Shown piece by piece: positions 1-64,000 of a DNA stretch of 64,000 nt. Source of the DNA: Microlunatus kandeliicorticis (GTDB lineage Bacteria > Actinomycetota > Actinomycetes > Propionibacteriales > Propionibacteriaceae); the NCBI RefSeq assembly GCF_014137855.1, contig NZ_JACGWT010000001.1, positions 310,001-374,000 of the forward strand. The letters are read 5' to 3'. Under the pieces are notes generated by a model that saw nothing but the letters and a program-made list of their open reading frames with translations, did no database searches and was not told where the DNA came from. Both the position numbers and the translations under genes were made by a program. Positions within the stretch are counted from its first letter, which is position 1. Every line of letters begins with the position of its first letter.

Positions 1-1
1 G

Positions 2-892
2 ATCCCGGTCGCCACACACGTCGACGGGCTGGAGTGGAAACGCGCCAAGTGGTCAGGCTTGGGTGCCCGCTATTACCGAGCGGCCGAGAGTCTTGCGGTG
101 AGCTGGTCGAACGCGCTGATCGCCGACGCCGCCGGCATCGTCGAGTACTACAACTCGGAGTTCGGCGTCGAAACCCGCCTGATCGCCTACGGGGCGCCGA
201 TCACCGACCGGAGCGATCTCGGTAGGCTCGACGACCTCGATCTGCCGGCAGGCAAGTTCCATCTCCTGGTTGCCCGCTTCGAACCTGAGAACCACGTGCT
301 CGAGATCGTGCAGGGTTATGTTCGTAGTCGGGCCGAGCTCCCGCTCGTGGTGGTAGGTTCCGCTCCCTACTCGGCGTCTTACACCCAGGCGGTCCGCGCG
401 GCTGCGGATCGCCGCGTCCGCTTCCTCGGCGGGATCTGGGACCAGGAGCAGCTCGATCAGCTCTATGCCGGTGCACTCACCTATCTCCACGGGCACTCGG
501 TCGGTGGCACCAACCCGTCGCTGCTTCGGGCAGCCGGGGCAGCTGCGTACACGATCGCCTACGACGTCGGGTTCAACCGGGAGGTGCTCGAGCAGTTCGG
601 TGACTACTTCCGAACTCCTGACGACGTCGCCGCCCTCGTCGAAGCAGCGGAGGCCCAGCCGTCTCGAGTCACGGACCGCGGCCTTCTGCTGCAGTCAGCC
701 GCGCGACGTTACGACTGGGACGAGGTTGCTTCCGCCTACGCGCTCCTCTGTGAGGACCTGGCCGGCCGTCGAGCGCGCCTCCGTGGCTGGACCCGCGGGG
801 TGCGGAGGGGGGCCGCCGCCGGTGCGACTTCTGGCTCGAACGTCGTGGCCGGGCTCGCGGCCCGCGGCAGAAGCACGACTCGCGGAGCGTGA
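2..892 (+). CDS. Glycosyltransferase of the DUF1972/rhamnosyltransferase type, 5' end outside window
   Basis: The reading frame is open from base 2, and the residues before the first possible start (TTG at 59) already look like the family: a stretch reading DGLEWKRAKW, typical of DUF1972 glycosyltransferases. The true start is therefore upstream of the window. The C-terminal half resembles a GT-B fold: LLVARFEPEN for the nucleotide-sugar domain start, then FLGGIWDQEQL and the stretch HGHSVGGTNPSLLRA, where the sugar donor normally binds. The last 40 residues are Arg/Gly/Ala-rich and look disordered. It probably adds a deoxyhexose or similar sugar to the repeat unit of the surface polysaccharide made by the downstream genes. 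The exact sugar cannot be read. Confidence 0.8.
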   Translation: MPVATHVDGLEWKRAKWSGLGARYYRAAESLAVSWSNALIADAAGIVEYYNSEFGVETRLIAYGAPITDRSDLGRLDDLDLPAGKFHLLVARFEPENHVLEIVQGYVRSRAELPLVVVGSAPYSASYTQAVRAAADRRVRFLGGIWDQEQLDQLYAGALTYLHGHSVGGTNPSLLRAAGAAAYTIAYDVGFNREVLEQFGDYFRTPDDVAALVEAAEAQPSRVTDRGLLLQSAARRYDWDEVASAYALLCEDLAGRRARLRGWTRGVRRGAAAGATSGSNVVAGLAARGRSTTRGA

Positions 893-895
893 GAA

Positions 896-907
896 AGCTG
901 CGCAGCT
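896..907. repeat. 12-bp perfect palindrome AGCTGCGCAGCT after the glycosyltransferase stop
   Basis: AGCTGC is followed directly by GCAGCT, three bases after the stop of the first gene. It may be part of a transcription end or an operator. No T-rich tract follows, so a terminator call is weak. Confidence 0.3.
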
Positions 908-1039
908 GAGTTGTCCTAGGAGATTCTTCGTCATCCGCTTGCGCGGCGCGGATCGCTGGCACGATGTTGCCGTTACCGGACGTACTCGGGCTCCTGACGG
1001 ATTCACCATCTGCCATCGAACCCCCTAGTCGTCCGGTTT

Positions 1040-1072
1040 CCTCCGGAATCTTCCGGAGGTCCGGGGGGACAC
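1040..1072 (+). promoter_or_regulatory. Inverted repeat followed by a TCCGGGGGGACAC leader element
   Basis: CCTCCGGA (1040-1047) pairs with TCCGGAGG (1052-1059) across four bases. The G-rich stretch CCGGGGGGACAC follows at 1061-1072, and the likely Shine-Dalgarno AGGAG at 1073-1077 precedes the ATG at 1086. The G-rich element resembles those before other genes of this locus (4109, 9393, 11928, 29020 and 35549). Confidence 0.4.
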
Positions 1073-1085
1073 AGGAGCGGGACAG

Positions 1086-1667
1086 ATGGCGGAGAACGCC
1101 GAGGTGTTCGTGCACGCCTTGGGAGCGTGCGAGAGCGACACAGTCGGGAGCGGGACCCGGGTGTGGGCGTTCGCCCACGTGCTCAAGGGTGCCGTGGTGG
1201 GTCGCGACTGCAACGTCTGCGACGGGGCCTACGTCGAGACCGGGGCCGTGGTCGGGGACCGGGTCACGATCAAGAATCAGGTGATGATCTTCGACGGCGT
1301 CACCGTCGAGGACGACGTCTTCCTCGGCCCCGGGGTGACCTTCACCAACGACCTGAACCCGCGGGCGCGGATCAAGCGGCACGGCGACGCGTTGCTCCCG
1401 ACGCTGGTGCGGTCCGGCGCCACCCTCGGCGCCCGGGTCACCGTGGTCTGCGGCACGACCATCGGGGCGGACGCGTTCGTCGGGGCCGGCGCGGTGGTCA
1501 CCGCCGACGTGCCCGACCGGGCGTTCGTGGTCGGCAACCCGGCCCGGCGGATCGGCTGGGCCTGCGACTGCGGCCTCCGGCTGCCCGACGCGCCCGACGG
1601 CCGGCCGGCCTGCCGCTGCGGGCGCCGCTGGGCCACGGTCGGGGATCGGCTCGAGCCCGTCGGCTGA
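1086..1667 (+). CDS. Hexapeptide-repeat N-acetyltransferase, WbpD/WlbB-like
   Basis: This 193-residue protein is almost wholly a left-handed beta-helix built of hexapeptide repeats (VWAFAHVLKGAVVG, then VEDDVFLGPGVTF) with a loop containing NDLNPRA. It ends in a short Cys-rich tail with two CxCG pairs, seen in UDP-2-acetamido-3-amino-2,3-dideoxyglucuronate N-acetyltransferases (WbpD/WlbB). The likely reaction is acetyl transfer from acetyl-CoA to the 3-amino group of the sugar nucleotide. Fitting partners occur in the same locus: a WbpA/WecC-like dehydrogenase (6128), a WlbA/WbpB-like oxidoreductase (27947) and a WbpE-like aminotransferase (24021). The start is fixed by AGGAG about 8 bases upstream. 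The substrate is inferred from family and context. Confidence 0.8.
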   Translation: MAENAEVFVHALGACESDTVGSGTRVWAFAHVLKGAVVGRDCNVCDGAYVETGAVVGDRVTIKNQVMIFDGVTVEDDVFLGPGVTFTNDLNPRARIKRHGDALLPTLVRSGATLGARVTVVCGTTIGADAFVGAGAVVTADVPDRAFVVGNPARRIGWACDCGLRLPDAPDGRPACRCGRRWATVGDRLEPVG

Positions 1668-1669
1668 TC

Positions 1670-3007
1670 ATGTACATCACCCTGCGCGGCGTCCCGGAGA
1701 CCGAGGACGCCGGTCCCGAGGCCGACGGCGCCGCGGTCGTCGACCGTCCGGGGCGTGTCGCCACCCCACGCGCCCGGCTGCGCCGCGGAGCCGTGCCCCG
1801 CACCGTGCTGGCCCTCGGGGTGGTCAGCCTGCTCACCGACGTCTCGTCGGAGTCGGTCTCGGCGGTGCTGCCGCTCTACATCACCGCGATCATGGGGATG
1901 GGGCCGCTCGCGTACGGCTTCATCGACGCGATCTACCAGGGCACCTCGGCCGCCGTGCGGCTGCTCGGCGGCTGGTGGGCCGACCGCACCCGGCGCCCGA
2001 AGTGGGTCGCCTTCGCCGGGTACCTGGTCTCGGCGGTCTCCAAGTTCGGCCTGCTGGCCTTCACCGGCTTCGGCTCGTTGACCGGGGTGATCGCGGTCGA
2101 CCGGCTGGGCAAGGGGCTCCGCACCGGGCCGCGGGACGCGCTGATCGTGACCGCGTCGGAGCCGCACCGGCTGGGGCGCAACTTCGGCGTGCACCGTGCG
2201 CTCGACACCGCCGGCGCGCTGATCGGCCCGCTGATCGCCTTCGCCGTGCTGGCCGCGATCCCGCTCGGGCTCGGCGGCTACCACGCGGTCTTCGTGATCA
2301 GCACCGCGTTCGCGATCATCGGCGTGGTGGCGCTGGCGCTGATCGTCCCCGACCTCCGCAGCGAGCGCCGGGCGGAGCCGTCGCCGGGGCCGCGGATCGC
2401 CCTCCGCCGAGCCGACTTCCTGCGTCCCGGCCTGCGCCGGGTGCTCGTCGCCGCCGCCGTGCTCGGCGTCGCCACCATCGGCGACGGCTTCATCTACCTG
2501 GCCCTCGCCGACGGGGGATCGCTGGCCACGCAGTACTTCCCGCTGCTCTTCGTCGGCACCAACGCGGTCTACCTGCTCCTCGCCGTCCCGCTCGGCCGGC
2601 TCTCCGACCGGGTGGGGCGCGGCACGGTGTTCCTGGTCGGCCACCTGCTGCTGCTCGCGGCCTACCTGCTGATCGGTGCCCACCTGGTCGGGACGCCCGG
2701 CGCCATCCTGGACCTCGTCTTGCTCGGGGCCTTCTACGCCGCCACCGACGGTGTCCTGTCCGCGCTGACCGCCCGGGTGGTCGCCGAGCAGCACCGGGCC
2801 AGCGGGATCGCCGCGGCGCAGACGGTGGTCGCGCTCGCCCGCTTCGTCTGCTCGATCGGCTTCGGGCTGCTCTGGCAGCTCACCGCCCGCTCCGACGCGG
2901 TCACCGCGATGGCAGTGGTGCTCGGGGTCGCCGTGGTCGTCGCGGGCTGGGCGCTCCGACCGCTGCTCGGTCGCACCGCCGTCCCGGCGTCGGGTGGTGC
3001 GGAGTGA
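1670..3007 (+). CDS. MFS transporter
   Basis: A 445-residue membrane protein with about twelve hydrophobic segments and two MFS signatures: GGWWADRTRRPKW in the loop after the second segment and GRLSDRVGRG in the second half. The N-terminal 45 residues are hydrophilic. The start at 1670 lies two bases after the previous stop, suggesting translational coupling; longer versions of this frame would run through the acetyltransferase gene. The substrate is unknown. Its place inside a polysaccharide locus hints at export or uptake of a small molecule, but nothing in the sequence decides this. Confidence 0.8.
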   Translation: MYITLRGVPETEDAGPEADGAAVVDRPGRVATPRARLRRGAVPRTVLALGVVSLLTDVSSESVSAVLPLYITAIMGMGPLAYGFIDAIYQGTSAAVRLLGGWWADRTRRPKWVAFAGYLVSAVSKFGLLAFTGFGSLTGVIAVDRLGKGLRTGPRDALIVTASEPHRLGRNFGVHRALDTAGALIGPLIAFAVLAAIPLGLGGYHAVFVISTAFAIIGVVALALIVPDLRSERRAEPSPGPRIALRRADFLRPGLRRVLVAAAVLGVATIGDGFIYLALADGGSLATQYFPLLFVGTNAVYLLLAVPLGRLSDRVGRGTVFLVGHLLLLAAYLLIGAHLVGTPGAILDLVLLGAFYAATDGVLSALTARVVAEQHRASGIAAAQTVVALARFVCSIGFGLLWQLTARSDAVTAMAVVLGVAVVVAGWALRPLLGRTAVPASGGAE

Positions 3008-4029
3008 ACCGGATCAAGATCATCGTGCTGACCGGCGTCACCGTGCTGTGCCTGGTGGTGGCGGGCGGGTACTTCCTGTACGCGCGGGGGCTCGACCGGG
3101 CCATGGCCGCCCCCTCGGTCACCGGGTCGGCCGCTCCGTCGCTCGACCTGGCGGCCGTGCTCCGCGGCCCGCACATCGTCTTCCGCAGCACCCTGCTCGG
3201 CACCGGCTACGACCAGCTCGCCGCGGTCCCGCTGGACGCCCCGGGTGGGCCGCGGGCGTTCTCCCCGCTCAGCTGCGAACGGGTCTACGCCACCCGGACC
3301 GCCGGCGTCTGCGTCAGCGCCGACCGCGGCGTCGTCCAGACCTACGCCCTGCTCGGTCTGGACGCCACGATGACGAAGATCACCAACACCCCGCTGGCCG
3401 GCCTGCCCAGCCGGGCCCGGATGTCGCCCGACGGCACCCTGGTGTCGACCACCACCTTCGTCACCGGGCACTCCTACGCGCAGGCCAGCTTCTCGACCTC
3501 GACGATCGTCCGTCGGGACGGCCGCAGCCTGGGAAATCTCGAGACGTTCACCACCACGTTGCCCGACGGCCAGCAGCTCGTCGCCGCGGACCGCAACTAC
3601 TGGGGGGTCACGTTCGCACCGGACGACGACACCTTCTACGCGACGGCGGCGTCGAACGGCACCACCTGGCTGGTCCGGGGATCGCTGGCGAAGCGGACCA
3701 TGCAGGCGCTCCGCACCGACGCCGAGTGTCCGTCGCTCTCACCCGACGGGAAGCACGTGGCCTACAAGAAGCGGCTCGGCAACCGGACGCCCGGCGTCTG
3801 GCGGCTGGCCGTGCTCGACCTGGCCACCGGCCAAGAGACCCTGCTCGACGAGACCCGCAGCGCGGACGACCAGATGGAGTGGCTCGACGACAGCCACGTC
3901 CTCTACGGGATGCCCCGCGGCGGCTCGCAGGCGACCACGTCCGACGTCTGGGTGGCCCCGATCGACGGCAGCCGGCCGCCCCGGGTGCTGATTCCGGGTG
4001 CCGACTCGCCGGCGGTGGTCCGGATGTGA
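3004..4029 (+). CDS. Membrane-anchored TolB/WD40-like beta-propeller protein, function unknown
   Basis: 341 residues starting with GTG that overlaps the previous stop by 4 bp (GTGA). One N-terminal membrane segment (about residues 5-26) is followed by an extracytoplasmic domain with PD40/TolB-type repeats: RMSPDGTLVS, FAPDDDTFYA, SLSPDGKHVAYKK and WLDDSHVLYG. Such blades form beta-propellers used for binding rather than catalysis. It is coupled to the MFS gene, so the two probably act together at the cell surface. No enzyme motif is visible. Confidence 0.7.
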   Translation: MNRIKIIVLTGVTVLCLVVAGGYFLYARGLDRAMAAPSVTGSAAPSLDLAAVLRGPHIVFRSTLLGTGYDQLAAVPLDAPGGPRAFSPLSCERVYATRTAGVCVSADRGVVQTYALLGLDATMTKITNTPLAGLPSRARMSPDGTLVSTTTFVTGHSYAQASFSTSTIVRRDGRSLGNLETFTTTLPDGQQLVAADRNYWGVTFAPDDDTFYATAASNGTTWLVRGSLAKRTMQALRTDAECPSLSPDGKHVAYKKRLGNRTPGVWRLAVLDLATGQETLLDETRSADDQMEWLDDSHVLYGMPRGGSQATTSDVWVAPIDGSRPPRVLIPGADSPAVVRM

Positions 4030-4055
4030 CACCGGCCGTGCCGGCAGCAGGAACG

Positions 4056-4072
4056 GCCGAGGTGGCCTCGGC
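4056..4072 (+). terminator. Hairpin GCCGAGG-TGG-CCTCGGC, possible terminator
   Basis: A perfect 7-bp stem with a 3-base loop lies 27 bases after the stop of the beta-propeller gene. A second small inverted repeat, GCATTC-GT-GAATGC, follows at 4079-4092. There is no U-tract, which is common in high-GC actinobacteria. Confidence 0.35.
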
Positions 4073-4103
4073 TCCAACGCATTCGTGAATGCGGCAGTTG
4101 TCT

Positions 4104-4120
4104 GAATCGGGGGGATTCAC
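4104..4120 (+). promoter_or_regulatory. GAATC-GGGGG-GATTC element directly before the start codon
   Basis: GAATC (4104-4108) and GATTC (4114-4118) form an inverted repeat around five G residues, and CAC-ATG follows at once. The G-run is the only ribosome-binding candidate for the gene at 4121. If the repeat pairs in mRNA, the G-run would sit in the loop. A near-mirror copy, GATTC-GGGG-GAATC, is at 9389-9402. Confidence 0.35.
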
Positions 4121-5353
4121 ATGACTATTGACTCGAGCAAGCACTCGAACAACTTTGAGGTGGACTGGGGGTCCATCCAGCCCGGCCGGGTTCAGCGCTT
4201 CGAGCGCGCGGTCGACACCCAGGGTGTCGCCGACCGTCTCGACCGGTTGGCGGCCGTCGCCGTCACCGGTCTCGGCCGGATGTACGAACGGGAGCGCCGG
4301 AGCTTTCCGCAGACGGTCCGGGGCTTCCGCTCGGACACCGGACCGGACATCCGGCCCGAGGGCGACAGCCTGCGGTACGCCGCCATCGCCGCTCTCGGGA
4401 TCGGCCTGCTGCCGATCGCGCAGCAGCGGCAGATCCTGAACGGTGACGATGCCCGCGGTCTGACGGCGCTGGTCATCGAGCGGGCACTCCGGGTCGAGGA
4501 TCTTGGCGCGGTGGCTCTGGCGGCCTGGGCGGCGGCGGAAGTGGGGCACCACTTCGCTGAGGACCTGTTCCTGCACATCGACCGTCGGATCTCGAGCTCG
4601 CACCCGATCGACGTCGTCGAGTGCTCCTGGGCGCTGACCGCGGCCGTCAGCGCGTCGCGGTTGGCCAAGCTCGACGATCTCACCCGCAAGATCGAGCGGC
4701 GGTTGTCGGCGGCGCAGGGTCCGGGCGGTCTGTTCCCGCACGTCCTGTCCCCGCTACCCCAGAAGGGCGTCCGCTCGCACGTCGGGTGCTTCGCCGACCA
4801 GGTCTACCCGATCCAGGCGCTGGCCCGGCTGCACCTGCTCACCGGCAACCCGGCCGCTCTGGAGCGGGCCGACGCCTGCGCCGAACGGATCGTCGCCCTG
4901 CAGGGCAAGCAGGGCCAGTGGTGGTGGCACTACGACGCCCGGAGCGATGCAGTCGTCGAGCGCTTCCCGGTCTACAGCGTGCACCAGCACGCGATGGCGC
5001 CGATGGCCCTGCTCGATCTGGCCGAGGCGGGTGGGGCCAACCACTCCGCGGCCATCGCCCGCGGCCTCGGCTGGATCGACAACCACCCGGAGGCGCTCGC
5101 GGACCTGGTGTCGGAGCGTTTAGGGGTGATCTGGCGCAAGGTCGGGCGACGCGAACCGCGCAAGCTGGCTCGCGGGCTCGCCGCGACCCTGACGTCGAGA
5201 CGACCCGGATCGACGCTTCCACTGCTGGACCGGCTGCTCCCGCCGGGCCCGATCGACTACGAGTGCCGCCCCTACGAGCTGGGCTGGCTGCTGTACGCCT
5301 GGTCCGGCACCGGGGCGCTCTCGGCGATCAGCGGGGCGGACTCCCGTGCTTAA
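4121..5353 (+). CDS. Predicted alpha/alpha-toroid protein of the polysaccharide locus, function unknown
   Basis: A cytoplasmic-looking protein of 410 residues with repeated helical pairs ending in Gly/Trp-rich turns, for example GQWWWHYDARSD and LGWIDNHPEAL. This pattern recalls alpha/alpha-toroid enzymes and lyases, including the C-terminal domains of uronate epimerases. No signal peptide or membrane segment is seen. Candidate active-site residues lie in CFADQVYPIQAL and YSVHQHAMAP (His-x-His). The gene overlaps the next one by 8 bp, so it is probably translated together with a TagA/WecG-type glycosyltransferase, and a sugar or lipid-linked sugar substrate is plausible. I do not recognise the family firmly. 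Confidence 0.6.
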   Translation: MTIDSSKHSNNFEVDWGSIQPGRVQRFERAVDTQGVADRLDRLAAVAVTGLGRMYERERRSFPQTVRGFRSDTGPDIRPEGDSLRYAAIAALGIGLLPIAQQRQILNGDDARGLTALVIERALRVEDLGAVALAAWAAAEVGHHFAEDLFLHIDRRISSSHPIDVVECSWALTAAVSASRLAKLDDLTRKIERRLSAAQGPGGLFPHVLSPLPQKGVRSHVGCFADQVYPIQALARLHLLTGNPAALERADACAERIVALQGKQGQWWWHYDARSDAVVERFPVYSVHQHAMAPMALLDLAEAGGANHSAAIARGLGWIDNHPEALADLVSERLGVIWRKVGRREPRKLARGLAATLTSRRPGSTLPLLDRLLPPGPIDYECRPYELGWLLYAWSGTGALSAISGADSRA

Positions 5354-6131
5354 GCCGGCCGCCCCGGCCCGGCAGATGTTCGGCCTCAAGATCGACGCCC
5401 TGACGCTCGACGACGTGATCTGGTACTCCCGTCGCGCCATCGAGAACCGGCAGCGGCTGCTGATCGGTGTGGTCAACGCGGCTAAGGTGATCAACCTGCG
5501 CACCGACGCGTCGCTGCGCGAGTCGTTGATGGAGTGCGATCTGGTCCTCGCCGACGGTCAGTCGGTGGTCTGGGCCGGCGTCGTGCTCAAGCAGCGGTTG
5601 CCCGAGCGGGTGGCCGGGATCGACATCTTCCAGGAGCTTCTGGCTCTGGCCGACGCGGAGCACCGGTCGGTCTACCTGCTCGGCGCCAGAGCGGAGGTGC
5701 TGGAGAAGCTGGTGGCGGTGATCAACCAGCGCTACCCCGGTGCACGGGTGGTGGGCAGCCGGGACGGCTACTTCACCGAGGATGAGAGCGCCGGAGTCGC
5801 CGCCAAGATCCGCGAGGCCGGGGCCGACATGCTCTTCCTCGGTATCACCTCGCCGAAGAAGGAGATCTTTCTCGGCACCTACGGGTCGCAGCTCGACGTC
5901 CCCGTGCTGCACGGGGTCGGCGGCTCGTTCGACGTCCTCGCCGGGGTGACGCAGCGGGCGCCGCAGCTGTGGCAGCGGGTCGGGATGGAGTGGGCCTACC
6001 GGTTGAAGCAGGAGCCGAGCCGGCTCTGGCGCCGCTACTTGAACACCAACTCCCGTTTCGTCGGCTTGGTGGTGCAGGAATACAGGAACCGCGGCGGTAT
6101 CGGCCGCAAGATCACGAAGGAACGTTCATGA
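5346..6131 (+). CDS. WecG/TagA/CpsF family glycosyltransferase
   Basis: The 261 residues carry the family marks: LVLADGQSVVWAG, VYLLGARAEV, FLGITSPKKEIFL and HGVGGSFDVLAG. Enzymes of this family transfer N-acetylmannosamine or its uronic acid to an undecaprenyl-diphosphate-linked sugar on the inner face of the membrane. The GTG start lies within the end of the previous gene, 8 bp overlap. The next gene encodes a UDP-ManNAc/UDP-GlcNAc-type dehydrogenase, and a UDP-GlcNAc 2-epimerase lies at 7468, so a donor such as UDP-ManNAcA or a 3-acetamido derivative fits well. Confidence 0.85.
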   Translation: MLKPAAPARQMFGLKIDALTLDDVIWYSRRAIENRQRLLIGVVNAAKVINLRTDASLRESLMECDLVLADGQSVVWAGVVLKQRLPERVAGIDIFQELLALADAEHRSVYLLGARAEVLEKLVAVINQRYPGARVVGSRDGYFTEDESAGVAAKIREAGADMLFLGITSPKKEIFLGTYGSQLDVPVLHGVGGSFDVLAGVTQRAPQLWQRVGMEWAYRLKQEPSRLWRRYLNTNSRFVGLVVQEYRNRGGIGRKITKERS

Positions 6132-7387
6132 GCGCGACATTCTCCGGCCGGGTCGCCGTCGTCGGCCTCGGCTACATCGGCCTTCCCACCGCGGTCGTGC
6201 TGGCCACCCGCGGCGTCGACGTCGTCGGCGTCGATGTGAACCCCGCCACGGTCGACGCGGTGGAGCACGGTCAGGTCCCCTTCGTGGAGCCCGACCTCGC
6301 CGTCGGTGTGACCGGCGCGGTGGCCATGGGCCGCCTGAAGGCGACCACCGAAGTCCCCAGTGCCGACGCCTACATCATCGCCGTCCCGACGCCGTTCAAC
6401 CCCGACCACACCGCGGATCTGAGCTACGTGCGTTCGGCGGTCGAGTCGGTGGCGCCCAAGCTCCGCGGCGGTGAGGTGGTGGTGATCGAGTCGACGTCAC
6501 CGCCGGGCACCACCGAGACCGTGAGCCGGTGGCTCGGTGAGCTGCGTCCCGACTTGCGGATGCCGCACGCCACGGAGGGGATCCCCGACGTGTTTCTGGC
6601 CCATTGTCCCGAACGCGTCCTGCCGGGCCGGATCATGGTCGAGATGATCACCAACGACCGGGTGGTCGGTGGCATCTCCCCGCGCTGCGCGGAGAAGGCG
6701 GCCGCGATCTACCGGGTGTTCTGCCAGGGCGAGATCCTGCTGACCGACGCGGCCAGCGCCGAGATGGCCAAGCTCGTCGAGAACTCCTACCGCGACGTCA
6801 ACATCGCCTTCGCCAACGAGCTGTCGCTGATCTGCGACTCGCTGCAGCTGGACGTTTGGGAAGTCATCCGGATGGCGAACCGGCATCCCCGGGTCAACAT
6901 CCTGACGCCGGGTCCCGGTGTGGGTGGTCACTGCATAGCCGTCGATCCGTGGTTCATCGTGGGCGCCGCGCCGGGCCTGTCTAAGCTGATCAAGGTCGCC
7001 CGTGAGGTGAACGACAGCAAGCCCCACCACGTCGCCGCCCAGGTGGCCCGTCGGGCGGCGCGGTTCCGCGACCCGGTGATCGCCTGCCTCGGGCTCACCT
7101 TCAAGGCGAACGTCGACGACGTCAGGGAGAGCCCGGCCCGCGAGGTCGTGTCGTTGATCGCCGAGTCGCTTCCCGACGCGGAGATCATGGTCTGCGACCC
7201 CTACGTCGAGGAGCTGCCGCGCGAGCTCGCCGACCGGTCGAACGTGAGGCTTCAGCGGGCGACCGCCGCGATCACTGGTGCGGACATCGTCGTGATGCTG
7301 GTCGAGCACGACCAGTTCCGGGCGCTCTCCCGCAACCTCCTGGAGGGCAAGGTCGTGTTCGACACGCAGGGTGTCCTCCGGCGCTGA
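6128..7387 (+). CDS. wecC: UDP-N-acetylhexosamine (ManNAc/GlcNAc) 6-dehydrogenase, WecC/WbpA-like
   Basis: The 419-residue protein has an N-terminal Rossmann motif, VAVVGLGYIGLPTAVVL, the central helix region LVENSYRDVNIAFANEL, and the catalytic cysteine in GVGGHCIAVDPWF at about residue 269. The C-terminal domain reads CLGLTFKANVDDVRESPA. These are marks of UDP-sugar 6-dehydrogenases that oxidise the C6 hydroxyl twice with NAD+ to give the uronic acid. It overlaps the TagA-like gene by 4 bp (ATGA). WecC (UDP-ManNAc) and WbpA (UDP-GlcNAc) enzymes cannot be told apart by eye. The neighbouring 2-epimerase favours either UDP-ManNAcA directly or a Wbp-type route. Confidence 0.85.
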   Translation: MSATFSGRVAVVGLGYIGLPTAVVLATRGVDVVGVDVNPATVDAVEHGQVPFVEPDLAVGVTGAVAMGRLKATTEVPSADAYIIAVPTPFNPDHTADLSYVRSAVESVAPKLRGGEVVVIESTSPPGTTETVSRWLGELRPDLRMPHATEGIPDVFLAHCPERVLPGRIMVEMITNDRVVGGISPRCAEKAAAIYRVFCQGEILLTDAASAEMAKLVENSYRDVNIAFANELSLICDSLQLDVWEVIRMANRHPRVNILTPGPGVGGHCIAVDPWFIVGAAPGLSKLIKVAREVNDSKPHHVAAQVARRAARFRDPVIACLGLTFKANVDDVRESPAREVVSLIAESLPDAEIMVCDPYVEELPRELADRSNVRLQRATAAITGADIVVMLVEHDQFRALSRNLLEGKVVFDTQGVLRR

Positions 7388-7402
7388 CCTCGGGCGTGCA
7401 AC

Positions 7403-7450
7403 GCGCAGGGCGGGCAGTCATCGGCTGCCCGCTCTCGGCGTTCCCTGCGC
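7403..7450. terminator. Nested hairpin between convergent wecC and wecB
   Basis: GCGCAGGG (7403-7410) can pair with CCCTGCGC (7443-7450), and inside it GCGGGCAG (7410-7417) pairs with CTGCCCGC (7425-7432). It lies between two converging genes and is likely a shared terminator. Confidence 0.5.
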
Positions 7451-7467
7451 TGCCTCTGCGGCGATGG

Positions 7468-8631
7468 TCAGGCGGTCGGGGGCGCCGGGTCGAAGTCGTC
7501 GATCCGGGGGCCGAGACCGAAGTAGTGCTCGATCGCCGCGACGGCACGAGCCGAGGCCTTGCCGTCACCGTAGGGATTCACGGCCTGGGCCATCCGCCGG
7601 TAGGCGTCGGGAGCGGTCAGCAGCTGGGTGACGCGAGCGACGATGGTCCGGGTGTCGGTGCCCACCAGCTCGACTGTGCCGGCCTCGACCGCCTCGGGCC
7701 GCTCGGTCGTCTCCCGCATCACCAGGACCGGCTTCCCGAGACTGGGAGCCTCCTCCTGCACACCACCGCTGTCGGTCAGCACCACGGTGCTGGCGGCCAG
7801 CGTCTGCGAGAAGTCGCTGTAGGCCAAGGGCTCTGTGACCACGACGTTGGTCAGGCCCTCGAGGGGCGGCAGGAGCACCTCCCGGACGACCGGGTTGAGG
7901 TGCGCCGGCAGCAGGATAGTCAGCTCGGGGAACGCGACGGCGATCTCGGCCAGCGCGGCCGCCGTTCGCGCCATCGGCTCGCCCCAGGACTCCCGCCGGT
8001 GGCTGGTGACGAGGAGCAACGGCCCCCCATCGAGTTCCTCCAGACAGCGGGCGAGGACTGGATCAGTGATCGGTCGTGGCTCCGCTACCACGCCGAGCAG
8101 GGCGTCGATCACCGTGTTTCCGGTGATCACGATCCGCCCCAGATCGACGTTGTCGCGCAGCAGGTTCGCCCGCGAGTTCGCGGTGGGCGCGAGGTGCAGC
8201 GCGCTCAGCTGGGTCGTCAGCCGCCGGTTCACCTCCTCCGGGAAGGGGTTGTAGACCTCGCCGGTGCGCAGACCCGCCTCCAGGTGGAACACCGGGACCT
8301 GTTGGTAGAAGGCCGCCAGCGCGGCGGCGAAACAGGTGGTGGTGTCACCCTGGACGAGGACCGCGTCGGGCCGCAGGTCGATGATCACCTCGCTGAGGCC
8401 CTGCAGCGCGCGGCTGGTGATCGATTCCAGGGTCTGCCTCGGCGCGATGATGTTCAGATCGCGGTCGGGGACGATCCCGAACAGCTGGTTCACCTGGTCG
8501 AGCATCTCGCGGTGCTGCCCGGTGACGGCCACGATGGGCCGGCAGTGCTCGCTGCGCTCCAGCTCGCGTACCAGCGGGGCCAGCTTGATGGCCTCGGGCC
8601 GGGTGCCGTAGATCATCAGCACGGTCTTCAC
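7468..8631 (-). CDS. wecB: UDP-N-acetylglucosamine 2-epimerase (non-hydrolysing) or WbpI-like 2-epimerase
   Basis: 387 residues starting with GTG that overlaps the stop of the upstream gene by 4 bp. Family motifs are all present: GTRPEAIKLAPL, QGDTTTCFAAAL, HLEAGLRTGEVYNPFPEE, TSHRRESWGE and DSGGVQEEAPSLGKPV. It inverts C2 of UDP-GlcNAc, giving UDP-ManNAc, or of a 2,3-diacetamido-glucuronate (WbpI type). The C-terminal extension of about 20 residues is Pro/Asp-rich. It works with wecC and the TagA-like transferase, which would use the mannose-configured product. Confidence 0.85.
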   Translation of the reverse strand: MKTVLMIYGTRPEAIKLAPLVRELERSEHCRPIVAVTGQHREMLDQVNQLFGIVPDRDLNIIAPRQTLESITSRALQGLSEVIIDLRPDAVLVQGDTTTCFAAALAAFYQQVPVFHLEAGLRTGEVYNPFPEEVNRRLTTQLSALHLAPTANSRANLLRDNVDLGRIVITGNTVIDALLGVVAEPRPITDPVLARCLEELDGGPLLLVTSHRRESWGEPMARTAAALAEIAVAFPELTILLPAHLNPVVREVLLPPLEGLTNVVVTEPLAYSDFSQTLAASTVVLTDSGGVQEEAPSLGKPVLVMRETTERPEAVEAGTVELVGTDTRTIVARVTQLLTAPDAYRRMAQAVNPYGDGKASARAVAAIEHYFGLGPRIDDFDPAPPTA

Positions 8632-9269
8632 GCGAGGGCTCCTGCGGTGGTCGGGACGGTTCGTCGACGGAGAGGGGAGAGGAGTGCGGCGACCGAGAGC
8701 GCGCCGCCGATCAGCAGGACGGTTCCGGCCGCCCGGCCGCGCGACCCGTCGCTGAAACGCACCTGGAGCTGTCGCGGGGAGATGCTGGTGGTGATCATCT
8801 GCGAGGCGTCGACCCCGAGCTGCTGCTGGTTGTCCCTGACCTTGGCCTCGATCTCGGCGAAGGTGCGGACCATCCGCTGCTGGACGATCTCGGGAGTCGG
8901 GCCGCTCGCCTCGACATCGAGGACCGGCTGGCTGAAGTTCGTGGCCCACTGACCTCCGAAGTTCGGCACGCGGACCGTGATGCCGTTCGTGATCCCGCGG
9001 TCGACGATCGTCACGTCCGGGCCGTTCGGGTTGTACTGCGTCGACCGACCGGACATCTGACGTTCGACGATGCCCGCCAGCGAGACGAGGCTGCCAGAGC
9101 CGTCCTGCAGATTGTTCGGACGGCTCTGCACCGCCGGTGCGATCAGGAGGACGCTGCTCCGAGCCCAGTAGACGCCGGGCCGGGTGATCACGACACCGCA
9201 GGTGGCCAGGGTGACGGCCAGCAGCGCCGCAGCGATCATCAGGTGACGCAACCGCGCGATCCGCTTCAT
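8628..9269 (-). CDS. Short Wzz-like membrane protein, possible chain-length determinant
   Basis: A 213-residue protein with two membrane segments, about residues 10-30 and 180-200, enclosing an extracytoplasmic domain that starts YWARSSVLLIAP. This is the layout of Wzz/CapA polysaccharide co-polymerases, although it is shorter than usual. Near the second membrane segment is the stretch SPRQLQVRFSDGSRGRAAGT. No kinase domain is attached. It is co-transcribed with wecB and faces a second Wzz-like gene at 9473. Assignment rests on topology and context rather than strong motifs. Confidence 0.6.
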   Translation of the reverse strand: MKRIARLRHLMIAAALLAVTLATCGVVITRPGVYWARSSVLLIAPAVQSRPNNLQDGSGSLVSLAGIVERQMSGRSTQYNPNGPDVTIVDRGITNGITVRVPNFGGQWATNFSQPVLDVEASGPTPEIVQQRMVRTFAEIEAKVRDNQQQLGVDASQMITTSISPRQLQVRFSDGSRGRAAGTVLLIGGALSVAALLSPLRRRTVPTTAGALA

Positions 9270-9356
9270 GGCGAGGACTTCCTTAGTCGGTCAGGTCTCG
9301 ACCGCGGTGCTCCGAGATCATCGACCTAACCCGGCGCGGGAGATACGAACTGCACT

Positions 9357-9404
9357 TAGACTAGTGCGCAGGCGGGCAGGTAGCCGCCGATTCGGGGGAA
9401 TCAC
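9357..9404 (+). promoter_or_regulatory. Probable promoter TAGACT and leader element GATTC-GGGG-GAATCAC
   Basis: A -10-like TAGACT lies at 9357-9362 in the divergent spacer; transcription would begin near 9370, leaving a leader of about 100 bases before the ATG at 9473. The leader holds GATTCGGGGGAATCAC (9389-9404), an inverted repeat around four G residues that matches the element before the gene at 4121. Confidence 0.4.
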
Positions 9405-9472
9405 GGGCACATCGCCGAGAGCGCCGTCAAGGCGTCGATCCGGCTGCGTCCCGGCAACATGAAGTAGGCCGC

Positions 9473-10465
9473 ATGGAACTGCGCGAGATCGTGGCGAGCG
9501 TCCGGAGACAGTGGGCGATCGCCCTCGTCGGAATCCTCGTCACCGTAGGACTCGGGGTAGGAGCGGTGGTGATCGTCCCACCGAGTTATCAGTACGAGGC
9601 CAACATCGTCCTGTTGCCACCGCGGACGAGCGTCGATACCGGGGGCAACCCGTATCTCCTGCTCAGCGGGCTCAGTCAGCCGTTGGACGTGTTGTCCGTC
9701 TCACTCCAGGACCAGTCGACTCTCGAGCTCGTCCACGGCATCGACCGGAACGCCGAGGTCACGGTCGCCCCGGACGCCAACTCCAGTGGCCCGATCCTCG
9801 TCATCACCGCGGAGGCCCCGACCGCCGCGAAGGCGCGTGAGGCGCGGGACGCGGTGGCGGCCCTCGTGCCTAGCCGGCTGCTGACGCTGCAGGACCAGCT
9901 GAACATCGTGCCCCGTGCGCAGATCACCTCGATGGTGCTGACGGCTGATCAGGTGCCCCAAGTGGTGAACAAGACACGTCTGCGCGCCGCCGTCGGCGTG
10001 GTCGGTCTCGGGCTCGTCGCTACCCTGCTGCTGATCGCGCTGCGCGACGGCCGGATCGGACGTCGGGGGCGCCGCCGGGCGACGGTGGACGACGATGCCT
10101 GGGCCGAGGCGGGCACTGGACCCGGGCCGGTGGACGAGATTCAGCCTGTCGGCGCGAGTCCGGCTTCCCGGTCGGCGCCGGGCCAAGGCAAACCCCGCCG
10201 TGAAGCGCAGGCGACGGCTGGTCGGCGCCAGGACCCTGACGAACCGGACCATGGTGGAGCGGAGCGGGCGACGCTTCGCGGGCGAGCTCGCGGCGATTCC
10301 GGTTCATCTCGGGTGCGGGAGCACCGGCCGGGTCGGCGGTCGGGTGGCGTCGAGCCCGCGCCGGCAACAGCGACGGCCGGGGTGGAGTGGTCCTGGGAGG
10401 CTGCCGAGAACGCGGACGAGCGTACCGGGATGGCGGCTGACGACCGGGAACACGTGACTTCGTGA
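9473..10465 (+). CDS. Wzz-like chain-length determinant with long hydrophilic tail
   Basis: 330 residues. The N-terminal part has the Wzz layout: LREIVASVRRQWAIALVGIL leading into membrane segment 1, an outside domain beginning YQYEANIVLLPPR, and membrane segment 2 near residues 170-188 (VVGLGLVATLLLIAL). The last 135 residues are Arg/Ala/Gly/Glu-rich and apparently disordered, at the place where actinobacterial and firmicute partners often carry a BY-type tyrosine kinase; no Walker motif is present. It overlaps the polymerase gene by 4 bp (GTGA), so both act in chain assembly. Confidence 0.65.
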   Translation: MELREIVASVRRQWAIALVGILVTVGLGVGAVVIVPPSYQYEANIVLLPPRTSVDTGGNPYLLLSGLSQPLDVLSVSLQDQSTLELVHGIDRNAEVTVAPDANSSGPILVITAEAPTAAKAREARDAVAALVPSRLLTLQDQLNIVPRAQITSMVLTADQVPQVVNKTRLRAAVGVVGLGLVATLLLIALRDGRIGRRGRRRATVDDDAWAEAGTGPGPVDEIQPVGASPASRSAPGQGKPRREAQATAGRRQDPDEPDHGGAERATLRGRARGDSGSSRVREHRPGRRSGGVEPAPATATAGVEWSWEAAENADERTGMAADDREHVTS

Positions 10466-11856
10466 GCAGTGGCGCTGAGCCGCGGGCTCGCTGGTGGCGC
10501 CATCGCTTCGACGCGACCTCGCTGCTGAGCATCTACGTCTTCCTGCTTTTCGCAATCCCCTCGCGACTGATCATCGCCCCGCTCGGAGGCGCCGGTTCTC
10601 CGGCGCTCCTGGTCGGCTTCGCGGCGCTGCTCTGGTGGGGCTGGAACGCGGTGCGCCAGCTCGCCCGACGCACGGGCACGACGTCGACCGGCACGCCGGC
10701 CTCGGGTATCAGTCCCGGTCCACGAGGGGCACGGGTGGAACGCGTGTCCTTGGCCGGCTTTGTCCTCCTGTGCGCGGTTCTGGCGTCCTACGTGATGGCG
10801 ACGTTGCGTCCGATCAGTGCGGACGAGCTGAGCACCGCGACGCTCGGGGTCGTCTCCTGCCTCGGATGGCTCGGCTTGCTGCTGCTGGGCGCGACCATGA
10901 TCGGCAGAGCCGACCGGCTGACGCAGCTCTTCGACCGGGTGGTCCTCGCCGGTGGCCTGCTGGCGCTGCTCGGGCTCGCCCAGTTCTTCTTCCACCAGAC
11001 CTTCATCGACATCATCCAGATCCCCGGGCTCTCGGCCACCCAGCCGATCTACGGTGTGCAGTCCCGGGAGGGGTTCACCCGGCCCGCCGGGACCGCGATC
11101 CACCCCATCGAGTTCGGGGTGGTGCTCACGACGGTATTGCCGATGGCCATCGCCCGCGCGATCGACGGACGCGAGCTGCGGCCCGTGCGGCGGTACTTCC
11201 CTGCCTCCGCGATCCTGCTCGCGATCCTGCTGTCCGTGTCGCGGTCGGCGCTGGTGTGTGCCGCCGTCGGCATCATCGTCTGCATCCCGGGCTGGCCGCG
11301 GCGGGCCCGCGGTCCGATCATGGTGGCCTGCGGCGGGCTCGGCGTGCTGGTCTTCCTCACCGTCCCCGGCATGCTCGGGTCGATCCTCGGGCTGTTCTCC
11401 GGGATCGGCACGGACTCCAGCGCGCAGTCGCGGGTAGACAGCTGGGGATTCGCTCTGCACTACTTCGCCGAGTCCCCGATCCTCGGTCGCGGCTTCGCCA
11501 CGTTCCTCCCGAAGTACCACATCCTCGACAACCAGTACCTGCTGCTGTTGGTGGAGATGGGTGTGGTCGGTCTCGTTGCCGTCCTGGCGCTGGTCGCCAG
11601 CGGTCTCCGGTCGGCGTTCGCCGCCGCCTCCTTCCTGCCGCCCGAGTCCAGGGTGCAGCCGATCGCCCTGGCGGGTGGCATCGCCGCGGCGGCCAGCAGC
11701 CTGGCGCTCTTCGATGCGTTCTCCTTCCCGATGGTTCCGGGGCTGCTGTTCCTGTTGCTGGGAATGGCCGGCGGGTGGCTGGGCTGCTCGGCAGCCCCGT
11801 CCGACACTGGCGTCCTTGCAGCGGTCGCCGGTCGGGGCGAGAGCTATCGGTGCTGA
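10462..11856 (+). CDS. O-antigen polymerase/ligase-like membrane protein (Wzy)
   Basis: The 464-residue protein has roughly ten to twelve hydrophobic segments and the large outside loop typical of Wzy_C proteins. The loop region contains GFTRPAGTAIHPIEFG, and a later stretch reads SQSRVDSWGFALHYF, SPILGRGFATF and LDNQYLLLLVEMG; this last pattern is characteristic of O-antigen ligase/polymerase family members. Start is GTG, overlapping the upstream Wzz-like gene. It would polymerise undecaprenyl-linked repeat units on the outer face of the membrane. Confidence 0.8.
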   Translation: MSSGAEPRARWWRHRFDATSLLSIYVFLLFAIPSRLIIAPLGGAGSPALLVGFAALLWWGWNAVRQLARRTGTTSTGTPASGISPGPRGARVERVSLAGFVLLCAVLASYVMATLRPISADELSTATLGVVSCLGWLGLLLLGATMIGRADRLTQLFDRVVLAGGLLALLGLAQFFFHQTFIDIIQIPGLSATQPIYGVQSREGFTRPAGTAIHPIEFGVVLTTVLPMAIARAIDGRELRPVRRYFPASAILLAILLSVSRSALVCAAVGIIVCIPGWPRRARGPIMVACGGLGVLVFLTVPGMLGSILGLFSGIGTDSSAQSRVDSWGFALHYFAESPILGRGFATFLPKYHILDNQYLLLLVEMGVVGLVAVLALVASGLRSAFAAASFLPPESRVQPIALAGGIAAAASSLALFDAFSFPMVPGLLFLLLGMAGGWLGCSAAPSDTGVLAAVAGRGESYRC

Positions 11857-11927
11857 CTGAGGATTGGGCAAATGTTCGGCGGCTCGCTTGCGTGACCCGC
11901 GGCCGCGGAGCTTGAATGCCGCTGTCT

Positions 11928-11935
11928 TCGGGGGA
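11928..11935 (+). promoter_or_regulatory. TCGGGGGA element upstream of the first beta-helix gene
   Basis: TTCGGGGGATCGC lies 57 bases before the chosen ATG at 11992 and belongs to the recurring G-run elements of this locus. Confidence 0.3.
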
Positions 11936-11991
11936 TCGCATCGAGCGCCGGACCAGTGGGGGTACTGTCCGCGGAAAGCCCAGGGCCCCCC

Positions 11992-13587
11992 ATGCACCCA
12001 CGTCACGACCGCCGGCCAGGCGGTCGCACTCCGCACCTCACGACCCGGTCCGGCCGCGCCGGACTGCTCGGTGTCGCCGTCACGCTGACTGTCGTCGGGG
12101 CGATTAGCTCGTCGACCACCAGCGGCACGGCCGAGGCGACCCCGCGACATGCCACACCGGCCAGCGCCTACGGCTTCTTCGGTGGATCGGTCAAGCCGAC
12201 CCGTCCGAACTATCCCGACCCGGCCGCCGTCACCGTGGGGTTCCGCTTCTTCTCACGAACGGCCGGCGCCGTGACGCAGATCCGCTTCTACAAGGGTGCC
12301 GGCAACACCGGCACCCACCGAGGCGCGGTGTGGGACGGCTCGGGCAGGAAGCTGGCCGAGGTCACCTTCACCAAGGAAACCGCGGCAGGTTGGCAGACCG
12401 CGACGTTCGCCAAGCCGGTGGCGGTCCGGGCGAACGCCGCCTACGTGGTTGGCTATCGCGCCCCGCACGGTCACTACGCGGCGAAGGCGGGCCAGTTCGC
12501 TGCGGGGAAGCCGCTCACGGTCCGGGATCTGACGGCGAGCACCGGCCTCTACAGCTACGGAACCGGGATGCCCGACCAAACCTGGCGCGGCACCGGCTAC
12601 TACGTCGATCTGCGTTTCGTCCCGGCCAAGGTCGCGCCGAGCCCGATCCCGAGCCCGTCGCAGAGTCCGGTTCCCTCGCAGAGTCCGGCTCCCTCGCAGA
12701 GTCCGGCTCCCTCGCAGAGCCCGACGGCTCCGGCATCACCGACGACGGCACCCGATCCGTCGTCGGGACCCGGCGGCGCGGGGCGGACGCATTGCGCCGC
12801 GGATCCGGGAGCCTGCGGCTATCCGGATGCCTCGACCACGGGACCGGCGCCGGGAACGGTCTTCACGCGGAAGGTCGGCTCGGTCATCGTCGACAAGCCG
12901 GGAACGGTGATCGACGGTCTCGACGTCACCGGTGAGATCGTGGTTCAGGCCCCGGACGTCACGATCAGGAACACCCGTGTGGTCGGGGGTCGCGGAGCAG
13001 GGAGCTCGGACTGGGTGCTCCTGGTCCGACCCGGTGCCGACAACCTCATGATCGAGGACAGCGACCTGAGCACCCCGACCGGAAGCGCGCAGGACCTCGC
13101 TTGCGTCCTCAACATCGGGGACAGCGCGCCGACGGTGCTGCGATCGAACCTGCACGGTTGCACGATCGGCGTCTCCAGCGGTGGAGGTCTGGTGGCCGAC
13201 AACTACATCCACAACCTGTCACAGGTGAGGGGGCTCTCCCACAACAACGGCGTCGCCTCGATGGGCGGAGGCGGTCTCACCGTCCGCCACAACACGATCC
13301 TCAACCAGTTCGAGCAGACCTCGGCCGTCGCGCTCTACCAGGACTTCGGCACGCAAAGGAACGACCTCGTGGTCGACAACATCCTGGCCGGTGGGGGCTA
13401 CTGCGTGTACGGCGGGCAGGGGGAGAACGGCCCGACGGCCGACATCCGCATCACCGGCAACCGCTTCTCTGCGAAGTTCGCCCAGGGCTGCGGGGCGTTC
13501 GGGCCGCTGGCCCACTTCACCGAGAGCGATCCCGGGAACAGCTTCAGCGGCAACGTCTGGGACGAGACGCTGGACCCGGTGCGGTGA
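11992..13587 (+). CDS. Secreted DUF4082-like plus right-handed beta-helix protein
   Basis: 531 residues. A signal peptide precedes residue ~50 (GLLGVAVTLTVVGAISS). Residues about 60-208 match the DUF4082 pattern: GFRFFSRTAGAVTQIRFYKG, GAVWDGSGRKLAEVTF, YVVGYRAPHGHYA and GYYVDLRF. A Pro/Ser/Gln linker (214-262) with 18-bp DNA repeats follows, then a right-handed beta-helix (265-531) beginning CGYPDASTTG. Conserved in all three paralogues here are DNYIH (403-407), HNNG (417-420), HNT (433-435) and QDFG (450-453). It is likely a surface enzyme or binding protein acting on the polysaccharide; the reaction is unknown. The ATG at 11992 gives the cleaner signal peptide, although an in-frame GTG lies at 11956. 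Confidence 0.7.
   Translation: MHPRHDRRPGGRTPHLTTRSGRAGLLGVAVTLTVVGAISSSTTSGTAEATPRHATPASAYGFFGGSVKPTRPNYPDPAAVTVGFRFFSRTAGAVTQIRFYKGAGNTGTHRGAVWDGSGRKLAEVTFTKETAAGWQTATFAKPVAVRANAAYVVGYRAPHGHYAAKAGQFAAGKPLTVRDLTASTGLYSYGTGMPDQTWRGTGYYVDLRFVPAKVAPSPIPSPSQSPVPSQSPAPSQSPAPSQSPTAPASPTTAPDPSSGPGGAGRTHCAADPGACGYPDASTTGPAPGTVFTRKVGSVIVDKPGTVIDGLDVTGEIVVQAPDVTIRNTRVVGGRGAGSSDWVLLVRPGADNLMIEDSDLSTPTGSAQDLACVLNIGDSAPTVLRSNLHGCTIGVSSGGGLVADNYIHNLSQVRGLSHNNGVASMGGGGLTVRHNTILNQFEQTSAVALYQDFGTQRNDLVVDNILAGGGYCVYGGQGENGPTADIRITGNRFSAKFAQGCGAFGPLAHFTESDPGNSFSGNVWDETLDPVR
12661..12720 (+). repeat. 18-bp tandem repeats coding for the PSQSPA linker
   Basis: Three near-identical 18-base units, each beginning CAGAGTCCGG, and a fourth decayed one code for the Pro-Ser-Gln linker between the two domains. 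Copy number may vary between strains. Confidence 0.85.
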
Positions 13588-13770
13588 CCCCGTTGCGAGA
13601 ACGAGGATGCGGTACGGGGCGCGCGGCGCGCTGGGCGGACCGCGGGACGAAGTCTCTCGACGAAGGCGGGCCTGCCTAGTGCGACGTCATCCTCCGGGGA
13701 GCTGGCGCGGTGCCCGGGCACGGCGGTGTCCGCCGCGGGCCTGGTTTGCGTTCCGTCCCGATGATTGCGT

Positions 13771-13776
13771 TATGGT
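13771..13776 (+). promoter_or_regulatory. Possible -10 box TATGGT for the second beta-helix gene
   Basis: TATGGT lies about 100 bases before the GTG at 13877 in a 289-base spacer. No convincing -35 box is seen, so this is tentative. Confidence 0.3.
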
Positions 13777-13876
13777 GACGACCGTCCGGCCGGGGTAAGA
13801 GCCGATCGCGTGCGAGCCAGGTGCGCAATCGGGAGAGTCGGTTCCTGTTCGGGACCGGCCCGATCTGGGAGGCCCC

Positions 13877-15649
13877 GTGTCCCAACGCATCCAGCAACGA
13901 CTGAAGTCTGCCCGGAAACGCCCGCGGCCGCGGCCGCGGTATGCGGCGCCGGTGCCGCGGCGGTCTCGCCTGACACCGCTCGTCCTCATGATCACCGGCC
14001 TGCTGACGGTGGCCAGCCCGTTCGTGGTCGTGGAACGCGCAGCCGCCGAGACGGTGTCGCTCTGGTCGACCTCGGCCGTCCCTCAGACCCGAACCGACCC
14101 GGACACCCGCTCGGTGGAGGTGGGGACTCGATTCCGCACCGCCGTCGCCGGATCCCTGGTGGGGATCCGCTTCTACGCCTCGGCCGACAACGACGGGCCG
14201 CACCAGGTGCACCTCTGGGGCGACGACGGCGGCGTGCTCGCCCAGCAGGCGGTCGGCCAAGCGGACCCGGGCTGGCAGACCGTCCGTTTCGACCGCCCGA
14301 TCCCGCTCAGGGCCGGTAGCGACTACGTCGCCTCTTACGTCGCGCCGCACGGTGGCTACTCCGATGATCAGAACAGCCTCTCGCCGCGCAGCCCGCGGGT
14401 GAGCGGTCCGCTGACCGCTTTGGCCGGGGTGTACAGCTACGGCGGCGACATGCCGTCCCAGACCTGGAACGACTCGAGCTACTACGTCGACGTGATCTTC
14501 GATCCGGCATCGGCCAGCACGGCGACCACGACCGCTCCCAGCCCCGAGCCTGGTGCGGGATCGATGGCGCCGACTGCGGCTCCCACCCGGTCGGTGACGA
14601 GCTCGCCGAGCGCCACCCCTACCAACAGTGCACCCGCCACCGGAGCGTCGTCGTCGAGCGCACCGGCCACGGCCCCGTCGTCGACACAGACCACGACGAA
14701 GCCGGCGACGAGCCCCACGGCGCCGTCCAGCCCGGCCACGAGCGCGAAGCCCACCAGTTCCGCGTCGACCCTGCCGACGTCCACCTCCGGCAGCAGCTCA
14801 GATGGACTAAGGCTCGGCTGTGCGCTGGTCCCGAGCGGCTGCGGGTATCCGGACGCGACCAACACCGGCGTGCCCTCCGGCACCAAGCTGGTCCGGATCC
14901 CCGCTGACGTCAGCTCGGGCAGCGGCTGGTCGTTCCACGACGGCTACCTCGACATCACCGGGTCGCGCACGACCCTCAGTGGCTACGCGATCACCGGTGA
15001 CGTGAGCGTGTCGGCGGACGACGTGACCATCGAGAACTCCTCGATCACCGTCGGCGGTGAGTCGTTCGGCGTTGCCGTCCGGCACGCCGACGACCTGCGT
15101 CTGGACCATGTCGAGATCAAGCCGCCGAGCACGGCGGACCGGCTGCTGGTCGGGGTCAAGGACATCTACGGGGACTCGAACGGCACCACGATCGTCGACT
15201 CCGAGATCTCCGGTGTCTCGACGGGGATCCAGATCGGCGGAGGCACCATCGAGGACAACTACATCCACGGCCTGATCGCCAACGACGGTGATCATCTGAA
15301 CGGCGTGACCAGCAATGGGTCGACCCAGCAGCTCACGATCCGTCATAACACGATCCTGAACCCGGTCAGCCAGACCGACGCCATCGGCCTGTTCCAGGAC
15401 TTCGGTGTGGAGGCGAACCGGTCGATCGACGACAACCTTCTCGGCGGGGGCGGCTACACGCTCTACGCCGGCTCGGGCACCCATGGGACGACGAGCGGGA
15501 TCAAGATCACCAACAACCGCTTCACCGCCTCGTTGTTCCCTCTCGGGGGCTACTGGGGTCCGGCGACCGCCTACGACCGGAACGGTTCGGGCAACACCTG
15601 GAGCGGAAACGTCTGGGATCTGACCGGGCTTCCCGTCGGTACCCCGTGA
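13877..15649 (+). CDS. Secreted DUF4082-like plus right-handed beta-helix protein, second copy
   Basis: 590 residues. The N-terminus is Arg-rich, followed by a hydrophobic stretch and a likely cleavage site after ERAAA near residue 57. The DUF4082 domain spans about 60-215 (GTRFRTAVAGSLVGIRFYAS, YVASYVAPHGGYSDD, SSYYVDVIFDP). A Ser/Thr/Ala/Pro linker of about 95 residues follows. The beta-helix starts at CGYPDATNTGVPSG and contains the conserved EDNYIHGL, DHLNGVTSNG, IRHNTILNP and IGLFQDFG. GTG is used as start with GGGAGG 5 bases upstream. It is closer to the product of 18051 than to that of 11992. Likely exported and working on or bound to the exopolysaccharide; unknown activity. Confidence 0.7.
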   Translation: MSQRIQQRLKSARKRPRPRPRYAAPVPRRSRLTPLVLMITGLLTVASPFVVVERAAAETVSLWSTSAVPQTRTDPDTRSVEVGTRFRTAVAGSLVGIRFYASADNDGPHQVHLWGDDGGVLAQQAVGQADPGWQTVRFDRPIPLRAGSDYVASYVAPHGGYSDDQNSLSPRSPRVSGPLTALAGVYSYGGDMPSQTWNDSSYYVDVIFDPASASTATTTAPSPEPGAGSMAPTAAPTRSVTSSPSATPTNSAPATGASSSSAPATAPSSTQTTTKPATSPTAPSSPATSAKPTSSASTLPTSTSGSSSDGLRLGCALVPSGCGYPDATNTGVPSGTKLVRIPADVSSGSGWSFHDGYLDITGSRTTLSGYAITGDVSVSADDVTIENSSITVGGESFGVAVRHADDLRLDHVEIKPPSTADRLLVGVKDIYGDSNGTTIVDSEISGVSTGIQIGGGTIEDNYIHGLIANDGDHLNGVTSNGSTQQLTIRHNTILNPVSQTDAIGLFQDFGVEANRSIDDNLLGGGGYTLYAGSGTHGTTSGIKITNNRFTASLFPLGGYWGPATAYDRNGSGNTWSGNVWDLTGLPVGTP

Positions 15650-15711
15650 TCAGCGAGCGGTCCGGGTCGTCGGACGGATGACTGACGGCCGGTCGCGCGA
15701 GCCGTGAGGGC

Positions 15712-16638
15712 TCAGTCCGGCAACAGCCGGAGGTTCTCACCCAGCTCGGGCGGCCGGAGCCGCGGTCTCCACAGGAGGTAGAGGGCGGTCCGTGACTGAG
15801 GATGACCGCGGACGACCCAGGTCAGTTCGCTGGCCGTTGCCAGCAGGAAATACAGGAGCCCGGCCGGTGCGCCGTGCCGCCGGCGGTAGAGCCGGACGCG
15901 GTTGATGATCTGCATGGCGTGGATCACCGGTGACGTCCCGGAGCCGCCGCCGTCGTGCGTCGCCTCTGCTGTCGGCTCGTAGACGGTGGCCCAGCCCAGA
16001 TCCCGGGCGCGCAGGCAGAAGTCGGTCTCTTCCGAGTACAGGAAATACGACTCGTCCCAGCCCCGGAGGTCCTCGAAGACACGGCGCCGGAACATCAGCA
16101 CGGCACCCAGGGCCCAGTCGACACGATGGCGGTGCTGGTAGGCCGTGCGATCGGTGACGTACTCGCTGAAGACGGGGAGGCCGGTGAACGACAGCCCGGT
16201 GGCGTTCGCCAGAGTCGGCGTCCGGCGCAGCGACCAGGTCAACTGCCCTGCGGCGTCGACGACCCTCGGCGCCACGATCCCCACGTCCGCGCCGTCGAAG
16301 GCGTCGAGCATCGCAGCGACGGCACCGGGGGCGAGCACGAGATCGGGATTGAGGGCCAGGGCGAACTCCGCCGGCCCGGCGCGACGGACACCGGCGTTGA
16401 TGCCGGCCGAGTAGCCGAGGTTCTGCTGCTCGATTAGGAGGCAGTCGGAGCGCTTCCGCACCAGGGCGGCGGTGTCGTCGTCCGATCCGTTGTCCACCAC
16501 GACGACCTCGTGCTCGATCATCGAGCCGTCGGGACGCTGCAGCCCGGCCGGCAGGGAGTCGAGCACGCGATCGATGGCCGCGGCGCTGTTGTAGGTGACG
16601 ATCACCACCGTGACGTCGGCTGCGGACACGTTCGTCAT
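15712..16638 (-). CDS. Family 2 glycosyltransferase (rhamnosyltransferase-like)
   Basis: 308 residues with a GT-A fold: VTVVIVTYNSAAAIDRVL at the N-terminus, VVVDNGSDDDTAALV, the metal-site region ALNPDLVLAP, and the later acidic motif SEETDFCLRARDLGW. This set is common in dTDP-rhamnosyl and related transferases. No membrane segment is present except a mildly hydrophobic stretch near residue 270. It diverges from a GT4 gene at 16701 and is transcribed alone. It probably adds one sugar of the repeat unit. Confidence 0.85.
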   Translation of the reverse strand: MTNVSAADVTVVIVTYNSAAAIDRVLDSLPAGLQRPDGSMIEHEVVVVDNGSDDDTAALVRKRSDCLLIEQQNLGYSAGINAGVRRAGPAEFALALNPDLVLAPGAVAAMLDAFDGADVGIVAPRVVDAAGQLTWSLRRTPTLANATGLSFTGLPVFSEYVTDRTAYQHRHRVDWALGAVLMFRRRVFEDLRGWDESYFLYSEETDFCLRARDLGWATVYEPTAEATHDGGGSGTSPVIHAMQIINRVRLYRRRHGAPAGLLYFLLATASELTWVVRGHPQSRTALYLLWRPRLRPPELGENLRLLPD

Positions 16639-16687
16639 GCTATCGGGCCGATCGGTCGGGAGCGTCCCCCACGAGCGATCCGCTCGC

Positions 16688-16693
16688 TACCCT
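16688..16693 (+). promoter_or_regulatory. -10 box TACCCT, leaderless start
   Basis: TACCCT ends 7 bases before the GTG at 16701, so the transcript probably starts at the start codon. Confidence 0.5.
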
Positions 16694-16700
16694 TGGGGGC

Positions 16701-17933
16701 GTGATCAAGTTGTTGTTGATCGCCCCGACCTGCGACGGCGAGGACGTGGGCGAGGCCTGGGTCGCCTACCAGTGGGCCTCGCGACTGGCGCGAAGGACGG
16801 ACCTGACGGTCCTCACCTACCACAAGCGCGGGCGCCGCCCGCTGTCCGACCAGCTGACCGGGGCCAGGGTCGTGGAGTGGAGCGAACCACCCCTCCTGGG
16901 CCGCGCGGAGCGACTCAATTCGATCATGAAGCCGGGGTACCTGCCGTTCTACGTGGAGTCTCGTCGATGGATCCGGGCTCGACTCGCGGCCGGCGAGCAC
17001 TTCGACTGCGGGCACCAGCCGGTGCCGGTGGCGATGCGTTATCCGAGCCCGATGGCCGGACTGGGCATCCCGTGGGTGCTGGGTCCGGTCGGGGGTGGCC
17101 TGCAGTCACCGCCGGGCTTCGCGGGTGCGGAGCAGGGAGCCCCCTGGTTCATGAACCTCCGTCGCCTCGACCGGTTCCGGATGTCGTTGGACCGGACTCT
17201 GCGGTCCACCTACCAGGACGCCGACTGCGTGCTCGGAATCGCCGACTACGTGGCTGACCTGCTCGAACCGCTGACCCTCAAGAGGTTCGAGGTGCTCAGC
17301 GAGACCGCCCTGACCGAGCTCCCGGACGGGCCGGGGCCGGCCCCTGTCGCCGTGGGCACCGAGAGCGGCGGTCCGCTGTCGTTGCTGTTCGTCGGTCGGC
17401 TGGTGCGGACGAAGGGGCCGCACGAGGCGATCCGGTCGATGGCGCGGCTGCGGGACCTTGACGTGCGGCTCGATCTGGTAGGTGACGGTCCGTGTCGCTC
17501 GGAGCTTGAGCAGTTGGTCGAGGCTCTGGCGCTCGGTGACCGGGTCACTCTGCACGGAAGCCTGCCGCGCACCGAGGTGGAGCGGTTCTACCGGGCCGCC
17601 GATGTGTTCGTCTTCCCCAGTTATCGCGAGCCCGGGGGCAATGTTCCCTACGAGGCGATGGGCCACGGGCTCCCCCTGATCGTCACGGATCGCGGTGGCC
17701 CCGCATCCTCGACCGATGCGTCCTGCGCAATCCGATTGCCGGCGATCGATCCCGACCAGCTCACGACCGCGGTGGCGGAGGCGGTGAGACATCTGCACGA
17801 CCGGCCCGAGCTGCGCCGGGAGATGTCGGCAGCCGCGCTGCGGCGGGTGCGAGGGTCGGGGCTCTGGTCGGCCAAGATCGACCGCATCGAGGACCTCTAC
17901 CGTGAGGTGATTGGCCGCGGCGCATCGGCCTGA
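16701..17933 (+). CDS. Family 4 glycosyltransferase
   Basis: 410 residues with a GT-B fold. The N-terminal acceptor domain includes WVLGPVGGG; the donor domain starts LLFVGRLVRTKGPHEAI and has LDLVGDGPCRSELEQL and the E-x7-E motif in PSYREPGGNVPYEAMGHG. It retains the configuration of its alpha-linked donor sugar by family rule. The stop codon lies in the first of three 14-base repeats. Transcription appears leaderless from the divergent spacer. Sugar specificity is unknown. Confidence 0.85.
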   Translation: MIKLLLIAPTCDGEDVGEAWVAYQWASRLARRTDLTVLTYHKRGRRPLSDQLTGARVVEWSEPPLLGRAERLNSIMKPGYLPFYVESRRWIRARLAAGEHFDCGHQPVPVAMRYPSPMAGLGIPWVLGPVGGGLQSPPGFAGAEQGAPWFMNLRRLDRFRMSLDRTLRSTYQDADCVLGIADYVADLLEPLTLKRFEVLSETALTELPDGPGPAPVAVGTESGGPLSLLFVGRLVRTKGPHEAIRSMARLRDLDVRLDLVGDGPCRSELEQLVEALALGDRVTLHGSLPRTEVERFYRAADVFVFPSYREPGGNVPYEAMGHGLPLIVTDRGGPASSTDASCAIRLPAIDPDQLTTAVAEAVRHLHDRPELRREMSAAALRRVRGSGLWSAKIDRIEDLYREVIGRGASA

Positions 17934-17972
17934 GCGACCGAGCCTGAGCGATCGAGCCCGAGCGACCGAGCC
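17931..17972. repeat. Three tandem 14-bp units, TGAGCGACCGAGCC
   Basis: Units at 17931, 17945 and 17959 differ by one base each. The first contains the stop codon of the glycosyltransferase. The stretch lies between convergent genes and may have arisen by slippage. Confidence 0.8.
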
Positions 17973-18050
17973 CTACCGACCGGATCCGACCGGCCGGTGG
18001 GACTGACGGATCGGCCGACTCGCAGGCCCCCGTGACCCGGCGCGAAGGGG

Positions 18051-19100
18051 TCACGGCTCGGGGACCAGACTTCCGTCCGAGTCCCAGATGTTGTTGGACC
18101 AGACGTTGCCCGGGCCGTCGGGGGCCCAGGCGGTCGCGTACCCGAACTGGCCGCTCTTGCGGTAGTAGGGCGTGGCGAAGCGGTTCCCGGTGACGACGAT
18201 GTGCGAGGTCGTCGGGGCGCCGGTGTTCTGTCCGGCGTAGAGCGTGTAGCTGCCGCCGGCCAGCAGGTTGTCGGTGATCGTCCGGTTCGCCTCGATGCCG
18301 AAGTCCTGGAACAGACCGATCGCATCGGTCTGCGAGTGGCTGTTGAGCACGGTGTTGTGCTGGATCGTCAGCGGCGTCGAGGCACCGTTCGAGGTGATCC
18401 CGTTGACGTGGTCGGTGCTCTTCATCTTGAGGTCGTGGATGTAGTTGTCCTTGATCGTGCCGGCCACGATCTGGATCCCGGTCGAGGTCCCGGAGACGTC
18501 GCAGGCGGAGATCACGGTGCCCTGGCTGTCGCCGTAGATGTCCTTGATCCCGACCAGCAGTCGGCCACCGGTCGGCGCCGAGGCGATGGTCACGTGCTGG
18601 ATCTTGACGCCGTTGGCGTGCCGCAGGGCGATGCCCCAGACCTCCCCGGAGACCGAGATCCGGACGTCGGTGATGCGCGCACCGTCGGCGGTCACGTCGA
18701 TCGGCACGGCGAGCTCGAGACCGTCCAGCACGGCTCCCGGTTCCGTCACGGCGACATAGCCGCGGTCGTCGTAGTACCAGCCGCTCCCGCTCGTCTGCTG
18801 CTCAGGCACCTTAACCAGGTTCCGGCCGGGCGTCACCCCGGTGTTGGTGGCGTCCGGGTACCCACAGCGGCTCGGCACGTCGATGCACTGGTGCACCGTC
18901 CCCGGCGCACCGTCGGTCTCGACGGTCTGCTCGGGCACCGGGACGCCGTCCGCCTGCTGATCGTTGTGGTGGGGCAGCCGCAGGGCGAACACGCCGACGG
19001 CCAACATCATCAGCACGACGAGGCCGGCAGCAGGTATCGCGCGGCGCGGCGAACGGAGGGATCCGACGAACCGGCGGAGGCGAGTCATCAGCGGGCGCAT
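18051..19100 (-). CDS. Membrane-anchored right-handed beta-helix protein, third copy
   Basis: 349 residues from the ATG at 19100. A single membrane segment (GLVVLMMLAVGVFAL) near residues 24-40 anchors or exports it; unlike its two paralogues it has no DUF4082 domain. The beta-helix begins CGYPDATNTGVTPG and has KDNYIHDL, DHVNGITSNG, IQHNTVLNS and IGLFQDFGIEANR, almost the same as the protein at 13877. An upstream TTG at 19190 would leave only 8 bases to the divergent gene, so the ATG is preferred. The conserved polar residues lie on one face of the predicted helix and could form a glycan-binding or catalytic groove. Confidence 0.7.
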   Translation of the reverse strand: MRPLMTRLRRFVGSLRSPRRAIPAAGLVVLMMLAVGVFALRLPHHNDQQADGVPVPEQTVETDGAPGTVHQCIDVPSRCGYPDATNTGVTPGRNLVKVPEQQTSGSGWYYDDRGYVAVTEPGAVLDGLELAVPIDVTADGARITDVRISVSGEVWGIALRHANGVKIQHVTIASAPTGGRLLVGIKDIYGDSQGTVISACDVSGTSTGIQIVAGTIKDNYIHDLKMKSTDHVNGITSNGASTPLTIQHNTVLNSHSQTDAIGLFQDFGIEANRTITDNLLAGGSYTLYAGQNTGAPTTSHIVVTGNRFATPYYRKSGQFGYATAWAPDGPGNVWSNNIWDSDGSLVPEP

Positions 19101-19185
19101 CGACAGGGGTTCCGATCTGTTCGGGCGGCCGGGGGCGGCTCTGCCGGGTCGGTGCGAACCGACCGGCGAGCCGGCCGGCTTCTGG

Positions 19186-19191
19186 GACAAT
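19186..19191 (+). promoter_or_regulatory. -10 box GACAAT, leaderless start
   Basis: GACAAT ends 7 bases before the ATG at 19199, in the spacer between divergent genes. Confidence 0.45.
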
Positions 19192-19198
19192 CGGCAGC

Positions 19199-20131
19199 AT
19201 GCAGAGCGGATCGCCGGCGGCTCCCGACCGGGCGGGGGCAGGACCCCGGGCCGGGAGCGTGATCATCCCGGCGCACAACGAGGAACGCGGGATCGGACGG
19301 ACACTGCGGACGGCCCTCGGGTCCGAGGAGCACCGGTCGGCAGCCGACGTCCGCTCCGGCCGCCGTCCCGGCCTGGAGTTCGTCGTCGTGTGCAACGGCT
19401 GCACCGACCGCACGGCCGACGCGGCGCGGGCCGTGGGGTCCGAGCTCGGGGCGGACATCCGCGTGATCGAGCTGGAGGAGCCGGGCAAGCAGAGTGCGCT
19501 GCGCGCCGGTGACGCGGCGGTCGGGAGCTTCCCGCGGATCTATCTGGACGCCGACGTCGAGATCGACGCGGAGAGCCTCCAGCAGCTCGTCGGGGCTCTC
19601 CGGACCGACGGCGTCGAGGCGGCGGCACCCGAGCGGGTGATCGACTTCGGTGGGGGCTCGGCGCTGGTCCGTGCCTACTACCGGGTCTGGCTGAGCCTGC
19701 CCTCTGTCCGCGCCGGACTGTTCGGGCGCGGCGTGATCGCCTTCACCGAGGAAGGTCATCGCAGGATCCTCGCCCAGCCCGCACTGATGTCGGACGACCT
19801 CGGCTTGTCCGAGGCCTTCACCCCCGCCGAGCGACGGGTGGTCGAGCAGGCGCAAGTGATCATCAGGGCACCGCGACGCGCCGAGGACCTGCTGAAGCGG
19901 AGGATCCGGGTGGTCACCGGGAACGCGCAGGCCGACGTGACCGGGGTCAGGACCGAGGAGGCCCGCACGTCGCCGGCGACGCTGATCGGGATCCTTCGCG
20001 AGCAGCCCACGGTGGTCCCGGCGATGGTGGTGTTCGTCGGCATCACGCTGGTGGCGCGGATGCGGGCCCGCCGCGCCATCCGCCAGAGCGACTTCAGCAC
20101 CTGGCTGCGGGACGAGAGCTCGCGGGACTGA
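19199..20131 (+). CDS. Family 2 glycosyltransferase
   Basis: 310 residues. GT-A marks are SVIIPAHNEERGIGRTLRTA, FVVVCNGCTDRTADAA and the DxD metal site in IYLDADVEID. After the catalytic part there is a hydrophobic segment near residues 264-280 (VVPAMVVFVGITLVARM) that may sit in the membrane. The 3' end overlaps the convergent glycosyltransferase gene by 38 bp. Likely inverts the donor sugar and adds it on the cytoplasmic side of the membrane. Confidence 0.8.
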   Translation: MQSGSPAAPDRAGAGPRAGSVIIPAHNEERGIGRTLRTALGSEEHRSAADVRSGRRPGLEFVVVCNGCTDRTADAARAVGSELGADIRVIELEEPGKQSALRAGDAAVGSFPRIYLDADVEIDAESLQQLVGALRTDGVEAAAPERVIDFGGGSALVRAYYRVWLSLPSVRAGLFGRGVIAFTEEGHRRILAQPALMSDDLGLSEAFTPAERRVVEQAQVIIRAPRRAEDLLKRRIRVVTGNAQADVTGVRTEEARTSPATLIGILREQPTVVPAMVVFVGITLVARMRARRAIRQSDFSTWLRDESSRD

Positions 20132-21299
20132 GCCGACGTCCGGTCGGTGTGACGGAGGAGATCCGGTCCTCGAGATCAGCCGCCCGGACGACCCAGCTGT
20201 GTCGGCCGGCGAACTCGCGTCGGCGGTCGGCGAGAGCGGGGTCCGGTGGCGTGGCCACGGCCGCTCGGACCGCGGCCGCGAACCTGGCCGGCGTCGAGGC
20301 GGTCGTGATCAGGTCCGTGGCCAGCCAACGGGTCGCCTCCAGGTCGGTGCTGACGACGGGCAGCCCGGCGGCGAGGTATTCCAGGGATTTCAATGGGAAG
20401 CTCGCGCGGTTGAAGGCGTTCACGGCGTAGGGCGTCAGCCCGACGCTCGCCGCGCGGAGATAGCGGTCGAGATCCTCCTGCGGTCGGCGACCGAGCCACC
20501 GGACGCGCGGCGCGGCGATCAGTGCGTCGAGAGCACGGGTGACGGCAGGGTCCCGTTCGGTCCGGGGCCCGAGGAGCACGAGGTCGGTGCCGTAGGCAGC
20601 CACCGCGGTGAGGAGCTCCAGATCGAGACGCTCGTTGAGCTGCCCGACGACGAGCGCGAACGGACCGTCCGGCAGGTCGGCGGGTCGGTGCTCGCCCGGG
20701 GCCGGCGAGATGGCGCGGGTGCCGTTCGGCAGCACCAGCGTCTGCCGCGGCCCGGGGGCCAGGTCGACGACCGTGTCGACGAGCGCGGGGGTGACCCCGC
20801 AGACGAGATCGGCCGCACGGACGTTGGCGCGCAGGACCGAGACGATCCGGTCGCGGTCGAGCCCCATCAGATCGGCGCCGGCCGGCCAGTCGTCGGTGAC
20901 GTGCAGGACCCGCACTCCGGGCAGGGCGGGGAAGTGGTTCTCCGGTCCGGCGTTGACCACGGCGGCGACCCGACCCAGCCGTCGGCAGATCACCCGCAGG
21001 GCCAGCGCGACCCCGCCCGCCGTCACCGAGCGGACTCCGGGTCTGGTCACCCCAGGGAGCGCGGGCAGGCGCAGCCTGACGATGCCGGGGGCGATGGGTG
21101 TGAGCCCGGGCGCGGGTGGGCGTTGGGCGGGTGGGCGTCTGATCCAGGAGAGCACCGATTCCGGCGGGTCCACCCACAGGACTGGGCCGTGGGCGGCCAG
21201 TTCCCCCACCAGTTGTCGGTCCGTACCGGCCACGCCGTGCCAGGCCCCGCCGGCCAGGTAGACGATCCACGGCCGGTCGGGCACCCACCGGGGGGTCAT
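20094..21299 (-). CDS. Glycosyltransferase, GT-B fold (family 4/1-like)
   Basis: 401 residues from the ATG that overlaps the upstream stop by 4 bp; upstream in-frame starts would run into the previous gene. The N-terminus reads WIVYLAGGAWHGVAGTDRQL, and the donor domain has FALVVGQLNERLDLELL, VLLGPRTERDP and PLKSLEYLAAGLPVVSTDL. This combination is known from glycosyltransferases of teichuronic and exopolysaccharide loci. It is the last gene of the eight-gene minus-strand operon and converges on the gene at 19199. Confidence 0.8.
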   Translation of the reverse strand: MTPRWVPDRPWIVYLAGGAWHGVAGTDRQLVGELAAHGPVLWVDPPESVLSWIRRPPAQRPPAPGLTPIAPGIVRLRLPALPGVTRPGVRSVTAGGVALALRVICRRLGRVAAVVNAGPENHFPALPGVRVLHVTDDWPAGADLMGLDRDRIVSVLRANVRAADLVCGVTPALVDTVVDLAPGPRQTLVLPNGTRAISPAPGEHRPADLPDGPFALVVGQLNERLDLELLTAVAAYGTDLVLLGPRTERDPAVTRALDALIAAPRVRWLGRRPQEDLDRYLRAASVGLTPYAVNAFNRASFPLKSLEYLAAGLPVVSTDLEATRWLATDLITTASTPARFAAAVRAAVATPPDPALADRRREFAGRHSWVVRAADLEDRISSVTPTGRRLSPASSRPAARC

Positions 21300-22561
21300 C
21301 CCGACACCGCCGGCCGTTTCGGGCCCAGCGAGGCGACCGGTCTGGAGTTGAAGTCGTCGGTGCGGTGCCGACCGCGGAGCTTCTTCCACCGCCGCGCCGT
21401 CTTGTGGCCGACGTAGCGCACGCCCGAGAGCACGCCGTCTTGGAGCCGAGCGCCCGTGCCGGTGGAGCCCGCCAGGGCCGACCGATAGATCTGTTCCTGG
21501 AGCTGGGCGGCGACCTGCAGGCTGTAGTGCTGCTCCACCAGTGACCGACCGAGATCGCCGAGCCTGGCTCGGCCGGCGGGGTCGCGCAGCAGAGGGATCA
21601 GCTCGGCCGCGAGCCGGTCGGCACCGGTGGCCCGACCGGCACCGACTCCGTACCAGCCGGTCCAGCGGAACTCGAGTAGCGACTCGGGGGTCAGGGTGCG
21701 CCAGAAGCCGTGCTCGCCCTGGACGATCAGCGGCCGGTGGTGGGCCATGGCCCGCAGGGCCGAACCGCCCATGCCGAGGACGATGTCGGCCGCGGCGTAG
21801 GCCGGTCGGGGATCCTTGAGCTCACCGGTTACCACGACCGCGGCACGACCCGCGCGGCGGTTCGCGGTCTCGGCGGCCGTGCGCACCTCGGCCTCCGCCG
21901 ACCCACCGCCGACCACGACGAGCTGGGCCCGCGGTTCGCCCGGACGCTGGGCGCCGACGACGTCGATGGCGGTCAGCAGACCCTCGAGCTTGAGCTCGGG
22001 GACCAGGCGAGCGACGATCACCACCGTCACCGCCGTGCCGTCGAGGTCGTGGGTCCGGTGGAAGGTGTCGACCTCGCGCGTCGTGCAGTCGTCGGCATGG
22101 CGCAGGTCGACGGGCGGCTCGATCACCGAGACCCGACGTCGTCCGCGTTCGCGTTCGCTCGCCGCGATCTGTTCGGTGCCCACGACGAGATCCAGCTGTT
22201 GCGGGATGAACGGAGCCACGGCCATCGACATCACCGTGCTCACCGCCCGGACCGACGGATGCCTGACCGCGGCGAGCCAGCACTCGAGCGACGGAGGCCA
22301 CTCGTAGCCGTGCAGGATCTCGAAGCCCCGGTCCGTCACGAGGGCGGACAGGGCACGGACCACCGCCGGGGACGGCCGGCGACGCGGATTCGGAGCCTCG
22401 ATGAACTCGAGCCCCAGCTCGTCGATCCGATCGAGCAGACGCCCCGGACGTCCGAAGATCGCGACCTCGTGCCCGGACGCGGCCATCTCGGCGGCGATCT
22501 CGACGGCGTTCAGCTGGCTACCGCCGATCTCGAGGTCATGCGGGTAGACGAGGATCCTCAT
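21296..22561 (-). CDS. Family 4 glycosyltransferase
   Basis: 421 residues. The N-terminus MRILVYPHDLEIGGSQLNA is the glycine-rich acceptor-domain loop of GT4 enzymes. Later motifs are VTVVIVARLVPELKLEGLL and AAADIVLGMGGSALRAMAHH, in which the usual E-x7-E acidic pair is weak. The last 60 residues are basic and probably bind the membrane. Overlaps on both sides are 4 bp (ATGA). It probably extends the lipid-linked repeat unit; the donor is unknown. Confidence 0.8.
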   Translation of the reverse strand: MRILVYPHDLEIGGSQLNAVEIAAEMAASGHEVAIFGRPGRLLDRIDELGLEFIEAPNPRRRPSPAVVRALSALVTDRGFEILHGYEWPPSLECWLAAVRHPSVRAVSTVMSMAVAPFIPQQLDLVVGTEQIAASERERGRRRVSVIEPPVDLRHADDCTTREVDTFHRTHDLDGTAVTVVIVARLVPELKLEGLLTAIDVVGAQRPGEPRAQLVVVGGGSAEAEVRTAAETANRRAGRAAVVVTGELKDPRPAYAAADIVLGMGGSALRAMAHHRPLIVQGEHGFWRTLTPESLLEFRWTGWYGVGAGRATGADRLAAELIPLLRDPAGRARLGDLGRSLVEQHYSLQVAAQLQEQIYRSALAGSTGTGARLQDGVLSGVRYVGHKTARRWKKLRGRHRTDDFNSRPVASLGPKRPAVSG

Positions 22562-24024
22562 GCGGGTTCGACCCCGGTCACCTGGACGGAACGCATCCGG
22601 CGGTAGGTCGCGAGGGTGTCCCGCCGCAGGACGAGGAGGATCGCCACCCCGGCGAGGGCGCCGAGACCGGCCAGCAGACAGGCGAGGAGCCTCCCCGGGA
22701 CGGCTCCTGCGATCATCCAGGCGAGACCGGCGACCGCGAGGCCAACCGCGACAGGCAGCACCAGGACGCGCACCACGGCGCCGACCCGCACCCCGTTGCG
22801 ATGCAGCAGCGCGCCATAGCACGGAAGCACGATCCAGGCCGCGACCAGCAGCTGTGCGACCGCGACACCACTAATGCCACCGAGCCGCGCTCCGAGCACC
22901 AGAGCCGGCACCAGCACAACCAGCCACAGGCCCTGGACGGCGAGGATGCTGCTGGTCCGACCGAGGACGACGAGGAAGTCGTAGCTCAGTTCGAACAGGA
23001 TCCGGCACACGGCGAGGGCGCCGAGGGCCACCAGGGCCTCGGCAGCCGGCAGCCACCGACTTCCGTAGACGAAACCGACGACCGGACCGGCGGCTCCGAC
23101 CAGGACCAGACACACCGGGAAGGTGACGGCGCTCAACACACCCAGCACGGCGCGGAACGTCGAGGCCATTCTCGGTCGGTCGTCCTGCAGCCGGGCGAAG
23201 GCAGCGGGCGCGACGCTGCGGAGCGGCTGGGAGAAGATGCTCACCGGCCAGCTGGAGAGGTTGAAGGCCAAGACGTAGAACCCGAGCGCGGTGGCGCCGA
23301 GCACCGAGCCCGCGACAAGCTGATCGGCATAGCCGACGGCGAAGACGATCATGCTCGATCCGGCGAGTGGCAGACCGAAGCCGAGCAGACGCCGGGCCAC
23401 AGCCCGGTCGAACCCGAACCGGTAGGGCAGCGGCGACCAGATCAGGAACAGGACTGCCGACACCAGGGCGCCGGTGATCCGGCCGACGGCCAGGCTCATC
23501 GCACCGAACCCGAGCCAGGCCAGCAGCAACGAGACCCCCGCCCCGAGCCAGGCGTTGAGCTGGTCGACGATCAGCCGCCGCCGCTGCTGGAACTCCCGCT
23601 GCATAAGGGCCGCCGGGGTCGCGACGGCTCCGTTGATCAGGATCGCCACCGACATCAGCCGGACCACGTCGGTCGCTCCGGGGTCGCCCATCGCGGTGGC
23701 GAAGGCCGGAGCGGTGGCCAGTACGACCAGCAGCAACACCGTGCTCGACACGGTCGAGATCGTGTTGACCGTCGGGACGATCGTGGCCGGGTCGTCCCGC
23801 CAGCGCACCACGGCGAGGCTCACGCCGAGCTCGTTGAAGCTGAGCATCGCGAGCATCGCCACGGTGGCCACGGCAAATGTGCCGAACTCGGCCGGGCCGA
23901 GCAGGCGAGCCAGGGCGATCCCGATCGCCAGCGTGCCGAGCCGGGACCCTACGGTGTTGAGGAAGCTCCAGCCGAAGGCCTGGCCCGCGCGCTGCGCCAG
24001 TTCGGTCGGCGTCGCGGTGCTCAT
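22558..24024 (-). CDS. Polysaccharide flippase of the MOP/Wzx family
   Basis: 488 residues with about fourteen hydrophobic segments, starting after GQAFGWSFLNTVGSRLGT. The stretch LARLLGPAEFGTFAVA and the later AAFARLQDDRPRM followed by FPVCLVLVGAAGPVV are typical of lipopolysaccharide/teichuronic acid flippases (Wzx, TuaB type). It would move the undecaprenyl-diphosphate-linked repeat unit to the outer face, where the Wzy-like protein (10462) polymerises it. It sits in the middle of the overlap-coupled operon between sugar-nucleotide and glycosyltransferase genes. Confidence 0.85.
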   Translation of the reverse strand: MSTATPTELAQRAGQAFGWSFLNTVGSRLGTLAIGIALARLLGPAEFGTFAVATVAMLAMLSFNELGVSLAVVRWRDDPATIVPTVNTISTVSSTVLLLVVLATAPAFATAMGDPGATDVVRLMSVAILINGAVATPAALMQREFQQRRRLIVDQLNAWLGAGVSLLLAWLGFGAMSLAVGRITGALVSAVLFLIWSPLPYRFGFDRAVARRLLGFGLPLAGSSMIVFAVGYADQLVAGSVLGATALGFYVLAFNLSSWPVSIFSQPLRSVAPAAFARLQDDRPRMASTFRAVLGVLSAVTFPVCLVLVGAAGPVVGFVYGSRWLPAAEALVALGALAVCRILFELSYDFLVVLGRTSSILAVQGLWLVVLVPALVLGARLGGISGVAVAQLLVAAWIVLPCYGALLHRNGVRVGAVVRVLVLPVAVGLAVAGLAWMIAGAVPGRLLACLLAGLGALAGVAILLVLRRDTLATYRRMRSVQVTGVEPA

Positions 24025-25133
24025 TGGGCCCTGATCACGGCCTTCCTCAGCGCGTCGATCACCCAGTCCTGCTGCTGCTCGGTTAGGTGCGGATAGATCG
24101 GCAGCGACAGGATCTCGCCGGCCGCGCGCTCGGCGACCGGGAAGGCGCCGGGCTTGTAGCCCAGGTAGCGGTAGGCCTCGGTCAGGTGGACCGGCACCGG
24201 GTAGTGGATCCCGGCCCCGATGCCCGCGCGGTGCAGCTCGTCGAGCACCCGGTCGCGCTCGGCGACCCGGACCACGTAGAGGTGCCAGACGTCCTCGTTG
24301 CCGGGCGCCGACACCGGGGTGCGGACGCCGTCGAGGTCGGCCAGCAGCTCGGTGTAGCGCGCGGCCAGCTCACGGCGGCGGGCGTTCCAGGCCGTCAGCC
24401 GCTTGAGCTTCGCCTGCAGCACGACCGCCTGCAGGGTGTCGAGCCGGGAGTTGATGCCGATCACGTCGTGGTGGTACTTCCGCGCCGAACCGTGGTTGGC
24501 GATCAGCCGGACCTGCTCGGCCACCTCGGCGGAGTTGGTGGTGACCGCGCCGGCGTCGCCGGCGGCCCCGAGGTTCTTGCCCGGGTAGAAGCTGGTCCCG
24601 GCGGCACGCCCGAGGCTGCCGGCGTACCGCCCGAACCGGGTGGCGCCCTGGGACTGGGCAGCGTCCTCGACGACCGCTGCGCCGGCGCTCTCGGCGAGGT
24701 CGAGCAACCGCTCGACCGGGGCGACCTGACCGAAGAGGTGCACCGGGACGATGGCCCGGGTCAGCCGGGAGGTCACGGCGGCCACCAGGTCCGGGTCGAT
24801 CAGCAGGTGCTCCGGGTCGACGTCGACCAGCACCGGGGTGGCCCCGATCCGCGACACCGCCTCCGCGGTGGCGATGAAGGTGTTGGCCGGCAGCACCACC
24901 TCGGTGCCGGCCGTGACCCCGCTGCCCCGCAGGGCCAGCTCGAGCGCGTCGGTGCCGTTGGCGACGCCGACGCAGTAGGCCACGTCGGTGGCCTCGGCGT
25001 AGCGCTGCTCGAACTCGGTCACCGGCTTGCCGCCGATGAAGGCGGTGGTGGCGAAGACCTCGTCGAGGCCGGCCCGCACCTCGGCGTCCACCTCCTGCTG
25101 CTGTGCGGCCAGGTCGACCAGCGGAACGCTCAT
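24021..25133 (-). CDS. DegT/DnrJ/EryC1 aminotransferase, WbpE/WlbC-like
   Basis: 370 residues, PLP-dependent. Marks are VPLVDLAAQQ at the N-terminus, ANGTDALELAL, EDAAQSQGA and the lysine that binds PLP in SFYPGKNLGAAGDAGA. The closing motif YPVPVHLTEAY is typical of sugar 3-aminotransferases such as WbpE, WlbC and QdtB. The likely reaction is transamination from glutamate to a 3-keto UDP-sugar, the product of the Gfo/Idh/MocA enzyme at 27947, followed by acetylation by the protein at 1086. It overlaps both neighbours by 4 bp. Confidence 0.85.
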   Translation of the reverse strand: MSVPLVDLAAQQQEVDAEVRAGLDEVFATTAFIGGKPVTEFEQRYAEATDVAYCVGVANGTDALELALRGSGVTAGTEVVLPANTFIATAEAVSRIGATPVLVDVDPEHLLIDPDLVAAVTSRLTRAIVPVHLFGQVAPVERLLDLAESAGAAVVEDAAQSQGATRFGRYAGSLGRAAGTSFYPGKNLGAAGDAGAVTTNSAEVAEQVRLIANHGSARKYHHDVIGINSRLDTLQAVVLQAKLKRLTAWNARRRELAARYTELLADLDGVRTPVSAPGNEDVWHLYVVRVAERDRVLDELHRAGIGAGIHYPVPVHLTEAYRYLGYKPGAFPVAERAAGEILSLPIYPHLTEQQQDWVIDALRKAVIRAQ

Positions 25134-25804
25134 GAGACTCTCTCCTGGATGGCGGGGATCGCGGCCGCGCGGCCGTCCCCGAGGTCGTGGGCGGGAACGC
25201 CGGCCCAGGTGCGGCCGGCGGGAAGATCACCGAGCAGGACGGCGCCCATGCCGAGCACCGCGTGGTCGCCGATCCGGCTGTGCTCCCGGACCGACGAGGA
25301 CATGCCCAGGTAGGCGCCCCGGCCGACCTGGACGTGACCGCCGAGGGTGACCCCGGCGCAGAGGGTGGCGAAGTCCTCGACGCGGTCGTCGTGGGTCAGC
25401 ACGACGCGGGGCATGATCACCACGTGCCGCCCGACGCCGACGTCGGCGGTGAGCACCGTGCCGGACAGCACGATGCTGCCCGGACCGACCGTGCAGCCCG
25501 GCGACAGCGTGACGTCCGGTGCGACCACCGTGGCGAAGCGGTGCTCGTCCACGCCGAGCCCGGCCAGCCGTTCGGCCATGATCATCCGCAAGCGGCCCTT
25601 GCCCGCGCAGAGCACGAGCTCGGTGTCCGGGTGGTCCGTCACCGCGTCGAGCGGACCGAGCACCGGGACCTCGCCGACCCGGGTGCCGTGCAGCCCGGGT
25701 TCGTCGTCGAGGATCCCGGCGACCGGGCGACCCAGTCGGCGGAGGACGGCGAGCGTCTCGCGGGCCAGCCCGCTCGCCGCGAGCAGCAGGACCGGCGCGG
25801 TCAC
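25130..25804 (-). CDS. NeuD/PglD-like sugar O- or N-acyltransferase
   Basis: 224 residues from a GTG overlapping the upstream stop. An N-terminal small Rossmann-like domain (VLLLAASGLARETLAVLRRL, LVLCAGKGRLRMIM) is followed by a left-handed beta-helix of hexapeptide repeats (TVGPGSIVLSGTVLTADVGV) and a possible catalytic His in VVLTHDDRVED. This two-domain layout is that of PglD and NeuD acetyltransferases, which acetylate 4-amino sugars or sialic acid precursors. With the aminotransferase at 25801 it may form a second amino-sugar pathway. Confidence 0.8.
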   Translation of the reverse strand: MTAPVLLLAASGLARETLAVLRRLGRPVAGILDDEPGLHGTRVGEVPVLGPLDAVTDHPDTELVLCAGKGRLRMIMAERLAGLGVDEHRFATVVAPDVTLSPGCTVGPGSIVLSGTVLTADVGVGRHVVIMPRVVLTHDDRVEDFATLCAGVTLGGHVQVGRGAYLGMSSSVREHSRIGDHAVLGMGAVLLGDLPAGRTWAGVPAHDLGDGRAAAIPAIQERVS

Positions 25805-26931
25805 GACCGGGCCCCGTCGACGAGCACGTCGATCACCCGGGCCTGGTCGTCCTCTGTCATCTGGTGGAAGAGCGGCAGGATCAGCGTGTTCGCCGTCAGC
25901 CGCTCGGTGACGGGAAGGGTGGCGGGCACCGAAGCGTACGGTGGCTGAGAGTGGGTGGACATGATCCCGCGTCGCGCCGAGACATCGGCGGAAGCCAGGC
26001 GGGATAACACATCGTCCCTGGACAGGGGATAGGCCGGGGTGACCTCTGTCCAGAAGGACTGATAGTTGCACGTCCCCCATGTGGGATCAGCCACCGTACG
26101 CAGTCCGGTGACGTCCGAGATCTGCTTCTGGTACGCCGCCGCCAGCTCTCGGCGACGTCGAACGATCTCGGGCAGGCGGTTGAGCTGGACCAGTCCGACC
26201 GACGCCTGCAGATCGGTCATCCTGAAGTTGTACCCCACTTCGAGGTACGACTCGGCCGGAGCCAGCACGGCGCTGTGCCGGTCCGCAGCCGAGACACTCA
26301 TGGCGTGCTCGCGGAGACGCCGGGCGCGGCTCGCCCAGTCCTCCCGAGACGTGGTGATCATCCCGCCCTCGCCGGTGGTGATGATCTTGCGAGGGTGGAA
26401 CGACCAGGCCGTGATCTCCGCCCCGGCGCCCACCGGACGACCGTGGTAGGTCGAGCCGGCGCCGCACGCGGCGTCCTCGACCACGGTGATCCCTCGCGGG
26501 TCACAGAGAGAGCGGACGGAGTCGAGATCGACGGGGACGCCGCCCTGGTCGACCACGATCACCGCGCGGGTGCGCTTGGTGATCACGGCCGCCACCGTGT
26601 CCGCGGTGAGGTTGCCGGTCTGCTGATCGACATCCGCGAACACCGGGGTGGCGCCCACGTAGCGTACCGCGTTGGAGGTCGCGATGAAGGAGAAAGACGG
26701 AACCACGACCTCGTCGTCGACGCCGATCCCGGCGACGACCAGTGCGAGGTGCAGACCGGTCGTGCACGACGAGACCGCCAGCGCGTGGTCGGCCTCCATC
26801 GCCTGGGCGAACGCCTGCTCGAACGCCGCCACCCGCGGACCCTGGGCGACCCAGCCGGAGCTGATCACCTCGCTGACCGCCGCGATCTCCTCCTCGCCGA
26901 GGAAGGGCATCATCACGTTGAGCCGGCTCAT
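25801..26931 (-). CDS. DegT/DnrJ/EryC1 aminotransferase, PglE/perosamine-synthase-like
   Basis: 376 residues. Marks: MPFLGEEEIAAVSEVISSGW at the N-terminus, VSSCTTGLHLAL, VPSFSFIATSNAV, EDAACGAGS, and the PLP lysine in SFHPRKIITTGEGGM. The set is closest to sugar 4-aminotransferases (PglE, perosamine synthase). The product probably carries a 4-amino group later acylated by the NeuD/PglD-like neighbour. No UDP-sugar 4,6-dehydratase of the usual long type is present in the window; the epimerase/dehydratase gene at 26928 may supply the keto sugar. The gene overlaps both neighbours by 4 bp. Confidence 0.85.
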   Translation of the reverse strand: MSRLNVMMPFLGEEEIAAVSEVISSGWVAQGPRVAAFEQAFAQAMEADHALAVSSCTTGLHLALVVAGIGVDDEVVVPSFSFIATSNAVRYVGATPVFADVDQQTGNLTADTVAAVITKRTRAVIVVDQGGVPVDLDSVRSLCDPRGITVVEDAACGAGSTYHGRPVGAGAEITAWSFHPRKIITTGEGGMITTSREDWASRARRLREHAMSVSAADRHSAVLAPAESYLEVGYNFRMTDLQASVGLVQLNRLPEIVRRRRELAAAYQKQISDVTGLRTVADPTWGTCNYQSFWTEVTPAYPLSRDDVLSRLASADVSARRGIMSTHSQPPYASVPATLPVTERLTANTLILPLFHQMTEDDQARVIDVLVDGARS

Positions 26932-27950
26932 CGCGCAGCTCCTGCGGTGACCGGGGCCTGGCTGGTCTCCTCGTCGCGGCCGCGCTCGGCCTGCCACCAG
27001 GCCACCAGCCGGCGGAGCCCGTCGGTCAGCCCGACCGTGGCCTCGAAGCCGAGGTCGCGTCGAGCGGCCTCGGTGCTGGCCAGCCGCCGGGTCACGCCGT
27101 TGACGGCTCGCGCGGGACCGAAGTCGACGCCGAGGTCGGAGTCCATCGCCTCGAGCATCGCCTCGGCCAGCCCGAGCAGCGAGGTCTCCACGCCGCTGGC
27201 GATGTTGTAGACCCGGCCGCTCACGTCCGCGGTGGCGGCGAGCAGGTTCGCGCGGGCGATGTCGGTGGTGTAGACGAAGTCCATCGTCTGCCGTCCGTCA
27301 CCGAAGATCAGCGGGGGCAGACCCTGCGCGATCCGTTCCATCCACCGGATCAGCACCTCGGTGTAGACGCCGTGGATGTCCATCCGCGGGCCGTAAACGT
27401 TGAAGTAGCGCAGCGCCACCCAGTCCAGGCCGTACATCGCGGCGAAGCTGCGGAGCATCCCCTCGTTGAACGACTTGGCCGCGCCGTAGAACGTGTCGTT
27501 GTGGTACGGGTGGTGGTCCTCGGTGGTCGGGAAGCTGTCGGCCAGACCGTAGACCGAGGCCGACGAGGCCGCGACGACCCTGGACACCCGGTGCGCCGCC
27601 GCCGCCTCGAGCACCGTGAAGGTGCCGTCGACCAGCACCTCGAGGGCCAGCCGCGGGTCCTCCGCGCACTGGGTGATCCGGATCGCCGCCTGGTGGAAGA
27701 CGACGTCGGTTCCCCGGGTCAGGTCGTGGACGAGATCACGGTCGCGGAGGTCGCCGACCACCAGGTTCAGTCGAGGATCCTCGGCGACCGCGCGCAGGTT
27801 GGCGCGGCGGCCGCGGACCAGGTTGTCGAGCACCCGCACCTCGGCGACCCGCTGGTCACCCTCGAGGGCGAGCAGCTGCTCGACGATGGTCGACCCGATG
27901 GTGCCGGCGCCCCCGGTCACCAGCACGGTGGCACCCTGCAGGCCGGTCAC
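26928..27950 (-). CDS. NAD-dependent sugar epimerase/dehydratase (extended SDR)
   Basis: 340 residues. The nucleotide-binding loop TGGAGTIGSTIVEQLL is followed by VLDNLVRGRRANL, SSASVYGLAD and the YxxxK catalytic pair in FYGAAKSFNEG, then RYFNVYGPRMDIHG and FGDGRQTMDFVYTTDIA. The overall pattern is that of UDP-sugar 4-epimerases/4,6-dehydratases. It lies between the C3-oxidase (27947) and the 4-aminotransferase (25801) with 4-bp overlaps, so it most likely supplies a substrate to one of the two aminotransferases. The exact reaction cannot be told. Confidence 0.8.
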   Translation of the reverse strand: MTGLQGATVLVTGGAGTIGSTIVEQLLALEGDQRVAEVRVLDNLVRGRRANLRAVAEDPRLNLVVGDLRDRDLVHDLTRGTDVVFHQAAIRITQCAEDPRLALEVLVDGTFTVLEAAAAHRVSRVVAASSASVYGLADSFPTTEDHHPYHNDTFYGAAKSFNEGMLRSFAAMYGLDWVALRYFNVYGPRMDIHGVYTEVLIRWMERIAQGLPPLIFGDGRQTMDFVYTTDIARANLLAATADVSGRVYNIASGVETSLLGLAEAMLEAMDSDLGVDFGPARAVNGVTRRLASTEAARRDLGFEATVGLTDGLRRLVAWWQAERGRDEETSQAPVTAGAAR

Positions 27951-29011
27951 GCCAGCACCCCCGCCGCAACCGGGAGGGCCACCGGGCGGAGCGGCACCGG
28001 CGAGCCGCCGCGCCCGAGGCTGGCGTTGGCCGCCTCGAGGACGGAGAGCACCCGGAGCCCTGCGGTGCCGTCGGTGCGCGGCGCACGGCCCTCGTCGATC
28101 GCGGCGGCGAACTCGCCGGCCATCCCGGCCAGCGCCTCGCGCTCGGTCAGCGCCGGCACGACGACGTCGCCCATCCGGTAGGACACCGTCACCGCCTCGC
28201 GCTGCACCTGGGCGTCGAGCGCCTGCGTGGTGAGGTCGACCCCGCGGTCGTGGATCGAGACGCGTTGCTGCGGGTTGAGGTCGTCCCAGACCAGCGTCCG
28301 GCGACTCCCCCCGATGACCATCTGGCGGATCTTGGTCGGGCTGAGCCAGTTGACGTTGACGTGCGCGATCCCACCCGAGCTGAGCGGCATGGTCAGGTAG
28401 CCCACGCAGGACTTGCCTGCGCCGAGCGGGTCGGCACCGTGGGCCGAGACCGACTCCGGCACCAGGCCGCCCGGGAGGATGAAGTCGAGGATCGAGAGGT
28501 CGTGCGGGGCGAGGTCCCAGAACACGTCGACGTCGGGCTGCACCAGACCGAGGTTGATCCGGGTCGAGTCGACGTAGAGGATCTCGCCGAGCTCGCCGGA
28601 CGCGATGACCTCGCGGATGTAGCCGACCGCGCTGGTGTAGCAGTAGGTGTGGTCGATCATCAGCACCCGGCCGGCCTCCTCGGCGGCCGCGACCATCGTG
28701 GCCGCCGCCTCGGCGCTGTCGGCCAGCGGCTTTTCGCAGACCACGTGCTTGCCCGCCTCCAGGGCGGCCAGCGCCAGGGCGGCGTGGGTCCGCGCCGGGG
28801 TGGCGATGGCCACCGCGTCGAGGTCGCGGCGGGACAGCAGCGCCGAGACCGAGGTCTCCACCTCGACGGTCGAGCGGTCCCCGATCACCCGGCGGGCGCG
28901 GTCGGCGTCGAGGTCGCAGACGGCGACCAGGTCCCAGTCTTTGCTCGCGCGGAAGTTCCGCACCAGGTTGGGCCCCCAGTAGCCCGCGCCGATCACGGCG
29001 ATGCTTCTCAT
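27947..29011 (-). CDS. Gfo/Idh/MocA oxidoreductase, WlbA/WbpB-like
   Basis: 354 residues. N-terminal Rossmann motif IAVIGAGYWGPNLVRNF, the AIATPARTHAALA strand and the EKPLADS motif mark the family. The middle reads FWDLAPHDLSILDFIL, seen in UDP-N-acetylglucosaminuronate 3-dehydrogenases (WlbA, WbpB), which oxidise C3 with NAD+. The first gene of an eight-gene operon; ATG start with a GGGGGGAAG ribosome site 9 bases upstream. Its 3-keto product would feed the aminotransferase at 24021. Confidence 0.85.
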   Translation of the reverse strand: MRSIAVIGAGYWGPNLVRNFRASKDWDLVAVCDLDADRARRVIGDRSTVEVETSVSALLSRRDLDAVAIATPARTHAALALAALEAGKHVVCEKPLADSAEAAATMVAAAEEAGRVLMIDHTYCYTSAVGYIREVIASGELGEILYVDSTRINLGLVQPDVDVFWDLAPHDLSILDFILPGGLVPESVSAHGADPLGAGKSCVGYLTMPLSSGGIAHVNVNWLSPTKIRQMVIGGSRRTLVWDDLNPQQRVSIHDRGVDLTTQALDAQVQREAVTVSYRMGDVVVPALTEREALAGMAGEFAAAIDEGRAPRTDGTAGLRVLSVLEAANASLGRGGSPVPLRPVALPVAAGVLA

Positions 29012-29030
29012 GTGCTGCTTCCCCCCGGAT
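29012..29030 (-). promoter_or_regulatory. CCGGGGGGAAG leader before the eight-gene operon
   Basis: On the minus strand, ATCCGGGGGGAAGCAGCAC precedes the ATG at 29011. It serves as the ribosome site and resembles the other G-run elements of the locus. Confidence 0.35.
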
Positions 29031-29097
29031 TGCAGTGTCTGTTCAGGTGTGTGGTCGAGCGTTGATCGTGTGCGGTGGTCAGGAAGGTGTCGGGTGG

Positions 29098-32000
29098 TCA
29101 GATGACGACCACCACGTCGACCCAGTAGTTGGTGTTCGAGGTGGCCGTCGGATAGCCGTTCGGGTACCGGTAGGTGGCCCCGTTCGGCGGCACCGACAGC
29201 GGACCTGCGGTGTAGCCGTTGGTGAACGCCCCCGAGGTCACCGAGTAGTGGCCGGTCGGTCCGTAGTAGCCGACGACGTAGGTGGTGTTCGCCTTGATCG
29301 CCACCGGCGTGCCGAGCGTCACCGTCCGCCACCCGACGCCGGATCCGCTCGCGGTGCCGGTGGCCAGCTGGTTGCCGCTGTTGTCCCACAGGTAGACGGT
29401 CTGGCCGCCGGTGTTCCCGCTGCCGGCGTAGAACTTGATCGCGGTGACCGAGCCGGCCTGGCTCGAGCTGAACCGGACCCCGGTCAGCACCGGGCCGTTG
29501 TCCCCGTAGGCCGGGACGTCCGGCGTGGCCGTGCTGGCGAACAGGCTGTACGGCGTGCCGGTCGGCGGCGGTCCGGTGGTGGTGAAGGTCCAGGTCTTCG
29601 GGCTGGCCATCGCCACCCCGGAAGCGCTGGTGGCGCTCACCGAGACCGTGTAGGCGGTCGACTGCGCCAGACTGGCCGCCGGCGCGAAGGTGACCGTGTT
29701 CGAGCCGCTGGCGTAGGTCGTGGTCCCGCTGACCAGGGTGCCGTTGGCGGCCGTGACCGTCATCGAGAGCGTCGTCGGGTCGATGGCGCGGTCGAACGTC
29801 GCGCTCGGGCTGACCCCCGGGTCGGCGGTCGACCCGTCGGTCGGGGTGACCGCGGTGACCGTCGGCGGAGCGGTGGCGCTGGTCGAGAACACCACGTCCA
29901 CGTAGTAGTTGCTGTCCATGTAGCTGGCGGTCGGGAAGCCGGTGCCGTAGACGTAGGTGCTGTCGATCCCGGTGATCGGGGTGTTGACCACCGGTGAGGC
30001 GAAGTAGCTCTGGTCGGCCGAGTAGTGACCGTTCGGGGCGTAGTAGCTCGCCACATAGGTCGTCCCAGCGGTGATGCTCACCGGTGAGGAGAAGCTGGCG
30101 GTCTGCCACCCCGTCCCGCTGTCGGTGAAGGTCAGGCCGGCGAGCTTCGTCCCCCCGCTGGTCCACAGCGCCCCGGTGTGGGTGCCGGTGTTGGCGGCGT
30201 CCCGGTAATAGCGCAGCCCGGTGATCGTCCCGTTCACGCTCGAGGAGAACTTGAGGCCGAGCGTCACCGCGGCGGTGTCACCGGAGTCGGAGAGCGACGG
30301 CGTGGTGGTGCTGGCGAACAACGAGCACGGACAGGCGCCGGCTCCGGCGGTGGTGAACGAGACCGAGGTGCTGCCGCTCATGGCCGTCCCGGACAGGTTC
30401 TTCGCCCCGCTGATGGTCGCGGTGTACGTCGTGCCCGGGTCGAACGAGCTGCTCGGGGTGAAGGTGGCGACCGACCCCTGCGACTCGTTGGAGACCGTGC
30501 CGCTGATCACCGTGCCGTCGGACTTGCGCTTGACCGTGATCACCGCGGACCCGGCCTGGACCGGCGTGCTGAAGGTGGCCGACACCGTGCCGGACACCGA
30601 GACGCCCGTCGCACCGTCGCCGGGCGTCGTCGAGACGACGGTGGGTGCGGCGTTCGGTGACGGGACGTAGACGGGGTCCACGTAGTAGTTCGTGCTCGAG
30701 GTGCTGGTCAGCGCCCCGCTGCCGTAGCTGTAGCGCCCGCCGGTGGACACCGACGAGAGCGGGCCCTTGGTGATCGCGCTGCTGAGGCCGCCGGAGGTGT
30801 AGTCGTACCGTCCCTGCGGTGCGGTGTAGGAGATCACGTAGGTGGTGCCGGTGCTGACCGCGACGGGGTTGCTGAAGGTGACGCTCTGCCAACCGCTGCT
30901 GGTCTCGTTCGTCGCGGTTCCGGTGGCGAGCTGCGTGCTGCCCTTCCACAGGCTGACGGTGTGGGTGCCGCCGTTCTCGACGTTCTTGAAGAAGCGACCC
31001 CCGGTGATCTGACCGGACTGGCTGACCGTGAAGGCCATGCCGAGCTGCACGCTGACCGTGTCGGAGTCGGGTCCGGCCGACGGTTGATCGGAGTCGGCGA
31101 ACAGCGAGCACGGGCAGCTGCCGTTCGGGTTGGCCGCCGACGCCGTGGTGAAGGTCCACTGATAGGGCGCGGCCATCCCGGTCGCGCTGACCGTCGCGGT
31201 GTAGGTGGTGCCGGCGGCCAGCGTCTGGGTCGGGTTGAAGGTCGCTGTCCTGGACGTCGAGCTGTAGCTCGTGGTCCCGCTCACCGCGTTGTTGGCAGCG
31301 TCCTGCACCGCCATGGTGACACCCGAGGAGCCGACGTCCTTGGAGAAGGTGGCGGTCACCGAGGTGCTCGACTGCACCGAGGTCGCCCCGGACGAGGGGG
31401 TGACGGCGGTCACCGTCGTCGGCGTGTTGTTGGTCTGGGTGTAGGTGACGTCGACGTAGTAGTTCGTCTGGGCGTAGCTCGACTGCGGGAAGGCGCTGCC
31501 GTTGGCGTAGACGCCGTTGGTCACGCTGCTGCCGCCCGGCGCGGTGAGGATGCCGGCGGCGTGGCCCCGGCCGCTGAAGAACGTGCTGTCGGCCGAGTAG
31601 TGGCCCTTCGGCGCGTAGTAGGCGGCGACGTAGGTGGTGTTCGCGGTGATCGCGACCGGGTTGGCGAAGGCGAGCGTCTGCCACCCGCTGGTCGTCTCGT
31701 TGGAGAAGGTGCCGGTGGCCAGCACGTTGCCGTTGCCGTCGTAGAGCGTGCCGGTGTGGGTGCCGGTGTTCGTGCTCGCCTTATAGAAGCGGATGCCGCT
31801 GATGAAACCGGCCTGCGAGGCGGTGAACTTCACCCCGAGGGTGACCGCCGATCCGTCCGCGCCGTCGACCACCGTCGGGGTGATGACGCCGAAGATCGAG
31901 CACGGGCAGGGCGAGGTGATGCTGACCGAGGTCGGGGCCGAGGTGTTGGCCGAGTCGTCGGTGGCCCGCACCTGGATGGCGTTCGCGCCGTTCCCGGTCA

Positions 32001-33804
32001 GGATGTCCTGGTAGCTCCAGCTCGTGGTCCCCGCGGCCGGGTGCCAGCTGGCTCCGCCGTCGACCGACACCTCGACTCCGGCGACCCGCCCGCCCACGTC
32101 GGTCGCGGTGCCGGAGACGGTCACCAGCGAGCCCTGGGCGATGGTCGAGCCTGAGGTGGGGCTGCTGACCGTGACGGTCGGCGGTGTGGTGTCCGTGCTC
32201 TTCGTGGTGGCCGTGAGGTCCGCTGTCAGAGTGGTCGCGGTCGCCCCCATGTCGGTCAGCACATTGAGGGTCGCCTGTCGGATCCGCGGATCCGCCGGCT
32301 GGATGTCGTCCCCGTCGTGGTTGGCGTCGAGTCCCCAGGCCCACTGGATGGTGCCCGCGCCGAAGACCAGCGCCCCGCTGGCCGCACGGTAGAGGGTGAT
32401 GTGATGGGTGGTGGTTCCCGGGGCGACGGTCTTGCCGTAGTCCTGGAGGTACTCCGGCGTGCTCCCGGTCGTCGTCGACATGTCGATGAGGCCGGCGGGT
32501 CGGTAGCCGTTGTCGACGTCCTCGTCGGACTCGTACCCGACCAGGTGGTTGGCGAGGGTGGTCGAGGAGCCGGCCATCGAGTCGAGACCGGTGTTGCGCC
32601 ACACCCGGTACTTGCCCTCGTTGGCCTGCACGGTCATCGGCAGGTCGTCGGAGTTGGCCATGAACATGGTGCCAGTGAGGTTGTTCTCGGCGGGGAAGCC
32701 CAGGTCGCCGTACCGGGGGTCGCGCCACGTCGGGGTCGGACCCGCCGGGTCGGTGTCGATCCGGACGATGGCGTTGGCGCTACTCTCCCAGGTGTCCTTG
32801 TAGCAGACCAGGGTGCGGTTGGCGGTGTTGGTGCCGTCCTGTGACGGCTCCAGCCGCGTCTTCCAGTAGACCTCGTTGCCCGAGAAGAACGCCAGGTTCA
32901 CCCCGGCGTCGCGGGCCGCCGTGACGTTGGCCCGCTCGCTCTTCGACCAGTACTCGTCGTGTCCGACCGAGAGGAAGACCTTGTGCTTGGTCAACAGCGA
33001 CGAGTCGGTGCTGACGTCGATGTCCGACACGTAGGAGACGTCGAAGCCGTTCTGCTCGAGGTAGCGGATCATCGGGTACTCGTTGCTGAACAGGTAGTCG
33101 CGCTTCTCGATCCCGGTCCGGTTGATGAACGGGCGGTTGTAACTCAGCTTGTAGGCGCGGCCGTTGGCGCCGCCGCTGTAGAAGTCGTTACCGCCGTACA
33201 GGTTGTAGGCCTGCCAGGTTGCGTCCGAGGTCTTCATGATCACCGTCGAGGTGTTCCCGTCGTTCCGCACCACGAACGGGATGTGCGACGCGTCGCCGTT
33301 CTGCAACGTGACCTTGGCCAGGTAGACGCCGGACACCGCAGTGGTGGGAACCGACCAGGTGGCACCGACCTTCCAGGTGCCGCAGTCGTAGATCTCGGTC
33401 GACGTGCTGCTGGCGCATGCGGGCTGGGTCTGCACCGTGGTGGTCAGCGAGGTGATCTTGCGTGCCCCGTTGCCCTGGTAGTAGCCGAGCCGGTAGATGT
33501 CGAGGGTGTAGGGCTTGCCGCCGCTGGTGACCTTGAACGAGACCGATCCGCCGGCGTTGACGCTCATCTGGGTCGCGAAGCCGAGGATGGTCGTGTCGTC
33601 GCCCTGGTCCCAGACGTTCGGACTCGTACCGGGGAGCTGGTTCTCACAAGCGATCGCGTTGCCGCTGCAGGCGGCCGCGGCCTTCGGTGCCGGAACCGCG
33701 ACCAGCAGGCCGGCGACCAGCAGGATCGAGCCGAGCAGCCCGAGGAGGCGAGTGCGGTTGGGACGGAGCGCGGCCCGGATCCGAGGCCGTGAGGGGTGGG
33801 TCAT
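29098..33804 (-). CDS. Giant secreted protein: dimethylformamidase-like domain plus four DUF4082-like domains
   Basis: 1568 residues with a signal peptide ending near AAAA (about residue 44). Residues about 80-530 match the large domain seen in the beta subunit of N,N-dimethylformamidase (GYYQGNGARKI, YNRPFIN, VGHDEYWS, FFSGNEVYWKTRLE, GAGTIQWAWGLD). An Ig-like domain (about 540-630) follows, then four DUF4082 domains starting near 633, 896, 1156 and 1416; the first three open with CPCS. They are separated by three Big_5-like domains (VTAVTPSSGATSV, VVSTTPGDGATGV, VTAVTPTDGSTAD). Each DUF4082 repeats YVxxYYAPxGHYS and NYYVDV. It is probably a surface protein that binds glycan. The sugar transferase gene stops one base before its ATG. 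Confidence 0.75.
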   Translation of the reverse strand: MTHPSRPRIRAALRPNRTRLLGLLGSILLVAGLLVAVPAPKAAAACSGNAIACENQLPGTSPNVWDQGDDTTILGFATQMSVNAGGSVSFKVTSGGKPYTLDIYRLGYYQGNGARKITSLTTTVQTQPACASSTSTEIYDCGTWKVGATWSVPTTAVSGVYLAKVTLQNGDASHIPFVVRNDGNTSTVIMKTSDATWQAYNLYGGNDFYSGGANGRAYKLSYNRPFINRTGIEKRDYLFSNEYPMIRYLEQNGFDVSYVSDIDVSTDSSLLTKHKVFLSVGHDEYWSKSERANVTAARDAGVNLAFFSGNEVYWKTRLEPSQDGTNTANRTLVCYKDTWESSANAIVRIDTDPAGPTPTWRDPRYGDLGFPAENNLTGTMFMANSDDLPMTVQANEGKYRVWRNTGLDSMAGSSTTLANHLVGYESDEDVDNGYRPAGLIDMSTTTGSTPEYLQDYGKTVAPGTTTHHITLYRAASGALVFGAGTIQWAWGLDANHDGDDIQPADPRIRQATLNVLTDMGATATTLTADLTATTKSTDTTPPTVTVSSPTSGSTIAQGSLVTVSGTATDVGGRVAGVEVSVDGGASWHPAAGTTSWSYQDILTGNGANAIQVRATDDSANTSAPTSVSITSPCPCSIFGVITPTVVDGADGSAVTLGVKFTASQAGFISGIRFYKASTNTGTHTGTLYDGNGNVLATGTFSNETTSGWQTLAFANPVAITANTTYVAAYYAPKGHYSADSTFFSGRGHAAGILTAPGGSSVTNGVYANGSAFPQSSYAQTNYYVDVTYTQTNNTPTTVTAVTPSSGATSVQSSTSVTATFSKDVGSSGVTMAVQDAANNAVSGTTSYSSTSRTATFNPTQTLAAGTTYTATVSATGMAAPYQWTFTTASAANPNGSCPCSLFADSDQPSAGPDSDTVSVQLGMAFTVSQSGQITGGRFFKNVENGGTHTVSLWKGSTQLATGTATNETSSGWQSVTFSNPVAVSTGTTYVISYTAPQGRYDYTSGGLSSAITKGPLSSVSTGGRYSYGSGALTSTSSTNYYVDPVYVPSPNAAPTVVSTTPGDGATGVSVSGTVSATFSTPVQAGSAVITVKRKSDGTVISGTVSNESQGSVATFTPSSSFDPGTTYTATISGAKNLSGTAMSGSTSVSFTTAGAGACPCSLFASTTTPSLSDSGDTAAVTLGLKFSSSVNGTITGLRYYRDAANTGTHTGALWTSGGTKLAGLTFTDSGTGWQTASFSSPVSITAGTTYVASYYAPNGHYSADQSYFASPVVNTPITGIDSTYVYGTGFPTASYMDSNYYVDVVFSTSATAPPTVTAVTPTDGSTADPGVSPSATFDRAIDPTTLSMTVTAANGTLVSGTTTYASGSNTVTFAPAASLAQSTAYTVSVSATSASGVAMASPKTWTFTTTGPPPTGTPYSLFASTATPDVPAYGDNGPVLTGVRFSSSQAGSVTAIKFYAGSGNTGGQTVYLWDNSGNQLATGTASGSGVGWRTVTLGTPVAIKANTTYVVGYYGPTGHYSVTSGAFTNGYTAGPLSVPPNGATYRYPNGYPTATSNTNYWVDVVVVI

Positions 33805-33805
33805 G

Positions 33806-35542
33806 TCAGCGGGCTCCTCGCTTGCCGAGAACGGCGAAGGCGGTCTTCCACAGGATCAGCAGATCGAGGGTGAGGGACCAGTTCTCGACGTACCGCAGGT
33901 CCAGCCGGACCGAGGCGGCGGCGTCGAGGTCGGACCGGCCGCTGACCTGCCAGAGGCCGGTCAGTCCGGGCGTCACCAGCGAGCGGCGGACGGCATCAGC
34001 CGGCATCGCCGCGACCTCGCTGGCCAGGTGCGGGCGCGGGCCGACGAGCGACATCGACCCCGCGAGCACGTTGAACAGCTGCGGCAGCTCGTCGAGCGAG
34101 AAGTCCCGCAGGAGCTGGCCGATCCGCGTCACCCGGGGGTCACGCGCCAGCTTGAACAGCGCGCCGTGCCCCTCGTTCCGGTCCATCAGCTCGGCCTTGC
34201 GGGCCTCCGCGTCCACCACCATCGAACGGAACTTGAGCATGGTGAACGGCTTGCCGTCCCGACCGACGCGGGTCTGCCGGAACAGCACAGGGCCGCCGTC
34301 GTTCAGCTTGACCGCGATCGCGATCACCAGCAGGGCCGGCCAGATCACCGCGAGACCGGCCGAGGTGAGGACGACGTCGGTGATCCGCTTGATCACCCGC
34401 GGCCACCCGGTGAACCGGGGCTGGGCGACGTGGACGAGCGGCAGGCCGAGGATCGGACGGATGTGCATCCGGGGGCCGGCCACCTCGACCAGCCCGGGAT
34501 CGACCAGCATCTCGACGCCGACACCCTCCAGCGACCAGGCGATCTTGCGCAGGTAGCTGTTCCGGGTGGCGTCGTCGCTGGTCACCGCGACGGCGTCGCA
34601 GCCGAACTCGCGGACCGCGCGGGTCACCGAGGACAGGTCGCCGAGGACCGGGACGTCGAGCTCGGCGTCTGCGTCGCCGACCGGGACGCAGGCGCCGACC
34701 ACCGCCATCCCGTGGTGCGACTCGCTCGACAACCGCTCGTGCAGCGCGCGGACCGAGTCGACGCTGCCTGCCACGATCACCCGCCGCAGGTTCCGGCCCT
34801 GGCGCTGGGTGAAGTGCAGCGTCTTGCGGAGCACGAACCGGGCACCGAGGCTGAGCACCGCGGCCAGCGGGGCCGCCGTGAGCAGCAGGGCGAGCAACGT
34901 GTGCCCGTCCACAAGCTGGGCGGTGAAGGCGCCGACGACCACCACGGCCACCGCCGCCCGGAGCGGCCCGCGGAGCTCCTCGCCGCCGAACCCGACCTGG
35001 TTGTGGTGGTAGCCGCGGACCAGGGTGACCGCCAGCGGCCAGGCGAGCAGGCCGAGAAGGATGAGGCCAGCGGTGGTTGGGCTGTCGTGGCGGAGCGTGC
35101 TGCTGAAGAGCGTGGGGACGAGCGTCGCGATCGCGCCGAGGACCGCGTCGAGAGCGACGGTGAGGCCGATGTAGCGCCGGCTCCAGGACAGGAAGTTGCG
35201 GCCCGCGTGCGGCACGGGGTCGGCCGCGCGCCGCGCCCTGCCCGGGTTGGATGCGCGGAGCAGCGCCTCGGCTCCGGAGACGACGTCGGCCTGGGTGTTC
35301 TGCGCGAGCTCGGTCTCGATCCCGTCCGGTGCGAGGTCGACCGGGGAAAGCGTGAGGTTGCCGTGGTCGGCGCGGTCGGGAAGCGTCGGGATCTGCCCGG
35401 TCGGGCTCGTCGCGTGCAGCGCGCGGCGTGGCGTGTAGTCGCTGCCCGCCCGGTCGCTCGCCTGTGCCGAAGGGCTGTCATCCGCGCCGTTGCCGGTCTG
35501 CGCGCGCGCAGCACTCAGCACGGACCCGTCCGGTCCGACCAT
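33806..35542 (-). CDS. Polyprenyl glycosylphosphotransferase that starts the repeat unit (WbaP/CpsE type)
   Basis: 578 residues. A hydrophilic 110-residue N-terminus precedes four membrane segments and a CoA-binding-like domain (RRVIVAGSVDSVRALHERL). The C-terminal catalytic domain has KRITDVVLTSAGLAVIWPAL, VLFRQTRVGRDGKPF, KFRSMVVDAEARK, FSLDELPQLFNVLAG and SLVGPRPH. It transfers a sugar-1-phosphate from a UDP-sugar to undecaprenyl phosphate, the first step of the pathway. ATG start with GGGGGA about 9 bases upstream. It leads the minus-strand part of the locus. Confidence 0.9.
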   Translation of the reverse strand: MVGPDGSVLSAARAQTGNGADDSPSAQASDRAGSDYTPRRALHATSPTGQIPTLPDRADHGNLTLSPVDLAPDGIETELAQNTQADVVSGAEALLRASNPGRARRAADPVPHAGRNFLSWSRRYIGLTVALDAVLGAIATLVPTLFSSTLRHDSPTTAGLILLGLLAWPLAVTLVRGYHHNQVGFGGEELRGPLRAAVAVVVVGAFTAQLVDGHTLLALLLTAAPLAAVLSLGARFVLRKTLHFTQRQGRNLRRVIVAGSVDSVRALHERLSSESHHGMAVVGACVPVGDADAELDVPVLGDLSSVTRAVREFGCDAVAVTSDDATRNSYLRKIAWSLEGVGVEMLVDPGLVEVAGPRMHIRPILGLPLVHVAQPRFTGWPRVIKRITDVVLTSAGLAVIWPALLVIAIAVKLNDGGPVLFRQTRVGRDGKPFTMLKFRSMVVDAEARKAELMDRNEGHGALFKLARDPRVTRIGQLLRDFSLDELPQLFNVLAGSMSLVGPRPHLASEVAAMPADAVRRSLVTPGLTGLWQVSGRSDLDAAASVRLDLRYVENWSLTLDLLILWKTAFAVLGKRGAR

Positions 35543-35859
35543 GTGTGTTTCCCCCGATGCGATTCATCGGTCCCCCGACCGAAAAACCAGGTCGGCCGCG
35601 ATGCGTTCCTCGTCGTCGAGGCGTGCGACTCAGGGGTGGAAACTCGAGCTGACTGCCGTTGTGATCTCCCCCGAGAACGGCCGAGCGGTCGTAAACGTAT
35701 CGCCCTGGTCAGGGGGCCGCTGGGGCGTTATCCAATCGTGACAATGATCCGGCGCTCGAACGGTCCGGCCGTGCCTGCAGCGCCCGAATTCCCTGCTCAC
35801 ATGGGAAAAGTCACCCGGGGCTTCGTCTGCCGGTTGCTTCCCCACCCGGTCCCAGGAGC
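35543..35859 (-). promoter_or_regulatory. 317-base spacer with three TCGGGGGA elements upstream of the sugar transferase
   Basis: On the minus strand TCGGGGGA occurs at 35667-35674 (TCGGGGGAGATCAC), 35572-35579 (inside the inverted repeat CGGTC-GGGG-GACCG, 35568-35581) and 35549-35556 (TCGGGGGAAACAC, next to the ATG). The rest is less GC-rich than the genes. No convincing gene and no clear -35/-10 pair was found. Confidence 0.45.
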
Positions 35860-36054
35860 TCAGTCCTCGGGGTCGAAGATCTGCTCGATCCGGAGACCGA
35901 AGGTGGCGGCGATCTTGAAGGCCAGCGGGAGGCTCGGGTCGTAGCGGCCCTTCTCCAGCGCGTTGACGGTCTGACGGGAGACGTCGAGCCGGGTGGCGAG
36001 GTCGGACTGGGTCCAGTCACGGTCGGCGCGGAGCTCGCGCAGGCGGTTCTTCAC
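35860..36054 (-). CDS. Small XRE-family transcriptional regulator
   Basis: 64 residues, a single helix-turn-helix: LRELRADRDWTQSDLATRLD, then VSRQTVNALEKGRYDPSL, and FGLRIEQIF at the end. Tiny regulators of this kind (YozG/YgzD type) often sit beside membrane proteins and control their own operon. It is the last gene of an operon with a membrane protein (36067) and a CPBP protease (36474). The probable operator is the CTTGACA repeat array before the operon. Confidence 0.85.
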   Translation of the reverse strand: MKNRLRELRADRDWTQSDLATRLDVSRQTVNALEKGRYDPSLPLAFKIAATFGLRIEQIFDPED

Positions 36055-36066
36055 GGTCGGCCCGGG

Positions 36067-36477
36067 TCAGCGGTACCGGTAGCGGGCGATCGCGCTGCCG
36101 ATCAGCCAGCAGACCGCGTAGACCGGCCAGACGTAGAGCCACGACAGGGTCGGCGCGCCGGCGCGCTCGAGCATGCCGTAGGCGAAGGTGATCACCGAGC
36201 CGGCCGCGAAGCCGACGGCCAGCGCCTCCAGCTGGATCCGCCGCTGCAGCTCGTCGGTCTCGATCAGCAGCCGGCGGACCGCCCAGCCCACCACGCCCAG
36301 AGGGATCACCGGGACCAGCACCAGCAGGTACCGGCCGACCCCGGTCGGTACACGCGGCAGCAGAGCCAGACAGATCGGCAGCAGGACCACGTAACAGGCC
36401 ATAGCGACCGCGAACCGGATCAGGTAGCGACGACCGGCGCGGGCCGGGCTGGTCGAGGACGGCTTCGGCACGGTCAC
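36067..36477 (-). CDS. Small membrane protein, four predicted segments, function unknown
   Basis: 136 residues from a GTG overlapping the upstream stop by 4 bp. Four hydrophobic stretches occur: AVAMACYVVLLPICLALL, YLLVLVPVIPLGVVGWAV, AVGFAAGSVITFAYGML and WLYVWPVYAVCWLIG. A charged loop after the second reads LLIETDELQRRIQLEAL, a motif that is common in small membrane proteins encoded next to XRE regulators (DUF2178-like). I infer a role with the adjacent protease or as a sensor, but no activity is visible. Confidence 0.65.
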   Translation of the reverse strand: MTVPKPSSTSPARAGRRYLIRFAVAMACYVVLLPICLALLPRVPTGVGRYLLVLVPVIPLGVVGWAVRRLLIETDELQRRIQLEALAVGFAAGSVITFAYGMLERAGAPTLSWLYVWPVYAVCWLIGSAIARYRYR

Positions 36478-37277
36478 ATCCTGCCGGTCGCCGCGAGGAC
36501 CATCGGCACACCCAGGAACAGGGCGTCGATCAGCCAGTGCGCGATCACCAGCGGCCACAGGGTGCGGAACCGCCGGCGCAGCAGGCCGAAGACCAGCCCG
36601 GCGAGGAAGGTCGTGATCACCCGCGCCACCACGGCGTCGACCGACAGCGCGGACAGGCCGGCGTGCTGGAGCCCGAACCCGAGCGCCACCAGCACCAGCG
36701 CGGGCCAGCGCCCGATGCGCGCAGCGAACGCGGGCTGCAGGGTCCCGCGGTAGAGCAGCTCCTCGGCGAAGGCCACGGTCACCGGCATCACGGTCAGCGT
36801 CCAGAGCGCGAAGGGCAGCGAGGGAGTGGCCAGTCCGGTCGCGGTCGCCGGGGGAGCGCCGTGGTAGACGGCCAGGTTCCCCAGGTAGGTCGCGACCACG
36901 AACGCCGGCAGCACGATGACGAAGGCGAGCAGCCCGCGGGGCACCTCGCCGGCGCGGAACCGGCCCAGCACCCCGCGCAGGCTCCGACCGTCGCGCCTCA
37001 GCAGCAGGCCGAGCGTGAGCAGCGTGATCACGTCGATCGCGACGACGTGCAGGTCGGAGGCGGCGACCGCGGTCGGCCAGGCCGGCGACAGGTGCAGGGC
37101 CCGGGCGACGGCGTACGCCGCACCGTCCCCGACGAAGATCAGCGCGCAGCGCATCAGCAACAGCCCGAGCAGCACCACCGTCGGGACCGCGGCCAGGAGC
37201 GCGCTGTCCCCGGGGCCCGTTCCGGTCGCCGGCTCCGGACTCTGCTGGGTGGTCGGTTCCGCGACCGTGTGTGACAT
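36474..37277 (-). CDS. CPBP-family intramembrane metalloprotease (Abi)
   Basis: 267 residues with about seven membrane segments. The active-site motifs are [11 protein letters not shown] (glutamate pair plus Arg), FGLQHAG with a His, and [13 protein letters not shown] with another His, which fits CPBP/CAAX-type glutamic proteases. Start ATG has a strong AGGAGGA site 6 bases upstream. It is the first gene of the operon and lies directly behind the repeat array at 37291-37340. Confidence 0.8.
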
Positions 37278-37290
37278 GGTTCCTCCTGAG

Positions 37291-37340
37291 GTCAAGGACG
37301 CTTGACACAAGGAAAGCACCCTTGACACCGCGTTGGCAAG
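37291..37340 (-). promoter_or_regulatory. Repeated GTCAAG/CTTGACA array, candidate operator of the XRE regulator
   Basis: GTCAAG-GACG-CTTGAC (37291-37306) is an inverted repeat. CTTGACA occurs again at 37321-37327, exactly 20 bases after the copy at 37301, and a variant TTGGCAAG is at 37333. The two-turn spacing is typical of dimeric regulators. The array lies between the operon start (37277) and the divergent ureohydrolase gene (37403). Confidence 0.5.
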
Positions 37341-37390
37341 CACCCTTTCCATTCGGTCCACCGGAACCCTGTCGGCCGGCGGTCGGTCGC

Positions 37391-37396
37391 GATACT
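37391..37396 (+). promoter_or_regulatory. -10 box GATACT, leaderless start
   Basis: GATACT ends 6 bases before the GTG at 37403. Confidence 0.45.
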
Positions 37397-37402
37397 GAAC
37401 CG

Positions 37403-38383
37403 GTGACCACTGCCGGACCGCCTGCACCCGACGCCGTCCCGCCGATCGGCCCGCCGGACGCGTCCCGCAGCCCGCGCTACACCGGTCCGGCCACCTTCGC
37501 CCGGCTGCCGCGCACCGAGGACCTGCCCGCCGGCCGACCGGTCGACGTCGCCGTGCTCGGCATCCCGTTCGACACCGGGGTCAGCTACCGGCCGGGTGCC
37601 CGGTTCGGCCCGGCACACGTCCGGCAGAGCTCGCGACTGCTCCGTCCCTACAACCCCGAGCTCGACGTCTCGCCGTTCGGCGTCCTGCAGGTGGCCGACG
37701 CCGGAGACCTCGAGGTCAACCCGTTCCACATCGACGAGGCGATCGCCCAGATCGAGCAGGGGGCGGCCGCGGTCACCGCCGACGGTGCCCGGCTGCTCAG
37801 CCTCGGCGGCGACCACACCATCGCGCTGCCGCTGCTCCGGGTGGCGCACCGTCGGCACGGGCCGCTCGCCGTCCTGCACTTCGACGCCCACCTCGACACC
37901 TGGGACACCTACTTCGGCGAGCCCTACACCCACGGCACCCCCTTCCGACGGGCCTCGGAGGAGGGATTGCTCGACCGCGACCACTGCCTGCACGTCGGCA
38001 CCCGCGCCTCGCTCTACGGCCCCGAGGACCTGCCCGCCTCGGCCGATCTCGGGTTCGCCACCCTCGGCTGCACCGAGCTGGAGCGGATAGGCGTCGACGC
38101 CGTCGTCGAGCGGATGCGCGCACGGCTCGGCGACCGTCCGGTCTACGTCTCGGTGGACATCGACGTGCTCGACCCAGGGTTCGCCCCCGGCACCGGGACC
38201 CCGGAGTCGGGCGGGATGAGCTCGCGCGAGCTGCTCGCCGCGATCCGCGGTCTGGCCGGGCTGGAGATCGTCGGGGCCGACGTGGTCGAGGTCGCTCCGG
38301 CCTACGACCACGCCGAGGTCACCGGGATCGCCGCCGCGCACGTCGCCTACGAGCTGCTCAGCGTGCTCGCCGCAGGACGGTAG
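37403..38383 (+). CDS. Ureohydrolase of the agmatinase/arginase family
   Basis: 326 residues. Two-manganese site motifs are complete: [12 protein letters not shown] (His), [10 protein letters not shown] (Asp-His-Asp) and [14 protein letters not shown] (two Asp). It hydrolyses a guanidino compound to urea and an amine. Agmatine is the default guess, but the following NCS1 permease points to an imported guanidino compound; guanidinobutyrate, guanidinopropionate or guanidine are also possible. The start is set by a leaderless -10 box. Confidence 0.85.
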
Positions 38384-38470
38384 GGCGACCTCCGCCCTCC
38401 GACGGTCTCACGGGCCTTCGCTGGGCTCGGACGACGGGCGTGGTGCTGGTCGGGACCGGCCCGGCGGGTC

Positions 38471-38476
38471 CAGAGT
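38471..38476 (+). promoter_or_regulatory. -10-like box CAGAGT before the permease
   Basis: CAGAGT ends 6 bases before the ATG at 38483. The first base departs from TANNNT, so this is weak. Confidence 0.3.
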
Positions 38477-38482
38477 GTGCCC

Positions 38483-39946
38483 ATGACCACCACCGATGGC
38501 GGCACGAGCAGCCGCGGGGCGCTCGAGGTCCGGTCGATCGACTACGTGCCGCTGCGCGAACGGCACGGCAAGACCTGGCACCTGGGTCCGCTCTGGTTCA
38601 TGTCCAACGCCCAGATCGCCACCCTCGCGGTCGGACTGATCAGCATCACCGACGGCGCCTCGCTGTTCTGGTCGGTGCTGGCGATCATCGTCGGGGTGCT
38701 GGTCGGCACCCTGTTCATGGCCTTCCACTCCGCGCAGGGGCCGCAGCTCGGGCTGCCGCAGATGATCCAGTCGCGGCCCCAGTTCGGCTACCTCGGGGCC
38801 CTGCTGGTCTGGTTGTTCGCCTATCTCCAGTACGCCGGCTTCAACGTGTTCAACACCATCCTGGCTGGCAACGCGCTCAGCACCGCGACCGCCGGCTCGA
38901 CCAAGCTCTGGGTGGTCGTGGTCACCGTGGTCGCGCTGGTGGTCGCGCTGGTCGGCTACGACCTGATCCACCGGGCCGAGCGGGTCCTGACCTACCTGAT
39001 GCTGGTGATCTTCGGCCTGTTCACCGTCAGCCTGTTCCTGGTCGACTACCCGGCCGGGACGTTCGCCGTCGGCGAGTTCCACGCGGCCCCCTTCCTGGCC
39101 CAGTTCGGGGTGGTCGCCGGCTACCAGATCAGCTGGGCGATCTACGTCTCGGACTACTCGCGCTATCTCCGGCCCGACGTTCCGGTGCGCACGACCTTCT
39201 GGTGGACCTACCTCGGCTCCGCGCTCGGCGGCGGCTGGATGATGATCGTCGGCTCGGTGCTGGTCGCCTGGATCGGCGCGGACAAGTTCAGCGGCACCGG
39301 CATCCCGGAGATCGAGCAGATCGGTGACCGGCTGTTCACCGGGTTCGGGCCGATCGTGCTGATCCTCGCCGCGCTCGGACTGGTCTCGGTCACCGCGCTC
39401 AACATGTACGGCGGGTCCCTGACCCTGATCAGCGCGGTCGACTCGTTCCGCCGCGTCCGCCCGACGGTCGCGATCCGCGCGCTGATGATCGGCTTCACCG
39501 CCCTGCTCTCGCTGATCGGCGCGCTGGCCGCGAGCGACAGCTTCCTCAAGACCTTCAACGTCTTCCTGCTGCTGATCTTGTACCTGTTCATCCCCTGGAC
39601 GGCGGTCAACCTGGTCGACTTCTACCTGGTCCGCCGCGGCCACTACGCCATCGCCGAGATCTTCAAGCCGCGGGGCCTGTACGGCCGCTGGGGCTGGCGG
39701 GGCATCGTCAGCTACGTCGTCGGCTTCGTGGTGATGGTGCCGTTCTTCGACCTGGGGGACCCCTACACCGGGCCGGTGGCCAAGGCGCTCGGTGGCGCCG
39801 ACATCTCCTTCTTCGTCGGGCTGCCGGTGGCCGGCGTCCTCTACTACCTGCTGTCCCGTTCGATCGACGTGGCGGCCGAGCGGCGCGCGGCCGAGGCGGA
39901 GGCCGACGAGCTCGAACGGGCCGCCGAGCAGCACCAGACCGTCTGA
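38483..39946 (+). CDS. NCS1-family permease (cytosine/purine/allantoin type)
   Basis: 487 residues, twelve predicted membrane segments. The N-terminus VRSIDYVPLRERHGK is the usual NCS1 cytoplasmic start, followed by WFMSNAQIATLAVG. Other marks are PQMIQSRPQFGYLG, ISWAIYVSDYSRYLRPDV and IPWTAVNLVDFYLVRRG. Members couple uptake of nucleobases, allantoin or hydantoins to protons or sodium. Paired here with a ureohydrolase, so it may carry the guanidino substrate or a purine breakdown product. The C-terminal tail is acidic and helical. Confidence 0.85.
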   Translation: MTTTDGGTSSRGALEVRSIDYVPLRERHGKTWHLGPLWFMSNAQIATLAVGLISITDGASLFWSVLAIIVGVLVGTLFMAFHSAQGPQLGLPQMIQSRPQFGYLGALLVWLFAYLQYAGFNVFNTILAGNALSTATAGSTKLWVVVVTVVALVVALVGYDLIHRAERVLTYLMLVIFGLFTVSLFLVDYPAGTFAVGEFHAAPFLAQFGVVAGYQISWAIYVSDYSRYLRPDVPVRTTFWWTYLGSALGGGWMMIVGSVLVAWIGADKFSGTGIPEIEQIGDRLFTGFGPIVLILAALGLVSVTALNMYGGSLTLISAVDSFRRVRPTVAIRALMIGFTALLSLIGALAASDSFLKTFNVFLLLILYLFIPWTAVNLVDFYLVRRGHYAIAEIFKPRGLYGRWGWRGIVSYVVGFVVMVPFFDLGDPYTGPVAKALGGADISFFVGLPVAGVLYYLLSRSIDVAAERRAAEAEADELERAAEQHQTV

Positions 39947-39966
39947 CCGCCGGCGGCGCCGGCGCA

Positions 39967-39972
39967 TAGAGT
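39967..39972 (+). promoter_or_regulatory. -10 box TAGAGT, leaderless start
   Basis: TAGAGT ends 6 bases before the ATG at 39979. A CTGACC -35-like box lies 18 bases further up (39943-39948). Confidence 0.55.
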
Positions 39973-39978
39973 GCCGAC

Positions 39979-41076
39979 ATGACCTCGCAGACCCAGCGCC
40001 CGCCCGAGGGGATGGTCGACTGGGAGGTGGCCCTGGCCACCGCACGCAGGCTGGTCAAGCCCGGTCCGCCGATCTCCCGCACCGGTGCCCAGCAGGCGGT
40101 CGCCGACCTGCGCCGGGCGGCCGGACGGGCCGAGAGCTACGTCGCCGAGGTCACCGGACTGGCCGCGCCGAGCGCCACCGCGCCGGTGCTGGTGGTCGAC
40201 CGGCCCGGCTGGATCCAGGCCAACGTCGACGCCTTCGCCCAGATCCTCACCCCGCTCACCGCGCGGCTGGCCGACCGGGTCGGCAGTTCGGCGTTCGCCC
40301 CGATCGGCTCGCGGATCAGCGGCGCCGAGGTCGGAGCCCTGCTCAGCTACCTGGCACCCAAGGTGCTCGGTCAGTTCGATCCGTTCTTCCCGGGTGGACC
40401 GGGGGAGCCCGGCGGCCGGCTGCTGCTGGTCGCCCCCAACGTGGTGGCCGTCGAGCGCGAGCTCCGGCTCGACCCGGCCGACTTCCGGCTCTGGGTCTGC
40501 CTGCACGAGGAGACGCACCGGGTCCAGTTCACCGCCGTGCCGTGGCTGCGCGACCACCTCAACGCCCAGATCGCCGCCGTGGTCGACGGCACCGAGGTGG
40601 ACGCCGCCGCGGTGCTCTCGATGATCAGGAACGCCGCCTCGGCGATCGGCGAGGCGCTGCGCGGGAACGAGGAGATCTCGATCACCGACCTGGTGCAGAC
40701 GCCGGCCCAGCGCGGCGTGGTCGAGCACATCACCGCGTTGATGTCGCTGCTCGAGGGTCACGCCGACGTGGTGATGGACAGCGTCGGACCCGAGGTGGTG
40801 CCGAGCGTGGCCACCATCCGCAGCCGGTTCGACGTCCGTCGCGACGGGCGCGGGCCGGACAAGATCATCCGCCGGCTGCTCGGGCTCGACGCCAAGCTCC
40901 GGCAGTACCGCGACGGTGCCCGGTTCTGCCGGCAGGTCATCGAGCAGGTCGGGATGGACGGCTTCAACCGGGTCTGGACCTCACCGGAGACGCTCCCCAC
41001 CAAGGACGAGATCGCCGACCCGGGGCTGTGGGTGGCCCGGGTGGGTCGTCCGGCGGTCGGCGACCCGCGGGACTGA
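39979..41076 (+). CDS. DUF2342 / F420-associated zinc-dependent hydrolase
   Basis: 365 residues. The zincin motif HEETH lies at 176-180 within LWVCLHEETHRVQF, and a second conserved motif, LMSLLEGHADVVMD, follows about 80 residues later and could give the third metal ligand. The N-terminus MVDWEVALATARRL is typical. Members are called coenzyme F420 biosynthesis-associated hydrolases, a name based on context rather than proven activity. It stands before tilS and hpt, the same order as in mycobacteria. Confidence 0.85.
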   Translation: MTSQTQRPPEGMVDWEVALATARRLVKPGPPISRTGAQQAVADLRRAAGRAESYVAEVTGLAAPSATAPVLVVDRPGWIQANVDAFAQILTPLTARLADRVGSSAFAPIGSRISGAEVGALLSYLAPKVLGQFDPFFPGGPGEPGGRLLLVAPNVVAVERELRLDPADFRLWVCLHEETHRVQFTAVPWLRDHLNAQIAAVVDGTEVDAAAVLSMIRNAASAIGEALRGNEEISITDLVQTPAQRGVVEHITALMSLLEGHADVVMDSVGPEVVPSVATIRSRFDVRRDGRGPDKIIRRLLGLDAKLRQYRDGARFCRQVIEQVGMDGFNRVWTSPETLPTKDEIADPGLWVARVGRPAVGDPRD

Positions 41077-41081
41077 CCCGG

Positions 41082-42134
41082 GTGGCGCGGCGCGCGCTCG
41101 GTCCGGCGACCCTCCGGGCGGTCCAGGCCCTCGCGGCCGCCGCCCGCGACACCGCGGCGCCGCCGCGCTGGCTGCTCGGCTGCTCCGGCGGACCGGACTC
41201 GCTCGCGCTGGCCGCCGCGGCGGTCCGGGTGGCCGCCGGCCGGGACGACCTCCGGGTCGGGGCCGTCGTGGTCGACCACGGTCTCCAACCCGGCTCCGCC
41301 GACGCCGCTGCCCGCGCCGCGGACGCGGTGCGCGCGATCGGCCTGACCGACGTGGTCGTCCGCGCCGCCGGCCCCGGCCCGGCCGACGCGGGTCCCGAGG
41401 GGGCCGCCCGGACCGCCCGCTACGCCGTGCTCGAGGAGGAGGCCGCCGCGCGCGAGGCCGACCTGCTGCTCGGCCACACCCTCGACGACCAGGCCGAGAC
41501 CGTGCTGCTCGGGCTGCTCCGCGGCTCGGGCCCGCGGTCGCTGGCCGCGATGGCGCCGCGCGCGGGCCGCCGGCTGCGGCCGTTCCTGGGGGGCGACGCT
41601 CCCGGGCTACGGCGCGCCGACACCGAGGCGGTCTGCGCCGAGCTCGGGCTTGACCCCTGGCGCGACCCGCACAACGCCGACCCCCGGTTCCGCCGGGTGG
41701 CCGTCCGCGAGCGGCTGCTCCCGGCGCTCGCCGCCCTGGCGGACGCCCCGCCGGACGCGCTGACCGACGCCCTGGTGCGGACCGCCGCCCTCGCCCGCGA
41801 CGACGCCGACCTGCTCGACGAGCTGGCCGACGGGCTGGCCCGGGAGTGCCGGACCACCGAGCCGACCGGCCCCGCCGGTCTGCGCTGCGCCCCGCTCGGT
41901 CCGGCACCGCGTGCCCTCCGGACCCGGGTGCTCCGCCGCTGGCTGGTCGAGGCCGGCGCACCCGAGCCGGCTCTGGTCCACGTCCGGGCCGTCGAGGCGC
42001 TGGTCACCGACTGGCGCGGGCAGCGGTTCGTCGAGGTCCCCGGGCTCCGGGTCCGCCGGGCGGGCGACCGGCTGCTCGCGGTGCCCGCCGGCGCCGGGCC
42101 GAGCGGTGTGGGCGGTCCCGAACCCGTCTCGTAG
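41082..42134 (+). CDS. tilS: tRNA(Ile)-lysidine synthetase
   Basis: 350 residues. The ATP-binding P-loop is LLGCSGGPDSLALAAA, followed by VVVDHGLQPGS, ARYAVLEEEA and GHTLDDQAETVLLGLLRGSG, all typical of TilS. It attaches lysine to C34 of tRNA-Ile with anticodon CAU, so that AUA is read. The C-terminal part contains FVEVPGLRVRRAGDRLL. GTG start, five bases after the previous stop. Essential in most bacteria. Confidence 0.9.
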   Translation: MARRALGPATLRAVQALAAAARDTAAPPRWLLGCSGGPDSLALAAAAVRVAAGRDDLRVGAVVVDHGLQPGSADAAARAADAVRAIGLTDVVVRAAGPGPADAGPEGAARTARYAVLEEEAAAREADLLLGHTLDDQAETVLLGLLRGSGPRSLAAMAPRAGRRLRPFLGGDAPGLRRADTEAVCAELGLDPWRDPHNADPRFRRVAVRERLLPALAALADAPPDALTDALVRTAALARDDADLLDELADGLARECRTTEPTGPAGLRCAPLGPAPRALRTRVLRRWLVEAGAPEPALVHVRAVEALVTDWRGQRFVEVPGLRVRRAGDRLLAVPAGAGPSGVGGPEPVS

Positions 42135-42137
42135 GGT
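42132..42137 (+). promoter_or_regulatory. -10 box TAGGGT, leaderless start of hpt
   Basis: TAGGGT overlaps the stop codon of tilS and ends 7 bases before the GTG at 42145. Confidence 0.55.
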
Positions 42138-42144
42138 GTCGCCC

Positions 42145-42696
42145 GTGGACAGCGCGCACGTCGCCGACGATCTGACCCGGGTCCTCTACACCCCCGAGCA
42201 GGTGACCGAGCGGCTGCAGGCCGTGGCCGCCGAGATCGACCGGGACTACGCCGGTCAGGACCTGCTGCTGGTCGGAGTGCTCAACGGCGCGGTGATGGTG
42301 ATGGCCGACCTGTCCCGCAGCCTCAGCATCCACTGCCGGATGGACTGGATGGCCATCTCCTCCTACGGATCGGGCACCCAGTCCAGCGGGGTGGTCCGGA
42401 TCCTCAAGGACCTCAACACCGACATCTCGGGTCGGCACGTGCTGGTGGTCGAGGACATCATCGACACCGGGCTGACGCTGTCCTACCTGATCAGCAACCT
42501 GCGCTCCCGCGAGCCGGCCAGCCTCGAGATCATGACGATGTTCCGCAAGCCCGAGGCCCAGCGGAACGCGGTCGAGGTCAAGTACGTCGGCTTCGACATC
42601 CCGAACGAGTTCGTCGTGGGCTACGGCCTCGACTACGACGGCCGCTACCGGAACCTGACCGCGGTCGGCACGCTGGCTCCGCACGTCTACAGCTGA
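42145..42696 (+). CDS. hpt: Hypoxanthine phosphoribosyltransferase
   Basis: 183 residues. The PRPP-binding motif is VLVVEDIIDTGLTLSYL; other marks are LVGVLNGAVMVMADL near the N-terminus, MAISSYGSGTQSSG in the flexible loop and KYVGFDIPNEFVVGYGLDY at the end. It converts hypoxanthine or guanine and PRPP into IMP or GMP in purine salvage. Neighbours tilS and ftsH are the usual ones. GTG start supported by the leaderless promoter. Confidence 0.95.
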   Translation: MDSAHVADDLTRVLYTPEQVTERLQAVAAEIDRDYAGQDLLLVGVLNGAVMVMADLSRSLSIHCRMDWMAISSYGSGTQSSGVVRILKDLNTDISGRHVLVVEDIIDTGLTLSYLISNLRSREPASLEIMTMFRKPEAQRNAVEVKYVGFDIPNEFVVGYGLDYDGRYRNLTAVGTLAPHVYS

Positions 42697-42790
42697 GCCG
42701 GTCGGCAGGGCCCGCGGGCCAGTCTCAACGAGCGGTACCGGGGCCCGGTTCCCGGCATCCGCGGAGCGGACCCGGGTTGGGTTCTGCCGC

Positions 42791-42796
42791 TAGCCT
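42791..42796 (+). promoter_or_regulatory. -10 box TAGCCT upstream of the ftsH leader ORF
   Basis: TAGCCT ends 7 bases before the ATG at 42804, giving a leaderless transcript that begins with the small ORF and continues into ftsH. Confidence 0.5.
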
Positions 42797-42803
42797 TGCC
42801 CCC

Positions 42804-42940
42804 ATGTACGCTCGTCGGGCCGTCCCCGCCGGTCGGTGGACCGTGCGGCGTGACGTCGTGGCGCGGTTCCGGGTGTCAGCGCCCCGGCCGATCGCCCACC
42901 GCCCTCATCACTCGAACCGGGCCACTCCCGTAGGCAGGTC

Positions 42941-42944
<4 letters not shown>
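42804..42944 (+). CDS. Possible 46-residue Arg-rich leader peptide overlapping ftsH
   Basis: An open frame of 46 codons starts with ATG exactly 7 bases after a TAGCCT box and ends with a TGA that overlaps the ftsH ATG (ATGA). The peptide is rich in Arg (11 of 46), Pro and His and has no domain I recognise. Its start position fits leaderless translation, and the 4-bp overlap would couple ftsH translation to it. It may be a regulatory leader or a chance ORF. Confidence 0.4.
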
Positions 42945-45199
<2,255 letters not shown>

Positions 45200-45244
45200 G
45201 GAGAGCGGTGACCACGGGTCACCGGGTCGAGGAGAGGCACGTCG

Positions 45245-45874
45245 ATGACAGGGATTGAGCAGCAGTCCCGGATCGACCCGATCACCAGCAACCACGAGAC
45301 GCGCGGGTTCGACCACGACCGCGTGGTCGCCGCCGTGCGCGAGCTGTTGATCGGGATCGGTGAAGACCCCGAGCGCGACGGTCTGGTGGACACCCCGCAG
45401 CGGGTGGCCCGGGCCTACGCCGAGATGTTCCGCGGGCTCGAGCAGCGGCCCGAGGAGGTGCTGGCCACCACCTTCGACCTCGGGCACGACGAGCTCGTGC
45501 TGGTCAAGGACATCGAGGTGTGGAGCTGCTGCGAGCACCACCTGGTGCCGTTCACCGGGGTCGCGCACGTCGGGTACATCCCGGCGGCCAACGGCCGGAT
45601 CACCGGGCTGAGCAAGCTCGCCCGGTTGGTCGACGTCTACGCCAAGCGGCCGCAGGTGCAGGAGCGGCTGACCAGTCAGGTCGCCGACGCGCTGGTCCGG
45701 CTGCTCGACCCCCGCGGGGTGATCGTGGTGCTCGAGTGCGAGCACCTGTGCATGACCATGCGCGGCGTCCGCAAGCCGGGTGCCAAGACGGTGACCAGTG
45801 CGGTCCGCGGCGGGATGCGCGAACCGGCCACCCGGGCCGAGGTGCTCAGCCTGATCAACGCTCAGCGTCGGTGA
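45245..45874 (+). CDS. folE: GTP cyclohydrolase I
   Basis: 209 residues. Zinc-site motifs: [18 protein letters not shown] and [18 protein letters not shown]; substrate site: [20 protein letters not shown]. It opens the ring of GTP to form 7,8-dihydroneopterin triphosphate, the first step of folate synthesis. ATG start with GGAGAGG 7 bases upstream. The gene leads the folate group folE-folP-folB-folK. Confidence 0.95.
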
Positions 45875-45989
45875 CCCGCTCGCCTCTGAGCTGCTGACCC
45901 TCCCGGTTCTCGCAGGATCCTGACCCACCGGTCCGGCCCGGGTCGGCAGCGGTCCGGGTCGGCAGCGGTGCGGGTCGGGTCGTGGCTGG

Positions 45990-45995
45990 CAGGAT
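45990..45995 (+). promoter_or_regulatory. -10-like box CAGGAT, possible leaderless start of folP
   Basis: CAGGAT ends 6 bases before the GTG at 46002. Weak because the first base is C. Confidence 0.3.
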
Positions 45996-46001
45996 GTCCC
46001 G

Positions 46002-46850
46002 GTGACCGTCTCAGCCGTGGTCGACGGGCTCCCCGACCCCGGCCGCACCCTGGTGATGGGTGTGGTCAACGTGACCCCGGACAGCTTCTCCGACGGCGGT
46101 GAGTGGCTCGAGCCCGAGGCGGCCGTCCGGCACGGTCTCGAGCTGGTCGCCGAGGGGGCGGACCTCGTCGACGTCGGCGGGGAGTCCACCCGTCCCGGGG
46201 CCGGGCGCCCGAGCCAGCACGAGGAGCTCCGTCGGGTGCTCCCGGTGGTCGGGGCGCTGGCCGCTGCCGGTGCGGTGGTCAGCGTGGACACGATGCGTGC
46301 CGAGGTGGCCCGTCAGGCTGTCGAGGCGGGCGCGCGGCTGGTCAACGACGTGTCGGGCGGTCAGGCCGACCCGGCGATGATGCCGCTGGTGGCCGAGCTC
46401 GGCGTCCCCTACGTGTGCATGCACTGGCGCGGACACGCGGCCGGGATGCAGCGCCGGGCCGTCTACGGCGACGTGGTCGCCGAGGTCGCGGCCGAGCTGC
46501 GTCGGCAGGCCGAACGGGCCGTCCGGGCCGGGATCGCGCCCGAGCGGCTGGTGCTCGACCCCGGTTTCGGGTTCGCCAAGACCGGTGAGCACAACTGGAC
46601 CCTGCTCGCCAGGCTGCAGCGGCTGGACCTCGGCTTCCCCCTGCTCGCCGGCGTCTCGCGCAAGGCCTTCCTCGGTCACCTGCTGGCCGGGCCCGACGGC
46701 GCGCCCCGTCCGGCCCGCGAGCGCGACGACGCCTCGCTCGCCCTCACCACCGTGCTCGCCGGGCTCGGGATCTGGGGCGTCCGGACGCACACCGTCCGAC
46801 CCCACCGCGACGCGGTGGCCGTCGTGCAGCGGTTGCTCGACGTCCGCTGA
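46002..46850 (+). CDS. folP: Dihydropteroate synthase
   Basis: 282 residues. The signature regions are VMGVVNVTPDSFSDGG at the N-terminus, DVGGESTRPGAGR, VSVDTMRAEVARQ, LVNDVSGGQ, DPGFGFAKTGEHN and LAGVSRKAFLG. It joins p-aminobenzoate to the pterin and is the sulfonamide target. The C-terminus VRTHTVRPHRDAV is typical. GTG start. All catalytic parts look intact, so it is the FolP1-type enzyme rather than the inactive FolP2 type. Confidence 0.95.
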   Translation: MTVSAVVDGLPDPGRTLVMGVVNVTPDSFSDGGEWLEPEAAVRHGLELVAEGADLVDVGGESTRPGAGRPSQHEELRRVLPVVGALAAAGAVVSVDTMRAEVARQAVEAGARLVNDVSGGQADPAMMPLVAELGVPYVCMHWRGHAAGMQRRAVYGDVVAEVAAELRRQAERAVRAGIAPERLVLDPGFGFAKTGEHNWTLLARLQRLDLGFPLLAGVSRKAFLGHLLAGPDGAPRPARERDDASLALTTVLAGLGIWGVRTHTVRPHRDAVAVVQRLLDVR

Positions 46851-46893
46851 CCGGACCCGGATCACCGATTCGGGGTCTGTCGGCCCATCCGGC

Positions 46894-46899
46894 TAGTCT
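46894..46899 (+). promoter_or_regulatory. -10 box TAGTCT upstream of folB
   Basis: TAGTCT lies 115 bases before the folB ATG. The transcript would start near 46906 and have a leader of about 110 bases holding the small inverted repeat CACAG-CTGGAA-CTGTG. Confidence 0.4.
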
Positions 46900-47014
46900 G
46901 GCGATGCAATTCACAGCTGGAACTGTGCCCGGACACAGCCCTCCCGGGGCCGGCCCCACCAGCATCCCGAGCGAGCCGACCGTCGGTCGGTCCCGACCCG
47001 AGAGACGAGGTGAC

Positions 47015-47419
47015 ATGTCGGCTGCCGACCCCACCACACCGCCCGCGACCGGCGCCACGCCGGGCCGGATCGCCGTCTCCGGCATCGTCGGGACCGGGCA
47101 CCACGGCGTCTTCGACTTCGAGCGCGAGCGCGGGCAGCGCTTCGTGGTCGACGTCGTCTGCCACCTCGACCTCGACGCCGCCGCGACCAGCGACGACGTG
47201 GCCGATACCGTGGACTACGGTTCGCTCGCCGCCGCGGTCAAGGCGGACATCGAGGGCGAGCCGCTCAACCTGATCGAGGCTCTCGCCGCCCGGATCGCCT
47301 CCACCTGCCTCTCCGACCCCCGGGTCGGGTCCGTCGACGTCACCGTGCACAAGCCCGGGGCGCCGATGCCGGTCGAGACGAGTGACGTCTCGGTGACTCT
47401 GACAAGGAGCCGACTGTGA
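47015..47419 (+). CDS. folB: Dihydroneopterin aldolase
   Basis: 134 residues. Family marks are RIAVSGIVGTGHHGVFDFER, the core VDVVCHLDLDAAATSDDVADT, VDYGSLAAAV and the C-terminal VTVHKPGAPMP. It cleaves dihydroneopterin to 6-hydroxymethyl-dihydropterin and glycolaldehyde. The ATG at 47015 has the site GAGACGAGG and fits the family length; an in-frame ATG at 46904 would add 37 residues without family similarity. It overlaps folK by 4 bp. Confidence 0.9.
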   Translation: MSAADPTTPPATGATPGRIAVSGIVGTGHHGVFDFERERGQRFVVDVVCHLDLDAAATSDDVADTVDYGSLAAAVKADIEGEPLNLIEALAARIASTCLSDPRVGSVDVTVHKPGAPMPVETSDVSVTLTRSRL

Positions 47420-47979
47420 GCACCAGCCCGAACCCCTACGCCATCGACGCGGACACCCTCAGCGGGATGAAGCCGCTGCGCAAGGTCGTCTACTCGGTCG
47501 GGTCCAACCTGGGCGACCGGCTGGCCAACCTCCAGGGTGCGGTGGACGCCATCCGCGACACCCCGGACGTGATCGTCGTCGAGGTCTCCAGCGTCTACGA
47601 GACCGAGCCGGTCGGCGGCCCAGCAGACAGCCCGAAGTTCCTCAACCTGGTGATCCTGGCCGAGACCACCCTCGAGCCGCGGACGCTGCTCGAGCGCGCG
47701 CTGGCCGTCGAGGACGCGTTCGGCCGCGAGCGGACCGAGCACTGGGGTCCGCGCACCCTCGACGTCGACCTGGTCGTCGTCGGGACCACCCAGACCGACC
47801 AGCCGGACCTCAAGCTGCCGCACCCGCAGGCCCACGCCCGCGCGTTCGTCCTCGCCCCGTGGGTCGAGGTCGACCCGGAGGCCGAGCTGCCCGGCCGCGG
47901 GCGGATCGCCGACCTGCTGGGCCAGGCCGACCTCTCGGGCATCGTCCGCCGTGACGACCTCGTCATCGACAACGACTGA
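47416..47979 (+). CDS. folK: 2-amino-4-hydroxy-6-hydroxymethyldihydropteridine pyrophosphokinase
   Basis: 187 residues. Marks are VVYSVGSNLGDRLANLQGAV near the N-terminus, VYETEPVGGPADSPKFLN, and EHWGPRTLDVDLVVVG, which binds ATP and magnesium. It transfers pyrophosphate from ATP to hydroxymethyl-dihydropterin. GTG start overlaps the folB stop by 4 bp. About 25 extra residues at the N-terminus precede the conserved start. Confidence 0.92.
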   Translation: MSTSPNPYAIDADTLSGMKPLRKVVYSVGSNLGDRLANLQGAVDAIRDTPDVIVVEVSSVYETEPVGGPADSPKFLNLVILAETTLEPRTLLERALAVEDAFGRERTEHWGPRTLDVDLVVVGTTQTDQPDLKLPHPQAHARAFVLAPWVEVDPEAELPGRGRIADLLGQADLSGIVRRDDLVIDND

Positions 47980-48012
47980 GGCCCACCACCCGTCCGCACC
48001 CGGGGTGCGGTC

Positions 48013-48612
48013 GTGGTGAGCCGCGACGAGCGGGGGACCGCCCGGCGGTCCGGCGCGGGGCGCGGTTCCGGCGGCGGGTCCGGTCGACACCCGCGCGGTG
48101 GCGGGTCCGGGTCGGGTCGTCCCGACGGTCCGGACGACGGCCGGCTGCGCCGCACCCAACCGCGGGCGCTGCTCTTCGCGGCGGTGGTCGGCGCGGTGCT
48201 CGGCTGGCTCCTGGTCACCACCACCGACTACCTGGGCATGAGCGCGCCGCTCGTGCCCTGGCTGGCCCCGGCTGCGCTGTGGCTCGGCGCGATCGTGGTC
48301 GGCGGGCTGGCCTGGGCGCTGTACCGCCGGCTCCGGGTGCGACGGCTCCGGATCGACCCGAGCCAGGCCGTCACCTACCTCGCCCTGGCCAAGGCCTCCG
48401 CGCTGGCCGGTGCCCTGGTCGCCGGCGGCTACCTGGCCTTCGGGGCGCTCTTCGTCGGTCGCTGGGAGGCCGAGTCGCCGCGCGAGCGCGTGGTCCGCTC
48501 CGCGGTGGCCGCGGTCGCCGGGATCGCCCTGATGATCGCCGGGCTGCTGATGGAGCGCGCCTGTGAGGTGCCGCCCTCCGACGACGACGAGGACCCCGAA
48601 CCGACCCGCTGA
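48013..48612 (+). CDS. DUF3180 membrane protein
   Basis: 199 residues from GTG (a second GTG follows at once). The first 45 residues are Gly/Arg/Ser-rich, then four membrane segments follow: ALLFAAVVGAVLGWLLV, WLAPAALWLGAIVVGGLAWAL, ASALAGALVAGGYLAFGAL and VVRSAVAAVAGIALMIAGLL. The conserved loop RRLRIDPSQAVTYLALAKAS identifies DUF3180, a protein always near folK in actinobacteria. Its function is unknown. The tail is acidic. Confidence 0.85.
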   Translation: MVSRDERGTARRSGAGRGSGGGSGRHPRGGGSGSGRPDGPDDGRLRRTQPRALLFAAVVGAVLGWLLVTTTDYLGMSAPLVPWLAPAALWLGAIVVGGLAWALYRRLRVRRLRIDPSQAVTYLALAKASALAGALVAGGYLAFGALFVGRWEAESPRERVVRSAVAAVAGIALMIAGLLMERACEVPPSDDDEDPEPTR

Positions 48613-48688
48613 CCCCGGACGCGACGGCGGGGACGTCCGCCGGCCGCGCCGGTCCCGCGGAGTGCCGTCGGCGACGTCCGGCCGGGCT

Positions 48689-48694
48689 TAGACT
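48689..48694 (+). promoter_or_regulatory. -10 box TAGACT, leaderless start
   Basis: TAGACT ends 6 bases before the GTG at 48701. Confidence 0.55.
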
Positions 48695-48700
48695 CCGCGC

Positions 48701-49348
48701 GTGACCGCGATCGCACCGTCCACGGCCGCCACCACCCGTGCCCGGGAGCGTGCGGCTCGAGCCCGCCGGCGCGCGGTGACCTCGGTCTGGCACCGCGCCG
48801 CACTGGTGGTCCTCCCGGCCGGCGCCCTGCTCTCGCTCGGTGCCGCGTTCGGTCCGGTCTGGGTGGTGCGCGCCGGCGTGCTGGCCGCACTGGTCACCGC
48901 CGCTGTCGTGCTCTGGCTCTGCCGGCAGGAGCTCGCCGAGGCCCGGGCCGACCACGCCGTCCGCTCCGACCGGGCCGCCGCCGACCACAGGTCGGCACGG
49001 GCCCGCACCGAGCGCGTCGCGGCGGCGGCGGCCCAGCAGGCCGAGCGGACCCTCGCCGAGCGGGAGACCAGCATCGCGACGCTCGAGCACCGGGTCGGTG
49101 AGCTCTACGCCGAGTCGGTGGCACTCAGCGGCCGCAACCACGACCTGACGATCCGGCTCCAGCTCTGCGAGGACGAGCTCGCCCGGCTGACCGCGCTCAC
49201 CGCCGAGCGGCCGGACGGTCTGCGGGGGGAGGCCGGCGCTGCGGAGGCCGAGCCCACCGCCGAGGTCCGCCCGCTCCCGCGCCGGGTGCTCCGCGAGCCG
49301 GCGCAGCCCGACCCGGGCTGGGACAACCTCGAGGTCGACGTCAGCTGA
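48701..49348 (+). CDS. Membrane protein with coiled coil, function unknown
   Basis: 215 residues. Two membrane segments (AALVVLPAGALLSLGAAF and VWVVRAGVLAALVTAAVVLWL) are followed by a long charged coiled coil of about 90 residues (from RQELAEARADHAVR to LCEDELARLTAL), then a flexible Pro/Glu tail. Mycobacteria carry an unrelated-length Ala/Arg/Pro-rich membrane protein at the same place after DUF3180, so it may be a positional equivalent. It converges with the NuoD-like gene. A division or envelope role is possible but unsupported. Confidence 0.6.
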   Translation: MTAIAPSTAATTRARERAARARRRAVTSVWHRAALVVLPAGALLSLGAAFGPVWVVRAGVLAALVTAAVVLWLCRQELAEARADHAVRSDRAAADHRSARARTERVAAAAAQQAERTLAERETSIATLEHRVGELYAESVALSGRNHDLTIRLQLCEDELARLTALTAERPDGLRGEAGAAEAEPTAEVRPLPRRVLREPAQPDPGWDNLEVDVS

Positions 49349-49393
49349 GGTCCGGCCGGGGTCGCGGGGCGACCGGGACGGGCCGACCGGCCG

Positions 49394-50653
49394 TCACTTG
49401 TCGAGGTCGCCGACGACGTAACCGAGCGAGGCCAGCGCGGCCTCCAGGTCGACCACCCGGCACCCCGGCAGCACCGCCTCCCAGGCGGCCACGTTGTTGA
49501 AGCTGGCCGTCCGCAGCTTGAGCCGCCACGGCGTCCGCTCCCCGCGCGAGACCAGGTAGACCCCGGACCTGCCGAGCGGCGCCTCGGTGCACAGGTAGCC
49601 GTCGCCGTCGGGCAGCCGCAGGTTCTTGCCGGCGTCGACGCGGACCGGGCCCGGGAGGCCGCTGAGCCGCTCCGCACAGGCGGTGACCAGGGCTGCGCTG
49701 ACCGCGAGCTCGGCAGCCAGCACCGCGAACCGTCGCCCCGCCCCGCCCGGGGGACCGGGCAGGGCCGCCGCCGGGAAGGTGCTCAGCACGTCGGCCAGCT
49801 CGGCGTAGGCCAGGTAGGGCGCCTCGATCCGCAGGTCGGCCACGCAGCCGGCCGCGCGGGCTGCAGGCCCGCTGACCCCGAAGGCGGCGACCAGGTCGGG
49901 CCCGAGTGCGGCGGTGGGGCCGTCGGACGGCGCCGACGACCCGGCCGGTCCCTCGCCGTCGAGCAGGGTGATCGCCGCGTCGGTGTCGAGCCGGTCCAGC
50001 AGCCGGGCGGCCAGGGCGGGCACCCCGTCCAGCCGGGCGGTCTCGGCCCGCAGCCACCCGGGGTCGGGATCGACGGCCAGGCCACCGACCTGGGTGACCA
50101 TCGGGTGCACGCGGTTGCCGGTGAGCCCGGCCAAACCCACCCGCAGCCGCTCGCGGAGCCCGCGGACCTCGACAGCCAGGCCGGGGTCGAGCCGGTCGGT
50201 GAGCCAACCGAGGAAACCGAGGTGGCTGGCCACCCGGGTGTGCTCGGCCAGCAGGGTGCGGGCCCAGGTCGCCCGCGCCGGCACCTCGAGACCCAGCTGC
50301 TGCTCGCAGAGCAGCGCCACCGCGAGCTCGCCGGCGAACGGCGCGTGCCAGTCGTGCCGGTCGGCGAGCATGATCACCTGGCGGTAGTCGCGGACCTCGA
50401 ACAGCTTCTCCGCGCCGCGGTGGAGGGCGCCGATCCGCACCTCGGCGCGCACCACCCGCTCGGCCGTCGGGTCGGTGGCGCCGTCGGTCCAGACCCGCAG
50501 CTCGAGCAGTCCGGCCCGACTCGGGTGGTCCTCGCCGAGGTCGAGCAGGATCGTGCCGTCGGGGACGGGGGCGGACGCGTCCGGGAGCAGCCCGGCGGCC
50601 GGCGACCCGACCAGCACCCGGAGCTCGCGGCCGGTGCCGCCGGCCGGGCTCAC
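49394..50653 (-). CDS. Orphan NuoD-like protein (complex I 49-kDa subunit relative)
   Basis: 419 residues from a GTG overlapping the methyltransferase stop by 4 bp. It resembles NuoD/NDUFS2: HPSRAGLLEL at 43-52, LHRGAEKLFEVRDYRQ at 77-92, DRHDW at 98-102, VPARATWARTLLAEHTRVAS and SHLGFLGWL. By eye alignment the arginine of the LHRG motif, which NDUFAF7 methylates in NDUFS2, is kept (Arg79). The quinone-site His of the HPxxHG motif appears as Ala47 and the quinone-site Tyr of DRxDY as Trp102. No other nuo gene is near. It is probably not a working quinone-reducing subunit; it may be an assembly factor or a subunit of another hydrogenase-like complex. Confidence 0.65.
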   Translation of the reverse strand: MSPAGGTGRELRVLVGSPAAGLLPDASAPVPDGTILLDLGEDHPSRAGLLELRVWTDGATDPTAERVVRAEVRIGALHRGAEKLFEVRDYRQVIMLADRHDWHAPFAGELAVALLCEQQLGLEVPARATWARTLLAEHTRVASHLGFLGWLTDRLDPGLAVEVRGLRERLRVGLAGLTGNRVHPMVTQVGGLAVDPDPGWLRAETARLDGVPALAARLLDRLDTDAAITLLDGEGPAGSSAPSDGPTAALGPDLVAAFGVSGPAARAAGCVADLRIEAPYLAYAELADVLSTFPAAALPGPPGGAGRRFAVLAAELAVSAALVTACAERLSGLPGPVRVDAGKNLRLPDGDGYLCTEAPLGRSGVYLVSRGERTPWRLKLRTASFNNVAAWEAVLPGCRVVDLEAALASLGYVVGDLDK

Positions 50654-51690
50654 ACGCCCACCCGATCCCGCGCCTGCAGCAGCCACCGGTACCGGCCGAA
50701 CCCGGTGGGGGCGGTCAGCGCCGCGGCGGCGCTCCGGGCGGCGAGCCGCGCCAACGGTCGCTGCGGCAGCGCGTCCGGTCCGGCCCAGCGGTGCAGCGCC
50801 TCGCGCTGGCTGAGGTCGGCCAGCGTGGTCGCCCCGGCCGCTTCGCCCGCGGCCCGGACCGCGTCGACCGCCACGTCGCAGGTGAGGTTGCGGCGACCGT
50901 CCGGCACCGCGGCGACCCGGTGGCCGCCGGCGTAGGCCCGCAGGCTGCCGTCGGCCGGTCGGGTGTCGCGGGTGTGTCCGTAGTCGACGGCCAGCGCCAC
51001 CCCGCCGCACCGGGACAGCAGCCGGATCGCGTCCGCCCAGGCCCGGTCCCGGCTCGTTCCGACCTCGACCCGCCGCGAGCCGGCGGCCGAGCGGTCCGGG
51101 GCCGGCCACCAGCGCTCGGCCCAGGCGAGCTCGTCGGGCGCGGCCGGCTCGAGCAGCAGCTCGGTGCCGGTCGGCCCGACCCCGACCCGCCGCCAGCCGT
51201 CCGGGTCGAGCACGGTGACCGGCAGCTCGTCGAGCCACTCGTGGGCGATCAGCAGTGTCGGCGGGGCGGCGGGACCGAACAACGCCGGCACCCGACCCTG
51301 TTCCCAGCCCGAACCAGGCGACCCGGTGCCGGCGTCGCGCCAGCGGTCGACCACCCAGCCGATCCCCGGACCGTCGACCCCGGCCCCGGCGACCCGCGTC
51401 GGTGCGAGCCGGAGGTCGACCCCGAGGCACGACAGCCCCGGGGACGACCGGGCCAGGGCGGTCAGCAGCTCGCCGTCGCCGGCGCCGAGCTCGACCACCC
51501 GGGCGATGCGTGGGTGTTCGTCGAGCAGGGCGGCGACCGCCGCGGCGACCTGCGGCCCGGTGGCCGGCGCGGTCCGGAACCCCTCGGCGACGCCGTGAGC
51601 CCGCCAGTAGCCGGCGGGTCCGGTGGCGGCGCGCTCCCACATCTCGGCCCACGGCCCCGCGACCGGCGTCGAGCAGGCGTGGGAGAGCAT
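50650..51690 (-). CDS. MidA/NDUFAF7-family SAM-dependent protein arginine methyltransferase
   Basis: 346 residues, ATG with AGGAG 4 bases upstream. SAM-binding motif I is VVELGAGDGELLTALARSS, followed by LLIAHEWLDELPVTVL and GVALAVDYGHTRDTRPADGSL, a strong mark of the family. Its human member NDUFAF7 dimethylates an arginine in complex I subunit NDUFS2 (the NuoD equivalent). Here the gene overlaps a NuoD-like gene by 4 bp (GTGA), so the two products are made together and the downstream protein is the likely target. The gene diverges from nadB. Confidence 0.8.
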   Translation of the reverse strand: MLSHACSTPVAGPWAEMWERAATGPAGYWRAHGVAEGFRTAPATGPQVAAAVAALLDEHPRIARVVELGAGDGELLTALARSSPGLSCLGVDLRLAPTRVAGAGVDGPGIGWVVDRWRDAGTGSPGSGWEQGRVPALFGPAAPPTLLIAHEWLDELPVTVLDPDGWRRVGVGPTGTELLLEPAAPDELAWAERWWPAPDRSAAGSRRVEVGTSRDRAWADAIRLLSRCGGVALAVDYGHTRDTRPADGSLRAYAGGHRVAAVPDGRRNLTCDVAVDAVRAAGEAAGATTLADLSQREALHRWAGPDALPQRPLARLAARSAAAALTAPTGFGRYRWLLQARDRVGV

Positions 51691-51696
51691 GGCTCC

Positions 51697-51702
51697 TATG
51701 CT
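51697..51702 (+). promoter_or_regulatory. Possible -10 box TATGCT for nadB
   Basis: TATGCT lies in the 60-base divergent spacer, with a predicted transcript start about 40 bases before the nadB GTG. Confidence 0.35.
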
Positions 51703-51750
51703 GCCTCGCCGAGCCCGTGCGGCGCGCCCCGGTCGTCCGGTGGGTCGCCC

Positions 51751-53508
51751 GTGCTGAACGGCTCGACCGACGTGACCCCTGCGAGGACGGGCGACGCGCC
51801 CGCACCGGCCGAGCCGCCAGTGGCCCCGACCCTGCCCGAGCTGCCCGAGCTCCCGGACGTCCCGGCCCGGCTCGCCTCGGACGGACCCGGCTGGCACCGC
51901 GAGGTGGACGTCGTGGTGGTCGGTTCCGGGGTGGCCGGCCTCACCGTGGCCCTCGAGTCGGCCGACCTGGGACGGGTGCTCGTGGTGACCAAGGACGTCC
52001 TGGCCACCGGGTCGACGCCGTGGGCACAGGGAGGCATCGCCTTCGTCCACGACCGCGGCGACAGCGTCGCCCAGCACGTCCGCGACACCCTGATCGCCGG
52101 GGCGGGCCTGTGCGAGCCGGCGGCCGTCGAGGTGCTGGTCTCCGAGGGCCCGGACGCCGTCGCCGAGCTGATCGAGCGCGGGGCCCGGTTCGATCGCGAC
52201 CTCGCCGGCGACCTGCTGCTGACCCGTGAGGGCGGCCACCGGCACAACCGGATCGCGCACGCGGGCGGCGACGCCACCGGCGCGGAGATCGAACGGGCGC
52301 TGGTCGCCGCGGTCCGCGCCGATCCGCGGATCGAGGTGATCGAGCACGCGCTGGTGCTCGACCTGCTGCCGGCCGCCGGCGGGTTCGCCGCCGGGGTGGG
52401 CGGGGTGGTGCTGCACGTCATGGGCGCGGGCAGCCGGGCCGGCACCGGAGCGGTGTCCGCGGGCGCGGTGGTGCTGGCCACCGGCGGGATCGGCCAGATC
52501 TACGCCGCCAGCACCAACCCGCCGGTCTCCACCGGTGACGGGGTCGCCGCCGCGCTGCGCGCCGGCGCCGCCGTCCGCGACGTCGAGTTCATCCAGTTCC
52601 ACCCGACCGTGCTCTACCTCGGTCCGGACGCCCGCGGTCAGCTGCCCCTGGTCAGCGAGGCGGTCCGCGGCGAGGGCGCGCGCCTGCTCAACGCGGCGGG
52701 CGAGGCGTTCATGGCCGACCGGCACGAGCTGGCCGACCTCGCGCCGCGCGACGTCGTGGCCCGTGCCGTGATGGCCGAGATGACCGCGGCCGGCACCGAC
52801 CACGTCTTCCTCGACGGCCGGATGCTCGGCGAGGAGACCTGGCGGGTGCGGTTCCCGACGATCTGGCAGAGCTGTCGGCGGCAGGGGATCAACCCGGCCA
52901 CCGACCCGATCCCGGTCGCCCCGGCCAGCCACTACTTCTGCGGCGGCATCGCGGTCGACCTCGACGGCGCCACCGGGCTGGCCAACCTCTACGCCTGCGG
53001 GGAGGTGGCCGGGACCGGCGTCCACGGGGCCAACCGGCTGGCCTCGAACTCGCTGCTCGAGGGGCTCGTCTTCGCCCGGCGGATCGCCGCCGCGCTCCGC
53101 CGGGCCGGGGCCGCGCCCGCCCCCACCGCGGAGGACGGTCGGGCGCCCGGGCTGGTCGACCGCTCGCTGGTCGCCCCGCTGCAGCAGGCGATGAGCCGGT
53201 GGGCGGGCCCGCTCCGCGACGCCGACGGCCTGACCGCCTGCGTCGTCGCGCTGCGCACGGCCGCCGCGCAGCACCACGCCGGGCCGGGGGCCGTTCCCGG
53301 GCTCGAAGCCTGGGAAGCCGGCAACCTGCTCACCGTGGCCACCGCGATCCTGACCGCGGCGCACGCCCGGCTGGAGTCGCGCGGTGCGCACGGTCGACGC
53401 GACCACCCGGCGACCGACGAGCGCTGGCGGCAGCACCTGCTGGTCGACCGGACGGCCGAGGGCTGGCGGCGTACCCCGCAGCCGTTGCTGCCCGGCCCCG
53501 TCCGCTGA
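51751..53508 (+). CDS. nadB: L-aspartate oxidase
   Basis: 585 residues. The FAD-binding loop is VVVVGSGVAGLTVALESADL near residue 52; others are STPWAQGGIAF, REGGHRHNRIAHAGGDATG, EFIQFHPTVL and HGANRLASNSLLEGLVF. It oxidises L-aspartate to iminoaspartate, the first step of NAD synthesis. The N-terminal 50 residues are an acidic/Pro-rich addition before the conserved part; no better start with a ribosome site was seen. nadC follows after 72 bases. nadA, which would complete the pathway, is not in the window. Confidence 0.9.
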   Translation: MLNGSTDVTPARTGDAPAPAEPPVAPTLPELPELPDVPARLASDGPGWHREVDVVVVGSGVAGLTVALESADLGRVLVVTKDVLATGSTPWAQGGIAFVHDRGDSVAQHVRDTLIAGAGLCEPAAVEVLVSEGPDAVAELIERGARFDRDLAGDLLLTREGGHRHNRIAHAGGDATGAEIERALVAAVRADPRIEVIEHALVLDLLPAAGGFAAGVGGVVLHVMGAGSRAGTGAVSAGAVVLATGGIGQIYAASTNPPVSTGDGVAAALRAGAAVRDVEFIQFHPTVLYLGPDARGQLPLVSEAVRGEGARLLNAAGEAFMADRHELADLAPRDVVARAVMAEMTAAGTDHVFLDGRMLGEETWRVRFPTIWQSCRRQGINPATDPIPVAPASHYFCGGIAVDLDGATGLANLYACGEVAGTGVHGANRLASNSLLEGLVFARRIAAALRRAGAAPAPTAEDGRAPGLVDRSLVAPLQQAMSRWAGPLRDADGLTACVVALRTAAAQHHAGPGAVPGLEAWEAGNLLTVATAILTAAHARLESRGAHGRRDHPATDERWRQHLLVDRTAEGWRRTPQPLLPGPVR

Positions 53509-53580
53509 CCGCCCGACCCGATCCAGTCCCGATCCAGTCCCGACGAGAGAGCGCCCGGGCACGCCCGGCGGAGGAGTGAC

Positions 53581-54540
53581 GTGAGCGAACAGGCCGTGCC
53601 CGCGACCGGCAGCACCTGGACCGGTGTCGACGACGTCCGCGCGCAGCTGACGGCGGACGGACTCGACGTCGCCGCCTGCGAGCTGATCGTCCAGGAGGCG
53701 CTCGACGAGGACCTCGGCGGCCGCGGCGTCGTCCCCGACCTGACCGGCGAGCGGGTCGACGTCACCTCGGTGGCCACGGTCCCGGCCGAGGACACCGCCG
53801 TCGGTGACCTGGTCGCCCGGCAGCCCGGGACCGTGGCGGGACTGGCGGTGGCTGGACTGGTGTTCGCGGTCTGCGCCGGCGACCGCCCGGTCCGGATCAC
53901 CGCCCACGTGGTCGACGGCACCCGGGTGGAGACCGGCACCGTGCTGATGACCGTGGAGGGCAACACTCGGGCCCTGCTGACTGCCGAGCGGACCGCGCTC
54001 AACCTGGTCAGCCTGGTCTCCGGGGTGGCCACCGCGACCCGCGCCTGGGTGGACGCCCTCGACGGCACCGGGGCCCGGGTGCGCGACTCGCGCAAGACCA
54101 CGCCGGGCCTGCGGATGCTGCAGAAGTACGCCGTCCGGGCGGCCGGCGGGCTGAATCACCGGATGGCCCTGTCCGATGCCGCGTTGATCAAGGACAACCA
54201 CGTGATCGCCGCCGGCGGCGTGGTGCCGGCCTACCGCGCGGTGCGGGAACGCTTTCCGGACCTGCCGGTGCAGGTGGAGGCGACCACCGCCGAGCAGGTC
54301 GACGCGCTGGTCGCCGCCGGGGCCCGGGAGATCCTGCTCGACAACATGTCGGTCGAGCAGATGACCGCGATCGTGTCCGCTCATCGCGAACAGGTCGTTT
54401 TCGAAGCCAGTGGCGGACTGGGACTCGCTAATGCGATCGAGGTCGCGTCGAGTGGCGTTCAGCTGATTGCCGTCGGCGCCATTACCCATTCTGCGAAGAT
54501 CATGGATATCGCTTTGGATCTGCGCTCACTCACAGCGTGA
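53581..54540 (+). CDS. nadC: Nicotinate-nucleotide pyrophosphorylase (carboxylating)
   Basis: 319 residues. Marks: ALDEDLGGRGVVPDLT near the start, NLVSLVSGVATATRAWV, DSRKTTPGLRMLQKYAVRAA, GLNHRMALSDAALIKDNH, VQVEATTAEQ and EASGGLGLANAIEVASSGVQ. It turns quinolinate and PRPP into nicotinate mononucleotide. GTG start with GGAGGAG 5 bases upstream. It forms a unit with nadB. The last 150 bases are less GC-rich than the rest. Confidence 0.95.
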   Translation: MSEQAVPATGSTWTGVDDVRAQLTADGLDVAACELIVQEALDEDLGGRGVVPDLTGERVDVTSVATVPAEDTAVGDLVARQPGTVAGLAVAGLVFAVCAGDRPVRITAHVVDGTRVETGTVLMTVEGNTRALLTAERTALNLVSLVSGVATATRAWVDALDGTGARVRDSRKTTPGLRMLQKYAVRAAGGLNHRMALSDAALIKDNHVIAAGGVVPAYRAVRERFPDLPVQVEATTAEQVDALVAAGAREILLDNMSVEQMTAIVSAHREQVVFEASGGLGLANAIEVASSGVQLIAVGAITHSAKIMDIALDLRSLTA

Positions 54541-54546
54541 ATCGGA

Positions 54547-54552
54547 TAGGGT
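54547..54552 (+). promoter_or_regulatory. -10 box TAGGGT of lsr2
   Basis: TAGGGT lies just after the nadC stop. The transcript would start near 54560, giving a leader of about 50 bases with the ribosome site AGGAGGA. Confidence 0.55.
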
Positions 54553-54610
54553 GAGCGCGTCTCGCTCATCCGTGCCAATCGGTACGGACTTTCCAGCAGG
54601 AGGAAGCCCG

Positions 54611-54955
54611 ATGGCTCAACGCGTCCAGATCATCCTGGAAGACGATTACGACGGCGGCGAAGCCGACGAGACCGTGACTTTCGGTCTCGACGGCGCCGAC
54701 TACGAGATCGACCTCTCGGAGAAGAACGCCAACCAGCTCCGCGACGCCCTGGCGCCGTGGCTGGCGAACGCACGCAAGGTCGGCGGCCGCCGCCGACGCA
54801 CGAACGGCGTCGCGGCCCCCGCGGCCAAGACCGCCACCAACGGGGCCGGCTCGGCGGAGATCCGCGCCTGGGCTCAGGAGAACGGCATGCAGGTCTCGGC
54901 TCGCGGCCGGGTCCCCGCGGAGGTCCGCGAGGCCTACGCCCGGGCGAACGGCTGA
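54611..54955 (+). CDS. lsr2: Lsr2 nucleoid-associated protein
   Basis: 114 residues. The N-terminal dimer domain is MAQRVQIILEDDYDGGEAD, followed by VTFGLDGADYEIDLSEKNA. The C-terminal DNA-binding domain has IRAWAQENGMQVSARGRVP with the AT-hook-like RGR motif and EVREAYARANG at the end. Lsr2 silences AT-rich genes in actinobacteria. The ATG has AGGAGGA about 6 bases upstream. Its place between nadC and clpC matches the usual lsr2-clpC pair. Confidence 0.95.
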   Translation: MAQRVQIILEDDYDGGEADETVTFGLDGADYEIDLSEKNANQLRDALAPWLANARKVGGRRRRTNGVAAPAAKTATNGAGSAEIRAWAQENGMQVSARGRVPAEVREAYARANG

Positions 54956-55032
54956 ATCCGGCCGCTCGCCGGTGACACCGGGAAACACCGAGGACGCATG
55001 ACCATCCACCACCAGCCCCCCGGCGACCGCAG

Positions 55033-55055
55033 AGCGCGGGTATTCACCCCGCGCT
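55033..55055 (+). terminator. Hairpin AGCGCGGG / CCCGCGCT after lsr2
   Basis: An 8-bp GC-rich stem with a 7-base loop (TATTCAC) 77 bases after the lsr2 stop. Likely terminator without a U-tract. Confidence 0.45.
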
Positions 55056-55115
55056 GACACGGACGACCACCGGGTGAGGTGTCGGATTCTGGGCCGAGAC
55101 TTCTGCACCCGCCGT

Positions 55116-55150
55116 CGATGGGTACCGATCCAGGTGATCGGTACCCATCG
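55116..55150. repeat. Perfect 15-bp inverted repeat, 5-base spacer
   Basis: CGATGGGTACCGATC at 55116-55130 is repeated in reverse complement at 55136-55150 around CAGGT. It has no T-tract and lies 330 bases before the clpC promoter. It could be an operator or part of an RNA. Confidence 0.8.
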
Positions 55151-55480
55151 TCGCGTTCGGGGTCCGATGACGCGAATACGTCTTTTACAACGCCGGTATT
55201 CCTGCCGAATGCCCTGCGGTCGCCGGGCGAGTGGATTTCGAGGGCGAGCAAAACACCGCTTCACCATTCTCGGGCTGACCTCAGGATTCGCCTCGTCGGT
55301 AAGCGCGGTAATTTCCGGTCGGAACTATTGAGGCTTCATCCGTCTGCCCCGCGACCGGCGGGAATGAACGACCGCCGCGCGGCGCTGAACCCGGTGCCGG
55401 CAGGGAAGGGCTCACCGCCGGGATCGCCGAGCGGTCCCGCTGCGTGGTTCCGGTCGCCCGGTCGTCCGCGGGTGGGCGAC

Positions 55481-55486
55481 TAGAGT
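55481..55486 (+). promoter_or_regulatory. -10 box TAGAGT of clpC
   Basis: TAGAGT ends about 7 bases before a predicted start near 55493, giving a leader of about 60 bases. No clear ClgR site was found. Confidence 0.5.
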
Positions 55487-55553
55487 TGAGCCCGAGGTAC
55501 GCAGCCCCTCCGGGGCCGTGTCCCTGACATCGCACGCGAGGGAGATCACCACC

Positions 55554-58109
55554 ATGTTCGAGCGTTTCACCGATCGCGCCCGTCGAGTCGTCGTGCTGGC
55601 CCAGGAAGAGGCCCGCATGCTCAACCACAACTACATCGGGACCGAGCACATCCTGCTCGGGCTCATCCACGAGGGCGAGGGTGTCGCCGCCAAGGCGCTC
55701 GAGTCGCTCGGGATCTCGCTGGAGGCCGTCCGCGAGAAGGTCGAGGAGATCATCGGCCACGGCCAGCAGAGCCCGTCCGGCCACATCCCCTTCACGCCGC
55801 GCGCCAAGAAGGTGCTCGAGCTGAGCCTCCGCGAGGCTCTCCAGATCAACCACAGCTACATCGGGACCGAGCACATCCTGCTCGGCCTGATCCGCGAGGG
55901 CGAGGGTGTCGCCGCCCAGGTGCTGGTCAAGCTGGGCGCCGACCTCAACCGGGTCCGCAACCAGGTCCTCCAGCTGCTCAGCGGCTTCCAGGGCAAGGAG
56001 CAGGCCACCTCGGGTGCGCCCGAGCAGGGCAACGCCCCGTCGAGCTCGATGGTGCTCGACCAGTTCGGCCGCAACCTCACCCAGGCCGCGCGGGAGAACA
56101 AGCTCGACCCGGTCATCGGGCGCGAGACCGAGATCGAGCGCGTGATGACCGTGCTCAGCCGACGCACCAAGAACAACCCGGTGCTGATCGGTGACCCGGG
56201 CGTCGGCAAGACCGCGGTGGTCGAGGGCCTGGCCCAGGCGATCGTCCGCGGCGACGTCCCCGAGACGCTGCGCGACAAGCAGATCTACACTCTCGACCTC
56301 GGCGCGTTGGTCGCCGGCAGCCGCTACCGCGGCGACTTCGAGGAGCGGCTCCGCAAGGTGCTCAAGGAGATCAAGACCCGCGGCGACGTGGTGCTCTTCA
56401 TCGACGAGATCCACACCCTGGTCGGTGCGGGGGCCGCCGAGGGCGCCATCGACGCCGCCAGCATCCTCAAGCCGATGCTGGCCCGCGGCGAGCTGCAGAC
56501 CATCGGCGCGACCACCCTCGACGAGTACCGCAAGTACGTCGAGAAGGACGCCGCGCTCGAGCGCCGGTTCCAGCCGATCCAGGTGGCCGAGCCGTCGATC
56601 GCGCTGACCATCGACATCCTGCGCGGTCTCCGTGACCGCTACGAGGCCCACCACCGGGTGACCATCACCGACGAGGCGCTGGTCGGGGCGGCCACCATGG
56701 CCGACCGCTACATCTCCGACCGGTTCCTGCCCGACAAGGCTATCGACCTGATCGACGAGGCCGGCGCCCGGCTCCGGATCCGCCGGATGACCGCGCCGCC
56801 GGACCTGCGCGAGTTCGACGAGAAGGTGGCCAGCGTCCGGCTGGAGAAGGAAGCGGCCATCGACGCCCAGGACTTCGAGCGCGCCGCGGGGCTCCGCGAC
56901 GACGAGAAGAAGCTGCTGGCCAAGCGCGCCGAGCGCGAGGCGCAGTGGAAGTCCGGCGACCTCGACGCGGTGGCCGAGGTGGACGAGGAGATCATCGCCG
57001 AGGTGCTCTCCACCGCCACCGGCATCCCGGTGTTCAAGCTCACCGAGGAGGAGTCGGCGCGACTGCTCCGGATGGAGGAGGAGCTGGGCAAGCGCTACAT
57101 CGGCCAGCACGACGCCGTCCGGGCGCTGTCCCGGTCGATCCGCCGCACCCGTGCGGGTCTGAAGGACCCGAAGCGGCCGAGCGGCTCGTTCATCTTCGCC
57201 GGCCCGTCCGGCGTCGGGAAGACCGAGCTGACCAAGGCGCTGACCGAGTTCCTGTTCGGGGACGAGGACGCCATGATCAGCCTGGACATGAGCGAGTACT
57301 CCGAGAAGCACACCGCGTCCCGGCTGTTCGGTTCGCCTCCCGGCTACGTGGGCTACGAGGAGGGCGGCCAGCTCACCGAGAAGGTGCGGCGCAAGCCGTT
57401 CAGCGTGGTCCTCTTCGACGAGGTCGAGAAGGCGCACCCGGACATCTTCAACTCGCTGCTGCAGATCCTGGACGAGGGTCGTCTGACCGACGCCCAGGGC
57501 CGGGTGGTCGACTTCAAGAACACCGTGATCGTCATGACCACCAACCTCGGTACCCGCGACATCGCCAAGAGCGTCAGCCTCGGCTTCAGCCAGCAGGGTG
57601 ACTCCGAGGGCAGCTACGACCGGATGAAGGCCAAGGTCGCCGACGAGCTCAAGCAGCACTTCCGTCCCGAGTTCCTGAACCGGGTGGACGAGATCGTCGT
57701 CTTCCGCCAGCTGACCCAGGCCGACATCGAGCGGATCGTCGACCTGATGGTGGCCGAGATCGAGAGCCGGCTGAAGGACAAGGACATGGGGATCGAGCTG
57801 ACCCAGGCGGCCAAGAGCCTGGTCGCCCAGCGTGGCTTCGACCCGGTGCTCGGCGCCCGTCCGCTCCGTCGTGCCCTGCAGCGCGACATCGAGGACACGC
57901 TCGCCGAGAAGATCCTCTTCTCCGAGCTGCACCCGGGCGAGATCGTGCTGGTCGACGTGGCTCCGGAGGGTTCAGAGCTCCCGTTCACCTTCACCGGCAA
58001 CAAGCGCTCGGAGCTTCCGGACGCGCCGCCGGTCGAGTTCGAAGGAATCGTCGACGGGATCGGCGACGGCGAGGGCGACAGCGGCGAAGGCCGGTCCGCC
58101 CAGGCCTGA
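55554..58109 (+). CDS. clpC: ATP-dependent Clp protease ATP-binding subunit ClpC
   Basis: 851 residues. Two N-terminal Clp repeats begin [20 protein letters not shown] and [23 protein letters not shown]-1 has Walker [16 protein letters not shown]; the middle domain carries a UVR-like stretch, [21 protein letters not shown]-2 has [14 protein letters not shown] and the pore-loop region [11 protein letters not shown]. It unfolds proteins for ClpP. The ATG has GAGGGAG 9 bases upstream. The C-terminal tail is acidic. A strong hairpin terminator follows. Confidence 0.95.
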
Positions 58110-58133
58110 CCCCGGTCGCCCACGACCGCAGGC

Positions 58134-58165
58134 AAGACCCCGTCCGGCTCGCCGGGCGGGGTCTT
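58134..58165 (+). terminator. Terminator hairpin of clpC
   Basis: AAGACCCCG (58134-58142) pairs with CGGGGTCTT (58157-58165), and inside it CCGG pairs with CCGG. It lies 25 bases after the stop. Confidence 0.7.
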
Positions 58166-58209
58166 CCGCCGTCCGGGGCCGGAGGCTGCGGAGTGTCGGC
58201 GGGAGTCGC

Positions 58210-58215
58210 TAGCGT
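58210..58215 (+). promoter_or_regulatory. -10 box TAGCGT, leaderless start
   Basis: TAGCGT ends 7 bases before the GTG at 58223. Confidence 0.5.
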
Positions 58216-58222
58216 GCCCCGC

Positions 58223-59032
58223 GTGAGCGACATCACCCCGCCGGGTCCCGAGGACTACCTCGCGCACCTCGCCTCCGACTCGGCCCGCTTCGTCGAGGTG
58301 CTCCGGGACACCGCTCCGGACGCGCCCGTGCCGAGCTGCCCGGGCTGGACGACCGACGACCTGCTCTTCCACCTGGCCGAGGTGCAGCGGTTCTGGGCGA
58401 CGGTGGTGGGCGAGCGGTTGCAGACCGGCGAGCAGGCCGAGGCGGTCACCACCGAGCGCCCGGAGGGTCGCGACACCCTGCTCGCGTTGTTCGAGACGTC
58501 CACGCACCAGCTGCAGTCGGCGCTCCGCACGACGCCACCGGAGACCCCGGTGTGGAGCTGGGCGGACGAGCAGACCGCCGCGTTCAGTTACCGCCGGCAG
58601 GCGCACGAGGCCCTCGTGCACCGCATCGACGCCGAGCTGACCGCCGGGGTCGACCGCCGGCCGGTCGACCGCCGATTCGCGGCGGACGGGGTGGTCGAGG
58701 CGATCGACGTGATGTACGGCGAACCGCAGGCCTGGCTCGAGTTCCGGCCCGAGCCCGGTGGCGTCGTCGGGTTCGTGGCCGACGACGTCGGCGGGCGGTG
58801 GGTGCGGGCCGTCGGTCGGGCCGTCGGGACCAGCGCGAGCGGACGGGCGATCGACTGGCGCTGCTTCGACCACGCCGCGGCCGACGCCGTCCCCACCGTG
58901 GTGGTCCGCGGCACGGCCGCCGACCTCGACTGCTGGCTGTGGAACCGGCCGACGGTCGGACCGGTCACCACCGAGGGCGATCCGTCGGTGCTGGCCGCCG
59001 TCCGCGCGGTGGTCGAGGACGGCATCCAGTGA
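58223..59032 (+). CDS. Maleylpyruvate isomerase-family mycothiol-dependent enzyme, copy 1
   Basis: 269 residues. The metal-binding pattern of the DinB-like MDMPI domain is seen: VPSCPGWTTDDLLFHLAEVQRFW with its His, then QAHEALVHRIDAELTAG with a second His, and a third candidate acidic/His residue after it. The C-terminal domain (VPTVVVRGTAADLDCWLWNR) is an SCP2-like fold. Members use mycothiol as cofactor or have unknown substrates. The start is fixed by the leaderless -10 box at 58210. A paralogue follows directly. Confidence 0.8.
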   Translation: MSDITPPGPEDYLAHLASDSARFVEVLRDTAPDAPVPSCPGWTTDDLLFHLAEVQRFWATVVGERLQTGEQAEAVTTERPEGRDTLLALFETSTHQLQSALRTTPPETPVWSWADEQTAAFSYRRQAHEALVHRIDAELTAGVDRRPVDRRFAADGVVEAIDVMYGEPQAWLEFRPEPGGVVGFVADDVGGRWVRAVGRAVGTSASGRAIDWRCFDHAAADAVPTVVVRGTAADLDCWLWNRPTVGPVTTEGDPSVLAAVRAVVEDGIQ

Positions 59033-59067
59033 CCGGAACCCGCACCGGGTCCGCGACCGGGCTCGCG

Positions 59068-59073
59068 TAGCGT
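59068..59073 (+). promoter_or_regulatory. -10 box TAGCGT, leaderless start
   Basis: TAGCGT ends 7 bases before the GTG at 59081; the same hexamer as before the first paralogue. Confidence 0.5.
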
Positions 59074-59080
59074 CGGGGTC

Positions 59081-59995
59081 GTGCCGGCTCCGACCCCTCC
59101 GTCCGACGCGACCTCGGCGGGACGGGCCCTCGACCACCTGCCGCTGCTCGACCGCGAGTGCCGGGCCTTCGCCGAGGCGCTCGGGCAGGCCGACCCGGAC
59201 GCACCGGTTCCCGGCTGCCCGGGTTGGACCGCGCGGGACCTCGGCACCCACGTCCTCGGCGTGCAACGCTTCTGGACCGGCGTGGTCCGCGACCGCACCC
59301 CCGGTCGCGCCGAACGCAGCCAGCTGGTCGCCGACCCGCCGCCGGTCTGGTCCGAGCTGGTGGCCGCGGTCACCGCAGCCAGCGACGAGCTGGTCGACGC
59401 CCTCGCCGCGACCCCGCCCGAGACCCCGGTCTGGACCTTCGCCGCCGAGAAGACCGCGGGCTTCGTCCGACGACGCCAGTCGCACGAGATCCTCATCCAC
59501 CGGATCGACGCCGAGCAGACGGCGGGTCTGCGCACGCCGGTCGACCCCGCGCTGGCCGCCGACGGCGTCGACGAGATGATCCGGGTGCTCTACGGCGACC
59601 TCCCCGAGGGCTGGACGTTCATGCCGGTTCCGGGGCTGGTCATGGAGCTCCGGGCCACCGACACCGGCGACCGCTGGACGGTCGCGATGGGCGACGGTCT
59701 GGCGATCGGGCCGCAGGGCAGCTTCCAGCGACGCCCACGGTTGGCGGCACTCGAGATCGAGGGCGAGCCCGAGCCCTGGCAGCAGCCGACGGCGTCGCTG
59801 ACGGGCACCGCCGAGGCACTCGACCGCTGGTTCTGGCACCGGGCCGAGCCGGCCTCGGGGGCGGGTCGCGAGGGTGCTGTCGCGGGTGCGGTCGAGGGTG
59901 CAGTCGACCCGGCGCGGGACGCGGTGGTCGCCGAGGGCGACCCGGACGTCCACGCTGCGCTGGCGCGGCTGCTCGCCGACGGCATCCGGCAGTGA
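59081..59995 (+). CDS. Maleylpyruvate isomerase-family mycothiol-dependent enzyme, copy 2
   Basis: 304 residues, similar throughout to the product of 58223: VPGCPGWTARDLGTHVLGVQRFW, ETPVWTFAAEKTAGFVRR, SHEILIHRIDAEQTAG and the SCP2-like end ASLTGTAEALDRWFWHR. It has an extra Gly/Ala-rich insert of about 25 residues near the end (GREGAVAGAVEGAVDPARDA). The pair arose by tandem duplication that included the promoter hexamer, and their sequences have since moved apart, so the substrates may differ. Confidence 0.8.
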   Translation: MPAPTPPSDATSAGRALDHLPLLDRECRAFAEALGQADPDAPVPGCPGWTARDLGTHVLGVQRFWTGVVRDRTPGRAERSQLVADPPPVWSELVAAVTAASDELVDALAATPPETPVWTFAAEKTAGFVRRRQSHEILIHRIDAEQTAGLRTPVDPALAADGVDEMIRVLYGDLPEGWTFMPVPGLVMELRATDTGDRWTVAMGDGLAIGPQGSFQRRPRLAALEIEGEPEPWQQPTASLTGTAEALDRWFWHRAEPASGAGREGAVAGAVEGAVDPARDAVVAEGDPDVHAALARLLADGIRQ

Positions 59996-60052
59996 CCGGC
60001 TCCGCGATCGCGTCGTGAGGTCGCGCTCCGGGGTGCCGGGCGAGGGGACGTC

Positions 60053-60931
60053 ATGACCTGGCGCGACCGGGTCCGGGCGGTGCCCGCGCCGTGGCTGGTG
60101 ACCGGCGGCATCGTCAGCGTCCAGCTGGGCGCCGCCATCGCCAAGCACCTGTTCGAGCTGGTGCCGCCGACCGCGATGGTCTGGCTGCGGTTGCTGACCT
60201 CGGCGGTGATCTTCCTGGTCGTGGTGCGCCCGGACCCGCGGGGGCACAGCCGCCGCGACTGGCTGGTCGTGCTCGGCTTCGGCGTCGCGCTCACCACCAT
60301 GAACTGGTCGATCTACCAGGCCTTCGCGCGGATCCCGCTCGGGGTCGCGGTGACGCTGGAGTTCCTGGGCCCGCTGGTGCTCGCGGTCGTCGCCTCGCGC
60401 CGGGCCCGCGACCTGGTGTGGGTGGCGCTGGCCGGGGGTGGGGTGCTGCTGCTCGGCTTCACCCCGCAGGGCCTGACGGTGGCCGGCGTCGCGCTGGCGC
60501 TGCTCGCCGGGCTGGCGTGGGCCGGCTACATCCTGCTCAGTGCGCAGACCGGGCGGCGCTGGCCGGGGATCTCCGGGCTTGCGGTGGCCAGCCTGCTCGG
60601 GGCGGTGGTGCTCGCGCCGCCCGCCGTGCTCGACGCGGGCAGCCGGCTGCTGGACCCGACCGTGCTGCTGCTCGGGGCCGCGGTCGGGGTGCTCAGCTCG
60701 GTGATCCCGTACAGCCTCGAGCTGGTCGCGCTGCGGCGGATCCGGGCCGGGACCTTCGCCATCCTGATGAGCCTCGAACCGGCCGCCGCGGCGTTGGCGG
60801 CGTTGGTGGTCCTCGGCGAGCTGCTCCGGCCGACGCAGTGGCTGGCGGTCGCCTGCGTGGTGGCCGCGAGCATCGGGGCCAGCCGCAGCTCCCGGCAGCA
60901 CCCGCCGACCAGCGAGCCGCTGCCCGGCTGA
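60053..60931 (+). CDS. EamA/RhtA-family exporter
   Basis: 292 residues with about ten membrane segments in two EamA halves: VTGGIVSVQLGAAIAKHLFELVP at the start and AVASLLGAVVLAPPAVLDAG in the second half, with the conserved GVAVTLEFLGPLVLAVV. The closest named members are threonine/homoserine exporters such as RhtA. The ATG has GAGGGGA 6 bases upstream. Substrate unknown. Confidence 0.8.
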   Translation: MTWRDRVRAVPAPWLVTGGIVSVQLGAAIAKHLFELVPPTAMVWLRLLTSAVIFLVVVRPDPRGHSRRDWLVVLGFGVALTTMNWSIYQAFARIPLGVAVTLEFLGPLVLAVVASRRARDLVWVALAGGGVLLLGFTPQGLTVAGVALALLAGLAWAGYILLSAQTGRRWPGISGLAVASLLGAVVLAPPAVLDAGSRLLDPTVLLLGAAVGVLSSVIPYSLELVALRRIRAGTFAILMSLEPAAAALAALVVLGELLRPTQWLAVACVVAASIGASRSSRQHPPTSEPLPG

Positions 60932-61061
60932 CCGTGGTGCCGCATCCCGGCCGTGCCCGGTGTGGCAGCCGGGACTCAGGTGTCGGCTGTGTCAGCATCG
61001 GGACATCCCGACGCACGTCGGTGACCATTCCGTATCGCCGAACGGCGGGAAGGACTTCCTC

Positions 61062-61562
61062 ATGGCCACCACCATCGACCAGGCCACCGGCAAGGCCGTG
61101 GCCCGGCGCACCGCGCTGCTCGACCTCGGTCTGCTCGTCCTGCGGGTGACCGTCGGCGTCGTCTTCATCCTGCACGGCTGGCAGAAGTTCAACGACCAGG
61201 GCGTCGCCGCCGTGACCCAGATGCTCACCGGCTTCGCGATCCCGTACCCCGAGGTCGCCGCCTACCTGCTGATCGCGCTGGAGATGGTCGGCGGGCTGTT
61301 CCTGATGATCGGCCTGCTGGTCCGGGTGCTCGGGCTGCTGTTCCTGGTCGACATGGCCGGCGCGTTCTGGTTCGTCCACTACAGCAAGGGTTTCTTCGCC
61401 GCCGGGGGCGGCTACGAGCTCGTCCTCGTGCTCGGTGCGGTCGCGCTGATGCTGGTCTGCACCGGCGGTGGCCGCTTCGGCATCGACGGTGCCTACGCCG
61501 GACGTCGCCGGGCCCGTGTCCAGGACCGGGTCGACGCCCCGGAGCTCGAGCCGGCCTACTGA
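61062..61562 (+). CDS. DoxX-family membrane protein
   Basis: 166 residues with four membrane segments: LGLLVLRVTVGVVFILHGWQ, VAAYLLIALEMVGGLFLMIG, LVRVLGLLFLVDMAGAFWF and YELVLVLGAVALMLV. The start of the first plus HGWQKFNDQG is the DoxX signature. Family members take part in thiol/oxidative-stress complexes in mycobacteria. Start ATG with GGGAAGGA 6 bases upstream. It ends before a strong double hairpin. Confidence 0.8.
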   Translation: MATTIDQATGKAVARRTALLDLGLLVLRVTVGVVFILHGWQKFNDQGVAAVTQMLTGFAIPYPEVAAYLLIALEMVGGLFLMIGLLVRVLGLLFLVDMAGAFWFVHYSKGFFAAGGGYELVLVLGAVALMLVCTGGGRFGIDGAYAGRRRARVQDRVDAPELEPAY

Positions 61563-61603
61563 CCGAGGTGCCCGTCGTCGCCGATGGGCAGCACGGCCTC
61601 CTG

Positions 61604-61637
61604 AGGACCGCGGAACGGACCCCCGTTCCGCGGTCCT
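61604..61637. terminator. 15-bp perfect hairpin after doxX
   Basis: AGGACCGCGGAACGG (61604-61618) pairs fully with CCGTTCCGCGGTCCT (61623-61637) over a 4-base loop, followed by TCT. Likely terminator of doxX. Confidence 0.75.
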
Positions 61638-61677
61638 TCTGCGTGGTCCGCGCGCGCTGACCCGATCGCACGGAGCA

Positions 61678-61720
61678 ACGGGGCGGATCCGCCGCGACTA
61701 CGCGGTCGGATCCGCCCCGT
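61678..61720. terminator. Second long hairpin, before the mutY stop
   Basis: A 14-bp stem (ACGGGGCGGATCCG, 61678-61691, and its complement at 61707-61720) encloses a smaller CCGCG-ACTA-CGCGG hairpin. It lies 18 bases past the mutY stop and probably ends mutY transcription. Confidence 0.65.
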
Positions 61721-61738
61721 TCGTACGTCCGGGCGGGG

Positions 61739-62614
61739 TCAGCGGGGGAGGGACCAGAGGGCGTCGCCGGCGGGGACGACCAGGCCGTCGGCGACCAGCG
61801 AGGCCAGACAGCGGTCACGCTGGGACGCCTCCGGCCAGGCGGCCTCGAGATCGGCGTCGGTGACCGGTTCGTCGCTCGACCGGAGCACGGCGAGCAGGGC
61901 ACCGCGGCACTGGCGGTCGGTGCCGTCGTAGCCCTGCCCGCGTCGTGGCGGTCCGTCCCACGCGGGCCGGCCCTCGGCGTACCAGACGCAGGCCGAGGTC
62001 ACCGGGCAGGCCTCGCACCGGGGCGAGCGGGCCGTGCAGACCAGCGCGCCGAGCTCCATCGAGGCGACCGCCCAGCGCGCCGCCCGCTCCGGCCGGGTCG
62101 GCAGGAACTCGACGGCCAGGTCGCGCTCGGCCCGGGTCGGCGTCGGGTCCGGGTGCGCCCGCCCCTGCGCCACCCGGCTCAGCACCCGCCGGACGTTGGT
62201 GTCGAGCACCAGGTGGCGTTGGCGGAAGGCGAAGCTGGCGATCGCCGCCGCGGTGTAGCTGCCGACGCCGGGCAGCGCCAGGAGGTCGTCGATTCCACGG
62301 GGGACCTGGCCGTCGTGGTGGTCACGGATGGCGGTGGCGGCCTGGTGCAGCCGGAGCGCCCGGCGCGGATAGCCCAGGCGACCCCACGCCCGCACCGCCT
62401 CGCCCGCCGGGGCGTCGGCCAGGGCGGTGGGGGTCGGCCAGCGCTCGACCCAGCTCGCCCACGGCCCGCGGACCCGCTCGACCGGCGTCTGCTGGAGCAT
62501 GAACTCGCTGACCATGATCATCCACGGGGTGGCGTCGCGGTGCCGCCACGGCAGGTCGCGCGCCTCCTGGTCGTACCAGCGCACGACCCTGCGCACCACG
62601 GTCGATCGGTCCAC
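61739..62614 (-). CDS. mutY: A/G-specific adenine DNA glycosylase
   Basis: 291 residues. The N-terminal RVVRWYDQEARDLPWR, the catalytic glutamate region VSEFMLQQTPVERV, the helix-hairpin-helix LPGVGSYTAAAIASFAF and the catalytic aspartate in VLDTNVRRVL are all there. The iron-sulfur ligands are the four Cys of the C-x6-C-x2-C-x5-C motif in VCTARSPRCEACPVTSACV. It removes A opposite 8-oxoG. The C-terminal NUDIX-like domain of long MutY is absent, as in many actinobacteria. GTG start with TAGGCT 6 bases upstream. Confidence 0.92.
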   Translation of the reverse strand: MDRSTVVRRVVRWYDQEARDLPWRHRDATPWMIMVSEFMLQQTPVERVRGPWASWVERWPTPTALADAPAGEAVRAWGRLGYPRRALRLHQAATAIRDHHDGQVPRGIDDLLALPGVGSYTAAAIASFAFRQRHLVLDTNVRRVLSRVAQGRAHPDPTPTRAERDLAVEFLPTRPERAARWAVASMELGALVCTARSPRCEACPVTSACVWYAEGRPAWDGPPRRGQGYDGTDRQCRGALLAVLRSSDEPVTDADLEAAWPEASQRDRCLASLVADGLVVPAGDALWSLPR

Positions 62615-62620
62615 CCCGGA

Positions 62621-62626
62621 AGCCTA
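62621..62626 (-). promoter_or_regulatory. -10 box TAGGCT of mutY, leaderless start
   Basis: On the minus strand TAGGCT ends 6 bases before the GTG at 62614. Confidence 0.5.
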
Positions 62627-62704
62627 GGCAGGGCGCGGTTTTGAACGCCGGCTGAGCCCGTGCTGGGGACGGCGTGGCACCGCTCAGCGAGCGGACAGCG
62701 TGCT

Positions 62705-62710
62705 TAACCT
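62705..62710 (+). promoter_or_regulatory. -10 box TAACCT, leaderless start
   Basis: TAACCT ends 6 bases before the ATG at 62717. Confidence 0.5.
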
Positions 62711-62716
62711 CACGTC

Positions 62717-63511
62717 ATGAGCGGTGTGATGCACCCGGTCGGTCCGGAGCCGCAGGAGACCTACTGGGTCCGGCGCGCGGTGGTGATCGGCAGCGCCCTG
62801 GTGTTGATGATCATCCTGTTGCTGGTGCTGTTCAACCTCAACGGGAGCCAGCAACCGGCACCGGCCGCGCCGCCCAACCCGCTGCCCTCGCTCACGCCGA
62901 TGACCCCGAGCGCGTCACCGTCGAGCGCGTCGCCCTCGCCCAGCGGGTCGGCGAGCGCGTCGGCCTCGGCCAGCGGCAAGGCCACCCCGAGCGCGTCGGC
63001 CAGCGGCAAGGCGAGCAGCTCCGCGAGCGCCTCCGCCTCGGCCAGCGGCTCGCCGAAGGCCGCCGGCAAGGCGTCCAGCAGCCCGAGCACCAAGAGCACC
63101 AGCACCGCAGTGACCCAGCAGACGCTGACGGTCTGCGACCCGTCGGACCTCGACCTGTCGGTCGACAGCCCCCGGACGGCGGGGGTCTCCTCGTCGGTCG
63201 GCTTCAAGCTCAGCCTGACCAACACCGGCAGCAACACCTGCGTGGTGACGGTGAACCCGAACGACTTCAGCCTCAAGCTCGTGTCCGGCAGCGACCGGAT
63301 CTGGAGCACCGCCGACTGCAGCACCCTGGTCGGCCAGCGGCTCGCCCAGCTGACGCCGAAGCAGAGCCTGAACTGGACCGTCGAATGGAACGGCAAGCGG
63401 TCCGCGTCCGGCTGCAAGACCCGACCCGGGACGCCGGGCGCCGGTTACTACTGGGCCACCGCCAGCTTCACCGGGGTCGCCTCCGACCGGGCGAGGCTCA
63501 TCCTCACCTGA
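62717..63511 (+). CDS. Membrane-anchored protein with Ser/Ala linker, function unknown
   Basis: 264 residues. One membrane segment (VVIGSALVLMIILLLVLFNL, about 22-41), then a low-complexity Pro/Ser/Ala/Lys linker (about 45-130; units such as SASASGKA) and an outside domain of about 125 residues. That domain has four Cys (LTVCDPSDL, TGSNTCVVTV, TADCSTLV, ASGCKTRPG) that could form two disulfides, and an immunoglobulin-like beta pattern seen in DUF4232-type proteins. I cannot name the family with certainty. It may sense or bind something in the cell wall. Confidence 0.65.
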   Translation: MSGVMHPVGPEPQETYWVRRAVVIGSALVLMIILLLVLFNLNGSQQPAPAAPPNPLPSLTPMTPSASPSSASPSPSGSASASASASGKATPSASASGKASSSASASASASGSPKAAGKASSSPSTKSTSTAVTQQTLTVCDPSDLDLSVDSPRTAGVSSSVGFKLSLTNTGSNTCVVTVNPNDFSLKLVSGSDRIWSTADCSTLVGQRLAQLTPKQSLNWTVEWNGKRSASGCKTRPGTPGAGYYWATASFTGVASDRARLILT

Positions 63512-63528
63512 CGGCTCGTCACGCGCGC

Positions 63529-63736
63529 TGAGTTCGTCGAAGCGCCGACCGTCTGCCCTTCGACAGGCTCAGGGCACAGCTTTCACGCACGCTGAGCCTG
63601 TCGAAGCGTTGAGCCTGTCGAAGCGCCGACCGCTCGCCCTTCGACAGGCTCAGGGCACGGGTCTCCACGCTCAGGCCACCACTTCACGCACGCTGAGCCT
63701 GTCGAAGCGCCGACCGCTCGCCCTTCGACAGGCTCA
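63529..63736. repeat. REP-like array of TGAGCCTGTCGAA / TTCGACAGGCTCA palindromes
   Basis: The spacer 63512-63816 has no gene and is mostly filled with this array. Left arms lie at 63529 (decayed), 63593, 63610 and 63694; right arms at 63559, 63640 and 63724. Each left-right pair can form a 13-bp stem around about 17 bases that read GCGCCGACCG in most copies. The arrangement is that of repetitive extragenic palindromes and may also end transcription of the converging genes. Confidence 0.85.
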
Positions 63737-63816
63737 GGGCACGGTCCCCGCGCGCTCAGGGCACGGTCCACGGGCTCAGGGCGCTGCGAGGCGGCGCCGA
63801 GCAGCCGGTGGGTCGG

Positions 63817-64000
63817 TCAGCTGTAGGCGGACTCGGCCAGCCGGGTCAGGCCCTCGCGGATGATCCGGGCCCGGCTCTCGCCGACGCCCTCGACCTCTTG
63901 GAGCTCGGCGCTGCTGGCGCCGAGGACCGCCTGCAGGCTGCCGAAGTGGTCGATCAGCCGGGCGCTGTAGGCGCCGGGCAGCCGGTTGATCTGGGCCAGC
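63817..64000 (-). CDS. disA: C-terminal end of DNA integrity scanning protein DisA (diadenylate cyclase), rest outside window
   Basis: The 60 residues in the window read from LAQINRLPGAYSARLIDHFG to IREGLTRLAESAYS, with the helix-hairpin-helix ELQEVEGVGESRARIIREGL. This matches the DNA-binding C-terminus of DisA, which makes c-di-AMP. Its place after mutY fits the actinobacterial order mutY-disA-radA. The catalytic domain lies beyond the window. Confidence 0.85.
   Translation of the reverse strand, partial: LAQINRLPGAYSARLIDHFGSLQAVLGASSAELQEVEGVGESRARIIREGLTRLAESAYS

Follow-up and report, generated by a model that had tools for sequence, protein, structure and literature searches.

Two lines of earlier work describe the systems closest to the locus analyzed here. 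In Streptomyces, a second set of complex I genes (nuoA2, nuoB2, nuoD2, and nuoH2 to nuoN2) that is devoid of N-module genes is contiguous except for nuoD2 (PMC3765725). Separately, the MidA-family methyltransferase NDUFAF7 acts on Arg85 of the complex I subunit NDUFS2, a NuoD homologue with this Arg beside the cluster N2 (PMC3829151, PMC3750175); the NuoD of E. coli also has this Arg, but in unmethylated form (PMC3750175). N2 requires R121 of NDUFS2, and the residues at this place are exchanged between species: T. thermophilus has a Thr at the R121 position and an Arg of NuoB fills the same space, and the NuoB of Yarrowia has a Thr there (PMC8042128).

The window, i.e., the whole 64,000-nucleotide stretch of the Microlunatus kandeliicorticis genome analyzed here (NZ_JACGWT010000001.1, positions 310,001 to 374,000), encodes on its minus strand a MidA/NDUFAF7-type methyltransferase whose gene overlaps that of a NuoD-like protein, just as the first-pass annotation had described. 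The features of this pair, in window coordinates, are:

49394..50653, minus strand: NuoD-like gene (hereinafter NuoD2), 419 amino acids including the GTG start (PF00346, structure alignment, and tree)
50650..51690, minus strand: gene for the MidA/NDUFAF7-type methyltransferase (hereinafter MidA), 346 amino acids (PF02636)
50650..50653, minus strand: GTGA overlap between the MidA stop codon TGA and the NuoD-like start codon GTG (sequence)
50513..50515, minus strand: codon GCC for Ala47, at the position of the quinone-site His of the HPxxHG motif (alignments)
50417..50419, minus strand: codon CGC for Arg79, at the position of bovine Arg85 and Yarrowia R121 (alignments; PMC3750175, PMC8042128)
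50348..50350, minus strand: codon TGG for Trp102, at the position of the quinone-site Tyr (alignments)

The MidA gene ends in GTG TGA and the NuoD-like frame opens at the GTG of the GTGA, giving an overlap of 4 bases; the residue numbers Ala47, Arg79, and Trp102 count the initiator, without which they are 46, 78, and 101. Sequence searches recovered PF00346 in NuoD2 at 111 bits (cut-off 24) and PF02636 in MidA at 51 bits (cut-off 23.3), the latter gene being the sole PF02636 match in its genome. At 183 bits, NuoD2 falls under the cut-off of 360 for the NCBIfam NuoD equivalog PRK06075, which the main NuoD of the same genome (see below) matches at 560 bits. Nevertheless, the predicted fold of NuoD2 is intact (model pLDDT 91.7), with the best PDB matches of the model in Foldseek searches being complex I D/49-kDa chains; the 50 matches listed were all complex I entries, with TM scores of 0.70–0.78 over the query. 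In an alignment of 12 MidA rows, two motif glycines, which we take to be SAM-binding, and the E-LD and DY-H columns are invariant. Inspection by eye of three named loci revealed no conserved gene between MidA and NuoD2.

A search of the genome for a separate nuo operon with an intact NuoD, as the first-pass annotation had advised, recovered one about 58 kb from the NuoD-like gene, whose NuoD (the main NuoD) retains both the quinone-site His and Tyr; no PF00346 gene beyond these two was detected in the genome. Pfam recognized NuoA, B, C, D, E, F, H, I, and L in this operon, while K, M, and N were assigned from order and sequence, and two long frames at the places expected of G and J had no Pfam match, probably reflecting the choice of a wrong frame.

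To place the key residues, the columns of Ala47, Arg79, and Trp102 were set by alignment to solved structures and to the genome's own main NuoD. This structure-guided alignment upheld what had been read by eye: Arg79 occupies the methylated position, Ala47 and Trp102 occupy the positions of the quinone-site His and Tyr, respectively, and the spacing between Arg79 and the Tyr position is indeed 23 residues (102 − 79). Residue counts were taken from one alignment of 134 sequences, where 'class' and 'family' (f1) denote those to which the window belongs. The quinone-site His is found in the main NuoDs of the class (30/30, own included), in NuoDs from loci outside the class (50/50), and in the displaced NuoD2s of other class families (33/33), but in none of the 21 NuoD2s of the family, where our copy has an Ala and its 20 relatives an Ala (12), Thr (6), or Pro (2). 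An early impression that the His loss was unique to the copy in the window was accordingly overturned, with all 20 relatives showing the same. The quinone-site Tyr is likewise found in all 30 main NuoDs; however, a Trp takes its place in 39 of the 50 loci outside the class (L043–L096; Tyr in the remaining 11), in all 33 NuoD2s of other class families, and in all 20 family relatives. The annotation was right that both quinone-site residues are gone from NuoD2, but these are two separate events: the Trp is wide across the lineage and the His loss was seen only in the family. On these sequences, the Tyr-to-Trp change appears to be the older one, common to a wide lineage, and the His loss appears family-specific among the sequences compared. 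The 60 loci L037–L096 had no match to NuoE in any case and to NuoF only in L083.

The Arg79 position behaves differently. It is an Arg in all 50 sequences from outside the class, in all 33 NuoD2s of other class families, and in all 20 family relatives, and the surrounding HRG-E-K region is nearly unchanged in the family alignment; in the main NuoDs of the class, own included, it is a Thr in 30 of 30, a feature that had gone unnoticed in the first reading. In a tree built with a quick method without bootstrap, the NuoD2s of the family grouped as a single clade (SH-aLRT 100) whose stem has a length of 1.16, a branch with full support set the main NuoDs apart, and the sequences of a same-order family (f82) grouped with the named Kribbella. 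This grouping identifies the order as Propionibacteriales; the family is probably Propionibacteriaceae.

The distribution of NuoB across the class points to a second complex to which NuoD2 belongs. Among the class genomes given to the profile search, at least two NuoBs were found in 21 of the 22 with a NuoD-like gene, while 13 of the 16 without one had one NuoB or none (more in G038, G143, and G249). The single exception among the former, G260 (loci L039 and L212), has NuoD2, one NuoB situated in a second cluster, and no main NuoD match; this genome may therefore encode no complex I other than the second one. None of nine second-NuoB regions from other class members had a match to D, E, or F. 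Six of the nine (L210, L211, L212, L214, L216, and L219) read A, B, C, H, I, K, L, M, N, with NuoA lying 7 kb off the rest of the cluster in L214; the region in L218 includes B, C, H, I, K, and L, among others, and that in L213 only B, C, and H in the stretch fetched. In the ninth (L215, from G060 of another family; NuoD2 locus L038), a weak A is followed by B, C, and I close together, with no H or K–N within 9 kb after them.

The residues facing N2 distinguish the two complexes. At the position in NuoB known to exchange with the R121 site, the main NuoB has an Arg in all 20 fetched cases and in our genome, whereas NuoB2 has a Thr in 14/14 family cases, our own, 8/9 class cases, and 44/45 cases outside the class. 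Five loci outside the class (L054, L056, L069, L086, and L090) gave no NuoB for this count, and the two exceptions (L062 and L215) read P and look misplaced, with L215 reading SGTV elsewhere in the analysis. The swap separates a main complex with NuoD-Thr and NuoB-Arg from a second one with NuoD2-Arg and NuoB2-Thr. NuoD2 carries the Arg at the N2 position, with a Thr in its partner NuoB: it fits NuoB2, whereas pairing with the main NuoB would put two Args at one place. We regard this matching as the strongest evidence for the identity of NuoD2 as a subunit of the second complex and, equally, as the strongest argument against the suggestion of the first-pass annotation that NuoD2 is perhaps an assembly decoy, and against reading it as a pseudo-substrate that regulates MidA or the main complex I. 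The adjacency of NuoD2 to the genome's only PF02636 gene and the absence of both quinone-site residues would suit a decoy; however, the Thr of the main NuoDs leaves MidA without such a target in the main complex, G260 keeps NuoD2 alongside its one NuoB with no main NuoD match, and NuoD2 is inherited together with the NuoB that it matches (see below). We therefore judge a decoy role very improbable, and the annotation's other suggestion, that NuoD2 belongs to a complex distinct from the main complex I, is the one that the data favor.

That co-inheritance emerged from a search of 196 genomes of the order, of which the family accounts for 75. In the latter, NuoD2 is present in 41 genomes (40 with full-length matches at E below 1e-50, and G571, where it matched as two pieces in one open frame), broken or partial in 3 (G416, G464, and G542), and absent from 31. 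A short type of NuoB2 (37–63 bits, with the profile matched from about position 20–43 on) accompanies it in 41/41 cases and occurs in 2/3 of the genomes with broken or partial copies and in 0/31 of those without NuoD2; six of these 31 (G467, G522, G524, G538, G549, and G569) carry an additional NuoB that is full-length and of a different type. Three genera (g1, g248, and g252) each include genomes with and without NuoD2, implying three or more joint losses or gains of NuoD2 and NuoB2.

In all 14 fetched family neighborhoods, as in our genome, NuoB2 is followed by NuoC2 and NuoI2. Our own trio (contig 1, about 464.7–466.2 kb; B, C, and 4Fe-4S domains by Pfam) lies on the same contig as the nuo operon, about 30 kb beyond it; its NuoI2 has two CxxCxxCxxxC motifs, and all four N2 Cys residues are kept in the family NuoB2s (15 sequences, read by eye). 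An AAA ATPase gene (L217:10229-11437) comes after our trio and was unmatched in the 14 other family neighborhoods. A gene that we name KorA from its sequence (2-oxoacid:ferredoxin oxidoreductase) was found in 13 of the 14 family neighborhoods and our own, as well as in three of the nine class regions. We considered it as a marker of the quartet formed by the trio and NuoD2 but rejected it: it also sits beside the nuo operon in 7/7 relatives without NuoD2, where the trio is absent from the stretches fetched beside that operon. Its retention without the trio makes KorA weak evidence for the identity of the electron donor.

Taking these observations together, we consider it likely that this NuoD-like gene is nuoD2: its product would be the D subunit, encoded apart from the other genes, of a second complex I without NuoE, NuoF, and NuoG. 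In this family, that complex would have been reduced to a B2-C2-D2-I2 quartet with a predicted N6a/N6b/N2 relay. Alternatively, NuoD2 could be a leftover of the second complex I that is in decay and no longer functions, as the three broken or partial copies among 75 genomes, its absence from 31, and its faster evolution might suggest: the dN/dS of our NuoD2 against that of L239 is 0.50, which with the long stem of the family clade points to acceleration in the family. Yet dN/dS values of 0.17–0.29 in four family pairs (against 0.07–0.09 in two pairs of other families; MidA, 0.32 in one pair, with the L241 row left out) indicate that NuoD2 is still under purifying selection in the family, and its unfailing retention with NuoB2, the Arg in 21/21 copies, and the confidently predicted intact fold speak against decay, making a remnant quite improbable.

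Other parts of complex I that serve quinone are also missing in the family. The PRQAD segment, which we take to line the quinone site, is found in NuoB2 in 9/9 class regions but in 0/15 family cases (L264 and L269 being judged from neighborhood sequences). Judged from NuoH copy number, the membrane arm of the second complex also appears to be gone from most of the family: NuoH is single in 38 of the 41 NuoD2 genomes, with more only in our own, G583, and G571. Extra NuoHs also occur in 4 of the 31 genomes without NuoD2 (G522, G524, G538, and G563), and therefore do not follow NuoD2. The L215 region retains both PRQAD and the quinone-site His, showing that the loss of neighboring membrane genes need not accompany that of the quinone site; such a loss of neighboring genes may thus have occurred outside the family too, with the quinone residues kept.

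This pattern bears on a further alternative, in which the quartet would dock on the main membrane arm as a substitute peripheral arm, borrowing its NuoH, to form a ferredoxin-driven pump under some conditions. As 38 of 41 NuoD2 genomes have only the main NuoH, the quartet could gain a membrane partner only by borrowing one; our trio's location near the nuo operon is in keeping with this, and L215, with its intact quinone site but no H or K–N nearby, leaves room for docking. However, the family has lost parts that should line the quinone site, namely the NuoD His (0/21) and the NuoB PRQAD (0/15), and we view docking as rather unlikely.

At a distance of about 180 kb, our own genome additionally carries a second, divergent cluster containing NuoH (L099:6380-14404; contig 1, about 536.4–544.4 kb), with NuoA, H, J, K, and L-type genes by Pfam and M and N by eye, that could still partner the NuoD2 complex. 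Between its A and H lies a Cys-poor ORF (L099:12978-14054) with an HDMGDMDMGD repeat that by eye resembles a NuoB/NuoD remnant and in which Pfam recognized nothing. As a general partner of NuoD2 we rejected the cluster at 536–544 kb, as extra NuoHs occur in only 3/41 NuoD2 genomes. In M. kandeliicorticis itself, the quartet and this A-H-J-K-L-M-N cluster might constitute a full non-quinone complex, for which the cluster would supply the membrane subunits, with the genome offering no further PF00346 gene; against this stand the scarcity of extra NuoHs with NuoD2 and their presence in genomes without it, as well as the Cys-free ORF that the cluster has of its own, and we deem such a complex improbable.

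We next turn to MidA, which tracks NuoD2 in one direction. In a draw across the phylum, MidA accompanies NuoD2 in 27/27 class genomes, always within 7 kb (26 detected by PF02636 and the 27th, in G260, by a custom MidA profile), and is found in 0/33 of the class genomes listed without NuoD2, 36 unmatched genomes lying outside that listing. Within the order, counting MidA from 225 bits up in f1 and from 100 bits up in f2, f82, and f83, it was recovered in 13 of 41 f1 genomes with NuoD2 against 0/34 without an intact copy, in 8/8 f2 genomes with NuoD2 (with partial matches of 100–114 bits in 3/37 without: G407, G434, and G475), and in 6/6 each with NuoD2 in f82 and f83. Below these thresholds, both searches also listed many weak short matches (<31 bits) over the SAM-binding region, including in our genome. 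The flanks of 71 of 80 named loci contain MidA; it was not found in those of the other nine, although in four of these (L121, L133, L152, and L161) each flank exceeds 8 kb. Outside the class, MidA occurs in 70 of 103 genomes with full-length NuoD-like matches, within 25 kb in 44 of the 70; only part of the NuoDs of these 103 were read for the Arg, and 14 further MidA genomes lay outside the NuoD list used for this co-occurrence count.

Thus, in the class MidA seems nearly always to need a second NuoD, but not the reverse, as would be expected of an enzyme and its substrate. Of the dedicated enzyme–substrate pair proposed in the first-pass annotation, the tie of MidA to NuoD2 is supported, but an obligatory pairing is not: 28 of the 41 family genomes with NuoD2 have no detected MidA, so that methylation cannot be essential there, and the Arg is kept in all eight of these 28 whose NuoD2 was aligned.

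Based on these observations, a scheme for the quartet can be put forward. Electrons would enter at I2, most likely from a ferredoxin reduced, for example, by a nearby 2-oxoacid:ferredoxin oxidoreductase, and would pass through N6a and N6b to N2 in B2, over which D2 would hold Arg79. Where present, MidA would dimethylate Arg79 during assembly, helping B2 and D2 to join and rendering N2 stable; in the Streptomyces-like and other families, this arrangement would serve a second complex I that is devoid of the N-module. For the quartet, a quinone bound in the usual pocket is probably not the acceptor, given the loss of the His, the Tyr, the PRQAD loop, and nearly all NuoH2s. In its full form, our proposal is a tentative one, which we hold to be possible rather than probable: the family would have made the quinone module into a free-standing, quinone-independent B2-C2-D2-I2 complex without a membrane arm, its N2 matured in some genera by a dedicated MidA, that conveys electrons from ferredoxin or 2-oxoacid oxidation to another acceptor. 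A soluble quartet would mean that a module of complex I can work by itself.

Several of these elements are already known, namely the N-module-less complex I, the displaced nuoD2 of Streptomyces, the action of MidA on Arg85, and the Arg/Thr switch between species; in the open-licence literature, we found no report of a link between MidA and NuoD2, of the swap between two complexes, or of the quartet. Like the system in the window's family, the Streptomyces nuoD2 system is a second complex I without N-module genes in which nuoD2 stands apart, and the part of its description available to us does not mention MidA (PMC3765725). In the Streptomyces-like genomes that we fetched, the membrane genes, the quinone-site His, and the NuoB PRQAD are kept, whereas all these are lost in the family of the window. 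Another described system resembles ours in having NuoA–D and H–N without E, F, and G, with an electron donor that its authors give as not known, but differs in being encoded in one operon with the membrane arm (PMC11238625). Compared to these, NuoD2 of the family would represent a natural separation of two jobs of NuoD: the holding of N2, for which the Arg is kept and matched to NuoB2, and the holding of the quinone, for which the His, the Tyr, the NuoB loop, and NuoH are lost. Finally, in the described NDUFAF7/MidA systems, as here, a MidA-family enzyme is coupled to a NuoD homologue with an Arg beside N2, but there the substrate belongs to the main complex I (PMC3829151, PMC3750175), whereas here it is the second NuoD that has the Arg, with a Thr in the main one. 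Hence, while the role of Arg methylation in mitochondria is hard to part from the assembly of the main complex I, bacteria with MidA tied to one of two NuoD copies should allow that role to be tested without touching the main complex.
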